Source: Eublepharis macularius
Taxonomy: Eukaryota; Chordata; Lepidosauria; Squamata; Eublepharidae
Length of the DNA stretch: 64,000 nt
Reading direction: 5' to 3'
NCBI RefSeq assembly: GCF_028583425.1
Contig: NC_072797.1
Location: forward strand, 18,634,001-18,698,000
In this document: piece after piece, positions 1 to 64,000 of the stretch
Numbering within the stretch: the first letter of the stretch is position 1
Layout of the letters: each line of letters begins with the position of its first letter
Notes under the pieces: model-generated
What the model saw: the letters and a program-made list of their open reading frames with translations, nothing else
What the model was told of the DNA's origin: nothing
Databases searched by the model: none
Made by a program: the position numbers and the translations under genes

Positions 1-770
1 ATGTTATTGATTGCATCTGAGCTGTCTTTTTGCCACCTGTACAAAAAGCACCCCCTCCCCAAAGGCCTTGTGTTGGCCAAAGCACAGAGGGGCTTCATCC
101 TGGACATCAAACCGGAGACCCGCAATCACACGCACAAGCAGGAGCCAATGCATGAGGCAGCAGCCCAATTCCCACAAGGACTCCGACACAATCGAATCCG
201 GACTTCTGAGACTCTCTGATTAATGACCAATGTTTGCAGGACAATAAATGAAAACTCCAGACCTCTCAGGCCTATCCTGGACAATGCCAGCTTGTAACTG
301 GTAACCTAATCTAATGTCCACTCAAGGAGGACGGCATGGCCTCCTGCCCTATCTGCAACCCCAAGGCGGGCCTCAGTCACCCCGATTACCTTACCAAAGC
401 CCCAGAGCGTTCCATTGTCTGTTACATGAGGCATCCCCCATCGGGGCTCTTAATGCCACTGGCTGGTGCTGACATCTACTAAACCCAATTATTTCCACTA
501 AGCAGGGAAAGGGGTATCAAAAGGGCTCCCAAAGCTGCCACTGTGCCCCCTCCCAAGTGAGTTTCCATCTCTGGACTTTTACCTGCTGACATGCAATGAG
601 GACCACTTCTACAGGACAGGAAGACAGTTTCAGAGGTATGAGCTTTTGCGAGTCGAAGCGTTGGGTCTCGAAAGGTCATACCTCAGAAATCTAGCTTAAG
701 GTGAAATTGGAACCAGATCTTGCTACAGGGCAGAAAAGAGTTCAACCTAATCTCTCCCTTTTCACTTTCC
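1..770. other. No feature recognised
   Basis: Sequence downstream of TXNL1. Short open frames are present on both strands, but none resembles a known protein and no repeat family was recognised. Confidence 0.5.
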
Positions 771-774
771 CTCT

Positions 775-1700
775 GTGAACCTACTTGTCATGGACCAACC
801 TGGCCCAGTGGAGCAGAGTGACTCAGAGGACTCTTCTGAGGAAGAGGCAGCTGGTGAACCTGACCCAGATCCACAGCCAGTGGCAGAGACACTGCAGGAG
901 GAGGCAGGCTCTGAAGGCTCAGATACTGATCCACAGCCAGGTCCCAGCACATCGGTTCCTCAGCTTCCCAGCCCTGGGCTGGCAACAGAAAGCCGGGTGC
1001 AGGCCAGCTCTCCCCCTTCATCACCAGAGCCTCGGGAGCGCTGCCAGAGGGCTAGAAGAGCCCTCCAAGCCAGAAGGCGCAGTACCAGGCTAGCAGCACA
1101 GCACCGGCCCAGCATCATTAGTGATGATAAGTGCTCGCAGGAGCAGGACTGAGACAGCCGGCAGGTGCATGCTATAGCACAAGCAGCTGAGCACAGTGAG
1201 GCTTAAAAGCAGCCGAAGAGGGAATGGCTGTGTGGAAGCAATGAGTCCGCTCACTACTGACCTTGCTGCTTTTCTTGTCCCTGACCTTGGCCTGTTCCTG
1301 TGGATGTGTTTTTGGAATCCCCCTTTGGACTTGAAGCTGTGAGTGTGCCCAGTTGGTGCCTGAACCTTGGAACTGGGTGCTGCCCTGCTCGGACAACTTG
1401 GGAGTTGTCCCTTGCCTGCTGCCAGTGTGAGTCTGTATTGGGACAGTACTCCCAATTCTTCCTCTCTTCCTGCTTCTTGATTACCAACCCTATTTCTTTG
1501 CTAGGTGGATCCACTGGATCCTCACAGCTTTCCTTAACCCTCCAATCCCAGGATAGAAGCTCCTTCCATCCAAACCTACTTCCTTTATCCACCCTCTACA
1601 TTTTTGCCCCCTTTGGGGGACAACCCAATACCTTTTTTTTTCCTGATCCCTGGTGGTTTTCCTCTGAGCTAGTCAAGGATTTGCAAATTCAGATTAATGG
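775..1700 (+). mobile_element. Possible end fragment of an LTR-type retroelement, with acidic ORF piece
   Basis: An open frame at 775-1152 encodes a low-complexity acidic, Pro/Ser-rich tail (DSEDSSEEEAAGEPDPDPQP, then PGPSTS) ending in an Arg-rich stretch. It is followed by several hundred bases that look like the non-coding end of an LTR-type element. No protease, reverse transcriptase or integrase motif is present and no clear LTR ends were seen. It could also be an unrelated repeat. Broken fossil; age not estimated. Confidence 0.3.
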
Positions 1701-1769
1701 AAGCACATCACAAAAGGGTGGAGGGATCAGTCCACTGGACGACTCTCATGGACACGCACCATTGAAGGT

Positions 1770-1951
1770 GTGTGTGTGAGAAAAGCTGCCAAGTTGCGGC
1801 CAACTTATGGAGACCCCGCAAGGCTTTCAAGAAAAGAGATAAGCTGAGGCGACCCTGGGCTTCCTTGGAAGTCTCGGATGGGAGTACCAACCTTACTTAG
1901 CTTTTGAGATCAGATGAGATGGGGGGGGGGGTGGCTAGCCCAGGCCATCCT
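1770..1951 (-). repeat. 5S rRNA-derived SINE, minus orientation
   Basis: Read on the minus strand it begins GGATGGCCTGGGCTAGCC and contains the 5S-like box region ATCTCATCTGATCTCAAAAG, then CTAAGTAAGGTTGG. It ends with the family tail (CCATAAGTTGGCCGCAACTT). A poly-C run interrupts the 5S-like part. Confidence 0.75.
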
Positions 1952-3271
1952 AATCAGAGCACCTCTTGAAGTTACCTAGAACCAAGTTAGAGCTCAGTTG
2001 TTCCTCCTCTCTCCTTGGTAAGGCTGGTTCAAAGCGTATTGTCATACCCAACTAAGGCACCCTGCTTGCCTCTGATTAAGACTGCTAAGTTCCCAATTGA
2101 ACCCCTGTGCAATACCACAGAGCTCTCCTTAGAGCTGCCAGGTAGCACAGGTCCAAGATCCAATACCTTTTGTCTTGCATGCTGTTGATAGTTAGCAGTG
2201 AGTTGAGTAACAGCAACACATGTGCTTTCTCCTCACTGCGCTGCCCCAAGCCGCGGCTTGGCTGAAAAACCAGCTGGGTTCCTTTGCTAGTTCGGTTCAA
2301 TTTTCCAAGGTGGCTTCCACAGGAGATATTTCTAGTGGACTGTGTCCAACTCTTTGCGCACAAGAGTTTAGTTTGGCATTAATGCCTAAATCTGCCAAGA
2401 CGCAAGAAAAATGCCTACAGCGTTTAACACCCCCTCTCCCTCCAAATGCTAATGAGGCTAGGATTTAAATTTTTGTTGGGATTTATTGTACTTAGAAAAG
2501 CAACAAATTTAAGTCAACAAAGTAATTATTCCAATTAAAACGTCTTTGTTAAAATTTACTGTGAATTAGAAAGCAGCCACATACGGACATGGCGCTGGTC
2601 AGCGTACGACTTAGGAAAAATTCTTGAGAGGGCGTTCTGCCAAGGAGATTTGCAGAAGAGGCTTAAAGCAATCAAGCTTAGACACTCGTCCTTTGATAAA
2701 GATAACTATCTGCCTTAAATATTTCAGTATTAAACCTCCCACAGAGCTCCTGTAATGCCATTAAAAGTTTAGCAATAAATGTTTTTAAAAAGACTCCAAA
2801 TACACAGATATCAGAATTTTTTGCCAATGACAGTTTTTCCTCTCCCACTGAGTTTAAATCTGGGAAAAGAAATGGAAGAGTAAAAGATTAGACTGCCTCT
2901 GCAAAGTTACTTTAGGACAACACGAAACCGCAACGTGGTCACTTCTTCCATCTCGTCCTGTTTTATCTTTACCGTGAGACAATGTAGAAGATGAGTATGA
3001 AGAAATGTTCTGCAAAACTTAGTCCCGTTGCCTGTATCATTTTGGCATTTGGATATGTATTTGTGGCATGTTTGAATAAAGGATAGCAAGAAATTCAAAC
3101 TGAAGAAAGCTTTCGTTGGCCAAGAGCTGCCCGTAACGAAGTATCGTTATCAGAGAAGTTCTGAAGACAATTATTCAAACGTTATATTCTGGTGCAACAC
3201 GTAAGGATCTCTACTTGGCATACAAGAAGTGAGTTAGTCTTCTTGCCTTCCATCCTCGCAGTAGTATTATG
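1952..3271. other. No feature recognised
   Basis: AT-moderate intergenic sequence. No exon, RNA gene or repeat family was identified. Confidence 0.5.
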
Positions 3272-3998
3272 GGAAAGACCATGACTCAGTGGTATAGCAC
3301 CTGCTGCTTTGCATGCAGAAGAGCACAGGCTCAATCCCCCAGCATGCAGAAGAGCACAGGCTCAATCCCACCTAGCATCGACCAGGGCCAGGGTGTTTTC
3401 GGCCCTGGCCCCAACCTGGTGGAACACTCTGTCTTGCGAGACCAGGGCCCAGCAGGACTTGTTAGCATTTCACTGGGCCTGCAAGACGGAGCTGTTCCGC
3501 CAGGCATACGGGTGGTGCTGGGCGGTGCCCCCCCCACCCCGAGTGTGTGTGTGTGTGGGGGGGGTGATATTTTGTGCCCTCCTGCCCAATGACACCTCCC
3601 ATCTTTTATATGGTTGCTGTAAACTGCTCTATGGACGGTGACAGGTGAATGTATAACGTGCTGCCATGTTCTCTATTGTTATAGCTGTATTTATATAGTG
3701 GTAATATATGTTTTTAAATGAATTATATACATGATTTATATTTTAATGGTTACTGCTGATAAATTGTGTAGTGTGTTTTAAGTTGTTGTGATCTGCCCTG
3801 AGCCCACCTGTTTGGGGAGGGCGGACTATAAATTTAAGAAAATAAATAAAATAAATAAATCTTCAGGTAAAGGGATCGGGCAATAGCTGATGTGAAAAAA
3901 CCTCTGCTCGAGACCCCAGAGAGCAGCTGCCAGTCAGAGTAGACAATATGGACCCCGACAGATGAACCGTCTCATTCAGTAAAAGGCAGATTCAAGGA
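3272..3998 (+). repeat. tRNA-derived SINE interrupted by a LINE
   Basis: The left part (3272-3378) has a tRNA-like start (ACTCAGTGGTATAGCACCTG) and B-box-like GGCTCAATCCC. The SINE resumes at 3862 (TTCAGGTAAAGGGATCGGGC) and runs to about 3998 (CATTCAGTAAAAGGCAGATT). In the left part a segment of about 36 bp (GCATGCAGAAGAGCACAGGC and following bases) occurs twice in tandem at 3309-3378. Confidence 0.7.
3380..3861 (+). mobile_element. CR1/L2-type LINE 3' end inserted in the SINE
   Basis: It encodes the decayed reverse-transcriptase C terminus typical of these LINEs (NLVEHSV, then an ACKTELFRQAY-like stretch). Next comes the 3' UTR ending CTGCCCTGAGCCCACC, GGGCGGACTATAAAT and an AATAAA-rich tail. 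It splits the host SINE between its CTAGCATC and TTCAGGTAAAG segments. Confidence 0.7.
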
Positions 3999-4754
3999 AG
4001 ATTGAATAGCAACAGTGGAAAGGGACAGTGGAGAGGCCCCCACCACAGTTTTAACTGTCAGGGTAGGAAAGTGGATGCAATCCTGTGTATTAATAAGGTG
4101 GAGGAGAGTAGATATCTGAGACACAGAGGACAGAGCCAGTCAATTCTGTCCTATACTGGCAGGCTTAAGATGTCATTGCAGCAGAAATAGCAAGATCATT
4201 TCAACAGTCTGTATGCTGAAGAACCAGCAGTCCCTTTTGCGGTGAATGGTTCAGTAGAAGCACTTGAGTGCCACCAACATTTAGAGTTTGCACAACGGGG
4301 AGTCAGCAACTGGTGGCCCTTAAGCCTACCTGAGCTGCCCAAGTACTGCCTTTGCACCCTCCCTCCAGCTGTCATTCTCAGAGGCAAACGAAGTGTGATG
4401 GGCGTCTTGACAGTGAGCCAGAGCATGACGGTCTTGAGAAGCCAGATATCTACTCCCTTAGTAAAAGTGGAGCCCTGGAAAAATTAGTTCCTGATCAAAG
4501 CTTTTTGATTTACAAGAGGAAACCGAGTTTTCAGAAGATGAACTGCTTTAAAATACCTTGATATCAGTTATCACTTAGTAAAAAACACCTGTAAATCAGA
4601 GATTTTTAGAATATTATAGATGTTTAAATATCTTCAATGAAAGAAAAAAAATGATACACACAAGAACAAGCTATGAGTCCAGCTTCAACCTTTTTAGTGA
4701 TCTTCAATGCAAAAGCCACATCTTCCACTGTGCAACTTGGCAAAATTAATGAAT

Positions 4755-4966
4755 TTTATTTACAAATTCACGTCCCAAGATTACAACAGTAAACACTTGA
4801 GTGATATCCCGTACTAACAAAATGCAGCGATTTGTAATGGTATTAAAATGGAATAGACGGAGAGTCTCTCTCTTGTGTCAGATCAATCGGTTGCCCAGGA
4901 GTCAGAGATAATAGGATGATCTTGTGTTGATTGCAGTTAAGGCCTTCCAAGTGTTTTCTTTGTAAC
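4755..4966 (-). other. TXNL1: TXNL1 3' UTR with candidate poly(A) signal
   Basis: Sequence just downstream of the TXNL1 stop. The first AATAAA on the minus strand covers 4760-4755, about 210 nt after the stop. The real cleavage site could lie further down, because no transcript evidence is available. Confidence 0.5.
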
Positions 4967-4996
4967 CTAGTGGCTCTCTCCTTTCTTGCCTACCAC
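4967..4996 (-). CDS. TXNL1: TXNL1 coding exon 8 (last 9 codons and stop)
   Basis: The acceptor ends in CATAG. The exon encodes VVGKKGESH followed by TAG, the invariant TXNL1 C terminus. The coding part is only 30 nt and is separated from exon 7 by a 10.2-kb intron, so it is too short for ordinary ORF calling. It was found by searching for the expected C terminus. The reading frame, acceptor and family ending all agree. Confidence 0.94.
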   Translation of the reverse strand: MVGKKGESH

Positions 4997-7900
4997 CTAT
5001 GGAAAGAGAAAGGTCAAGTTACCTGGGGGGAACTGACAGACAAACGGACTCACGCCCACACAATTACAGACGCTAGAGACTGCTGGGAGCGTTTCTCTCT
5101 TCTACATGCATTCATGAGAGGGCAGGGATGGGGTAAAAGAGCTTATAAACCTAATTTGGCCCACAGCAAAACAATAAAGGATAGAGCAGGAAAATTAAAC
5201 CTTATCCAGCCAACAAATCAAGTCATCACATACTCGTTTTGAGTTATGAGAACATGCCAGAGTTGAGCTGAATACAACTCCCTCCCCCAATTCACGGGCC
5301 TAGCTTTTTGTGTCTACATTCTGATGTCGATTCCGATATAGGCATCACTCCATGTCCTGCTCTGGGGTAAAGCCCAAGCAAACGGGTTGTGAGGTACTGA
5401 ACACTAAATTATGGTCGTGGGCTTCCCCAGTGACCTCATGAAGTTCTAGATTGTCAAGCTGAAATTCCACCAGAACCTCTCAATGGAAAGTGACCAACAA
5501 CTTCACCAGACCTCTGGCAGGAACAGGCAGCTGTATTGATTATAAGCAAGTTCTGATACTTTGACGCATCTTCACAATACAATCCAAGATGGCTGTTTTG
5601 GCTTCCAGTGCAAAGACTGAAAAATATGATTCAACCAGCGGAGGCTCTGAAACGGTTAGCTCAGATCTGCGGCGTCTAGGTATTGTCACTGGCAAGAATG
5701 TTATTCCATCTCTCCGTAGTCCAAGATGGCTTACAAGAACTTAAAGCGCCATAAAAACAGACAGCCACTCCAAGGACTCAGTATGACGACTGACTGATTC
5801 CTCATGGAAGCCTGAGAGAGAAGACTGAAACTGGTCAGACAGTGACAGAATCAGTCCCCTCTTTCTTAATCATATCATTTTTTTGCTGTGAACCCTACTG
5901 CAGCCAATGGGGCTTATTTCTGAATACGTATTTATTGGGAGTCGGTTGGAAGGTAGAGAAGGTTTCACAGCATTGAAATTTAGGTACTTAGGAGCAAGGT
6001 GTGAATACATCAGTCATAAACCATCTAATTTTCAAATTAGGGATGAAGATTTCAAGTCTCAGTTTATGTAGAAACCTGTAACTTATATTTGTATATACTT
6101 GCTTGCTGTACTAACACCTAGTAAGTGCTATTTTTGCCTGCTATGAACGGCTTCAACAGAATAAGGCAAGGAGAAGAGTCCAGTTCTACCACCACTTTTG
6201 TTTTCAGAAGAAACACAGCACAGTAACCCTCAAGCTACCTTCTCTTTACAGGTAACAGAATGGTACCTACCCAACAGGCATACTGGGGACATTAATTTCA
6301 CAGGTCAACTATGCATTTAAGAAGACATTTTTCTGTATTATCTGGTAACAAAGTAGCAGGAAGCTTGACAACCTCTGAAGTTCAATATCTGATATTCACC
6401 AGTTTGTAAAGAAGTGACTCCCAATCTTCCCCGTCTCCAAATAAGGACTAGGTTAACCCTGCAGAACACGGATTACTATACAGTGGCATGCAGACAGGAA
6501 CTTTCTAAAGTGTACAGACCAAAATGGAATTAAAGTCTCACGTCACCACAATATTGGGTAAAAATTTTCAAACGTTAAGATTTGATTAATTAGGTTATAA
6601 AAACACAAAATTAAACCAGAACAAAGGAGTGAAACATTTATTCTTCACTTGTGTTTCAAAGCAAAGTGCTCCAGTTTGGATTAAGCAGAATTACATCCAA
6701 AAATTAAACAATTACGAGGTTAGCAGAGGTAGACCAACCAATCCAAAATTTTCTTTTACATCTATACCATTCAGAAGGGGGAAATGGTCAACTGGCCCAT
6801 GTGAATTACCTGAAAAATTAAACATTCTGACATTGGTATTTTGGTATTTTGTCAGCACAGTCGGAACGGATGGTGTGCTCTCTTCCTTACCAACCAAGCA
6901 ACTGATATGCATGGCTAAAAAAGCAGCAAGGCAATTCCTCATTAATCTGGCACTTAATACAGAAGCTCCACGTGATTCGTTTCCCTCTGTTCAGATCACA
7001 TATTTTGGGGGGCGAATGACTCGCAGCCTTCTGACTACAGGTAGAAGTGACCTCCAGCTGAGCTAGAGCAGGTCGCCGCCAAGGTAGGCAAAGTAGTCCT
7101 TTCACCCAGTTCTACCCCTTTTAGGGCGTGTTGCCATTCAGCTACAGAGCAGGTTTCCTGTCTCAGAATGAAAAATGGCCCCGGAAGATGGTAGCATTCA
7201 AAGGACACACAGAGCCCGTGTCACTGAGGTTCTTTCGATAATGGGCCTGCCCTTCTTGAGTTTCTTCTTGGGATTAAGACCTAACCGTTACTACAATACG
7301 TCAGCTGAGAGGAAGAAGCCTCTAATTTTATTATCTTGCCTCATCATATCTACTGGTTTAAATTTCACAGCCAAGAGCGCTTCTGGTCCCTCCCTCCCTT
7401 TCTCATTCCAACCATCTACACAGGATTAATGTGGTGAGACAAAATGAAGAGGGAACGACATACACCACCTTGAATGCTTGGAGAAAAAGGGGGATTGAAG
7501 TAGGGTGGAACGGTCTGTCCTGGACACGTCTTCCATAAGACAACTGGCCCGCCTATCCTTCACGCTTTCCAATTCTGGTAAATGGAGGTTTCTGCCTTAT
7601 CTTGGCTTCCTGCTCAGTAGAAATGCCACCCCCCCTTTTTTTCTTTTCATGAAGGATCTTGTTTCAACCAAGACGGTGCATGCATAACTTTTTTAAAGGG
7701 TGCACGTAAACATATAAAATGCAGTTTGCATTCAGATTATGCAAGATTCCTGGATTTTATGCAGGGGGAGGTGAAAAAGTAGTGCAGAGTTACTTGACAA
7801 GTGGGCCTCCGAAGACAGAAAGTGTACAAGTGGGTCTGATTTCAAAAAAAGTTTTGACTATCACTGCACTCAGGGCTCATTTTGAGGGGGAACGCAAAGG

Positions 7901-10900
7901 AACGCAGTTCCGGCAGTTCCCCAAAGAGGTCACATGTCAGGCGGCCCCGCCCACCTGACTGTCAGCCATTTTGGGCCTGTTTCAGCCTGGAGTGGGGCCA
8001 AAACGGCCCAGATCGGGCCTCTGACGGGTGGTCGATCACTCTCCCACTCAGCAGTGGCCTGATCCTGACCATTTTGGGCCCCTTTTCGGCCATTTTCAGC
8101 TCCTTTTTGCCATTTTGGGCCCAATTTTGGCCCTGAGTGGCTAGGATTGGGTCCAAAACAGCCAGGATAGGTGATGTCAGAGGGTGTGGCATATGCAAAT
8201 AGTTTATGCTACTGACACACTTCTGGTGATGGCAAGGGGTGTGGCATATGCTGATGAGTTATGCCAATGAGTTATGCTAATAAGTTCCTCAAGCTCTTTT
8301 TCTACGAAATGACCTCTGACTGCACTAAACATCTCTGTGGCTACCTACCTGGAATATCAGGGCTAGCCTACATTTTGGATTTTTTAAAATGAAACTACTA
8401 CAGAAACAAGGCAAGGTAATAGCAGCTGTTTTTTAAAAAATATTGTTTGGGTTTTTTTTAAAGAAAACTGTGCCAAGTAGGAAGCAGGCCCCGCCTTCCG
8501 ACATATATTCTAGCATGAGGCTGACAGGGGCAGCTTTGCTATGTCACCTGGATTGTCTCTGACTACTGCAGGGCTAAAGAGTACACAGCCCCTCACTCCT
8601 GTTCTTGCTAACAAATGACAACTACACAAAATCAAGAAATTTTGCCCCCTGATCCATGGTATCCCTCGATTCATGGGTGATCAACTGACCAATGCGGCAA
8701 CCTTAGATCTTCCCAACACAAAGTGATCTTGCAAAAGCACCGTCCCCCCAATTACTCAACACACAATAAAATTGTAAGATAACTTCCTGGAAAACATCAT
8801 TAAAAAAAGACAAGTATGAATTGGCTTCTCAAGATACGAAGCATCCAAATTAGAGATGCAAGCCGCCTGGCGGGTAACACAACAAGACATTTGAAAAGCA
8901 ACACTGTATGAGAAAGATTTTTAAATGGTATGGTGAAAACAAAAGCGACGAGTCCGTGAGAAAAGAAGAGGCCCAGGAACGCAGTCCCAGAAGGCGGAGA
9001 AGAGTAGGCAGCGATGGCACCGGAAGCAGTGAAATTGTGGGAAAGACAAGGCAGACGCTAGAAGAGCAGGGGGAACTGGGACAGGGTAGTGGAAGGACAG
9101 ACCATTTTAAAAAGACATATCTATATCTTCTGCAATGTTATCTCTTGGGGCCAGGGAAATGCTGAAAGATAGTAAAACAAGAGCGTTAGAATGAAGCAAA
9201 GGAAAAAAAAGCCACCAAATGAACACGAATGAATGGAAGCATCATGCCACAGGGGGTAAAAAATGGACGCGTGTCTCATGCACCTGCACACTGACTACCG
9301 TCCAACACCAAGCGAGTGGCAGGAAGGAACTCTAGCAAGGAGTAAAAAGTAAGTAAGACGATCTGGTCAAGTTTTACCTGAACTTACAGGGAAGGACCGA
9401 CCCCTCTTTGTGCAGGCTAAATTTAAGCCTGCAGCTATTCAGCAACGCATGCAGCATGCCAAGCACTGCAAGTTTTTATTCAACGTAAGTCAGTCAAAAG
9501 GGAATCAAACCACCTCTCGTGCTGTTGCTTGGATTTATAGACTTCCTAGCAGGTTAATCTGGAAAGGCTGATTTTTTTAAAACCTTCTCAGATATAGTAT
9601 TATCATCCGACACTATGGTACAGCAGTTAATTAACCAATGTGCCAGCAAGGTAAGACATAGAGCTGTGAATTTGCCTTTTAATATGGACTTCATTCTTTA
9701 TACAGAATGTAAGTGCCACTGGGAATGCTTCAGACCAAAATGTGCAGGCCTTTTCGACCGCCAAGCTGAATGTAGCTCTATCAGTTACTATACCTACAGG
9801 GACTGTGACAAGGCGATCAATTCCTGCATTCCCACAGAACTGTAAGTAGAACAAAGTTTGTGGAATGGGACTACCTGGCCTTCCCCCCTCTGGCTAAATT
9901 CTTGCTGGGGGGGACAGTATTGGAAAAAATCACTCCTCCTCTCCGCCTACAGAAGTGCCATTTCACTTAGAGCAAAGCTACAAGTGACTTTCTTCACGTG
10001 GAGAACACTAGATTTTTCTCGCAAGGTTACCTGGGAAGTGAAGTCCAAATGTCCTTCCCCTCTCTGTTAGAATCGCTGCCTGAAGAGCCACAAGGGGTCT
10101 TTGTTTGGGGGCGGGCAGCTGCTACTTTCTCCCAGGGTGTCCTGCGGGCTGCCTGCTCCTGGGGAGCTGCTCTGGAGAAAGTGGCCGCATCGGTGAAGCT
10201 TCAGCTGCAGTGACAGTGGAAGGATCTGCTGCAGATTATTCTGCTGTCGCTGCGGCTGAAGCTTCACTGACGCTGCTGCTTCCAGAGCAGGTCCCCAGGA
10301 GCAGGTAGCCTGCAGGACGCCCTGGGAGAAAGTAGCAGCTGCCTGCCCCCAAACAAAGCCCTCTTGTGGCTCTTCAGACAGCGATTCTAACAGAGAGGGG
10401 AAGGACCACTCGGACTTCACTTCCCAGGTAACCTTGCGAGAAAAATCAAGTGTTCTCCATGTGAAGAAAGTCACTTGTAGCTTTGCTCTTAGTGTGTTAC
10501 TCCAGTGGAAGGACATTTCTGGATCCAACCAAGAACATCTGCCAGGCCAACACACATCATGGCTGTTGAGCTGCATCAAACTGGGCAGTTCACACTGAGC
10601 AAGGGAAACTCAGATGTGACGCCCTTAAAACAAAAAGAGTGACTGTGAGATTACTGCAAACATTGCTATGCTTTTTGCAGTTTGTAAAGCATCAGACATT
10701 GGTCGTTGTTAGTGGACACTTACAACCCAACAAAACACTAGCTGCCTCCTTCAGGGAAGTTTTTTTTTTTTTAAGAGAAAAAGTCTAGTTATTATCTGCC
10801 TGGATTTTAATCTGAATTCCGATTACTGCACAAGAGGAAGAGCTGTTAAGATCATAGCAGAAATTAGTAACAGAAATTAATTCTGAAGGAGATGTAACAG

Positions 10901-13900
10901 AGGTGAGTGCCCACTGAGAAAAAGATCAAAAGGCTATGAAGACTTGGCCCTATTCATGATTTCTGCAATGCTGAACACATCTAGAAGTCTTGTTATATTA
11001 CTGCAATATTGCAATCCTATTGATGCAATGATAAAAACAAATCCTGCATTTCTAAGGATGCCCTTGTTTTAATTTGAGGCAGAATGATGTGAACTTTTCA
11101 AAACGGAAGCACATTTTTTTCTCTTTACATGCTCAGATGCAGCCAACCTACATTCTTCTATTTAATGTTCTGCAGCTCTAAGTGCAAGAATAAGCAGCTG
11201 GAATCTCACTGTGGTGAGATCTCAGGGACTTCCCATTCTAGCCCCCAATATAGTCTCCAGGCCCAATAATACCCCCTCCCCTTCTTATGCACTTCAAATC
11301 GAGAGGGCGCTAACCTCTCCCATCACAGCATCACCTGTAAGAGGAGGTTAGGAGAGCTCATCAAGTGCTCACCTGGCAAGCTCAGGTGGCGGTGCTGCCA
11401 CTTTCTGAGACAAGAAAATTCACATAAATGGCACTTTGGTTCAAACACAGCTAGTCATTAAAGAAATTCACTGCAAATATAAAATAAAATAAGGCATGTG
11501 TCATGTATGCCAGCCTGCAATACATGCCATGGGTGTGTTGTGTGATGCCCAGTAGTCTCCTGACACTGTAAAGAGTTCCGAGTGCCTTTCAATGTGTGTT
11601 GTTTAGAGGTTCACTGTGTCCTCTCTCCTTTGAAGCTAAACACTTTCACTTCTGTAGCCGACAGCCTTGCAGCCAGGTGCAGCTAGACTGAATCGTATCT
11701 GCCATGAGAACAAGGATGATTTCATTCCTCACTTGCTATTGTTTCCTATCGTAGTCTAAACTTTGAAACTTTTTGTCTCTGGCGTTCACGACAGAATTTT
11801 AACAGGCTGCTAACCTGGGGGTGGGACTTTATTCTATAACTAACCATGCTTTCCCTCTACACGTCACTTCTGCCAATTTCACTGTCTGAGCACCTTGAAC
11901 CTGATGGATCTCTAATAAAGTTTACTTCAACCAAATCACCTGTGTGAGTGATGTGGAGAACTTGGGGATTTACTTGCCAAGGACTGACAGCATGAATCCT
12001 CCAACCCCCTTGTAAAACTCAACCTGCATAGTCTGTAAGTTAACTGAAATCTCCAATACCGTTTTCATAACAATGAATTATCAAAGTCTACAAAAGGAAA
12101 AAAGATCCCTTGGATTGTTATGCTCAACTGACTTGCCTCTAACTCATCTCAGGATGTGAACATGGCAAACACGGGATCGCTACGTATAAAACTAAACAAA
12201 TGTGTGTGCCTGAGTGAAGCTTTGCAGAGCATGAGGTTGTCTTAAGTGATCCGAGGAAGACTGCTAAGTTCACTGATTCTGAGGGAAACTAGATGCAAAT
12301 AACAGAGCTCACGAACCATGGTTCAACAAAGAAGGGTGTTTTAGTGGATTTCTCTCCCCCAACATGACAAGTTGCCACTGCCACAAATTCTGCCTTCTGC
12401 AACACTGGCTTCTCTTGCATCAGGGTACTCAACTGGCTATACAGAGCATTCACTATCTGTAGCAGTGGCTTGTTCCACAGTGCCCTGAATACCAAGGGTT
12501 GAATCCAATACTTTTAATTACTCATGGTGGTGGCACTTTTACTAGTCCAGGAGTAGAACTGGCGTGGGAGGGGGGAAGGGGGGGGGAGGCATAGCAGACT
12601 GCAGTGGGAAAGTTCCACTCCGACTCAGCATACTCAAGCCTCTTTGCTAATTTTGCCCAGCATTTTAAAAAACACTTTCCTACATAGGAACATAGCCCTG
12701 ACCTGGATAGCCCAGGAGAACCTGATTTCGTCAGATCTCAGAAGCTAAGCAGAGTTGACCTTGGTTAGTAATGGGAGGGGAGGCCTCCAATGAAGACCAG
12801 GGTTGCAGAGGCAATGGCAAACCAGCTCTGTTAGTCTCTTGCCAAGAAAACCCCACCAGGAGTCGCCATAAGTCAGCTGTGACTTGAGGGCACTCTCCAT
12901 CTCTCCATAGGAACATAATATATACTGCGCATGCAGTTATTTTAGAAGGAAATGGGCATGAAAAACAGCAACAAGAAAGTTGTGGACAAGCAGAAAGACA
13001 CTGGGCTGGCTACAATGTACAAAATGTAAAAACCAAAGTCAACTCTGACCACACTGGAGAAATGCACAAGCTCTCTGTGCAGTGCTAATTCCTTCTGTGC
13101 AACCATTTTTATAAAGTCTACAACACACCACCATGCGCATTGCAAACATGTGAATGTACTTCTTAAGTCAGGGGTTCTCAGGTGTTTATGCCTAGCTCCA
13201 GCCACTGATTTTCCCTTCAGGGATTTAAACCTCACTTAAGGTTGGGTATCTGGCTGTTCAAAACAAGACTGGCCAATTATTGTAAAGTATTGTTTTCAAT
13301 GTAGCAATGAAAATGTTTGATACTTCCGCTGAGGTGGACCCCACACCTATCTTCCCACTCCAATGAACAAAATTTATTTCTTAAAATATTTATACCCCGC
13401 CTTTCCTTTAGGTTCGAGTTTGAAGTGATTTTCTAGTCTAAGGAGACTCCTCTTGGAGGAAGAGCCACTCACAAGATGGTTGGATCCTCCCTTCAACACA
13501 CCACACTAAAGAAGGGTTGGATGTGAAGCACTGCCATTGGAGTGAGGGGCTTCCCCGCCTTCCCTTCCCCGTTGCTGCCAACTGAGCCTTGTTCTTCTGA
13601 AACAGAGTAAATTTATAAATTCATTAAAAAAAAATTTCAAGTTTATGAATTTACTTGGGCAGTCCTAGTCAGTCAGTAATTGTTGTCAGTGACGGCCAGC
13701 TCAGGAAATCGCTGAAGATGCCTAGTGGTTAAGCAGGAGAAACTGTGCTACACTGCTAGGTTTCCCACTGACTGCTGCAGGCCAGGGGGCAAGCAGCCCT
13801 CACTTCCTTGCCAATAAAAGACACCACAACAACTAGGGCCCTTACAGGTAATGAACAATTACAAAGAACACAAAGAACACAATGCCCCTGTAAATAGCAG

Positions 13901-16900
13901 ACACAATAATACTGATTTCTATTCCAATTTCTTCTATTAAAGTGCAAGTGTGCAAAATTATCAGTACATAAATTAGTAAATAAATTACAATAAATTCAAC
14001 ATCAGCCACAGGCACATATCAATAACTGATACTGATATGTGCCATAGGCACTTAATTGATATTGCTATGTACCTGTGGCTGATGTTGAAACTATTTACCA
14101 ATTTATGCACCGATAATTTTGCACACTTGCCTTTTAATTGAAAAAAATTGGAATAGAAATCAGTATTATTGTGTCTGGTATTTACGGGGGCGTTGTGTTC
14201 TTTGTGATACAAGACACCAGCCTGGAGTATCAAAAATCAGCTTAGGACGCAAACAGTGACATTCTTAGCATCATGGAATATCGATTCTATTTGACTGGGG
14301 TTAAGTAGGTGGCCTCCATTGGCAGTATTTGACTGGTCAACTGGCAGGCACGCCAATCCTAGCATCACTCAGATCATTTTAACATGCACTGGCTACTTAG
14401 CCAGGTGGCCCCCATTTCACTCTGTCTCACAATACTACGCTTACCTGTTGCCAATTTAAAAGGCAGGCTTTCCTGAGAGCAGTATTAACTGTCTTATCTG
14501 TGAGCGCAGCACACAAGCTAAGAATCATTTTTGTATCATGAGTGTATTTGGTTTGGCTTAAAAGAAAGAGACCCCTAGCCCTTCCACATGCAGAGAAATC
14601 GTGAAAGATACTCAAGGAAAGCCAAGTAATTAAAAAGACAGCCAAGCAACGCTTTCTGAGATCACAGGATCAACTTTAACACCAAGCCATCTCCCCATCT
14701 GAATTATGTCTTCTACCTGGTTTACAATTTTCTACACTTTTACTACCTGTAAAGTACATCTTGGAGGTAGAAGGATGTTGCTCGATGTCCTCTTTACAAA
14801 ACCCAAATACTAGTGTTCCAAACTTTTTGGTGGAAACACAGACACTCACAGTACTGCAGAACGGCAGACTAATGGCAACTTCCCCTAAGCTCTCCCCGTC
14901 CTTCCAAATCTTGGCTTCCCGGAGAGAAAATAACCCACTTTGGAAAACCCTGCCTTAAGATGTCATTGGTCTTCACAAACTGTCCCTATAGAAACCATGC
15001 ATTCTTCAACACCTTGCAAACACACAGAAATCTAGCCAAGATGCTTTCAGCGCCTAAGCTGTAGTGCAAGTTCAAGGTACATTAAGACGCCAAAATGAAA
15101 AAAAACCCACTCTTTCAGCTAAAACTACCCCCCATACACATACACATACACACAGCTTCTGCAATACACCATTTTGACTGGAGACAGACTTTGAACATAC
15201 CCGCTTAAAATCATTCATATTTGTCGCTTGGACCGGCGTTCCGATAAACGTGAAATATGCAATTCTCGTTGTTTCCTCATCTCCTTGATTGGACTGGACA
15301 AATAACTGAAATGTAAAAGTTTAGCGCTGAGATACAGAAAATGGAGAGCCAACATCTCATGTCTTTCGGATCCAATGAAAAGCAGTAAGCAAGGCAAGGG
15401 GTCCGATCCAGTTGGAGTTCTCCATCAGCAGAATGGAACTTCCCTGCCTCCCCCTTCTCACTGCAGCTCGCTGATCTACATGAAGTGACATGGGGATGGT
15501 CTGCAGTGGGAATAAGGAACTGGCGGAAGCAGCCAGTTTAATATGGATCCGACCCAAGCTGTCCCTTGCTGGGTGGCATCTCTCAACACTTCACATACAC
15601 TGATGGGAAACAGGTTTGAAATAAATGGCAGGATTCGACCCTGCAGGAGGATTTGAACCTGGTACTTAGACTGATGCCAGCCTATAAGCCACCCTCCAGC
15701 TATAGCCAGATGGGAGAACGACAGGGAATAAGCTGGGCCTACAAGGAAGTCTCTTAGAAAGCATGTCACATGGTCCTGCCTGCTCCCCAAATAGAATTAA
15801 CCAATTCATTCACGCTCTGAACCATGGTGCAATGACAGCACCGTGCTTGGTGGCCAGGCCCAATCTTCAAACATGGGAGAAAACACAATGTAAGGGCCAG
15901 AGGCAATGAACTGGCAGCTCGCGCTTGGTATTCTTGTGCTCTGTAGGGAAACTTCGCACACCACACCTGCTTACCAGTCTGAACAACACAGAATTCCTCT
16001 GCTGTCACTTACAACAGACCACTTTTGGCAGTCTAGCCTCATCTTCACCTTGCCCTCCTCCTGCTATAGAAAGCCTGAGTGCCCTAGTCTCTCACTGTTA
16101 TACAGGGACTGTTAAGGACATATGAAGATCGTGTTCAGATACAGACACCCAGTGACAAAACTGGTCTCTGTTAAAGTATCACAGCCCCAGCGGACGGTTT
16201 CAAAGTTCTACCATGTTTTGGAAGTGGTCGTTTGAAATGATCTGCAGGAAGACGGGAAGACAAGAGTTAAAAGTCTTTTAACTTACAGTTACACTGTTAA
16301 CGTTCTGAAACTTCACATAGCGAAGCTGGATAATACTGTCTTCTTTAATATCGTCTGCCGATAGTTCGAGAGCTTGAGTGGGCTCGCTTCTTTCTGCTTC
16401 TTCAAAATCCATGGATCGGGGGAGGTTGATAAACACTTTTACATACTTGGGACCTTGACCTGTGTTAACGTTTTTTTTGAAAAAACAACATGCACAATTT
16501 TAGAACAGGTATCAATACTTTATTTACAGCGGGCGGAATTCTGAAAGTTCTTCTGTATGTCACTTGCCCGTGGCATGAACTCAATCACTTTGCTTATCTC
16601 TGTCCTGCAACATGACACAACAACATGATATTGGTGGCCAGGTCCAAATTAAACCAGTGGGCTCCTTCTAACCATCTGGCCAAAGGCTGCATCTTCCTCC
16701 AGTCCACAGAAGAAGGTTCCTTGAACAAGAGTAAGGTACTGTTCATTGAGCGGTAGGACTTTTTTACCTATATATCTCATTGTAAACCTGGCCCCAGAGT
16801 ACGGATCAAAAAAGATTGCACAATGGGGCTGGGTATTCAAAGTGGAGATGTTGATATTAAATTTTAAAAATAAAGGAGAAAACATTTTTTTTAAATGCCA

Positions 16901-19900
16901 AGATCTCATGAGATGGCCTCACAAGATCTCAGCAGCCACTCTGGTTTGCCTAGGCAACAACAGTTGCCTGGGTAATTAAAAATGTCTGCTGCGGTTTCGT
17001 TTTGGAAACCCTGATGTGTAGAGAAGAAACGGGCAGACAGCAAAGACAAGGAGGGAGACTGGGGGTAGAGAAGCAAAGCGAGATGGAGTAAAACGGAGAC
17101 AAGGAAGGACACAGGAAAAGGGAAGAGCTGTGGGGCTGTGAGGGGGCAGGAAGGAGGGAAAATAGCATGGGGAGGACCACCAGCTTGGGGTGGAGGGGCT
17201 GAGATTTTGTCTCCCCACCGAGTCCCTTGCTACGGTATAGTTCTAGCCCACTTTTCAGACAACTGCCTCCCAAAGTAGATCTCACCAATCAAGAGGCGTA
17301 TAGGCACCTCCTCAGCCTTATAGTCTAACAAGACACAAAGATTAGATACCTGCAATGAGCTCTACGTGGGACTGCTCTTGAAAACTGTTCGGAACAATTG
17401 GTGCAGAATACTACAGCCAGGATGTTGACTGGAGCAGACTGTGGAGGCCATATCACTCCAGTCATTGCCCATCTACACTGGCTCTCAATCTGTTTCCAGG
17501 CACATTGCAAGGTGCTGGTGCTGACCTTTAAAGCCCTATTTGGTTTGGGACCAACATACGTGGAGGACCACCTACAACCTTATGAGCCTGCCTGAGCACT
17601 ACAGTCACCTCAGAGGGCCCTTATTTGGGAGCCTCATCTTCTGAGACTAGGCATATGGCAAACTGGGAGAGGGCTTTCTCAATAGCATCACTAGAACTCT
17701 CTCCCCTTCTGTTGTTGCCTTCCTTCAACAGGGAAAGGTTTTTTTGTTTCGTTTGGTGATCAGTGATCCATCCTCCGTTTAATGATTTATTGTCTTTATG
17801 TTTTTTATGCATTTTTAGCTCGGGTTTTAATTGTTTTAATGACTAAGGGTTAGTTTCAATGTGATTTTATTATGTATGTTTTAATTTGTTAGCAGCCTTG
17901 GTGGCCCTGATGAGGGCAGAAAGACAGAACATATATTTTGTTAATAAAGTAAAATATCAATAAAAGGAAGAAGAATGGAAGGAACAGAATGAAGGATATC
18001 AGTCTGACGATGTCCGAAGGAAAAGAAGAAACAAGGAGAAGGGCGACAAGCAATGAGCCTGCAGCTTGTGCTTCACGTATTATCAAAACCATGATGGCAC
18101 TAAAAATATTTTAAGTGGGTCACATGAAGAAACAACTCGGCTCTGAGAACATTATTTTTACTCACCATTATCAGGCCCGTGAAATTTCATAGAATAAAGC
18201 TTGACAGGCTGGTTAAAAGCTACTGTAATAAGCAGCTGTGGAGGGAAAAAATAGCTGTGAGAGAAATTTCAAATGCATCTACAAAAAATATTATTCCACA
18301 ATCTCGTTCTGGTTTGAAATGCAGTGCTCGTTTATGGGTGGTGACAAGCAGACCTCGGAGCCTATCAAGAACCAGTGCAGCAACTAGAGCAGAGGTTCGT
18401 AACTAGAGATGGGCACGAACAGCAATACGAACTAAAAAACCCCACGAACAGCCCAATTTGCTGTTCGCGAACAATCTGTTCGTGAGGCCTCATTCTAAAT
18501 GAACAGGTGGTTGCAAGCCTCCTCTGTTGCTGTTCGTCAAGCCAGACAGTCTGGCACCTGCAATCAAGTCCCATGGCAACTCGGGCAGGGATTGTCTGAA
18601 CTCCTGCTGTTGCCCTGGAAACCCCAATCTAAGCCCAATTTAGCTTGATAGGCAGGTCTTCCTTCCAAGTGTGGACTGGAGCTCCAAATTTGTTACAAGA
18701 GGAAAAGACCAGGGGAGAGGGGGGCTCCCAGCTCTGGCTTTCAGGGAGAGACAGCTGCTGTTAGAGAGACAGGGTGAGTGCATTGGGGCTTGAATTTGGG
18801 GGGGGGGGTCTCTTGGCCTCCCAGGAGCAGAATTTCAAGAGGACTCATCAGATCACTGCAGTAGGAGAGGGGAAAATGTCACTCTCCCAGCTTCATTCTA
18901 CTGGCTATAATTTGGACTAAGCCCAATTCATGTAGACATAGGTGCCTACTGGTGCGATACTGTACAGTATTACTCCAGTCTAAGCCTACTGAAATCGACA
19001 GGCTTAAACAGTAGTAACTCCACATAGGACTGAACTGTTAAAATGCATAAATGGAAGGGTTCTTCTCTCCCTTTGTTACATAGCCTCTGCCCCTTAGAAG
19101 AACAAATGAAACATTCCTTGGAAGTCAAATACCTGCTCATCACAGTCTGATTCCAAGAAAGAGGAGTCTTTACGTAAACAGTTATCAAACCCGTGTTCAT
19201 CACTTTCATTAAGGCATTCGCAGCCAGCTTTGTTGACGAACGGCATCAAATCCATCTGAAAAGAACAGATAGTGGGACAGATTTAGTAGCTGGGCTGCAT
19301 ATGCAGGCATGATGCACTCGAGCAGTAGCATACCAAAGATCAGAGAGCAAAGCCCAGGTTTCACATAATGACTGGCAAGCCCTTCACCATCACCACTACT
19401 TGTTCTCCATCCAAACTTCTTTACAATTTAGTCCTTTTTCAGGATTCAGGTGAAAATGCATAAAAGCGTGATCATGGAAGAGACAGGACATTGCAGAAAC
19501 TTATTTGCTTCCCACAACCAAAAACCTGACACCACTTTCACCGGAGAAGCTTAGATGCTTGGAACATGGGCCTTACTTTCTTACAGTAAAAATTCTCTAC
19601 TGGCTTCTTCCCCAGCCCAGGCTTCTTCAGTTTGCACAAATTATCGAGGACATGTTCACACATGCATGTTGACCACTTGAGGAACTACAACATCAAGTGA
19701 TGTCTCACCTACATGAATGACCTGAACACCAGATAGAACTTGCATCACCCTGCTTCAAATTAAAATCAAGAAAAGTACCATTGGGCTTTCCATGAAGGTT
19801 CCTTCAACTCTAAGGAAGGGAGCGCATCTTATCCCGCCCTAATTAAGTGGTGGTGGGGGGGGGAGACAAATTCTCAGAGCGAAAGATCACCTCGTGAAGA

Positions 19901-22900
19901 AGAACCTTCTCATATCTCATTAGATCTGGGAAAGCAAGGTTCACATCTCCCTCTCTGCCATAGACGTGTGCTGGGTGACCTTGGGCCAGTCACACTCTCT
20001 CAAGTCTAGCTGACCTCATAGCATTGTTGTGAAGATAAAATGGAAGAGAGAGAAATGATGTAAGCAGCTTCCAGTCCCCACTGGAAACAATGGCTGAGTA
20101 TAAAATAAATAAGTAAATGAATAAATTTAAAATTTCCCCAAACTTTTGTTTTTTTATGGTATCAAAAAAATTCTAGAAAATGTACATCTGTATAAGAAGA
20201 CCCTACTTTTTAGAAGTAAGGGAGATTAGTGGCAGCTCAGCCAACGTCTACTAGTTATAAGAAATAGTCACCAGTATAGCTTTCAGCTAACAGCTGTTAC
20301 ATTTTTCTCCAGGCCTGATGGCAACCTATATAAGAAAGTTTCCTGAGATCAGATCATCGGCTGCTTTAGCCAGCTTGAGTACACAACATATTCTTCTTTG
20401 CTTTCATTTAAATCCTATTTGTCTAAATTGTATTGTAGTATTTTTGTAAGCTGTTTTGGGTCCCCAATGAGGAAAACAGCACGGTATAAATGCCCAACAA
20501 ACAAACAAACAAACAAACAAACCTAGAGAAAAGACTTAATTCTGAAACTCTCCACTTAGCCAAGGCATGTTTTAAGTGTTTCTGTATAGGCAGAGTTGGT
20601 TTCTCTACATAAGTTAAAGCTGCCACATTATATGTAACCCTAACTTAATTAGCGTTACTATTTACATTCACACTAGATAAGTGAACACAATAGTAGAGAC
20701 AAGATTTGTAAATCTGAACTGGTGCAAATTCAAATGGTATTCATGGTGATATGGTGAAAACAGACTCATATACAATATTCGTGGTGGTGTGGTGGTGATT
20801 TGCATAAGAAAAATTCAGCTGGAAAGGTAAACTAGGTTGTATTTGCAGGACAGGGCCAGTGTCTATTTAGCGGTGAATTTAAAGCACTTTGCATCTCAAA
20901 AGAGACATGGTTTTGTTTTTCGTATTTAAAATAATTTTAGGCTTCTGCAAAGCTGTTTCCCCAGCAAAGTCTAATGGATTGGATTTGCTAATAAGGAACA
21001 CAAACCTTCACGACACCACAGAAATGGAACGTGAGCCATTCAGGCTTACACAGAACTATCGGTGGCCTTGACACTTTACTGAAATATTAAGTACTGAGCG
21101 CTGTCAAAGGTTTTATTAATATTTTGGAAAGGGAGAACAAATGGACCCCTTTTAAAGCAGGAACATTAAGCCAAGCGTTGCTCAAAAGCTGTCATGAAAT
21201 TGACAGCTCCAGTTGAGTGTTTTGTCACATTAAGGGTCTCATTTACATGTGTTTGTTACTTCAGCTGTCAGGCAAGGCTTTGATCTGCACCGTTCAGGAG
21301 CCTGAAGGTAAGGCTTGAATGCGGAAAACGTGGTCAGCCGTTTTTGCCAACAGCCAGTCGTCGTGACTTTCAGCCCAACTCAAAACTTAGAACACTGTTT
21401 GTCATGAAAGTGCTGAGAAATTCTCCGCCTCCCTACTTCCCCAAAGATAGTTTTAGGGGCCAGATGCCAACGCAGGGCTGTCTAGCTAGCTGAGGCTGTG
21501 AATGGGGCATATGCTTCTATGCTCCTGCTGTTCATCTCTTGTGCAAATCATCTTCCTTATCAGTGTTACATCTGAAGGCAGTATGGATCAAATCAAATGT
21601 GTCGGGAGAAATCTGTGATGAGGATCTCTTCTGGCTTGATTAGGTGTATGCGATTTGGGATTTGTGAGCCTGAAAAAGAGCAGGATTTATGCTGATTGAA
21701 CATAATCTTGCTATTTAAGTTTTACAGAAATGGAGAAAAACTTGGGGTACAGGGGACTGGTACAAATTACAGAACATGTTTCAGCATACTGTATTGTTTT
21801 AATTGATTTTTAGTGCATACTGTATTGTTTTAATTAATTTTTTTAGTAACCTATATAAACTGTGATAAGGGACTTAATTGTTTATTAGTCAATGTTTGGT
21901 GAATTGTGACGGCCTATGGCTATAGACAATAAACTCTTTTGACTCTGAACATGTTCCCAGGGCTTTGGGCAACTGCTGAATTGTGGCCTTGATTCTCTAA
22001 GTTTGCCAAGGAATTCCATAAGGATGATACTCCTAGATGGGACACATGCCAGAGACCAGACCCGCTAATGGAATTCAGCATATTCCAAGTTGTTGTGCCT
22101 TCAACGTCCTACAACTTGTGTTAGCTGGGCTCTGTCCTACCACACTGCTTAGCTAAATATGTGGAGCTTTCCTTTGTCAGCGGAAGGCTCCGTGCTTAGT
22201 TGCACAGAGTGGTAGAGTGCAACTGAACGTTAACAGAGCCTGGGGTAACTGAATGCTTTTCCTGAGTCATTTCTCTTGTGGAAATACACACAGCCGGCCT
22301 CAATCCTTGTATTTTCCTTTGACAACAAACAAGAGTTGTTGTCGAGCTGTCAGTTTGCCACATGCACAAGAAACACAGCAGTCATAAACAGATGTTCAGT
22401 ATCCATTCCTATTTATATTTCAACAATTCCTTAACTTAGGCTGGGTCTATACATGCAGTGGAATCAGGTGGCAGAGGGGGCTGCTCCACTGAAGACTGTG
22501 CATGGCGAGGATGCAGTGGGAACATTTTTCCTCATTAAGAATGCTTTGCAGAAAGACAACTTGCAAAAATTCTGGGCCAGTTCTGTACCTACTGTGCTAG
22601 TTTTCTGTTTACAGTGAGATGTTCACACATAAGAGAATGTTTTGAGAAGTGTAATCCACACATTATCTACAGAGCCCATTGTGCCACCTCATTATGCTGC
22701 ACACAAAACCCACACTCAAGTCTCTCAAGGATGGGGGGAGGGGATCCAAGGTACTGTCAGCATTGTTCACAGAATAGGACTTCCTTGTCTTCCCTCTCTT
22801 GGTCCAGCTCACTACACATTGCACTTCCCCAGTACTTAAATAAATAAATCAATGCATGTTCAATGAAATACAACCAATGTATTGTCAAAGGCTTTCACGG

Positions 22901-25900
22901 CCAGAGAACGATGGTTGTTGTGGGTTTTCCGGGCTATATTGCCGTGGTCTTGGCATTGTAGTTCCTGACGTTTTCGCCAGCAGCTGTGGCTGGCATCTTC
23001 AGAGGTGTAGCACCAAAAGACAGAGATCTCTCAGAGATCTCTCAGAGAGATCTCTGTCTTTTGGTGCTACACCTCTGAAGATGCCAGCCACAGCTGCTGG
23101 CGAAACGTCAGGAACTACAATGCCAAGACCACGGCAATACAGCCCGGAAAACCCACAACAACCAAATACAACCAAAATAATGCTTGGGTACACATGGTGC
23201 AGTACTATATTAATGTGGCCCAAGATCTACTATACTGTACTGTTATACTACTACTTGATACTATATTACTATCTACTATACTATACTAATATCTACTATA
23301 ATTAATGTGGCTCAGCTGTCCCCACACATGCTTTAAGACTCGCTCCATTTTTCATTTCTTCTGGAACTTCTGCTGCTACATCAGGGGGTGCTCCGGAGGG
23401 CACCTAACTTTCTGGAATGGCTTTCTGGAAAGCAAACTAGACTGCAGTAGGAAGGGGAAGTTCATAAATCAGCTCCCATGAATGCATTGAAAATCCCATC
23501 CCCAGTTCTTTGGATTCTAGGACCGGGCATTCGACCAGTCAAAAACAGATTTGTTCAACTGAAAGATCAACTGTTTCTAAAGGTTTATCAGAACGAAAAA
23601 AGAAAAACAACTAGTCTGGTAGTTCTCCTGATTCCAAAAGACGAAATAGGTAATTTTAATATTTCAAAGTTAACTTTAAAAAAAATCGTAATAATCTTAA
23701 TTATTTTTTGGATCAGTGATCCCTGTTGGTTGGTGACTTTTACCACTGATGACTCTTTGGACTCCCATTTGGAGATTTCTGCAGTTCTAGTAGATGCCCA
23801 AAAGAAGAAACTTTGCTGAGCTTGTCCCTGACTACTGTAGGGCGGGAGGGTCAAGCAGCCCCCGCTAAGAACAACACCAGAAGGAAACAAAAGAATTAAG
23901 CTACAACTTGCACAGTGACAATTCTTGACTTCATGGAATAGCTGACTGCAGTCAAATAGATAATCAGCTGTCAATATCTGACCTACGGTCATGCCAACCC
24001 TACTCGATCCCTGGAGCAGAGGTTTGCAATACAGCACAAGTATAATTCATTAGAATAATTTCCAAATAAAAGGTGCATACATATCCTTTTGGAATATCAG
24101 TATCCTCGTTGTTTCCAGGGTCGTTCTCTAGATGCTGTTTGATTTTCTCTTCTAGTCCCACTGCATCAGCACCTTGATACTGGTCAATTCGCACTTTGTT
24201 CCGGAAGAAAAGAAATGTCGGGGTGGCTGATATATTATTCGTTGCTGCTGTTCCCTAGCATGTGTTAAAAAAAAAGGCCTAAAGTTAACACTGTAGTCCA
24301 GATTTCAAAGTAAGGATGCTACACATCTCAAGTCATTGGTGTAAACATTAGTAATTACAACACATCTGGTCAAATCCCCAAAAGTTATTTTGGTTTTCAT
24401 TAAGACATAACATGAACATTGATCCTATGGAGAGAGAAGACTGCCAGTGCCTACATATTGGCATTTAAACTATGAATTATCAAAACCTTGAAAGCGATAA
24501 TAAATAAAGCAGTTAAGCAGATCACTGGCTGCTTCACAGGATATACACAAAAGAGAACGGTACCCCATATGGAAATGCAGCACTTGCTATGAAAACCTGA
24601 TAGCCAAAACCACATGTGTTTCCGAAGGCAGATGTTTATAGGAAAGACACACTGGATGCTGCTCTGAATGTTGTGCGTCTCTCAGAAAGAGATGCTCAAT
24701 ATAATTCTGATACTACTGTTTGATATGGCTTAGTTACCACCCTAGACTCAAGGGTCGAAATAAGTGTTGACCAGAGAACAAAGATGCCCATTGCCAGAAT
24801 AACATACTCTGCAGCAGAGGATTGCTGGCAAACCGATGTGCAAGTAGACTGAAAGTACTTCATATAAGGCAAGTAGCTTGTATAATAAGCCCGCACACAT
24901 TCGCGCAGTCAAGAGCTAATACAGAACTGTATCAACACATTACCTTTTTACTAACTTCACTTTAAAACCGAATAGCATAAAAACTGCAAGCTGGCATGAG
25001 AAGCAATGTACCTGCATCTAAACTACTTTAATTGAATGTTTCAAATATCTTATCGAGAATACGGATATGATTCCTTCTGTGCTTCTCTCTCCAAGCAGAA
25101 TACCTTGGGGCAGTAAGAAAGGAACAGAGTAACTTACTACATGTTTTTTTATTTGATAATACAAGCTGTATGGTATCGCTTGTATGATTAAATGCTGACC
25201 GTAATTCTGAATAATTATTTAAAAGTCTTTTAGCAAGACAAATGTATTGACTGGGCCAGACAGATATACAAGTTCAAGGCAAACAAGACTGGCTAACCAA
25301 AATCTAATATCTTAGACATGTTATCAATGGTATTTGTTATATATTATTGTATATGCTGATGCAAATTCTGATCCTAGATCGTAATAACAATAAACTGAAC
25401 TGAATATCTAATATAAGTTGGCATCAAGGAGACAGCTGAGAAAGGACACAAGAATTTTTGGGCATTGTATAACAAGTAGGGGTTGGAGCTACTGAGAAGC
25501 CGACTGAATTAGGACAGTCCGGATGATTTTGCAAGCCATGTGAGGTGAGCAGGTGAGAGAGGGTGTGGGTGAACTTAACCTGGGTCATCATAACCCATTA
25601 CATCAGCAAACTGATCACGTCTCCTTCTGGCATCTGCAGGACAGGGAAGGTAGGCTCCTGACAGGGTCAAGTTCATGCACAAAAATCAAGAGCGGAAAAA
25701 ATGGTACCAGCCACCCAAACTGCCTGGGCAGGGTTATCCAGCTTTATTCTTACAATCAATATAGGGTAAAAGAAAACTATTGATTCACGATCACATGAGG
25801 ATTTAAATCTGCATCTCGCCAGCCTAGCTCTCTAGCCAACGTACCCCATACAGGTCACACAGTGGTCAGACTGAAGTCAATGGTGGAATCAGTTGAGAAG

Positions 25901-28900
25901 GAGCCACCTGGCAGTCAAAAGCAGTAAAGACAAGCTAGCCACACTATGACAACTACAGATACCCAACCCTGCAGTAACAACAAAAGGGAGATGCCAACGT
26001 TTTAAAGCTGTTTCACTGTAGCCACAATACAGAGAAATAAGTTCAGTGTAAGGGTGGCTGTATATACCTAAATCAGAAAACAAAGTATATTCAGATTTTG
26101 ATTTCTTCGTTTAAAGATTTGGAATGGACCCTGAACATGGACCATAGCTAACTAATGCTCATACACTCAGAACATTTTAGTTGTGTTGAAGAGATAATGC
26201 ACAACTGCTATCATAGATAAAATTTTCTTTCCTAGGTGGACACAGTATTTATCCATGCTAAAAACAGCAATCTCAGCTAACTATACTAATTGTTCAAAGC
26301 AATCGAAGCAGCATAACAGTTTACCCAGCTCAAATCATAAAACTATTTGCTTGGTATAAGCTAATTTTGGCTTTTGGCGGCAAAAGTATTATTCGTTTAC
26401 AAAAATTTTCTCTGCATACCTGCCCCATCAGGGCCACCAAGGTAGCTAACAATTAAAACAAGCATTATCAAATCAAACCATAAAAAACAATTAAAACCAG
26501 AACTAAAATACATACATAAAAACAGTAATTAAAACATAGAACAAGGAGGGATCACTGAGGGAATGCCATATGAAATGTGGTGGGGCAGCTGCCAGGGACC
26601 ACAGCTTCTGGTGGGCCCCACGGCTGCTGACTCCCTCCTCACGCATCTCCTCTCATGCTTGCACTCACACCCTTCCACCGCCTGCTTGTGAGGGTTTTGT
26701 CACTTTTGCTCCTGGCTGCATACGCTACCAAGTGCTGCTAGAGAAGGGCATGCGAGTGATGCACAAAGCACCAGCATTCCTAGCAGTGGCACTCCTAGCT
26801 GCACCCACCCCCTGCACCATCAGGGAAGGGACATGCAGGCAGTGTGGGCAGCTGTGACTGCAGGTGATGGGAAATCTGGTGAGTGGACAAAGGAAGGATG
26901 CACACCGAAGTGGGGGCATATGGATGGGAAGGCGAGAAGGGGAGCCTAGTAGTGGGCAGGGAGGGGGGGGCTCTGAGCACTCTCTGCCCAGAGCTCTCCC
27001 CCCAATCCCGGAACCAGTTTCATATGGGATTAGGCAGTCTTTCAGGAATGCTAATCACAAGCCATATAGAGATTTGAAAGTCAACACTGTGAGCGTCAGC
27101 TAAGTCCTATGTAACATGGCAGTTAGACTCAATGGGTTTCCCAATAAATATATTTCAAATAAGGGAAAATATTAGCAGCTAAATCCACCAATACTTGCTC
27201 AAGCTGGATTTTGTTTATTTGCATGCAACCACATCGGGAAGAACCACCACTGCTTACCTGGCACTGATGTACGTCGACTTCCAAAAAGGTTGCCTGGGGA
27301 TATTTATTGCTCAGAGCGTTGAAAGCAGGAGCTATCCTTAAACATGGGCCGCATCTGTCAGGGGTGGGAAAGGAGAACAGCCTATAATTACCACTTCAGT
27401 AATAGGAGCAGACCTTGAGATTCACTTAACTTAGACCGGTAGAAGGCATTACAGGGCTCACATGAATCCATGTGCCATTCACAGAGTTCCAAACAACTGT
27501 GTGTTGCCCCCTTCTCTTCTTCCCCTCAAGACATTTTAGGCAATTAAATCGTGTTACGCGATGCCACCTTATTGCTGGTCTCCCTGTGCCAGTTCATTGA
27601 CTTTTACTCGTATAAGCAGGAAAATGTGCGGTATAAAGGTGTCACGTTTAGCTAACTCAATCTGACAGAGGAAGGAGCTAAGTGACAAGTGCTTTTGGAA
27701 GGATCCCCGCGTTTGGCACAACATCTAGCTTCAGAAAGAGAAGGCACGCAAGTGAATATTTTTGCTCAGTAAGATGCATGATGAGGTATCACCAGCGGAG
27801 CCTTTGAAACTGGACGTTTCTATACTGGAATCCAACAGGGATCTCTGACCTTACTAGAAAACAATATTTATCATCTTAGAAGTTCAGGAATAGAACCTTC
27901 GGTAATTTTTTTTTTAAACACTTCTCTATAGGGCTCTGGGACTAGACACAACTTGAAAGCCATGGGAGCAGAATTGTTTTCCGAAATAACACTACCCAAG
28001 CCTTCAGTACACTTCAGCTGCCTGGTGATGCAACACTCCTTGCTTATTAAAGCACACTGCCGCCTTGGGAGTATAACAGATCACTTTTTCGCTCGTTACA
28101 AACACAAGCCCATAAGGCGAATACAGCTGTAACAATTGTTCATAACCTCCACCCTCACCGCCATACACATATCCCTGGCCAGTTTGCGCACGCACTTATG
28201 TTAACACCATGCCTTCAGCTATTTGTGAGGCCCATACTGAAGTGCTTCCAGCACTTCCCCAATCACAGAGCCACAAATTTGGGTTTGACTTACTAGCGAG
28301 TCATTAGAGGTTGTCAGCAGCAACCCTTCACCCAGCTCCTCTGACTCATGCTCTTGGTTTCTAAACTTTAGGGAGAGGCAGGAGGGTGGGGCACGCCTTG
28401 ACCTGGATGGTCCAAGTAGCCCAATCTCATCAGATCTCGGAAGCTAAGCAGGGTCGGCCCACATCAGTATCTGGATGGGAGACCACCAAGTCAGGCCAGG
28501 GTTTCTGTTCAGAGGAAGGCAATGACAAGTCACCTCTGAACGTCTCATGCCTTGAAACCCTACAGGGTCACCGTAAGTCAGCTGTGACTCGACGGCACAC
28601 TCACACAGGAAGGAGAAAATGAATTCCCACCACTTCCGCCTCAACAGGCCTATGCAAGAGAGAAGATCTTACCTCCGATACTTGATCTCCAGTTTCTGGA
28701 GATCTGAGGGGTCTGAGAGGGGGAGGGGGGAGAAGAGATCCTATCTGTGGAACCTTGGCCCCAGTGACAGCTCACTGTCAAACCTTCACTGTCATTCAAT
28801 ATCTGGTATTTTAACCATTCAGTAAAGAAAGCACACAGAGCTGCTTTCAGTCTTAGAACTGGCTCTCCTGAATGCAAAGAGCAAAACAAGATGGGATGAG

Positions 28901-31900
28901 GAATCCGTATGGACTGTTTTCATGTACTTTCCCATAGAGTCAGAAAAAGGAGCTAAATCTGTCCCCCACCTTACCTCTGATGCTGCAAGTGAGACAAGCT
29001 ATAGGGAAAAAAGTTTCCAACAACAGAAGGCAGTGAGGACCAGGGGGCAGCAGACAAGGTTCAGTTACCCTCACATATGCATGTCATTTTCTGTAAAGAT
29101 ACCCCGCCCCACTCAGGAGTAAAGCGCAGGTTTATGTCCTAGGAGGAAAGACTGAAGGAAATGGGTATGTTTAAAGTTCCTTTCTCCAGGTTGAAGGGAG
29201 ACATGATCACGCTCTTCAAAGATCTGAAAGGCTGCCATATGGAAGCAGGCAAAGACTTGTTCTCTGCTCCAGAGGACTAGATCAAACAAGCTCAAGTTAC
29301 AGGAGGCAGATTTGGGCTGAACCACTAGGAGAAACTTTCCAATAGCAAGCCCAGGTTGGTAATGGAACCAAGCACCCAGGCAAGGGCTCTCCCTCACTGG
29401 AGGTTTACAAGCAGAGGTTGGACAAACATCTATCCATTTTATTTTATTTTTATGTACTTTATTTATAACCCAACTTGCTTGCTGAGACTCAGGGAGGATC
29501 ACATGAGACAACCAACGCAATCAATGGTCTCTGAGGTCCCTTCCAACTGCAAGACTCTACATAAATATATGGAGCTCCCTTGCCACGCCCAATTTGTCCC
29601 AAGTGAACAGAACCATATGAAAGCCCTTGTTAAATAAAGCAGAATCCCAACTCCTTTTCTTACTGGTGTGGGGGGGGGGATATAAATAGCTATTTCTACC
29701 AATAACAAGGAGTAAGAAAAGTGAAACCAGTATATTAATTTCACAAGGAGCAATGAGGATATAAACACACACACAAAAAGCAAATTAGTTATTACTGGAA
29801 TAGAATTAGATGATACTATTTTGACTTAAAAGGCACTGCTATGGATGACTGAGGGCCAAGCTACACATGACGAATGACACTTGAACAGCAAGTGGATTGA
29901 GTGGAGGGCAAGTGAGCAGGGAGAAATACACTTGCTGTTCAAGTGTCATTCGTCATGTGTAGCTTGGCCCTGAGAAAGAGGAAAGTGAAAGAGGAGTCAG
30001 AGTGGATAGGCACTCTAACCGCGCAACCCTAGGTAGATAGTTTCAGGTGGTAGCTGTGCTGGTCTGTCGTAGAACAGCAAGATTCGGGTCTAGTAGCACC
30101 TTAAAGACGAACTAGATTGGCAGGGTATGAGCTTTCAAAGGAAACTGACTCTCAAAAAGCTCATACCCTGGAAATTTAGTTGGTCTTTAAGGTGCTACTG
30201 GACCTGGATCTTACCCTGTGCAGAGATGCTCCAGCGTAATTCCATTAAAGTCAATTGACTTAGACTGGAGTAACTCTGCACAGGATGGCATTGTAAGTGA
30301 CCTTAAGTATTAGAGGACCCCCCCCCCCCTTCAAAGAGTCATCTATGAACCTGGATAGCCACTGCTACCCGTCTTCCCCCACAACCTTTCAATCAATTTG
30401 ACATTCTCCCTGCCTCAGAACAAAAGCAGAACTCTGCTTTTGTTTCGTTGTTAACTGTTCATGGATAGTAGCTAGATGTGGAGGTTATAAAGTAGGAACA
30501 TTATTATCTGAGAGCCAGTTTGGTGTAGTGGTTAAGAGCGCGGGACTCTAATCTGGAGAGCCAGGTTTGATTCCCCACTCCTCCACTTGAAGCCAGCTGG
30601 GTGACTTTGGGCTAGTCACAGCTCTCTCAGGGCTCTCTAAGCCCCTCCCACCTCACAGGGTTTTTTTGTGGGGATAATAATAACATACTTTGTAAACCGC
30701 TCTGAGTGGGTGTTAAGTCATCCTGAAGGGCGGTATATAAATCAAATGTTGTTGTTGTTGTTATCTTGAAATACTAACTCAGCTATGTTTGGCAAAAATA
30801 CCTAAGTAGATTAAGACACATATCAGAGATGCCCATAGACAATCAGTTGTAAGATAAGGTTTTGTTTCTACAGAAAGCTAGGTCAAATTAATTTGTTCAA
30901 TAGGGTGCAACCAAAGTGATAAGGCACAGTCATGATGGCAAATCAGCGAGCATTAATAATTGAGGCTAATTAAGAATCTGAACGGAATCTGATCATAGCT
31001 TTGATGATGCTTTGCTCCATTGCCTGAGAATCAGACCCCCTACACTGGCTGAACATACCATGGAAAAGATCAAATCTCTCTGTGTGAGAAGAAGGGAAAC
31101 TTATTTATGTGGAATAACCCGGCAATACAGTGCTGTACAGATTAAAGGGGGGATCACATAAGGCCACGTTTTGAATATTAAATTAAAATAATTGTCAAAG
31201 AGGGACTTAAAATAAACTTGAGTTACATTATGAAGCAATGAAATTAACTTACAAGCTATTACCATTTGTTATACATCGCTAAGAAACTTATGCAAATATA
31301 AGCATTTGTTAAATAATATTCAAGAGGTTGCCAGGGAGGCAAGGACAGACAAAAGGAAGCCTTTCTTCACTTACGGAGTAATTAACTTGTGGAATTCACT
31401 GCCTCAGGAGGTACTGAAGGATGATAGCTTAACTGGCTTTATTTATGTAGAGATATGTAAACTCACTTTTCTCTCCAACAGGGGACCCAAAACAGACATA
31501 TTTTTTCCTCACAATAGCCTTGTAAGGTAGGGCTAGTCATTCAGCCTAGCCTAGCTAAATGACTAGCCTACCCTCAGTCAATGAGCTTCTTGGTAGAGTG
31601 GTCATAGATCCAGAGGAGTTAGCCGTGTTTGTCTGTAGTAGCAAAATCAAAAAGAGTCCAGTAGCACCTTTAAGTCTAACCAATTTTATTGTAGCATAAG
31701 CTTTCGAGAATCACAGTTCTCTTCATCAGATGCATCTCTTCGTCAGATGCATCTGACGAAGAGAACTGTGATTCTCGAAAGCTTATGCTACAATAAAATT
31801 GGTTAGTCTTAAAGGTGCTACTGGACTCTTTTTGATTTTGGTAGAGTGGAGATCTGAACCGGTGTCCTAGATGAGCATTCTCATCGCTACCCTGGTTTTG

Positions 31901-34900
31901 ATCCTAGCTGACTGACAACTTCCCTTTCCTTCCTAGAAGGTGGACTGCAACTGGTTTAATTCCTTGAGCAGGCGAAGAATATATGACATCATAGCTGCTC
32001 AACATATCATGCCCGGTTCAGTCATCATACTTCTAGAATCTGTGTGGAGATCCTCCAAGGAGAAGGAAGGAGAGGAGCTCAGAGTCCAGCATGACTTTTA
32101 AACTGGACCACAGGCTTCACTGCCACAAGTACAACCCAAAGAAGATTAGCACAGTTGCGAGATTTTCTGCATTTGTGACTTTCCAAATACATATCCTTTG
32201 ACAAACTATCCCTCCCTTACAATGATGAAAGAGCATATTCCAAGCAGGAAGCGTGGTGATTAGTCACAGTGTATGAATGAAACCAGACAAGAGAGTCTAG
32301 GGTGTGAGTTTTGTTACTAAAGGAAGAGTCACCATTACTAAATGCTATATATAGGGAAGATACAGGGTAGATACAGAAGATGCTGTATATAGGGTAGATA
32401 CAGAAGAACCCAAGGAGAATGAGACAGCCCAGGACAGAAAGTTGAAATTGAATCAAAGAGACATGAACCTAGACAGTCATGGATTTACGGGGCAAGTTGT
32501 TCTCATTTTCCTTACCCCGATTGTCTATATGCAAAATTGATTGAACAGCAATTCAGTCTATGGTAACATTTCAAAATTTAGTTGCAGTGGAGGAAATTAT
32601 GTGGTGCTCACTCGTCAACATGTGACGAGTGAGGTACCTGCACTGTGCAGTGTGCTGAGAATGCACTGAGCTAATGAGATGCATGCTTGTCAAAATGTGA
32701 CCACCACAGTAAAGTGAACTGTCTGAGGCTGACCTCACCTGCTGCCATGAAGGGACAACCAACAAGACATGGCCGAAGGAGTGCAGTTGCTCTACAGACA
32801 GTTATTCCTCATTTACAGTCATAAAGGAGCACAAAGCAGATTGATAAATGGGAAGGCAGTCCTTCAAGAATATGGATCCCAGACCAAGAACGGTTTTAAT
32901 GGCACCCTGAATCGAACCCAGAAGCATACTGGCAGATGGTGCATTAAACAAGCAGACTGCCACATTTTGTGCACAAATCCCAGTTTCATGGGCACGTTAC
33001 AAAATGAAAACTGGAGAGAGATTACTATTTTCTCCCAGGGAGTCCATTCTACTAAGGGCTGAGCTTCTCTACCCGCTCAGCTAAGGAGCTGCACCTGACT
33101 CAGCGTGCCTTGACCTGAGCTTATCCTCTAGATCTGTAGGAAGCTGGCTAAGGCCAACTTTGTACAGAAACAGGTTGACAGTCTACAAGCAGCAGAAGTT
33201 TCCCTATTTGAAATATCTGGCTGAAAAACACTGTTTATTATTATTCAATTCATTTACACCCCACTTCCCTCCCGCAGTGGGGGCCCCAAATGGCTTACAA
33301 CATTCCTCACTGTATCCTCACAATAACCTTGTGAGGTAGGTATGACTGAGTGAGAGCTTGTGATTGGCCCAGATTGTGATTGGCAGAGTGGGGGATCCAA
33401 ACCCAGGCCTTCTAGATGCGAGGATGACACTGTCACCAATACACCATGCTGGCTCTCTGCGACAGCAGGAGAGCCCTTTTGTCTTACCTATATAAGACTC
33501 ATCCCCCTTCCCCTTCACATAAATGAATAAAATACCGGAAAACATTTATTACAAGCTATGTAGGCAGTTTTTAGTCCAATATGTTGTATGGACAAAGGAG
33601 AAACTCATTGAGATGGGACAGACAACTGACCAAGGATGGATCGTAAGACGAGCCCTTCTGGATCAGACCCAAAGGTCCACAGCACCCACCGTTCTTTTTC
33701 CAACAGTGGACAACCCACACGAGCAGAGCATGATGGCAACAGCCCTCAGCCACTTTAGCTCCACAGCAGACATGTTCAGAGGTACTCAGCTCCAACATCG
33801 CTAATAACCACTGATAGATAAATCCAGGGAGGATGGGAGAAATATTCTAAAGGTATTCAATGCAGTGGCCATCGCCATAGCATGCGGCAAGAAATTCCTT
33901 CAGTTAATTATACATTGCACAAATAAGTACTCTTGAAGAGAGAGAGACAGAACGTTATCTCACCACCCATACTCTTCTACATAGTTATGGACAATATAAC
34001 CACCCATACTCTTCTACATAGTTATGACTTATATAAACAACAAATATAACTCCCATTCAGTTTCACAGATCTCCATCTAGTCTGCAGAGAGGCCAAATTG
34101 CAAGACATGGTAAAAGCAGCTCAGTTTTAAGTGAAAAGTAATGTGCCTTAGAGTCAGGAATCTTAATGTCTTAATTCTAGTCCAGGGGTACCATAAAGAC
34201 CAATACAATTTTCCAAGAAAATTTTCATGAGTCTAAAGGCCACTGTTAGGGAATTTCTATGACCCCTATTCTAAAAGACCTATGTATGAGCATTTGTTGG
34301 AGTTGACCTGTAACACAGAAGGCAAAAGTTTTTTCTTGTCAGCATATTTCTTCTGACACTGTGGTTAAGTAAGGTTAGAAAGCCCTATTGCAAGGACAGT
34401 ATCTCTCTTCTCCAGAGGAGTTAGCCATGTTAGTCTGTAGTAGCAAAATCAAAAAGAGTCCAATAGCACCTTTAAAACTAACCAACTTTATTGTAGCATA
34501 AGCTTTCGAGAATCACAGCTCTCTTCGTCAGATGCAACTTTATGCTACAATAAAGTTGGTTAATCTTAAAGGTGCTACTGGGCTCTTTTTGATTTTATCT
34601 CTCTTGTTTTGACTTTGTTTGGACTTGAATAAGCACCCTCTCAGGAAGACACCCAAGATTCCTTTGTGGCACCAGACATGAGAGTAATCTTGTCAATCAG
34701 GCCTGTTTTGTGCCATGTCTCCTGAAGAATTGTGTGTTTCTAGTTTTGTATAACAATTTTATCTCCTTTCTGTACACAGTTAACTTTGGAAAGTATGTAA
34801 GATTCTCTGTTATGCTGATTTTTTATGCATATGTTGGAATATGGCATAGCATCTGGGTTTTATTGTAAATAAAGCTAATTAATTCTTTATGGATCACTGT

Positions 34901-37900
34901 TTGGCGTCTTGATTACTTGTGGGTGATGGCTGTTGGGAAATATAATCTGAACGCAGAGTACCTTTAAGAAATTTTTCCTTAACACCCACTTCATCAAATA
35001 GGTATTTTGTTCTATTGCTACAGACTAACATGGCTACTCACCTGGAATCAACTTCTTAAAAACATAAAGAACTTTTACAGTCTTTTAAGAAGTTGTGACA
35101 GGAGCTTTTTGGGCCTGGAGCCCAGTACTTCAGATACATACTTAGCAGTAAGGCCAAAAGGCAATGTCTCACGCTATGCCTCTTCAATTTTGTAATATTT
35201 TGACCCCATTGTTTACATTTTCCCCTCTGCCCACATGTGCAGTGTGAAAACACTTTTAATGCACATACACCTTCCCCATTCCAACATAATACTTTTCATG
35301 TACCAGATGTAAATGGGGTCTAATCTGTAAACCACTGATTGTGGTATAAGCCTTCAATCTTTTAAGGCGCTATAAGACATTTCCCCCCCTGTAACTGAGT
35401 AACACAGTTACCTCTCTGGAATTTATAAGTTCACATACACACTGACAGGTCTCAAACAGTAATGCCTACTCAGGAAAGGGATACGAGAGCCATAGGAGAC
35501 CGCTGGATGAATATACTATTCAGTATGCAGTGGTAGAAGAAGAGGGCAGATTTTATACTAGCAATTGTTTAAACAGGGATCAAGAATAAAATTGCAAGCA
35601 TTATTATTATTCCGTTCAAAATAAAGCCTGCGCATGACCATGCTTGAAATGGTATGTATGGTTCTGCTCACCCCACCTTAAAAAGCAAGGAAGATAATCC
35701 TCTTTTCACAGAGCTATCATGATGCAATTTTTCCATCAGGATTATATAGATGCCGGTTCAAATCCCCATTCAGCCACAAAACTCACTGGATATGAGTCCA
35801 GTGACATCTGAGAGACCAACAAGATTTTCAGGGTTTAAGCTTTCAAGAGTCTGAACTCCCTTCTTCTGATACAAGCTCCCTTCTTCAGATCCTTATATCT
35901 GATAAAGGGAGCTTTGGCTCCTGTAAGCTTAAGCCCTGAAAATCTTGTTGGTCTCTAAGGTACCACTGGACTCCAATCCTGCTGTTCTACTGCAGACCAA
36001 CAGGACTACCTACCTAAAAGCCTCTTACTGGGATATAAGGGCTATGGGAATCCATTGCTACTTGTATCTCATGAAGAGAGCTCTGAATCTCAAAAGCATA
36101 TACCCTGCACATTTTGTTGATTTTTATGGTGCTATTGGACTTGAATTTACTGCAGACCAACATGGCTGCCCACGTGAAACACACTGGCTGACCTTGATCC
36201 AGTCTCTCTCTCTCTCAACCTTACAAGACTATCATGAAGGTAACAAAAATGGACACCCAACCCAAGTTCCTCTGAGAAATAGCACACTGAAAAGCATAAC
36301 AAATTATAGAACACACGGGGTATAGTAGGAACAGAGTCGCGTAAGAACTGGGTAGACCGGATTTCAAATCCCTGCTCAGCTCCGAAGCTAACAAGGTGAC
36401 TTTGGTCCAGCCACTCCCTCCCTCCCTCTTCTTCCTCACAGTAGGGTTGTCAATCCCCACATGGGTCCAGGAGATCTCCCAGAATTATAACTGATCTCCA
36501 GAAGATGGAGATCAATTCCCTTGGAGGAAATGGCTGCTTTGGAGAGCGGACTCTACCACATTATACCCCACTGAGCTTCCTCCCTTCTCCAGGCTCCTTC
36601 CTGCCCCTAAAAAATCTCCAGGGATTCCCCAACCCAGAGCTGGCAACCCTACCTCACAGAGTTGTTGTGAGGAGAAAAGGGAGAAGGCGCTTCCTAGAGG
36701 AAGGATTTTGAGTCCAGTGGCACCTTAGAGACCAATAAGATTTCCAGAGTGTAAGCTTTCAAGAGTCAATGCTCCCTTCTTTAGACAGATGTGGCTGATA
36801 GATTTCCACTCCATATGGCTGAACGTGATGACTCCCCTGAGGGTAGTCTCATATCTGAAGAAGGGAGGACTGACTCTCTAAAACTTACACCTTGAAAATC
36901 TTGTTGGTCTCTAAGGTGCCGCTTTACTTAAATCCTGCCACCCTGCACATGGGTGAAACCAACAGCAGCTTGTATATGGGCATTCTCTGTGGTGGCCCCT
37001 ACCCTGTGGAACGGCCTGCCTGAGGTCAGGAAAGCCCTCACACTCCTGTCCTTCTGCAAACAATGCAAAAATGAATTATTCAAAACTGTTTGTTTTTTTT
37101 ACTCAAATAGGACGGCTGTATTGTAGGGAGGGGGGGTCTCAGATGCTTCGCTAATGAGTTAGGGACCACAGACTTCACCGCTATGTTAACTTACATCCTA
37201 TCTATCACTTTAAGTATGTGCTTTTATGTGTTACCTGTGTTTCAAGTATGACCCTACTGGGTAGTTCTACGTTGTCTAATGTCAGTCCGAGAATTCTTTG
37301 TGCTCCGTTTCAGCATCTCTTTACCTCTGTATTGGATTCTTGCTAATGCTGCGTCTTTGTCAACTTGTATTTATTGACCCTATAGCATTGTTTATGGAAA
37401 CGTCTTCAATATTGACTGTACTAATTTTGCGCCGTGTAATCCGCCTCGAGTCTCAGTCAGAATGGTGGACTATCAATGACATAAATAACATAAATTCTAC
37501 TGCAGACAGACAGGGCTACCCACCTGAACTGAGCATGAGATCCTCATGGAGCCTCCCACCAGCCTCCCACTAAGTGTGGGGTTATACAGCGTCCACCAGC
37601 TGGCTGCCCAACGTATGGGTACAGCACGGGGCTATGTAGCGCCCATTCATTAGCTGACCCATGTATGGGTTGCAGTACATTATCTGTCCGCTTCCCTCCC
37701 CCTGTATGCTGATGGGCAGGAATCTGGAACTGGCCCCATCTTGGGACAGCTATTATCTGTTTGTTGATTTTATGATGAACTGTTGTTTTATGAATTGTTT
37801 TTAATATTTGTACTGTATTTTTTTATAACTGCTGCACCTCGCCCTGAGCCCGCTTGTGGGAAGGGCGGGTTAGAAATGTAATAATAATTAAATAAAAAAT

Positions 37901-38311
37901 AAACTATCTTAGAGGAAGGGCTTTTTTTTTTTGCTTTGGGTCGCTTCAGGGAGAACATTTAAATCACTCAATGGAACCTCCACAGCTGGAGGCAGTCTAT
38001 CTCTGAATATACATTTCTGGTGGGGGGGAGCTAGAGAGGACTGTTGCTTTCATGTCTTACTCAGGGGTTTCCTATACCCAGCAAGGCTCCTCTGTACGGT
38101 CTTACGGGCTGCTGCGTTTTATGAGAGCGAAGGCTCTGCGGCTTCTTGGAGGAAGGACTGCGGGTCACCCTCCGCCCGGGGCTGGCCCTCGCCCGCCTGC
38201 TTCCCTCACTCACCCCCTCATCGTGAACTTGGCCACCACCAGGCGGGAGCAGGCCGCGCTCAGCTCGCTCTGGAACTCCGCGTCGTTGGCGATCACCTTC
38301 ACGCCGACCAT
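4967..38311 (-). CDS. TXNL1: TXNL1, thioredoxin-like protein 1 (complete, 8 coding exons)
   Basis: Coding exons on the minus strand, in order: 38214-38311, 27258-27354, 24081-24254, 19133-19255, 18166-18235, 16287-16459, 15201-15305 and 4967-4996. They sum to 870 nt, which is 289 codons plus TAG, equal to the human protein length. All junctions are GT-AG and in frame. Residues 1 to about 107 form a thioredoxin fold with the CGPC active site at 34-37; the rest is a PITH domain. The family is a cytosolic and nuclear thiol oxidoreductase that docks on the 19S regulatory particle of the 26S proteasome. Conserved stretches include KFTMRGCGPCLRIAPAF, VRIDQYQGADAVGLEEKIKQ and YVKFQNVNSVT. No disruption was seen. 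Introns total about 32.5 kb and are full of transposons. The gene lies head to head with WDR7. Identity is very secure. Confidence 0.97.
4997..7862. other. TXNL1 intron 7, left part; nothing recognised
   Basis: About 2.9 kb of intron. Several short frames exist (for example 6629-7066 +), but none shows a domain, codon pattern or splice context. Confidence 0.5.
7871..8318. mobile_element. hAT-like non-autonomous DNA transposon, 448 bp
   Basis: A perfect 8-bp target duplication ACTGCACT flanks it at 7863-7870 and 8319-8326. The terminal inverted repeats are CAGGGCTCATTTTGAG on the left and, on the reverse strand at the right, CAGAGGTCATTTCGTAG. Eight-base duplications and CAGGG/CAGAG ends are typical of hAT. 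The interior has many repeats of CCATTTTGGGCC type and no transposase. Confidence 0.85.
8327..9963. other. TXNL1 intron 7; nothing secure
   Basis: Apart from a weak match near 8560-8640 (CTGACTACTGCAGGGC) to the repeat family also seen at 13.76 and 23.82 kb, no element or gene was recognised. Confidence 0.4.
9964..10494. mobile_element. Large foldback repeat, arms about 230 bp
   Basis: The left arm from CACTTAGAGCAAAGCTACAA is matched in reverse by the right arm ending TTGTAGCTTTGCTCTTAGTG. The arms stay close to identical for over 200 bp, with a centre near 10230. No coding capacity and no clear target duplication were seen. Its ends resemble those of the MITE at 29853 (AAGCTACA, then GTGAC/ATGAC). 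Confidence 0.8.
10495..11493. other. TXNL1 intron 7; nothing recognised
   Basis: Intron sequence without a recognisable gene or repeat. Confidence 0.5.
11499..11989 (+). mobile_element. Solo LTR of an LTR retroelement, 491 bp
   Basis: It has inverted ends TGTCA and TGACA, a 5-bp target duplication GCATG at 11494-11498 and 11990-11994, and an internal AATAAA near 11914 towards the 3' side. No internal element region remains, so this is the product of LTR-LTR recombination. The superfamily is uncertain (Gypsy-like or ERV-like). Confidence 0.75.
11995..12682. other. TXNL1 intron 7; nothing recognised
   Basis: Intron sequence with a G-rich run near 12570 and no recognised gene or repeat. Confidence 0.5.
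12695..12905 (+). repeat. 5S rRNA-derived SINE with 12-bp target duplication
   Basis: The 5S-like head (ATTTCGTCAGATCTCAGAAG, then CTAAGCAGAGTTGACC) is followed by the family body and the tail CATAAGTCAGCTGTGACTTG. A perfect duplication CATAGGAACATA flanks it at 12683-12694 and 12906-12917, which shows LINE-driven retroposition. Confidence 0.9.
12918..13759. other. TXNL1 intron 7; small LINE/SINE tail only
   Basis: A short fragment near 13376-13415 (ATTTATACCCCGCCTTTCC) looks like the common 3' tail of squamate SINEs and LINEs in minus orientation. Nothing else was recognised. Confidence 0.4.
13760..14375. repeat. Unclassified interspersed repeat, interrupted by a foldback element
   Basis: The flanks 13760-13826 and 14211-14375 align with 23818-23995. 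Shared landmarks are CTGACT(A/G)CTG, GGGGCAAGCAGCCC-like and AGTGACA(A)TTCTT, then TCATGGAATA. The family is not identified. Confidence 0.5.
13827..14210. mobile_element. Asymmetric foldback element with 9-bp target duplication
   Basis: A perfect duplication AAGACACCA lies at 13818-13826 and 14211-14219. Arms of about 150 bp (from ACAAAGAACACAA near 13860) meet near 14040. The first about 35 nt (CAACAACTAGGGCCCTTACA and on) have no inverted partner. This is the same layout as the Penelope-like copies at 22878, 39476 and 49659, although the sequence is different. Confidence 0.75.
14376..15200. other. TXNL1 intron 7, right end; nothing recognised
   Basis: No repeat or gene was recognised between the repeat above and exon 7. 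Confidence 0.5.
15201..15305 (-). CDS. TXNL1: TXNL1 coding exon 7
   Basis: The acceptor ends in TTCAG and the donor is GTATGT. It encodes residues 246-280, LFVQSNQGDEETTRIAYFTF then IGTPVQATNMNDFKR, the last strands of the PITH domain. Confidence 0.97.
15306..16286. other. TXNL1 intron 6; nothing recognised
   Basis: About 1 kb of intron with no recognised element. Confidence 0.5.
16287..16459 (-). CDS. TXNL1: TXNL1 coding exon 6
   Basis: The acceptor ends in CACAG and the donor is GTAAGT. It completes Gly188 and encodes residues to 245: QGPKYVKVFINLPRSMDFEE, then AERSEPTQALEL, ending RYVKFQNVNSVT. This is the core of the PITH domain. The length of 173 nt restores phase 0. Confidence 0.97.
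16460..17370. other. TXNL1 intron 5, left part; nothing recognised
   Basis: Purine-rich around 17020-17170 (AGGAGGGAGACTGGGGG type). No gene or repeat family was recognised. Confidence 0.45.
17375..17960 (+). mobile_element. CR1/L2-type LINE, 3' end
   Basis: It encodes the reverse-transcriptase tail LVQNTTARMLTGADCGGHIT, then PVIAHLHWLS and VLVLTFKALFGLGPTYVEDH, the classic pattern of these LINEs. A decayed 3' UTR follows, ending CAGCCTTGGTGGCCCTGATG and an AATAAAGTAAAATATCAATA tail. Confidence 0.85.
18166..18235 (-). CDS. TXNL1: TXNL1 coding exon 5
   Basis: Acceptor CACAG, donor GTGAGT. It encodes residues 165-187, LLITVAFNQPVKLYSMKFHG then PDN, plus one base of glycine 188. It is a PITH-domain beta strand. 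His stands where human TXNL1 has Gln (KFQGPDN), an ordinary substitution. Confidence 0.96.
18404..18790 (+). mobile_element. Probable hAT-like element, left part
   Basis: It starts TAGAGATGGGCACGAACAGC and holds repeated GAACA/TGTTCG words (AATTTGCTGTTCGCGAACAA). The start resembles the TAGGGGT end of the element at 60492. No matching right end was found, so the right limit is approximate and the copy may be truncated. Confidence 0.4.
18791..19132. other. TXNL1 intron 4, right part; nothing recognised
   Basis: Contains a G run near 18800. No other feature was recognised. Confidence 0.45.
19133..19255 (-). CDS. TXNL1: TXNL1 coding exon 4
   Basis: Acceptor TTCAG, donor GTATTT. It encodes residues 124-164, MDLMPFVNKAGCECLNESDE to ESDCDEQ. 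This is the start of the PITH domain, with the conserved Cys-rich KAGCECLNES segment. Confidence 0.97.
19256..19924. other. TXNL1 intron 3, left part; nothing recognised
   Basis: No gene or repeat was recognised. Confidence 0.45.
19925..20130 (+). repeat. tRNA-derived SINE fragment
   Basis: It carries the family block TGCTGGGTGACCTTGGGCCA, then GTCACACTCTCTC and CTGACCTCATAGCATTGTTG, and ends in an AATAAATAAGTAAATGAATA tail. Confidence 0.75.
20430..20525 (+). repeat. SINE/LINE 3' tail with (CAAA)n
   Basis: A short 3' end (GTAAGCTGTTTTGGGTCCCC, then ACGGTATAAATGCCCAA) is followed by about six CAAA units. Confidence 0.55.
20526..22865. other. TXNL1 intron 3, middle; only a small tandem duplication
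   Basis: At about 21784-21849 a unit of about 32 bp (GCATACTGTATTGTTTTAAT and on) occurs twice in tandem. This may be the 3' end of an unidentified LINE, since AATAAA follows near 21925. Nothing else was recognised. Confidence 0.4.
22878..23163. mobile_element. Penelope-like foldback repeat, family 1, copy 1 (286 bp)
   Basis: A perfect 12-bp duplication AAATACAACCAA flanks it at 22866-22877 and 23164-23175. A leader of about 35 nt (TATTGTCAAAGGCTTTCACG and on) has no inverted partner. It is followed by a hairpin with arms of about 120 bp and a tip of repeated CAGAGATCTCT. The right arm carries a hammerhead-like core at 23075-23109. Assignment to Penelope-like elements is an inference. Confidence 0.75.
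23219..23306. repeat. TACTATA-type simple repeat
   Basis: AT-rich tract of irregular CTATAC, TACTAC and CTACTATA words. Confidence 0.7.
23818..23995. repeat. Unclassified interspersed repeat (same family as 13760-14375)
   Basis: It aligns with the flanks of the 13.8-kb repeat: CTGACTACTGTAGGGCGGGA, AAGCAGCCCCCGCTAAGAAC and AGTGACAATTCTTGACTTCA. Confidence 0.5.
24081..24254 (-). CDS. TXNL1: TXNL1 coding exon 3
   Basis: The acceptor ends in CTAG and the donor is GTATGC. It encodes residues 66-123: GTAATNNISATPTFLFFRNK, then VRIDQYQGADAVGLEEKIKQ, ending DTDIPKGY. This is the second half of the thioredoxin fold, including the cis-proline loop (SATPTF) and the linker towards the PITH domain. Confidence 0.97.
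24255..26395. other. TXNL1 intron 2, left part; one small SINE piece
   Basis: A minus-orientation SINE scrap lies near 25800-25855 (GGATTTAAATCTGCATCTCG, then CTAGCCAACGTACC). A possible LINE 3' tail lies near 25300-25410 (AACAATAAACTGAACTGAAT). The rest is unrecognised. Confidence 0.4.
26400..27110 (-). mobile_element. CR1/L2-type LINE remnant split by an unidentified insertion
   Basis: 26410-26545 reads on the minus strand as a LINE 3' end, from CCTTGGTGGCCCTGATGGGG back to an A-rich tail. 27025-27110 (GGCAGTCTTTCAGGAATGCT, then CCATATAGAGATTTGAAAGT) matches the reverse-transcriptase end of the same LINE type. About 450 bp of GC-richer sequence between them is unassigned. Its ends look weakly inverted (GCCATATGAAATGTGG and CCAGTTTCATATGGG). 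Confidence 0.45.
27258..27354 (-). CDS. TXNL1: TXNL1 coding exon 2 (CGPC active site)
   Basis: The acceptor ends in TGACAG. The exon completes Gly33 and then encodes CGPCLRIAPAFNALSNKYPQ and on to VDVHQCQ (residues 33-65), with donor GTAAGC. It carries the redox-active cysteines 34 and 37 of the thioredoxin motif, both intact. Its length of 97 nt restores phase 0. Confidence 0.97.
27355..28394. other. TXNL1 intron 1, left end; nothing recognised
   Basis: About 1 kb upstream of exon 2 on the gene strand. No element was recognised. Confidence 0.45.
28395..28608 (+). repeat. 5S rRNA-derived SINE
   Basis: The head is clearly 5S rRNA (CAATCTCATCAGATCTCGGA, then AGCTAAGCAGGGTCGGCCC and GGATGGGAGACCACC). 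It is followed by the family tail CCGTAAGTCAGCTGTGACTC. It is the best-preserved copy in the window. Confidence 0.9.
29130..29440 (+). mobile_element. CR1 LINE fragment
   Basis: It matches the CR1 reverse-transcriptase tail: AAGACTGAAGGAAATGGGTA, AGGGAGACATGATCACGCTC, GGCAAAGACTTGTTCTCTG and GGAGGTTTACAAGCAGAGGT. Decayed, with no intact frame. Confidence 0.75.
29853..29970. mobile_element. Short palindromic MITE, 118 bp
   Basis: Near-perfect inverted ends of about 43 bp (GGGCCAAGCTACACATGACG and on) flank a small middle. The flanking 3-bp repeat TGA lies at 29850-29852 and 29971-29973. GGGC-type ends with a 3-bp duplication suggest PIF/Harbinger; this is tentative. Confidence 0.75.
30036..30225. 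mobile_element. Penelope-like foldback repeat, family 3 related
   Basis: The leader TTTCAGGTGGTAGCTGTGCT, then GGTCTGTCGTAGAAC, is followed by a hairpin whose arms read GGTCTAGTAGCACCTTAAAG and, in reverse, CTTTAAGGTGCTACTGGACC. Confidence 0.65.
30511..30762 (+). repeat. tRNA-derived SINE, near full length
   Basis: The A-box region is TTTGGTGTAGTGGTTAAGAG and the B-box is GGTTTGATTCC. The body CTGGGTGACTTTGGGCTAGT, then CACAGCTCTCTCAG, is followed by the LINE-like tail AACCGCTCTGAGTGGG, GGGCGGTATATAAATCAAAT and (GTT)n. Confidence 0.88.
31306..31440 (+). mobile_element. LINE-like fragment
   Basis: A short frame reads EARTDKRKPFFTYGVINLWN then SLPQEVLKDDSLTGF, the end of a LINE reverse-transcriptase ORF (CR1 group likely). 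Confidence 0.5.
31450..31890 (-). repeat. SINE, minus orientation, interrupted by a foldback element
   Basis: The tail side (TTTCTCTCCAACAGGGGACC, then CTCACAATAGCCTTGTAAGG) lies before 31601. The body resumes at 31838 with GGTAGAGTGGAGATCTGAAC, then CGGTGTCCTAG. Confidence 0.65.
31602..31837. mobile_element. Penelope-like foldback repeat, family 2, copy A (236 bp)
   Basis: A perfect 12-bp duplication TTGGTAGAGTGG lies at 31590-31601 and 31838-31849. The leader TCATAGATCCAGAGGAGTTA, then GCCGTGTTTGTCTGTAGTAG, is unpaired. Arms of about 90 bp follow. The right arm has a hammerhead-like core: CTGACGA at 31753-31759, stem II GAGAA/TTCTC, GAAA at 31777-31780, and stem III AGC/GCT closing a TTAT loop. 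Confidence 0.8.
31891..33235. other. TXNL1 intron 1; nothing secure
   Basis: A small imperfect repeat of AGGGTAGATACAGAAGA lies at 32350-32410. No gene or known element was recognised. Confidence 0.4.
33236..33455 (-). repeat. tRNA-derived SINE, minus orientation
   Basis: It reads in reverse as the common SINE: TTCATTTACACCCCACTTCC, CAATAACCTTGTGAGGTAGG, GGGGGATCCAAACCCAGGCC and ACCAATACACCATGCTGGCT. Confidence 0.8.
33640..33880. repeat. Unclassified vertebrate interspersed repeat
   Basis: It contains the widespread block AGACGAGCCCTTCTGGATCA, then GACCCAAAGGTCCA, and later ACTGATAGATAAATCC. This phrase is common in reptile repeats; the class is not certain. Confidence 0.5.
33961..34029. 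repeat. Tandem duplication of about 38 bp
   Basis: ACCACCCATACTCTTCTACA, then TAGTTATG, occurs twice, starting near 33961 and 33999. Confidence 0.8.
34244..34984 (+). mobile_element. Solo LTR, interrupted by a foldback element
   Basis: The inverted ends are TGTTAGGGAA and TTCCTTAACA. Flanking 5-mers GCCAC and CCCAC agree at four of five bases. An AATAAA lies near 34867. Without the inserted foldback repeat it is about 535 bp. No internal region is present. Old fossil; class uncertain. Confidence 0.6.
34410..34595. mobile_element. Penelope-like foldback repeat, family 2, copy B
   Basis: A perfect 10-bp duplication TATCTCTCTT lies at 34400-34409 and 34596-34605. The leader CCAGAGGAGTTAGCCATGTT is on the left only. 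The right arm is shorter than the left and joins at ATGCAACTTTATGCTACAAT, so the hammerhead-like core remains only in the left arm, in antisense. Confidence 0.8.
35006..35047 (-). repeat. Penelope-like terminal scrap
   Basis: The text GCTACAGACTAACATGGCTA, then CTCACCTGGAA, is the leader end of families 2/3 alone, without arms. Confidence 0.5.
35735..36250 (+). repeat. SINE interrupted by Penelope-like copies
   Basis: The B-box part GGTTCAAATCCCCATTCAGC, then ACAAAACTCACTGG, ends near 35790. The body resumes at about 36184 with TGGCTGACCTTGATCCAGTC, then TCTCTCTCTC. Confidence 0.6.
35795..36183. mobile_element. Penelope-like foldback repeats, family 3 (two pieces)
   Basis: 35795-36018 is a hairpin copy with the leader on the right (TTCTACTGCAGACCAACAGG). 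36070-36183 is a single arm ending TACTGCAGACCAACATGGCT. They lie back to back inside one SINE. Confidence 0.6.
36340..36700 (+). repeat. SINE interrupted by a hAT-like MITE
   Basis: GATTTCAAATCCCTGCTCAG, then GGTGACTTTGGTCCAGCC, lies before the MITE. CCTCACAGAGTTGTTGTGAG, then GAGAAAAGGGAGAAGG, continues after it. Confidence 0.7.
36442..36651. mobile_element. TAGGGTTG hAT-like MITE, 210 bp
   Basis: A perfect 8-bp duplication CCTCACAG lies at 36434-36441 and 36652-36659. The terminal inverted repeats are TAGGGTTG and CAACCCTA. The interior holds the family words GATCTCCAG, AAATGGCTGCTTTGGAGAG and CCAGAGCTGGCAACCCT. Confidence 0.9.
36703..37535. mobile_element. Penelope-like foldback repeat split by a LINE
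   Basis: Family 3 arms lie at about 36703-36943. The matching leader (TCTACTGCAGACAGACAGGG, then CTACCCACC) appears only at 37497-37530, beyond the LINE. The LINE therefore landed between arm and leader. Confidence 0.6.
36950..37496 (+). mobile_element. CR1/L2-type LINE 3' end
   Basis: It encodes the terminal LINE motif VAPTLWNGLPEVRKALTLLS, then FCKQCKNELFKTV. The 3' UTR ends GTAATCCGCCTCGAGTCTCA, then GTCAGAATGGTGGACTATCA and a repetitive ATAAATAACATAAAT tail. Confidence 0.8.
37572..37672. repeat. Tandem duplication, about 50 bp x 2
   Basis: Two diverged units each hold CAGCGTCC/TAGCGCCC, AGCTG(G)CTG(A)CCCA and CGTATGGGT/TGTATGGGT, then a GCA(G)CA/GCAGTAC end. Confidence 0.6.
37735..37902 (+). 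mobile_element. LINE 3' tail (CR1/L2 type)
   Basis: The text CTGCACCTCGCCCTGAGCCC, then GGGAAGGGCGGGTTAGAAAT and an AATAAT/AATAAA tail, is the same type of 3' end as at 3780-3861. Confidence 0.65.
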
Positions 38312-38790
38312 CCCGGCAGCGGCAGGCAGGCAGGCAAGCGGGCGGGCTCCGCAGCGTCCCAGACGAGCCGACGGACCGAGATGTGCACCGTCACCGCGGG
38401 AAGAAGGGGGCGCGCCCAGCATGCACCGCAGCCGCCTCCCGCGCAGGCGCCTTTCCCCTCATGCCTCCTCCCAGGAAACCCTCGCCCGAGAGAAAGTCAT
38501 TCAGGTTCACTCCCGGACAAACAAAACGCCAGCGGCTAGAGCGGCACGAAGACTCAACTTCCGATTTAAAAAGAGCGGCATTGGCCAGGAGGGCGGTCTC
38601 TCTAGCGCCAGCATCTCTGTTTACGGAAGTTAGAGTCAGGTCCACGGTAGGCGGAGGCTCTTGCCGGGCATTCCGCGACCGCCATCTTGGTATAGGGCAA
38701 GCTTCAGGAAAAAAGGGAAATCAGCTTAGTAGTAACTTCACCATTTTGACCTTCTCCCACACGAAGGGCGGGGTTGGTGGCGGCCCTCTG
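38060..38790. promoter_or_regulatory. TXNL1: CpG island and promoter region of TXNL1
   Basis: A GC- and CpG-rich stretch spans TXNL1 exon 1 and its upstream side. A YY1-type motif (GCCATCTTGG) lies at 38681-38690, and ETS-like CGGAAG/CTTCCG sites lie near 38560 and 38625. TATA-like boxes are not evident. This is typical of a broad housekeeping promoter firing to the left. The exact start site cannot be placed from sequence. Confidence 0.8.
38214..38311 (-). CDS. TXNL1: TXNL1 coding exon 1
   Basis: Starts with the ATG at 38311-38309 and encodes residues 1-32, beginning MVGVKVIANDAEFQ and ending VVAKFTMR, plus two bases (GG) of glycine 33. The donor GTGAGT follows at 38213. It matches the first thioredoxin strand and helix of the family. 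The exon sits inside a CpG island, as expected for a housekeeping promoter. The start is supported by the family N terminus MVGVK. Confidence 0.96.
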
Positions 38791-39078
38791 TAGCTTGGGC
38801 GAGGGGGTTATTAGATGTCTTGGCTCTGGGTAATAGGTAGATTAGGAAAACGGAGAAGCCGTGTCAGCCATTTTAGTTTGGGGCAACTAAGTAACGCCGC
38901 ACATCTCTTCCCTTGTCTGTGGAGTGATCGGCCAGTTTTTTTCCCACGGTGCAGAGATTCAGAGCCTCTGCGGTCATTGGATACGTGGGATGTGTGTCTA
39001 AGGATGTTTTGTTTTGAATTCAACAGGATGAGACTTTTGAGTAATCAAGCAGAGGGTCGGGCTGTCATAAAGCAGCAA

Positions 39079-39410
39079 TGGTTGCCAACTTCCAGGTGGT
39101 AGCAGGAGATCTCCCGGAATTATGACTAATCTCCAGACGATAGAGAACAAATCCCCTGGAGGAAATGGCTGCTGGGGGGCTCGCCTCTGGGGCATCATAC
39201 CCTGCTGAGCTCCAAACCCTCCCAAACTCCAGGGTCTAACTCCCCCCCCCCCCCCCACACACACACTTTTCCAGGAATTGTGAGGAATTGCAGAGAGAGC
39301 AGGGAACTGGCAAATATTGACCTTCCAGTTCAAGTTACCAACTTCCAGATAGGGCCTGGTGATCTCCCAGAATAACAATTGGTCTTCAGACTACAAAGAT
39401 CCATTCCATG
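39079..39410. mobile_element. TAGGGTTG-family MITE copy plus a second partial copy
   Basis: GGTTGCCAACTTCCAGGTGG, GGAGATCTCCCGGAATTATG and CCTGGAGGAAATGGCTGCTG mark the first copy, to about 39339. AGTTACCAACTTCCAGATAG, then GGCCTGGTGATCTCCCAGAA, marks a second truncated copy. A poly-C/CA run lies at 39241-39266. Confidence 0.65.
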
Positions 39411-39780
39411 TGTTATGTTCATTGGTAGTCCTAAACTGTGTTTTTAAACTTATGTTTTTATTCATTTTATTATTGTATTGTCGAAGGCTTTCACGGCCGG
39501 AGAACGATGGTTGTTGTGGGTTTTCCGGGCTGTATTGCCGTGGTCTTGGCATTGTAGTTCCTGACGTTTCGCCAGCAGCTGTGGCTAGCAGCTGTGGCTG
39601 GCCACAGCTGCTGGCGAAACGTCAGGAACTACAATGCCAAGACCACGGCAATACAGCCCGGAAAACCCACAACAACCATCATTTTATTATTGTTATTTTA
39701 TTTATATTGTAATCTACCTTGAGTTCCTGTAAGATAGAAAGGCAGCTAATAAATGATTTCAATAGCTTAATAAAAATAAA
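39411..39780 (+). mobile_element. LINE 3' tail interrupted by a foldback repeat
   Basis: TTTTTATTCATTTTATTATT lies before the insert. ATATTGTAATCTACCTTGAG, then GGCAGCTAATAAATGA and an AATAAAAATAAA tail, follow it. Confidence 0.5.
39476..39678. mobile_element. Penelope-like foldback repeat, family 1, copy 2 (203 bp)
   Basis: A perfect 14-bp duplication TCATTTTATTATTG lies at 39462-39475 and 39679-39692. The leader TATTGTCGAAGGCTTTCACG, then GCCGGAGAACGATGG, is present only on the left. The arms are about 80 bp and meet at GCAGCTGTGGCTAGCAGCTG. The tip is shorter than in copy 1. Confidence 0.85.
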
Positions 39781-40818
39781 TTTTGGATGTGATACTCCTA
39801 GCATCTCTCTTGCCTCTTTCTGGTATAAAGGAGTCTCTACCTATTGAAACTGGATGCTTTCTTGGCAGAATCAAATTGGGGAATGTCCAGTTAGGACTAT
39901 TTAATATTTATTTAATATTTAAGCTGCATTAAAAGGGTAACACACTGAATAACGCAGAAGAAATTTTATTGACCTCCTTTAAGTTGATAGCTAAGTTTTT
40001 TCTCTACAGTTAATGAACTGAGTTTAAAAAAGAAAACAGAAAAGAATGTAATGAATACTTGAATAGAAATCACTCATTTGCTTTATTTTTGGGCACAAAA
40101 TAACTTAAAGAACATTCAGTATTGGTTGTTGAATGATCGTTACAATAATACCGAAAGATATTCTCTAACCATTTACAGAAAATACGTAATATATACTCGG
40201 ATTCCAGACAGCGTTATACTAACTGGGAACACCAACAAACATCACAAAAAATGTCACATAAAATCCTTGATGTTGCCAAGGTGGAGCTATAGGCATGCTT
40301 TCCTGGGTCTCAGGCAAGGTGTGACTTGAGAATTTATTGCTGGTCCTTCGCCTATGGTAAAAATAAATATTTACCTATACAGATATTCAAAGAAGTATAA
40401 CATTAGAACATATGTCAATATCATTTACGCACTGAAAACATTTAAGCACTGAAAAATATTCTAATCCACCTCTCTGGAAGACGTGCCTGAGACCCTCCCT
40501 CCCAGGCTCACGGTTTGTTGTCACACCTGGACCATGAAGCTATCTTCTTATCCCACATTATAAAAATCCACTTCAGATACATTGCTCGTTTCCTTTTTTA
40601 TTTTACGGATAAAGATATTTTCCCAAAACAATACAGAATTATGATGTTTATGACCAAAACACTTTTTCTACAGTTCAGGAAGTGTGTTTTCACATTCATG
40701 TGTGCATATCAACCTTACACAGATTTGTATCCTTTAAAATTTAAATTTCCCGTAATTTCAAAAGTTAGCATAGGACAGGACCTGTGGGAAACACCACCTC
40801 CTTCTTGCATACACGACA
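39781..40818. other. Intergenic between TXNL1 and WDR7; nothing recognised
   Basis: AT-rich sequence without a recognised gene, RNA or repeat. Confidence 0.5.
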
Positions 40819-40985
40819 CTGCCTTTTACGGACCCAAACCACTGGTCCATCAAGGGTCAGTCTGACTGGTAGCAGTTCACCAGGGTCTCGCATGGTGGTC
40901 TTTTACATCATCTCCTACCTTATCCTTTTAACTAGATAAGTTGTGGCATGAACCTGGAACCTTCTGCGTGCAAAGGTGTGGAGCC
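40819..40985 (-). repeat. tRNA-derived SINE, minus orientation
   Basis: Same family as 3272-3998, reversed: ACTGGTCCATCAAGGGTCAG, TCTGACTGGTAGCAGTTCAC, and the head GAACCTGGAACCTTCTGCGT, then GCAAAGG. Confidence 0.7.
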
Positions 40986-41359
40986 AACTTGATGTAGCTG
41001 TAAAAAGTGTCAGAACAGGGTCTAGGAGGCCCAGGTTGACCCCCCCCCCCCCGCCATGAAGCTTGCTATATGTCACTCGACCCATCACTCTCCCATGGTA
41101 GATCTCAAACTTCCAAGAATCCTGTCCACATCCTCAGATTGGACAAGCTAAAATATATCCCACTCAACTGGACAAATTGGCACCCTGGGACCATCCAATC
41201 CTATCACAGCTAATGTAGAGTCCAAGCTGGAAAGGATGTAAGAGATTTTATCTGTCAACTGCTAAGAGAACTACAGAGCTGTCCACATTCTCTTGTATGG
41301 TGGAACCTAATAGGACTCTGAGCACCCAGAAGAGCTCCACAGACCTACATTGTGCAGAT

Positions 41360-41584
41360 TTTTGATTTTTAATTTTTTTTACTTCATTTATATCCCACCT
41401 TTCTCTCCAGTGGGGACCCAAATCATCTTATATAGTTCTCCCCTCTTCCAATGAATCCTCACAACAACGCTATGAAGTAGGCTAGGCCCAGGGTCACTCA
41501 ATAAGGTTCCGTGGCAGAGTGGGGATTTGAACCTGGGTCTCCTAGGTTCTAGACTGACACTCTAGCCAATACACCTTGTTGACA
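41360..41584 (-). repeat. tRNA-derived SINE, minus orientation
   Basis: It contains TTCATTTATATCCCACCTTT, TCTCTCCAGTGGGGACCCAA, GGGGATTTGAACCTGGGTCT and CTCTAGCCAATACACC. Confidence 0.85.
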
Positions 41585-42002
41585 GAGGAATATTGTTTCT
41601 TCGTTGGTAGAACTTCCACAAAGAATGGTTATAAATGTGCTCTAGCACATGCCTTGTCATATTTGTCAGAAGTCTTTCTTCACTTTCGCTCTAGCTGTCT
41701 GCCTTGTCTTTTCATTGTCTGCAACCACTCCATAAGCCGATATATGATTTTTTACACAAATTAAATGTGTATTCATTACAAGTAATCCCTTTATATCAAC
41801 CATACATACAACAGTATACCCACCATACCTGTGTGTCTATGACTGTTGTGTCTCTATATACATATATATTCATCCACATCTAGCATAATGTGCATGCCTA
41901 CACTCACAGTCAATATAGACAGCTTTAGAGACACCACGGTATTATTAATAAAGTGTGTGTACGTCTCATTTAGAAAAGTGGATTATAAATAACATAAATA
42001 TT

Positions 42003-42140
42003 CGTTTCAGGTAGTTAGCCATGTCAGTCTGCAGTAGAACAGGGTTTGGGTCCAGTGGCACTTTAGAGACCAACAAGATTTTCAGGTCATGAGCTTTTGG
42101 AAGTTCCATTCCTGACACCTAGACTCAAATCCTGCAGATA
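42003..42140. mobile_element. Penelope-like foldback repeat, family 3, short copy
   Basis: The leader CAGGTAGTTAGCCATGTCAG, then TCTGCAGTAGAAC, is on the left. The left arm is GGGTCCAGTGGCACTTTAGA, then GACCAACAAGATTTTCAGG. Only a brief right arm (AGACTCAAATCCTGC) remains. Confidence 0.6.
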
Positions 42141-42177
42141 AACACACACACACACAAATCCCTACACATATATGTTA

Positions 42178-42286
<109 letters not shown>

Positions 42287-42296
42287 ACAGACATAA

Positions 42297-42512
42297 ACAT
42301 AGATCCTGAGAAGTTATCCACGTTAGTCTGTAGTTGCAAAATAGTAGAGTCCAATAGCACCTTTAAGATTAACCAAATTTATTGTAGCATAAGCTTTCAA
42401 GAACCACTGCTTTCTTCCATGCATCTGACGAAGAGACCTGTGGCTCTCGAAAGTTTATGCTACATTAAAGTTGGTTAGTCTTAAAGGTGCTACTGGACTC
42501 TACTATTTTACA
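42297..42512. mobile_element. Penelope-like foldback repeat, family 2, copy C
   Basis: A leader (ACATAGATCCTGAGAAGTTA, then TCCACGTTAGTCTGTAG) is followed by two arms. The core CTGACGA lies at 42425-42431, GAAA at 42449-42452, and stem III AG(T)/GCT with a TTAT loop follows. No clear target duplication was seen. Confidence 0.7.
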
Positions 42513-42654
42513 CATATGCATATATACACAAGCATATACATACACATATATATGTGTGTATGTATGTGTGTACACACACCCTTCATGTGCAGTATGCATT
42601 CTATTATCGTTGCGTATACGTTTCTAGAAATCATACACGATACAGGCAGAGACA

Positions 42655-43140
42655 AATGTGTCTGCGCCCCTCCCACCTTCGTCTGCCCCGCCCCAGCACC
42701 TGCCCAAAGCGTCGCGCGCGCGCTCTCCGCCGCCTCCTGTTGCCATGACCACGGGAGCGAGCCGCCTCCCTCCCTCCCTCGGTGGGCGGGAGCTGTTGCC
42801 GTCAAGCGCCGCGTGAGCCTTTTGCGACCCTTGCGGCGGGAGGCGCGGCAGCTGGTGGAGCCGGTCAGCTGATTCGCAGCGCCGGCGGGCGAAGCGGAGG
42901 CGAGGAGCCGCGGGTGGGTGGCCGGCCGGGCCGGGCTGCCGTCTTGCCTCTTCCCCTCCTGCCCTCGCCGGAAAGGGGGCGGCGAAGAGGCAGGGACCGC
43001 CGGGAGCCAGGTAGGAGCGCCCCTTGAAGGCCCCCCTCCCCTCAGTGCCGGCTGCCAAGGTTGTCCTGCCAGTCTCCTTCCGGAAAGCGGCGCCCCCTCC
43101 CCTCGGCTTCCTTCCACCCTCTCGCCAGTCTCTTCCTCCC
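42655..43140. promoter_or_regulatory. WDR7: CpG island and promoter region of WDR7
   Basis: A dense CpG island with GCGCGCGC and GC-box-like CCCGCCCC sequences. It ends in a strong splice donor and faces WDR7, which starts coding 13.4 kb downstream. A compound GT/GA repeat lies about 370 bp upstream. Confidence 0.8.
42780..43010 (+). other. WDR7: Probable non-coding exon 1 of WDR7
   Basis: A consensus donor (GAGCCAG|GTAGGA) lies at 43010/43011 inside the CpG island. The next WDR7 exon begins at 56398 with 13 nt of 5' UTR before its ATG, so an upstream leader exon is required. The 5' limit given here is arbitrary. The donor call is an inference from sequence and position. Confidence 0.55.
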
Positions 43141-43297
43141 GGGGACCAAGCGCCCCTCTGTATATGTAGTATGAATATGTATGGTATGTACATGCTGTCT
43201 CTGTGTGTATCTCTCTCTATACACACACACACACTTAAATATGTATATATGCACGTAGTATATAGTGTGTGTGTACTAGACCAACTACATTTCCAGG

Positions 43298-43504
43298 TAG
43301 GCTTGCCAGCTCCAAGTAGGGAAATTCCTGGTGATTTGGGGGGTGAAGCCTGGAAAAATCAGGGTTTGGGAAGGGAAATGACATCAGCATGGTATAATTC
43401 CATAGGGCCCACCCTCCAAAGTAGCCCTTTTCTCCAGGGGAGCTGATCTCTGTGGCTTGGAGATCAGTTGTACTTCTGGGAGATGTCCAGCCACCACCTG
43501 GGTA
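43298..43504. mobile_element. TAGGGTTG-family MITE copy
   Basis: Starts TAGGCTTGCCAGCTCC and contains AAATTCCTGGTGATTTGGGG, CCACCCTCCAAAGTAGCCCT and GGAGATCAGTTGTACTTCTG. The right end merges into a Penelope-like scrap near 43505-43535. Confidence 0.75.
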
Positions 43505-43562
43505 TGAACTTTTGAGTGTCCAAGCTCCCTTATGTAGTATGTACATGGAATGTGTATGTAGT

Positions 43563-43775
43563 ATAGCAGGATTTGAGTCCAGTGGCATCTTAGAGACCAA
43601 CAGGATTTTCAGGGTATAAGCTTTCCAGGGTCAGAGCTCCCTTCTTCTCTTGTTGTCTGAAGAAGGGAGCTCTGACCCTGGAAAGCTTACACCCGGAAAA
43701 TCTTGTTGGTCTCTGAGGTGCCACTGGATTCAAATCCTGCTGTTCTACTGCAGACCAACATGGCTACCCACCTAT
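43563..43775. mobile_element. Penelope-like foldback repeat, family 3, best copy
   Basis: Arms of about 85 bp start AGCAGGATTTGAGTCCAGTG. The leader is on the right (GTTCTACTGCAGACCAACAT, then GGCTACCCACCT). The hammerhead-like core has CTGAAGA at 43657-43663 and GAAA at 43681-43684. Confidence 0.75.
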
Positions 43776-45429
43776 ATTATGTGTGTAGTATGTGTTCGTG
43801 TGTGTGTTTTCTCTGCATTGCAAGCTGCTTTAAGAGAGGTGTAAGGGTGAGGGAGGAAGGGGGAGAGGTATAGTGTGTATGTTGGAGTGTGTGTGTTGGG
43901 GGCGGGAGAGGGAAAGGTGCACATTTGGGAGGAGTCATAGGTAGGCATGTTGGTCCAAAACAAAACCCCAAAGCTATGCAATTGCCTTCTTGAATTACTA
44001 GCCACAGCAAGTGGACAATCTTTGGAGTTCTTCAGAGCTGGTGAAGGGTTTTGGAAAGCTTGCTGCTGTCTTATTTTGGGTTTGTCCTAATCAGTGGTAT
44101 TAATGTGGTGTGGGGCAGCTCTTCCTTTCCCAGAAGCCTTTCTAGGGGTGCGCCATTGTAGCCTTTCTCAGGCATTGAAGGTGGCATGAGTCAACCTCAC
44201 TGTACTGCAGCGTCCTTGGCCTCTTTTAGTAGAGGACGCTTTCTCTGCTCTCTCCATGCCACGTGTGGCTTCTCCCCTTCTTCAGCAAGTGTGCAATTTT
44301 CATGCTGTACCCTGTTTTGTATATTTCTGGAAATACTGGTCTTATTCCCCCCTCTTAAAAACCTTGCCTTTAGTAGGTGGCAGGCACCTGTTGCCCATTC
44401 TGTCTTCTGGAGGTCTTGATCTTGGCAGGTGTACCCTTGAATCTTGCAGTGGGAACTCCTTTCCGTTTCATAGTAGTGCCCCCTCCCATTGCCTTGCATT
44501 ACCATAAGCAGAACAGATGGGTATATGCTGTATCCTACTGGCAAAAGCTGGACAAGGGGACCCATGATCTATTTAGACCATCAGTTGGGCTATGTGGGAC
44601 CTGTGTGGACGAAAGCCACGTGGAACAGTAGCTACAATGAGGAGGTGATTTGGAAGAGACTGAGCAGAAAAACTGGTGGGATCCAAAGCTGAGTTTCTTC
44701 GGAATACTATTCTTGGGTTCATTGCTATGCTGAAAGCAGTAGTGTTACATCGCGGCTGTTCTGTTAAAAACACAATCTTCTTCCCCAGCTGGCTACAGAT
44801 TCCTTCTCGTTATGGCCCGAGACTTGACTAGAAGAACCGACCCTTCAGCTGGCTGCCTTTTTGTAGAGAGCCAGAGTAATGTGCTGTAACTGTCTGGAGT
44901 TCTGCGGTCTGATAAATACAAACATGAACATTAGGCAGCCTTTATCCCTTCCAATATAAAATCCTTTAATAATTTAGGAATAGCAGGCTGGTTGCTATCA
45001 CTTTTCCAGAGTGTGATTTCTTCCTCCGTTCAGCTTGGATGTCAGAATCCCCAAGACTACCTACCTAAGTGAAGGACCTTCTCCTTTCAAATGCTGCTGG
45101 GTGTTTATACACCTCCCATCAACTTTCACAAAGAAGTAGCCCTTTCATGTGTGTTAGGCCATCTTGTGGCTAACATCACCTGTTATATTTCTGCCCTATA
45201 GCTGTACTTTCTAGGGCACTGGGTCAGATTGATAGGGTTGCCGATATTCTCTGTTTGCCTGACAGCTGCTCTTTTTTTCTTCACAACTTTGGCTCTTGAA
45301 AGTGTTGGGCTCTTTAGAAAAGAAATGCAAGATCTGCTTGCTTGGGAAGTAAGCAACCCTTTCTTGTTCTACTCCCTAATATATGTCTATCATTTGTTCC
45401 AGCTGACTTTAATGATATTCAGAGCTGTA
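43776..45429. other. WDR7 intron 1; nothing recognised
   Basis: GT-rich simple sequence at 43780-43910. No gene or known element beyond that. Confidence 0.45.
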
Positions 45430-45530
45430 TTTGGATACTGATACACTGCTTTTTTCCCCAGTGGGAACCCAAAGCAGCTCACAGCATGGTCCTTCCTCCC
45501 CTCCTCTGTTTCATTCTCACAACATATATT
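45430..45530 (-). repeat. SINE 3' fragment, minus orientation
   Basis: CTTTTTTCCCCAGTGGGAAC, then CCAAAGCAGCTCACAGCATG and TCTCACAACATATATTCGGT, match the tail half of the common SINE. Confidence 0.55.
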
Positions 45531-45793
45531 CGGTCTGATAGAACTGCAGCTGCTCTGCTGTGCTTTATGGTATCGGCTAGAATGCTGGTTTTTTCCGTGA
45601 TGAAAGCAACACTTATTTTTAAAATGCTGTTGACAGAAATAATGTGTCAGTAGGGCCATTTGCGCGGGTACTTTTTTAAAAATAATGTGGCAAGGTACAT
45701 TTTTAAAAATAGTGTGAATTACTATGTTTGGCTATGTCTTGAGAGAGCACAGGAACTACTAGGTTAACACTTCAGAGACAATAGTATAAAGGG

Positions 45794-46053
45794 CAGAGCT
45801 TTTTTTCAGCTGGAAGGCGGTGGAACGGAGTTCCGGAACCTCTTGAAAATGGTCACATGGCTGGTGGCCCCGCCCCCTGATCTCCAGACAGAGGGGAGTT
45901 TAGATTGCCCTCCGTGCTGCCGAGCGGCGCAGAGGGCAATCTCAACTCCCCTCTGTGTGGAGATCAGGGGGCGGGGCCACCAGCCATGTGACCATTTTCC
46001 CCAAGGGCAACCCACTGAGTTCCACCACCTTTTTTCCTAGAAAAAAAGCCCTG
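45794..46053. mobile_element. hAT-like foldback MITE, copy 1 (260 bp)
   Basis: The ends CAGAGCTTTTTTTC and GAAAAAAAGCCCTG are inverted. The long internal palindrome reads TGGTCACATGGCTGGTGGCC, then CCGCCCCCTGATCTCCAGAC, and its reverse. Flanking 8-mers agree only in part, so the target duplication is decayed. Confidence 0.8.
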
Positions 46054-46189
46054 ATGTAGAGAATATCATATTATAGTAGGGAAAAAGAGGAAAGTTTGTC
46101 TGATAAGAGAGATGCTGATAGGAGAAGCCTAGGTTGGGAGAAGAAAACATTTATCAACACCTTAAAAATGTTTCAAAACAATCAATTGT

Positions 46190-46380
46190 ATTTATTTATT
46201 TATTTCATTACATTACATTTCTAGACTGCCCTCTCGTCAGACGAGCTCAGGGCCATTATGCATTTTTTCCAGCATGTAGGAGCAGGTAACTCTCTTCTCC
46301 ACCAAGGGTTTGGTGGTATCTTGTCTTCCGCCTGAACCAGGGGCTGCCAGGATATGTTGAGGTGCTGCCCTGTCTTAGGT
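46190..46380 (-). repeat. LINE/SINE 3' tail scrap
   Basis: A (TTTA)n start and TTACATTTCTAGACTGCCCT resemble reversed LINE 3' ends. The rest is unassigned. Confidence 0.35.
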
Positions 46381-46847
46381 GGCATAGATCCATTGGAAGG
46401 ACTGTGTGTTCTGCAATTCTCAGTTGTCATATGTCATTGTTGCAGCTGTCAGTGTTGAGGTGGCACATGCCGTTGTGCATTGGCTTAGTAGTAACCCAGG
46501 AGCAGGAGGTCATCATTCCCCCTCCCCGAAAAGCCAAAATGGAAAAGGACAAGCAGAGCTGCAAAACTCTGATTCTTGAAGCTCGCTTACCTCAGGATAG
46601 AGATGGAGAGCCTGGAAGGAAAGTGAGAAGGGGCACGGGAGAGTATGAAGAGAGCTGGGCAGGCAGAGAATAAATGACACTGAGGAATTTGGAGCTGGGG
46701 TGGGGGCAGTAACCTTACTGTGTGAAGCCTCTTGGCTGTTACGAGGGGGGGGGGAGTGTTGGGTGGCAGAGCAGCCAGACACCCCCCCCCCCCCATCTGT
46801 CTGCTGCTGCTTCTCTGTAGTTCTCTCCCTTCTCTGACGCAAACAGA

Positions 46848-46905
46848 ATTTATTCCAGCGTGAGTTTTTGTGAATTAGAGCTCTCTTCATCAGCTGCAAG
46901 AAACC
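46848..46905 (-). repeat. Penelope-like single arm, decayed
   Basis: On the minus strand CTGATGAAGAGAGCTCTAAT, then TCACAAAAACTCACGCTGGA, follows the family 2 core in a degraded form. Confidence 0.4.
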
Positions 46906-49646
46906 GTGGGTGCAGTTTCCAGATGCGTGTTGGCTACTGAGGCATGGTTCTTGGCCTTGTGCTGCGTCGAGTGTGATCGTGCCACTTGCTAGCTTGCCCC
47001 CTTCAGATCATTGTACTTGGCATATTCCGCTTCCCCTCGTTTTGTACAATCTTTAAGCTACTGCTGTAACAAAAGTAAGAATTAAGCCAGTTATGTTTGA
47101 ATGATGATCTGTAACTGCGCATGATGTCTGGTAGAGATGCTGTATGTTCTGCACCCCCCCCCACCCCACCTGTAATCAGTTGGTTGGGGTTACAGCATAA
47201 TGCATTGTGTTGCATTACTAAGTATGTTGTCTCTAGAATTGCAATCTTATCGCATAACTAAGGTACAGACCCACGGAGTCTGATGTGTTTTTTTCTTACC
47301 AGTGTCTCAGTCGAAATTAATGTGGTGATTTATGAATAACTCCTTACGGGATCAGGGCCATCAACTGTAGATCATGCTGAAATGGCATGCACTTTCAATT
47401 AGTGTGAGATGTAATATCATGGGTTTGTATTGTATTCAGCCTCTCCTGTTCATACGAGGTAGCTGTAAGAACTGAGGGGTGTCTCTTGAATGAAAGTATA
47501 TTTCTTTTTGCACGCTTATGTGTGTTTTGGGACACAAAGCAGGATACCAGCATTGCCATTTTTTTTTTTACAACTTACCTGCCTGTGGTGAGTTGTAAAC
47601 CCGCTTTCATGAATCCCCTCTCTTAAAGCACTCAAACATTTATTGTCTCTCTTGCTATATTGAGTTGTGAGAATGTGGTAGCTTTAGAAAATTCCCCCTG
47701 TGAACCGAACTCGCGTGGTTTACGGAACACGAGGCAGTTCCTCTCCCAGGAGATTTGTGTTCTGGCAATTTGAATCAAAGTAGGGTTGGAGGGTGGGGGG
47801 CATGAAGCTATGAAGATGATTTTGTATTGCATAACAGTGAATGTGGGGAAGAAAAGAAATCATTACAGGAATTCTTTTTAAAGATGCTTTTAAAAATCAA
47901 TGCAAATTAACTTTCAAAGAAATTATTTTGAAAGCAAAGTATGTGTGGTTTTGGCGGGGGGAGCATACATTTTGTTTGGGAGGCTCATTATAACTTTAAA
48001 TCAATACATTGCTCAAAACTGCGCAGACTAAAGAAATAACAAGACAGTTTATGTCCCAGAATGGTAGTTGCTGGCAGTAGAATTTGCAAAGATGTTGCTT
48101 GGAAATAAGTCCTATTGAGTTCTGCTGGATTTAGTTGCAAGTAAGATTGTTTAGGATTGCATTTAATGGTGTACTATGTTGCACAAAATAATTAATGTGG
48201 TGTTTGGTTTCTAAAGCAAGGGTGCATGTTCTACTGTGTACAAGCAGCGATATTCCTGACCTATGTACTAAAATATCGACATTCTAAAAACTCATATTGC
48301 TTCGCCTATTGAAAGGTTCATGCATCCCGTCAGTGAAAAATTCATGCAATTGAAAAAATTGCGATTTAACTTCCTTCAGACTAGGTGTTGCTTCGATTTT
48401 TTAAAAAAATTGAATGTATCATGCCGCTTTGAGAAGCTTTTGAAACTTTCCTCTAGTCTAGTAGTGCTGTCTTCTGTGTAAGAGCCTTTTAAATGGGAGG
48501 AAGGTTTCAAATGTTGCTGAGCAAAAGTGGTAGAATACAAGCAGGGAGGCGTTTTCAGTTTCGTCCTCCGAAAGTTTCAGAAATTGCACAAGTTTAAGCG
48601 CAATCACAGTGGCTACATATTGCTTATTTGAAAAGGTATTACATATTTGGCATTTACATTCTTTCGCTGATGCAGATTTGGAAAAGGTTAATTTTGTAAT
48701 TATCGCAACAAGCCTATTCTTCAGACTGACGAGGATATATAAAGAAGAATGCACAAAGAAGTGAATGTATGTTTGCGTTTACTGGCGTATTATCCGAGTC
48801 CCTTCCATCAGCTGTGTTAAAGGATTACCCTTCTAAGTAGTGGCCTAGCTAATTTTCCAGGTCAGTTCAATCCTTGGCCCTCTTGCTGATAATGATAGCC
48901 TGATTACTGGTCGCTGTGGTGGATTCATCCCCATGGCAACCAGGATTGAATCTGCCTACTTAATTTTCTAAAAGCCCTTACACCAAGCAAGCTGAAAATA
49001 ATGGTTTGCAGCATTTTGCCCCAAACAAACAATTTTCTCATCCAGCGTGCAGAGGAACTGCGGCTGCAAAATCCATTAATACGTTCACTTTTGCCCTCAT
49101 TTTCTCTGTTCATACAACACAACTGTCCTGGCTAAAAAAAATCTTTGTAAATACGCCTCCTCTCCCCCTTTCTGATCTGTTTACAAAACTGTCAGAAGGT
49201 TCCACAATTCCCCCTCCCTTTATCCTTTGTAATATAAAGGATGTATGCTTAAAAGTGATCCAAGATCTTCTACAATGATCTTAATACAGTCGGATGTGTC
49301 TGATCCTAGCGCTGCCACGTGAATTGGACATAATCTGTACAAAGCCATGTGAGCCTTTTGTCTCCAGTTTTATTACGTAGGTAATTGTTTTCCGATAGTG
49401 GTGGAATAAGGCTTGTTTTCGCTTGATCATTATTCAGGAAGTGCTTGCCCCAACTTCTAAGGATAGCTTACCTCCTTGCTGGATGCAGCTGTGGTAGTGT
49501 GTTGAACAAAGCAGGTGTCAATGTCATGCTGAAACTACTATTTTAGAAGGCTCCATGAAGCCACAATTTGCCCCCTTCCTCTGTCAAGGGACCTTCCGAA
49601 GTCCCTCTGCCTAGATTTTTCTATTATGGCCAACAAACAAGGGAAG
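46906..49646. other. WDR7 intron 1; nothing recognised
   Basis: No gene or repeat was recognised. Homopolymer C and T runs occur near 47153 and 47560. Confidence 0.45.
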
Positions 49647-49658
49647 TCAAGTCACCAG

Positions 49659-49764
49659 TGGTTGTTGTGGGTTTTCCAGGCTGTATTGCCGTGGTCTTGG
49701 CAATACAGCCCGGAAAACCCACAACAGCCATCGTTCTCCGGCCGTGAAAGCCTTCAACAATACA
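49659..49764 (-). mobile_element. Penelope-like foldback repeat, family 1, copy 3 (106 bp)
   Basis: A perfect 12-bp duplication TCAAGTCACCAG lies at 49647-49658 and 49765-49776. It is in reverse orientation: the leader (read on minus, TATTGTTGAAGGCTTTCACG) is at the right. The stem is only about 40 bp, meeting at GCCGTGGTCTTGGCAATACA, so the hammerhead-like part is absent. Confidence 0.85.
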
Positions 49765-50004
49765 TCAAGTCACCAGCTCCACCTTGCTTACTTTCTATGT
49801 CGCCAGGTAGGCCCTCCCTTTTTAACCAGCTAGCTGCCTGCATGCTCCGTTGCTCAGCTTGTTCTGAATGGGTGCTCCTTTTCCTTAAAGGAAAGCAGCT
49901 TGGGGGCATTAGCTCTGTTTCTGGAGTTGGATACTTTTGCATCATGTGTGGCACGAAGTACCTTTATCGACCTTAGTGCTCAAGCTGTGGTCCTTCTGAG
50001 ATTT

Positions 50005-50620
50005 TTTTAAAATTTTTAATTTTATTTTATTCAATTTATATTCTGCTGGCCCTGCAAGCGAGCTGAGAACGGATTACAGATGGTAATAAATACAATAAAA
50101 ACAAGATAGCATGAATTAAAACATATCAGACAGTTGAATAAAATCTGTATATGACAGTCGTGCCTATATTGCACATCCATCAAATATTAAAACAGATCCA
50201 TAGAGGAGGGTGGCCAGCTACCAGATGACAACAGTCTGGGCGGCAGCACTTCCCCCCCTTCTTGATAGGAAGCCAGTTTTTCGGCCCACCCGTCTCAACC
50301 CCCATATGCCTGGCAGAACATCTCTGTCTTGCAGGTCTGGTGGAAAAATAATAAATCCAGGTGGGCCCAGATTTCCACAGATAGAGAATTCCACCAGGTT
50401 AGGGCCAGGACCACAAAAGCCCTGGCCCTGGTTGAGGCAAGGCGAACCTCCCTAGGGCCAGGGACCACCAGTAGATGTTTATCTGCCAAACGGAGCAGCC
50501 TCTGGAGAACATATGGCAAGAGGCGGTCCCACAGGTATGCTGGTCCAAGTTCACCAAGAGCTTTAAAAGTTAAAACCAAGACCTTGAACCTGGATCGAGG
50601 CCGGTTGGCCCAGCTAGTGA
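50005..50620 (-). mobile_element. CR1/L2-type LINE 3' end, minus strand
   Basis: On the minus strand it encodes MVLTFKALGELGPAYLWDRL, then LPYV, and an ALTWWNSLSVEIWAHLDL-like end. It continues into the 3' UTR, with the AT-rich tail at 50005-50130 on the plus strand. Confidence 0.8.
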
Positions 50621-50639
50621 ATTCCGGTCATAGATCTCC

Positions 50640-51100
50640 AGGTTAAATTACTGCAATGTGCTCCATATGGAGTTCTCTCTGAAGACCATTTAGAAAATAA
50701 AATTGGTTCAGAATATAGCCTCTTTGCTGGGAAAGATTATAGGGAATGCATCGTGCTAGTACTGAAAGAACCACACTGGCTGCCAGTGCTTTTCCATTCA
50801 TGCAGTCTTATGGTTCTTATCCGTAAAGCCCTAAATGGCCTGGCATGACTAGACCATTTGTATCCTTTGAACTTAGTTCAGCTTTTCCATGCACTATACA
50901 CTTCCATTTTGACAGATGAAGGTCATGGTTACAAGAGGATAGGACTTTCTCAGGGATGGAGCCTCATGTTGGAAATCTACCCCCCCTCCCCCATTTGCCT
51001 AGCCCAGAATTTCTGGAATTGTGTATAGTGTTGAGATGTACTTTCCTAGTTATTTGTTGATAGCTGCCTTTGTATTTTTGCTCTGTGTAAATGCTGCAAC
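50640..51100 (+). mobile_element. LINE remnant, plus strand
   Basis: Decayed LINE text includes AATTACTGCAATGTGCTCCA, ATTGGTTCAGAATATAGCCT, CACACTGGCTGCCAGTGCTT and GTAAAGCCCTAAATGGCCTG. It lies head to head with the minus-strand LINE next to it. Confidence 0.65.
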
Positions 51101-51967
51101 ATTTGTCTCTTACTCTACAACTGGTCATTTTGTTAACTGTCGAATGTTGTTTGTGCCTTAACTAGTGTTTGATATGATTTTTTAGCATGACTGCTGACAT
51201 TATGGCGCTTTACTGTTAATTTTACGGAAGATTTTTGCAATTGATTTTTTTCACTTGAATTTTTAACTTTGCTCTCTTGTATGCATATCATTTTAAACAG
51301 ATTATAGTACTGTTTAAGTACCTTTCTACCAGGGTCATACCCAGGATGCTTAACTGCAACCCTCAACAAAGAGCTCTTTTATTTTAACTGCATTTGTGAG
51401 TTGGGTGGGAATTGGATTGGATTTGTCCAGCTATAATAGAGTTGGACTTGAGTTGCTTGAACAGCCATTCGGGTAAAGAGAAGTATAACGGCATATACGA
51501 GGATGGGAGAAAGGACACTTCACAAAGAAAAGAAAAAAGACACCTATATGGAAATATAATTGTACATCTTTGGCTGTTAGACTAGTAGTTAGTAGATAAA
51601 TGTTTGTCTGCCACTGTAGCTTTGTCATTGATGTAAAAATATTGATTTTTACACAGTTATATTTAGCATTGTAAATCATAGAGAAGGGTAGTCTGTTGTA
51701 ATCAGCCTATTATCTGTTAAAATGAGCTTGTGGCACTCCTTGAAAATGAAGATACTGGTGATAAAGGCACTGAAATCTTGTACTAAAAAGATGGAAGAAA
51801 GCAGGTAAAGAATGTTTTTTTCTCTTCTAGCAATTTAGTATTTCCTTTGTGAAGGATTAGTGGCAGTTTTTCATGTGGATGTTTATAGTGTATTCTTGCC
51901 CATATTTGCTAGCTACTTCTGTATCTGGTGATGAATTTTTTAAAAATGTGCATAATTTCTATATATG

Positions 51968-52018
51968 AAATTTTCTATTTAGAAATTTTCTATTTAGAAA
52001 TTTTCTATTTAGAAAATT
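51968..52018. repeat. Tandem repeat, 16-bp unit x 3
   Basis: GAAATTTTCTATTTA-type unit repeated about three times. Confidence 0.9.
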
Positions 52019-54489
52019 TAAATGATGTAATGTTATATGTAGTGTACAACATTTTAACTTTTAATTTAAATGTGTCTGGGGAAAGGTGTAAATTCATAGT
52101 AAAAACGTCTATGGTGCCCTGAAAAGATTGATATTTGACTGTGCAGTTGTATGTTTGGGGTAAAAGTCTATAACTTAGAACCTGGCAGTAAGGAATAAAA
52201 AGGCAATTTTACTGAGCAATTGTCTGTTAAAATCTGTTCAGTTATGTGTGTAATCCATAGACTATTGAAGAATTGCAGTAGATATCCAGTGCAGGGAAAC
52301 ATGGAATGTGTTCAAGCATATACAAAGTATGGGCCTAAAGTATGTGATGTTGCCTCCTAAATGTTTAATACTGCTGATTAGGAAGTTTAAAATACTTTCC
52401 TAGTCTTGGCTAACTCCTTTGATTGTAGTTGAACCGCAGAGTTCAGCATTGCTAATAGTATATCTACAAAGGCACTTTGTTCCCCAGACCTCTAAAGATG
52501 ACTCTCAGGAATCACCTGGTACCTGAAAATACTTACAGGTATCCTTGTTAGAGTGAGAAGTTCACGCAGAACTTAGTGATACATAGTAATGGGAAATCTT
52601 TTTGTTTGTAGTGTGTCCTGTAATTGATTTTGCCGTTGAATCATTGTTGCTTTTGAGCTTTCTTCTTTTAAGCCGTTATCAACGCAGGGTTATTCCCCAC
52701 TTAGATATTGAAGTGCGCTCTTTGTTTTGTGTATTTTTTTTTCTGTGTGTGAGTTCACATGCTTCCTCATATGTGATTGGTTCAAACACGTACCATGCCG
52801 AAGGGGAGATGTGTAGTTTAGATAGCTGAAGGTTGATGTAAACAGATGAGAAGTGGAATAAATTGGTAAGCTTTGGATAAGCTATACCTGGCGTTAGAGT
52901 TATTGACTTATCAGAGCATCTGCAACACCACCTAAAAGACAGTAAAACTTTTTTTTACTAGAAGAGACAAAAATGGCAGTTTTAAACCACAAACTATTTA
53001 TGACAGCCCATTTAGTCCAGAGCTTAAATAAAAAATTTCCCTTCAGTTATGCTGTTTGGTTTCCTTCATCCAGCATAAAGTTTGCAAGGCTCATTTGAAT
53101 GTACAGAGCTATTGAGAGATTGCAGAATGTTTAACTTCAGCCATCGCTGCTCTTGCAAAACGTTAATTGTCAATAATTCTGTGAATATTATTGCAAATAA
53201 TATTGTGAAAGGATTCTTAATGAAGGAGTAATTTTCGGTGAAGCTAGACAGAATAAAACCAAAGCTGGTAGATGGTATTTCAGAGGATGGCTTTACCCTA
53301 AGTATTTAACATCCCTCCCATGCATCCATTTGTTCTATGCTAGAGGATAGCTATGCAGGATGCAGGGGTTTTTTGGAAGGAGAAGAAGCCAACAGTTGTT
53401 GTAGGGATGATTCTTTCCAGACAAACAGTCCAGGCAGTTACATGGGGGAGAAATGGGTAGTGGGACTGGCAGAGGCAGAGAATCAGGCAAGACCAGCGAG
53501 GGCAGGGAATAAAGTTGGAACGGTAGAGGGTAAGATGAAGAATGGAACCTGAGCAACACACAGTGGCTGCTTTGCTACTTGTTTTATCTGTCTTAAATAA
53601 AGGTTACAAGTGAACAATAGTAGAGTTGAGTGAGTAGCTGTCCTAGAATGCCTACAGTACGTCTGCGTGTGTCTTTTGGTAGCTTCCCACTGTGGATACA
53701 GTCGCATATCCAAAGGGGTCATTTCTGGTAGTGGATTTGTACAAGTATGACAATTGAATGAGGAAAATCCGTGCAGCCCACTAAAAGGCTAATGTAAGAG
53801 ATTCTCTTGACTTCTGACCCAATCAGTGAGCTGTTTGGTTTGCTTGGAAACACCCAGTAGACTTGTGTTGTGCAAGTAGTTTTAAGCCAGCGTGCATCAG
53901 GATATTAGAACTATTCAGTCTAAATGTCTGAAATTGAAGTATGTTGGTGCTGATTTTAGTAGTAACCGTTGGAAGGTAAAAAGCGGCTTCATTTCCCTTT
54001 GCAAAGGTCATGTTACTGAATAATCTCTTATGGCAGCACAAATATATAATATTTAAAAAGCCTTTGATAGTCAGCCAAATTAGCTGTTTAGCACAAAAGC
54101 GAGGATGAATTGAGGGATGAAATAATTGGCAGCTGATGTCCCTTTCCCTGAAGCAGAGGCTTTGTGTACTGCTGTTATACCCACAAAAATCACAGAATGA
54201 GAGAAACAATAAATGGCCAGAAGGGAAGCACAGGAAAAACACTGTTACAAGATAATATGCCCATTAACTGTTCACAACTCAGTATGCAAGTTGTCCCTAT
54301 ATAAAATTTACTTTATTGATCATTTCATCAAGTAGCATCTGAATACAGAACTGCTAGTATTTTTTTTTTCTTCTTAAAATACTTCAGGGTCTGTCTGAGG
54401 AGAGGGGAATGGATGAATATCTTGTAGGTTGTTAAAAAAAAAAGCCAGACCTGTAATTGAGCAATAGTGCAGTTTCACCATAACAGAAC
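52019..54489. other. WDR7 intron 1; nothing recognised
   Basis: No known element or exon. Short frames (for example 53337-53552 +) lack any recognisable domain. Confidence 0.45.
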
Positions 54490-54498
54490 TTGTAGCAA

Positions 54499-54722
54499 GT
54501 TTCCATGGTCGTAGATCCAGAGGAATTAGCCGTGTTAATCTGTAGTTGCAAATAGTAAAAAGTTCAGTAGCACCTTTAAGACTGACCAACTTTATTGAGG
54601 CATACGCTTTCAAGAACCACAGCTCTCTTCATTACATCTGATGAAGAGAGCTGTGGTTCTCAAAGGCTTATGCCTCAATAAAGTCGGTTAGTCTTAAAGG
54701 TGCTACTGGACTTTTTACTATT
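54499..54722. mobile_element. Penelope-like foldback repeat, family 2, copy D
   Basis: TTGTAGCAA flanks it at 54490-54498 and 54723-54731. The leader GTAGATCCAGAGGAATTAGC, then CGTGTTAATCTGTAG, is on the left. Two arms follow, with CTGATGA at 54638-54644 in the right arm and a decayed GAAA box. Confidence 0.75.
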
Positions 54723-55049
54723 TTGTAGCAACTTTGCCACTTAATTGTAAAACTGTACTGTAGGAACCAAGACCACTAGGAAGTGCCTCTTCTTCTTGAG
54801 GGTTTGAGGTATATCAACTGTAGCTGCGGAAATCAGCTTTGGTTTCCAGCATTCTTAAAGAACCCATGGATGGACTTCAGAGTAGTCCATGTAGAGTTCT
54901 TATTGATTAATCTCAGAGTAGACAACTGCTGTTTGAAAAAGCAGAATTGATCACAATATTTTGCTCTAAATGTTAAAGCTGTTTTTATCCTGCTCTCAGT
55001 AACAGTAATAAATAACATGGTATGATTGAAAGGGAAGGAGGGGCTCTGC

Positions 55050-55267
55050 TAGGGTTGCCAGTCTCCAGGTAGTGGCTGGAGATCTCCCAGATTTACAACT
55101 GATCTCCAGGCAACGGAGATCAGTTCCCCTGGAGAAAATGGCTGCTTTGGAGAGTGAACTCTATAGCTTGATATCCTGCTAAGGTCCCACCCAAGCCCAA
55201 ACTCCACCCTCTCCAGGCTCCACCCCCAAATCTCCAGGAATTTCACAACCTGGAGCTGGCAACTCTG
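55050..55267. mobile_element. TAGGGTTG hAT-like MITE, 218 bp
   Basis: Flanking 8-mers GGCTCTGC (55042-55049) and GGCTCTCC (55268-55275) differ at one base. The ends are TAGGGTTGCCAG and CTGGCAACTCTG. The interior matches the copies at 36442, 39079 and 43298. Confidence 0.88.
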
Positions 55268-56006
55268 GGCTCTCCTCATCACTGGCAGATACAAAGATTG
55301 TGTACAAATGGATTAATTGGAATAGTTTCCATGTTTCAGTTTTTATATTGAATTACGTCCATTTTGATTTGGAACCTACAACACATTTTTCCTGATGTTT
55401 CCTCGTCTTGTGCTGTTCTTAGAGGCCAAGTACCACGCACTGATTGGTCAAGAAGCAACCCCCTCCCCCTCATTTCATAATCATTTACCAACTAATGGAA
55501 CAGTCCAGCATTCCTTCTTTGATATCTTTAATTAAACTGAACATTTTCTGGATGAAGAAAACCAAATGTATAATGCTTCTGCTGAGCATGAGTTGACATT
55601 GGGTCAGAATAACCAACAGGACTGTATTTAAGGTGCTCCGAAATGGAGTAAGCTTGCAGAAGCAATTTTACGGCACCAGCCCGTGCAGCGTCTTGTTCTC
55701 CTGGACGATGGTTCCAAGATCAGGACATCTCCATAACAATATGCCTGCTGGCAAGAGATGCTATAGTAAGAAGTGAAATTGGCAGAAATCATTTCTCTGC
55801 AGTCTTGCAGAAGTGTAGAGGAATGGCTTTGGCTGGGTCCTCTTCCTTGCTGTAGCTTCCCTTGCCACATGAAGTATTATTCTGCAGTGACCCTCAGTAA
55901 GGGAGTTGAGCATTGCAGGGGTGGGTGGGGAGGAGAAAGTGCTAAAAATCACAAGGGAATTTTGTTTGTTCAAAGTGTACCTTAGCTTGGTAACCTTACT
56001 TAATGA

Positions 56007-56306
56007 CAGGGCTTTTTTTCAGCAGGAACGCGGTGGAACGGAGTTCCGGCACCTCTTGAAAATGGCCGCATGGCCAGTGGCCATGCCCCCTGATCTCCAG
56101 ACTGAGGGAGTTTAGATTGTGGCGCGGAGGGCAATCTAAACTCCCCTCTGTCTGGAGATCAGGGGGTCGGGGTCACCGGTCATGTGACCATTTTTGCTGA
56201 GGGCAATTTAAACTTTAAAAAACTCCCCCCTTGTTCCAGCTGACCCAAAGTGACGTCATTCTGCGGTCCTGAGTTCCACCACCTCTTTTCCCAGAAAAAA
56301 GCCCTG
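56007..56306. mobile_element. hAT-like foldback MITE, copy 2 (300 bp)
   Basis: A perfect 8-bp duplication CTTAATGA lies at 55999-56006 and 56307-56314. The terminal inverted repeats are CAGGGCTTTTTTTC and GAAAAAAGCCCTG. The interior is palindromic like the copy at 45794. It ends only 91 bp upstream of WDR7 exon 2. Confidence 0.92.
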
Positions 56307-56392
56307 CTTAATGATATGAGTTTGTGATTGTTGAACAATTTTCTGTTTTCAAAAGCTGTTTCATCTTAAGTTAAACAATCTTACTTTTTTGA

Positions 56393-62870
<6,478 letters not shown>

Positions 62871-63003
62871 TAGTGCAGAGTATGACTTCTGGTTCTTATT
62901 TCTCTTGGCTCTTTCCAGTTAAAGTTTGTAATCTGAGTTCATCTTAGAGCGATGAATCTGTTTCAGAGTATATCATTTTAATCAGCCTCTAGTTTGCCTG
63001 CTA

Positions 63004-63525
63004 AGGAGCCCCGTGGCACAGAGTGGTAATAATAATATAACAATAATAACATTTGATTTATATACCACCCTTCAGGATAACTTATCACCCACTCGGAGTG
63101 GTTTACAAAGTATGTCATTATTATCCCTACAACAACAAACTCCCTGTGAAGTAGGCGGGGCTGAGAGAGGTCTGGAAGAGCTGTGACTGACTCAAAGTCA
63201 CTCAGCTGGTTTCAAGTGGCGGAATGGGGAATCGAACCCAGTTTCCAGATCAGAGTCCCTCGCTCTTAACCACTACACCAAACTGCATCCCAAGCTCTGA
63301 TCACAACCTGAGTTCGATCCTGGTGGAAGCCAGGTTCAGGTAGCCGGCTCAAGGTTGACTCAGCCGAGGTCGATAAAATGAGGGGTAAAGTATAGATGAC
63401 TGGGGAAGACAATGGCAAACTACCCCATAACAAAAAGTCTGCCAAGAAAATGTTGTGATGTGACGTCCCCCCTATGGATCAGTAATGACTCAGTGCTTGC
63501 ACAGGGGACTGACTACCTTTACCAG
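63004..63525 (+). repeat. tRNA-derived SINE carrying a second SINE
   Basis: The head GGAGCCCCGTGGCACAGAGT is cut at about 63027. The element resumes near 63291 with CAAGCTCTGATCACAACCTG, then B-box GAGTTCGATCC, AGGTAGCCGGCTCAAGGTTG and the tail GTGCTTGCACAGGGGAC. Confidence 0.85.
63028..63290 (-). repeat. tRNA-derived SINE inserted in the SINE above
   Basis: Same family as 30511-30762, reversed: a (AAT)n tail, TATACCACCCTTCAGGATAA, AACTCCCTGTGAAGTAGGCG, B-box GGAATCGAACCC and the head CTCTTAACCACTACACCAAA. Confidence 0.88.
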
Positions 63526-63904
63526 TATTTTGCCTATTATAGTATTGTTGAGGAAAATGGTTTGAATTTGCAGTTGTAAAATTTTACAAATCAGTTATGT
63601 TCTGAGAATGGAAACCGTCTTTGGTTATTTGTCAGTGCCATCCTAAAAAAAAGTTGCATCCTTTCTAAGCTGTTAATAGAGGACCCCTGCAGTCCCTCCC
63701 AGCACTAAAATGCCAAGAAATAATTACGTTGCAAACCTCCGCTTTTTATCTGCTAATAGTAATATTTAACAACATAAAGACTCTAACATAAAGACAAATC
63801 TGCAGTGATGTGTTTTCATGCCATACAGGAGCTTCATGAAAGATAGGTAGCTTGTGGCCGCCGACCATCTCTGTTAAGAATAATTGAACAAAGGCTATGT
63901 GTAG

Positions 63905-64000
63905 TAGGGATGGGCTTGGGCTTGGATATGGGAAAACCAAGCTCCAGTCCTTGCTCAGCTATGAAGTTCACTGGCAGGCCCGGAGGCATTCTTTCAGCCT
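63905..64000 (+). repeat. SINE, cut by window edge
   Basis: GATATGGGAAAACCAAGCTC, then CAGTCCTTGCTCAGCTATGA and AGTTCACTGG, match the body of the SINE seen at 35735 and 19925. Confidence 0.55.

Follow-up and report, generated by a model that had tools for sequence, protein, structure and literature searches.

The window, as the whole stretch analysed here is called, comprises 64,000 nucleotides of contig NC_072797.1 of Eublepharis macularius (positions 18,634,001 to 18,698,000), and it holds a short run of letters that resembles the core of a hammerhead ribozyme within a foldback repeat. The locus raises the question of whether these letters amount to a hammerhead, which bases form its stems, and what kind of element carries it. 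Our reading, to which we give a probability of roughly 0.82, is that the motif is a minimal type I hammerhead without stem III, situated at the 5′ edge of dispersed 3′-end fragments of a Penelope-like element (PLE).

Copy A, where the motif was first noticed, makes up one of the two arms of a head-to-head insertion (31602–31837) that has a 12-bp target-site duplication; since TTGGTAGAGTGG flanks both sides, the two arms belong to one insertion. The inverted-repeat arms at 31639–31737 and 31745–31843 are 97% complementary. The features of this insertion and of the other copies in the window are as follows, with the basis of each in brackets where one applies.

31590–31601, no strand: left target-site duplication TTGGTAGAGTGG (end-word comparison and letters read)
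31602–31734, minus: minus arm with full tail (own core CTGATGA..GAAA at 31729–31702)
31747–31837, plus: plus arm (copy A), without tail (pair analysis)
31749–31752, plus: stem I 5′ strand, GCAT (free fold, pair counts)
31753–31759, plus: core box CTGACGA, C3 to A9 (letters read)
31760, plus: extra A after the core box, ahead of stem II (skipping it improves stem II pairing)
31761–31765, plus: stem II 5′ strand, GAGAA (free fold, pair counts)
31772–31776, plus: stem II 3′ strand, TTCTC (free fold, pair counts)
31777–31780, plus: core box GAAA (letters read)
31780–31783, plus: AGCT palindrome at the place of stem III (AGCT in 31 of 40 copies)
31784, plus: H17, a T, with the predicted cut between 31784 and 31785 (follows from the register)
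31785–31788, plus: stem I 3′ strand, ATGC (free fold, pair counts)
31838–31849, no strand: right target-site duplication TTGGTAGAGTGG (end-word comparison and letters read)
34496–34535, minus: second hammerhead copy, in foldback 34411–34596 with target-site duplication TATCTCTCTT
42421–42460, plus: copy C hammerhead, in foldback 42298–42504 with no clear target-site duplication
43653–43774, plus: copy of the related family F1 (CTGAAGA, GAAAGCTTACACC), foldback partner at 43558–43647
54634–54673, plus: decayed hammerhead copy (ACAT for GCAT, AAAG for GAAA), in foldback 54508–54730 with a possible target-site duplication TTGTAGCAA

The core and its stems

The letters of copy A, from CTGACGA through the extra A, GAGAA and TTCTC to GAAA, stand where the original prediction had placed them. 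Its description of copy C held in part: CTGACGA (42425–42431) and GAAA (42449–42452) are found, but the compensation claimed for stem II is not a clean one. The fifth pair, A-T in copy A, is a C.C mismatch in copy C (42437/42444), the sole gain over copy A is a sixth pair (C42438-G42443), and copy C has AGTT where copy A has AGCT.

A loose pattern of the two boxes (CTGANGA-N{6,30}-GAAA) matches 14 times in the window against a mean of 5.7 in shuffled sequence, 1 of 100 shuffles attaining 14, and five of the 14 matches (31702, 31753, 34504, 42425 and 43657) share a 17-nt spacing. A third family (22972–23002 and 23075–23105 in the window) has the identical layout with other stem letters. For a wider comparison, 69 distinct copies were drawn from the window, from 30 loci at one end of contig C1 (segmental duplicates included) and from 20 spaced 10-kb stretches of C1. 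It was possible to place 64 of them; 44 have at most two mismatches in the core boxes CUGANGA and GAAA and were kept, 40 being distinct over the motif. These 40 were found by homology and were not picked for pairing; the base at H17 is T in 36, C in three and G in one.

Stem I, which had been described as not evident, is present in copy A: GCAT at 31749–31752 and ATGC at 31785–31788 directly flank the core, adjoining C3 and H17 exactly; the earlier statement is not confirmed. When 31747–31794 is folded without constraint, GCAU/AUGC forms as stem I and GAGAA/UUCUC as stem II. The energy of the fold is unremarkable (z −0.82, 39 of 200 shuffles folding at least as well), the values for copy C being z −1.41 and 22 of 200. 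Stem II pairs in 34, 37, 33, 36, 37 and 17 of the 40 copies when the extra base is skipped, compared with 13, 35, 9, 36, 29 and 2 when it is set directly after A9. The idea that GCAT beside CTGA is a mere palindromic joint of the foldback was rejected, since copies preceded by a pLTR carry GCAT too.

Covariation, which the original prediction had named as a test of its stems, is present across copies: some of it lies in stem II, and in both stems there are pairs that change on either side. In an alignment of 14 rows, hand-picked for diversity, the GCAT/ATGC register together with stem II has 86.3% of its cells paired. Both sides change in five of the 11 pairs (14 of 500 shuffles attain five), and the covariation score is 0.326 as against 0.173 in shuffles (0 of 500) and 0.013–0.115 for slid partners; further pair types are no more numerous than in shuffles (300 of 500). 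With no structure supplied, RNAalifold pairs columns 4–6 with 39–41 (stem I) and column 9 with 36, and finds stem II; the core letters are nearly constant in this alignment while both stems vary. The third pair of stem I is C-G in F2, the family of copy A, and U-A in F1, a change that is a real double change but belongs to few events counted many times: most of the covariation lies between subfamilies, so that independent events are few.

Genome-wide counts were made over 2.24 Gb in 72 contigs. The GCAT..ATGC form, searched as GCATCTGANGAAN{8,20}GAAAGCTYATGC, matches 30,179 times (reversed control, 0), GGTAT..ATACC 805 times, and the swapped combination GGTAT..ATGC 86 times; since the swapped form still pairs by a U.G wobble, its count tells us that the letters of each form keep together and says nothing on how rare broken stems are. 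Stem II was compared with shuffles in 59 F1 and 23 F2 strings, typed by hand from lists of genome matches; no fewer than six F1 strings of odd length, and several from F2, fall outside this set. Its second pair, seen as U-A, G-U and A-U, is formed in 52 of the 59 F1 strings against 31.7 in shuffles (0 of 2000), and with F1 and F2 pooled, pairs 2 (0 of 2000) and 5 (30 of 2000) go beyond shuffles. Pairs 1, 3, 5 and 6 show no excess in the 59 F1 strings, nor does any stem II pair in the 23 F2 strings alone.

Hammerhead class and catalysis

The hammerhead models of Rfam find no match in the window at the gathering score, and at E ≤ 10 none in the 101-nt monomer or in six loci, of which five have an intact core. 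By the measure that the original prediction had set for itself, a covariance-model hit, this counts against a canonical hammerhead, and the motif is accordingly not a canonical three-stem hammerhead. The miss probably reflects the absent helix III and the extra base, and because the models missed every scanned copy, repeats of this kind may stay unannotated. MicroRNA-precursor models, the bulk of those that fit the foldback at E ≤ 10, were set aside, as they fall below the gathering score and fit perfect inverted repeats.

Of what makes up a type I hammerhead, the motif has the core boxes CUGANGA and GAAA and a stem I that adjoins C3 and H17. Its stem II is set off from A9 by one extra base, and in place of a stem III within one molecule AGCT alone remains. 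The combination of stems I and II, no helix III, and a position in a PLE pLTR is that of the minimal PLE hammerhead. Minimal type I hammerheads without helix III occur in PLEs, according to the available parts of PMC6155905 and PMC7761336, and the motif fits the helix-III-less PLE hammerheads that those parts and PMC11167929 have already put in print. The minimal PLE hammerheads of Cervera and de la Pena (2014) and of Lunse, Weinberg and Breaker (2017), as later papers cite them, likewise have a hammerhead core in PLE pLTRs and no helix III, and they are thought to act as dimers; the likeness concerns this described layout. One of the titles cited by PMC6155905 concerns a viroid hammerhead with an additional core nucleotide, so that the inserted base has a precedent at least by title. 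What had been proposed in general terms, a hammerhead-type core with an extra base ahead of stem II in Penelope-like repeats, is supported.

It is improbable, although this alternative survives better than the others, that the motif is a plain, non-catalytic hairpin which the PLE retains within a protein-binding or promoter element. The lack of an Rfam hammerhead match and the modest folding z-scores would suit such a hairpin, as would the copy starts, which are not piled up at the cut in 52 local copies, and the report from Anolis that the ribozyme is inactive unless protein is present and that RNA-seq ends are missing from the cut site (PMC11167929). A hairpin of this sort sits poorly, however, with core letters that stay near constant while both stems change, and with a third family (22972–23002, 23075–23105) that keeps the layout with other stem letters. 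In the relative PAc, moreover, C3G and G8C abolish cleavage and the double change partly restores it (PMC11167929).

The alternative stem register

The original prediction had drawn the stems differently, with a stem III of AGC/GCT closed by a TTAT loop, a cut after A31790, and a stem I lost through truncation. The letters themselves are as given (AGC-TTAT-GCT at 31780–31789, followed by A31790), and the three stem III pairs form in 31, 38 and 30 of the 40 copies and in 30, 32 and 29 of the 33 F2-query copies; combined with the shared stem II, the whole structure pairs 84.0% of its cells on the same 14 rows, and its covariation score there, 0.281, is mostly owed to that shared stem. Against this, stem III forms in 1, 6 and 1 of the seven F1-query copies, and as a helix it has 73.2% of cells paired compared with 82.6% for the GCAT/ATGC stem I in the same alignment. 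Nor does the stem I of that register pair: its four pairs form in 4, 2, 9 and 29 of the 40 copies, whereas those of the GCAT/ATGC register form in 32, 33, 32 and 28, and sliding the partner by one to three columns leaves at most two of the four high. In two loci with a pLTR upstream (L003 and L021), the bases before the core are, by reading, unpaired with those after an A31790-type cut. The seven F1-query copies form the GCAT/ATGC stem I pairs in 5, 3, 5 and 1 cases; they are decayed and poorly paired in both registers, and thus prove neither.

Free folding, RNAalifold and the pair counts together favour the GCAT/ATGC register, and we consider the earlier one very unlikely. Its AGC-TTAT-GCT hairpin, which forms in F2, fails in F1 and is not the minimum free energy fold, finds no support, and neither does a cut after A31790. 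The favoured register leaves copy A no intramolecular stem III and puts the predicted cut after T31784; AGCT at 31780–31783 could pair with the AGCT of a second copy.

The repeat as part of a Penelope-like element

The repeat is the 3′ end of a PLE. A reading frame in L051 contains RVT_1 (1.4e-9) and GIY-YIG (1.5e-8), and tblastn finds it in L020 (9.8e-39) and L021 (6.9e-24), loci separated by 52 bases outside the sequence compared. In L021 the frame, which has two internal stops, ends at about 1127 and is followed by the pLTR, the motif (1452–1490) and a tail to about 1577. Because the repeat follows the RT/GIY-YIG frame in L020/L021, the family is assigned to the PLEs, whose marks are thus seen here: RT and GIY-YIG in one frame (with stops) and then the repeat, and inverted pLTRs with one tail and a short target-site duplication. 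L011 carries the C-terminal part of the frame ahead of the same pLTR as L021; in L024 and L027 the frame match lies on the other strand and not ahead of that pLTR, and inside the window the L051 frame has no match. At least 78 GIY-YIG matches at E ≤ 0.001 occur in the genome, 150 of 3,593 candidates having been scored. By reading, the pLTR of L021 also appears to contain, at 1165–1230, an older foldback of two decayed motif copies, placed after the ORF and ahead of the younger copy.

Exact matches to a 28-base word of the repeat number 41,815 across the genome (20,722 + 21,093; reversed control, 0). The exact pattern was used for the counts, as the DNA similarity search of the genome skips common words and gave nothing. 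By a greedy rule, 50 of 77 sampled hits fall into head-to-head pairs, and a stricter rule (hit score ≥28, gap <3000, same locus) yields 18 pairs, from the window at 31601–54730 and from L005–L049. The tail is on one arm only in 17 of the 18, the exception being L015, a tail-only pair with the tail on both arms; the tail-less arm stops some 30–50 nt earlier than the tailed one. An end word of at least nine bases (9–14) is shared in nine of the 18 pairs, as against seven of 306 mismatched combinations, and the remaining nine have no clear target-site duplication. Two of the 18 (L017 and L030) seem to represent a single event that was later duplicated; pairs whose arms fall in separate loci (L002/L003, L020/L021) are outside the 18. 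The window also holds, at 45845–45999, a 76-nt inverted repeat, 93% complementary, of another G+C-rich family.

Among the closest described systems is PAc (Poseidon of Anolis carolinensis), whose protein cuts and extends both strands, with reverse transcription starting at two internal sites that bound the “tail”; its hammerhead, of stems I and II, is cleaved with the assistance of the protein and is dispensable for insertion in vitro (PMC11167929). PAc shares with the gecko element an RT and GIY-YIG frame, a pLTR, a hammerhead with stems I and II, and a tail, which in PAc lies between the two RT start sites; the PAc ORF starts at stem II (PMC11167929). The one-tailed head-to-head pairs fit the PAc scheme of insertion. 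Penelope of Adineta vaga, according to the accessible text of PMC3846280, likewise has inverted pLTRs and palindromic head-to-head junctions, there explained by self-priming, together with target-site duplications of 8–10 bp and a 31-bp tail that is optional on one inverted pLTR, so the arrangement was already known. The word hammerhead is absent from that text, whereas many of the insertions sampled here are short ribozyme-plus-tail pairs.

That the family is a non-autonomous retrozyme, moving as a small circular RNA bounded by hammerheads, is most unlikely: one 52-bp, ten-copy tandem array of the motif (L052) and the type I hammerhead tandem repeats of animals in the available part of PMC7229834 speak for it, but the metazoan non-LTR retrozymes described there are tandem units of about 150–450 bp, their usual form being non-coding, whereas the gecko repeats in our sample are mostly dispersed, in head-to-head and one-tailed pairs, and the identical motif adjoins the frame of a coding PLE.

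The array itself, at L052:631–1152 (C1:10494900–10496700), consists of ten head-to-tail 52-bp units, each of one hammerhead and a 12-nt linker. The unit corresponds to element positions 1–52, with TTG shared at the joint, and the array lies within one foldback arm. It looks like a template-switch product and could yield 52-nt RNAs.

Copy starts and a possible mechanism

The review PMC7761336 describes the function of PLE hammerheads as unknown. The 30,179 pattern matches make the question countable, as starts must pile up at one base if cleavage precedes insertion. Among 52 local copies, 31 extend to positions 1–4, at the motif's 5′ edge; a single one starts at position 37, two bases before the predicted cut, and none at position 39, the predicted cut itself, so that insertions starting at the ribozyme cut are not borne out locally. 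Genome-wide, 87 starts fall at position 39 compared with 54 at position 40 (two-sided binomial p 0.007, with one neighbour as yardstick), and the 87 include no fewer than three head-to-head pairs, so that they are not all independent; the excess is suggestive only, a lead and not a result. Of the 44 motif copies, 31 have no recognisable pLTR word upstream, nine of these in L052, and 13 have one (L028 being a false call); many of the 31 begin with ATGCAT or TTGCAT. The 31 of 52 sampled copies that keep the ribozyme whole or nearly so must have had an uncut template, which suggests that most template RNA stays uncut and possibly starts at the ATGCAT or TTGCAT edge of the motif.

A scheme of insertion can be taken over, by inference, from the published PAc work (PMC11167929). 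The PLE protein would cut both strands and, on each of them, begin reverse transcription from either of two sites inside its RNA; the two cDNAs would run back through the ribozyme and then be joined head to head. The ribozyme would cut weakly, at AGCUU^AUGC, either with help from the protein or as a dimer in which AGCU pairs with the AGCU of another copy. In kcal/mol, the predicted double hammerhead compares with two singles as follows: −11.7 vs 2 × −6.4 for copy A, −2.2 vs 2 × −5.5 for copy C, −22.3 vs 2 × −11.7 for the GC form of F2, −24.7 vs 2 × −12.8 for F1, and −24.3 vs 2 × −11.9 for the third family. The double form gains little or no stability over the two singles, and in all five a plain duplex is predicted to be stabler (−17.5, −25.1, −33.0, −34.6 and −36.5, in the same order). 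Action as a dimer of AGCU-paired copies is thus possible in these models.

One could go further and take the edge stops, the starts at the cut site and the 52-bp array jointly as a record of how the ribozyme behaves, a reading that we regard as doubtful. That many of the sampled short copies end at the hammerhead's 5′ border would then mean that their template RNA started at that point, and of the 41,815 exact tail copies a large fraction would represent run-off “strong-stop” cDNAs made from the first internal start site. The small excess of starts at the predicted cut would be a trace of germ-line cleavage, and the array of 52-bp units would be a template-switch product whose RNA could be cut to 52-nt units or circles.

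Two further arrangements deserve mention. The third family forms foldbacks at 22912–23164 and 39503–39683 of the window, with the letters CCT CTGAAGA T GCCAGC..GCTGGC GAAA CG T C AGG, and has an ACGT palindrome where F2 has AGCT; the full core is present at 22972–23002 and 23075–23105, and the copy at 39503 is without the CTGA box. On contig C2 (6456320–6457562), F1 hammerheads recur at 98-bp steps (6456320, 6456418 and 6456516, then 6456712), as seen from coordinates only.
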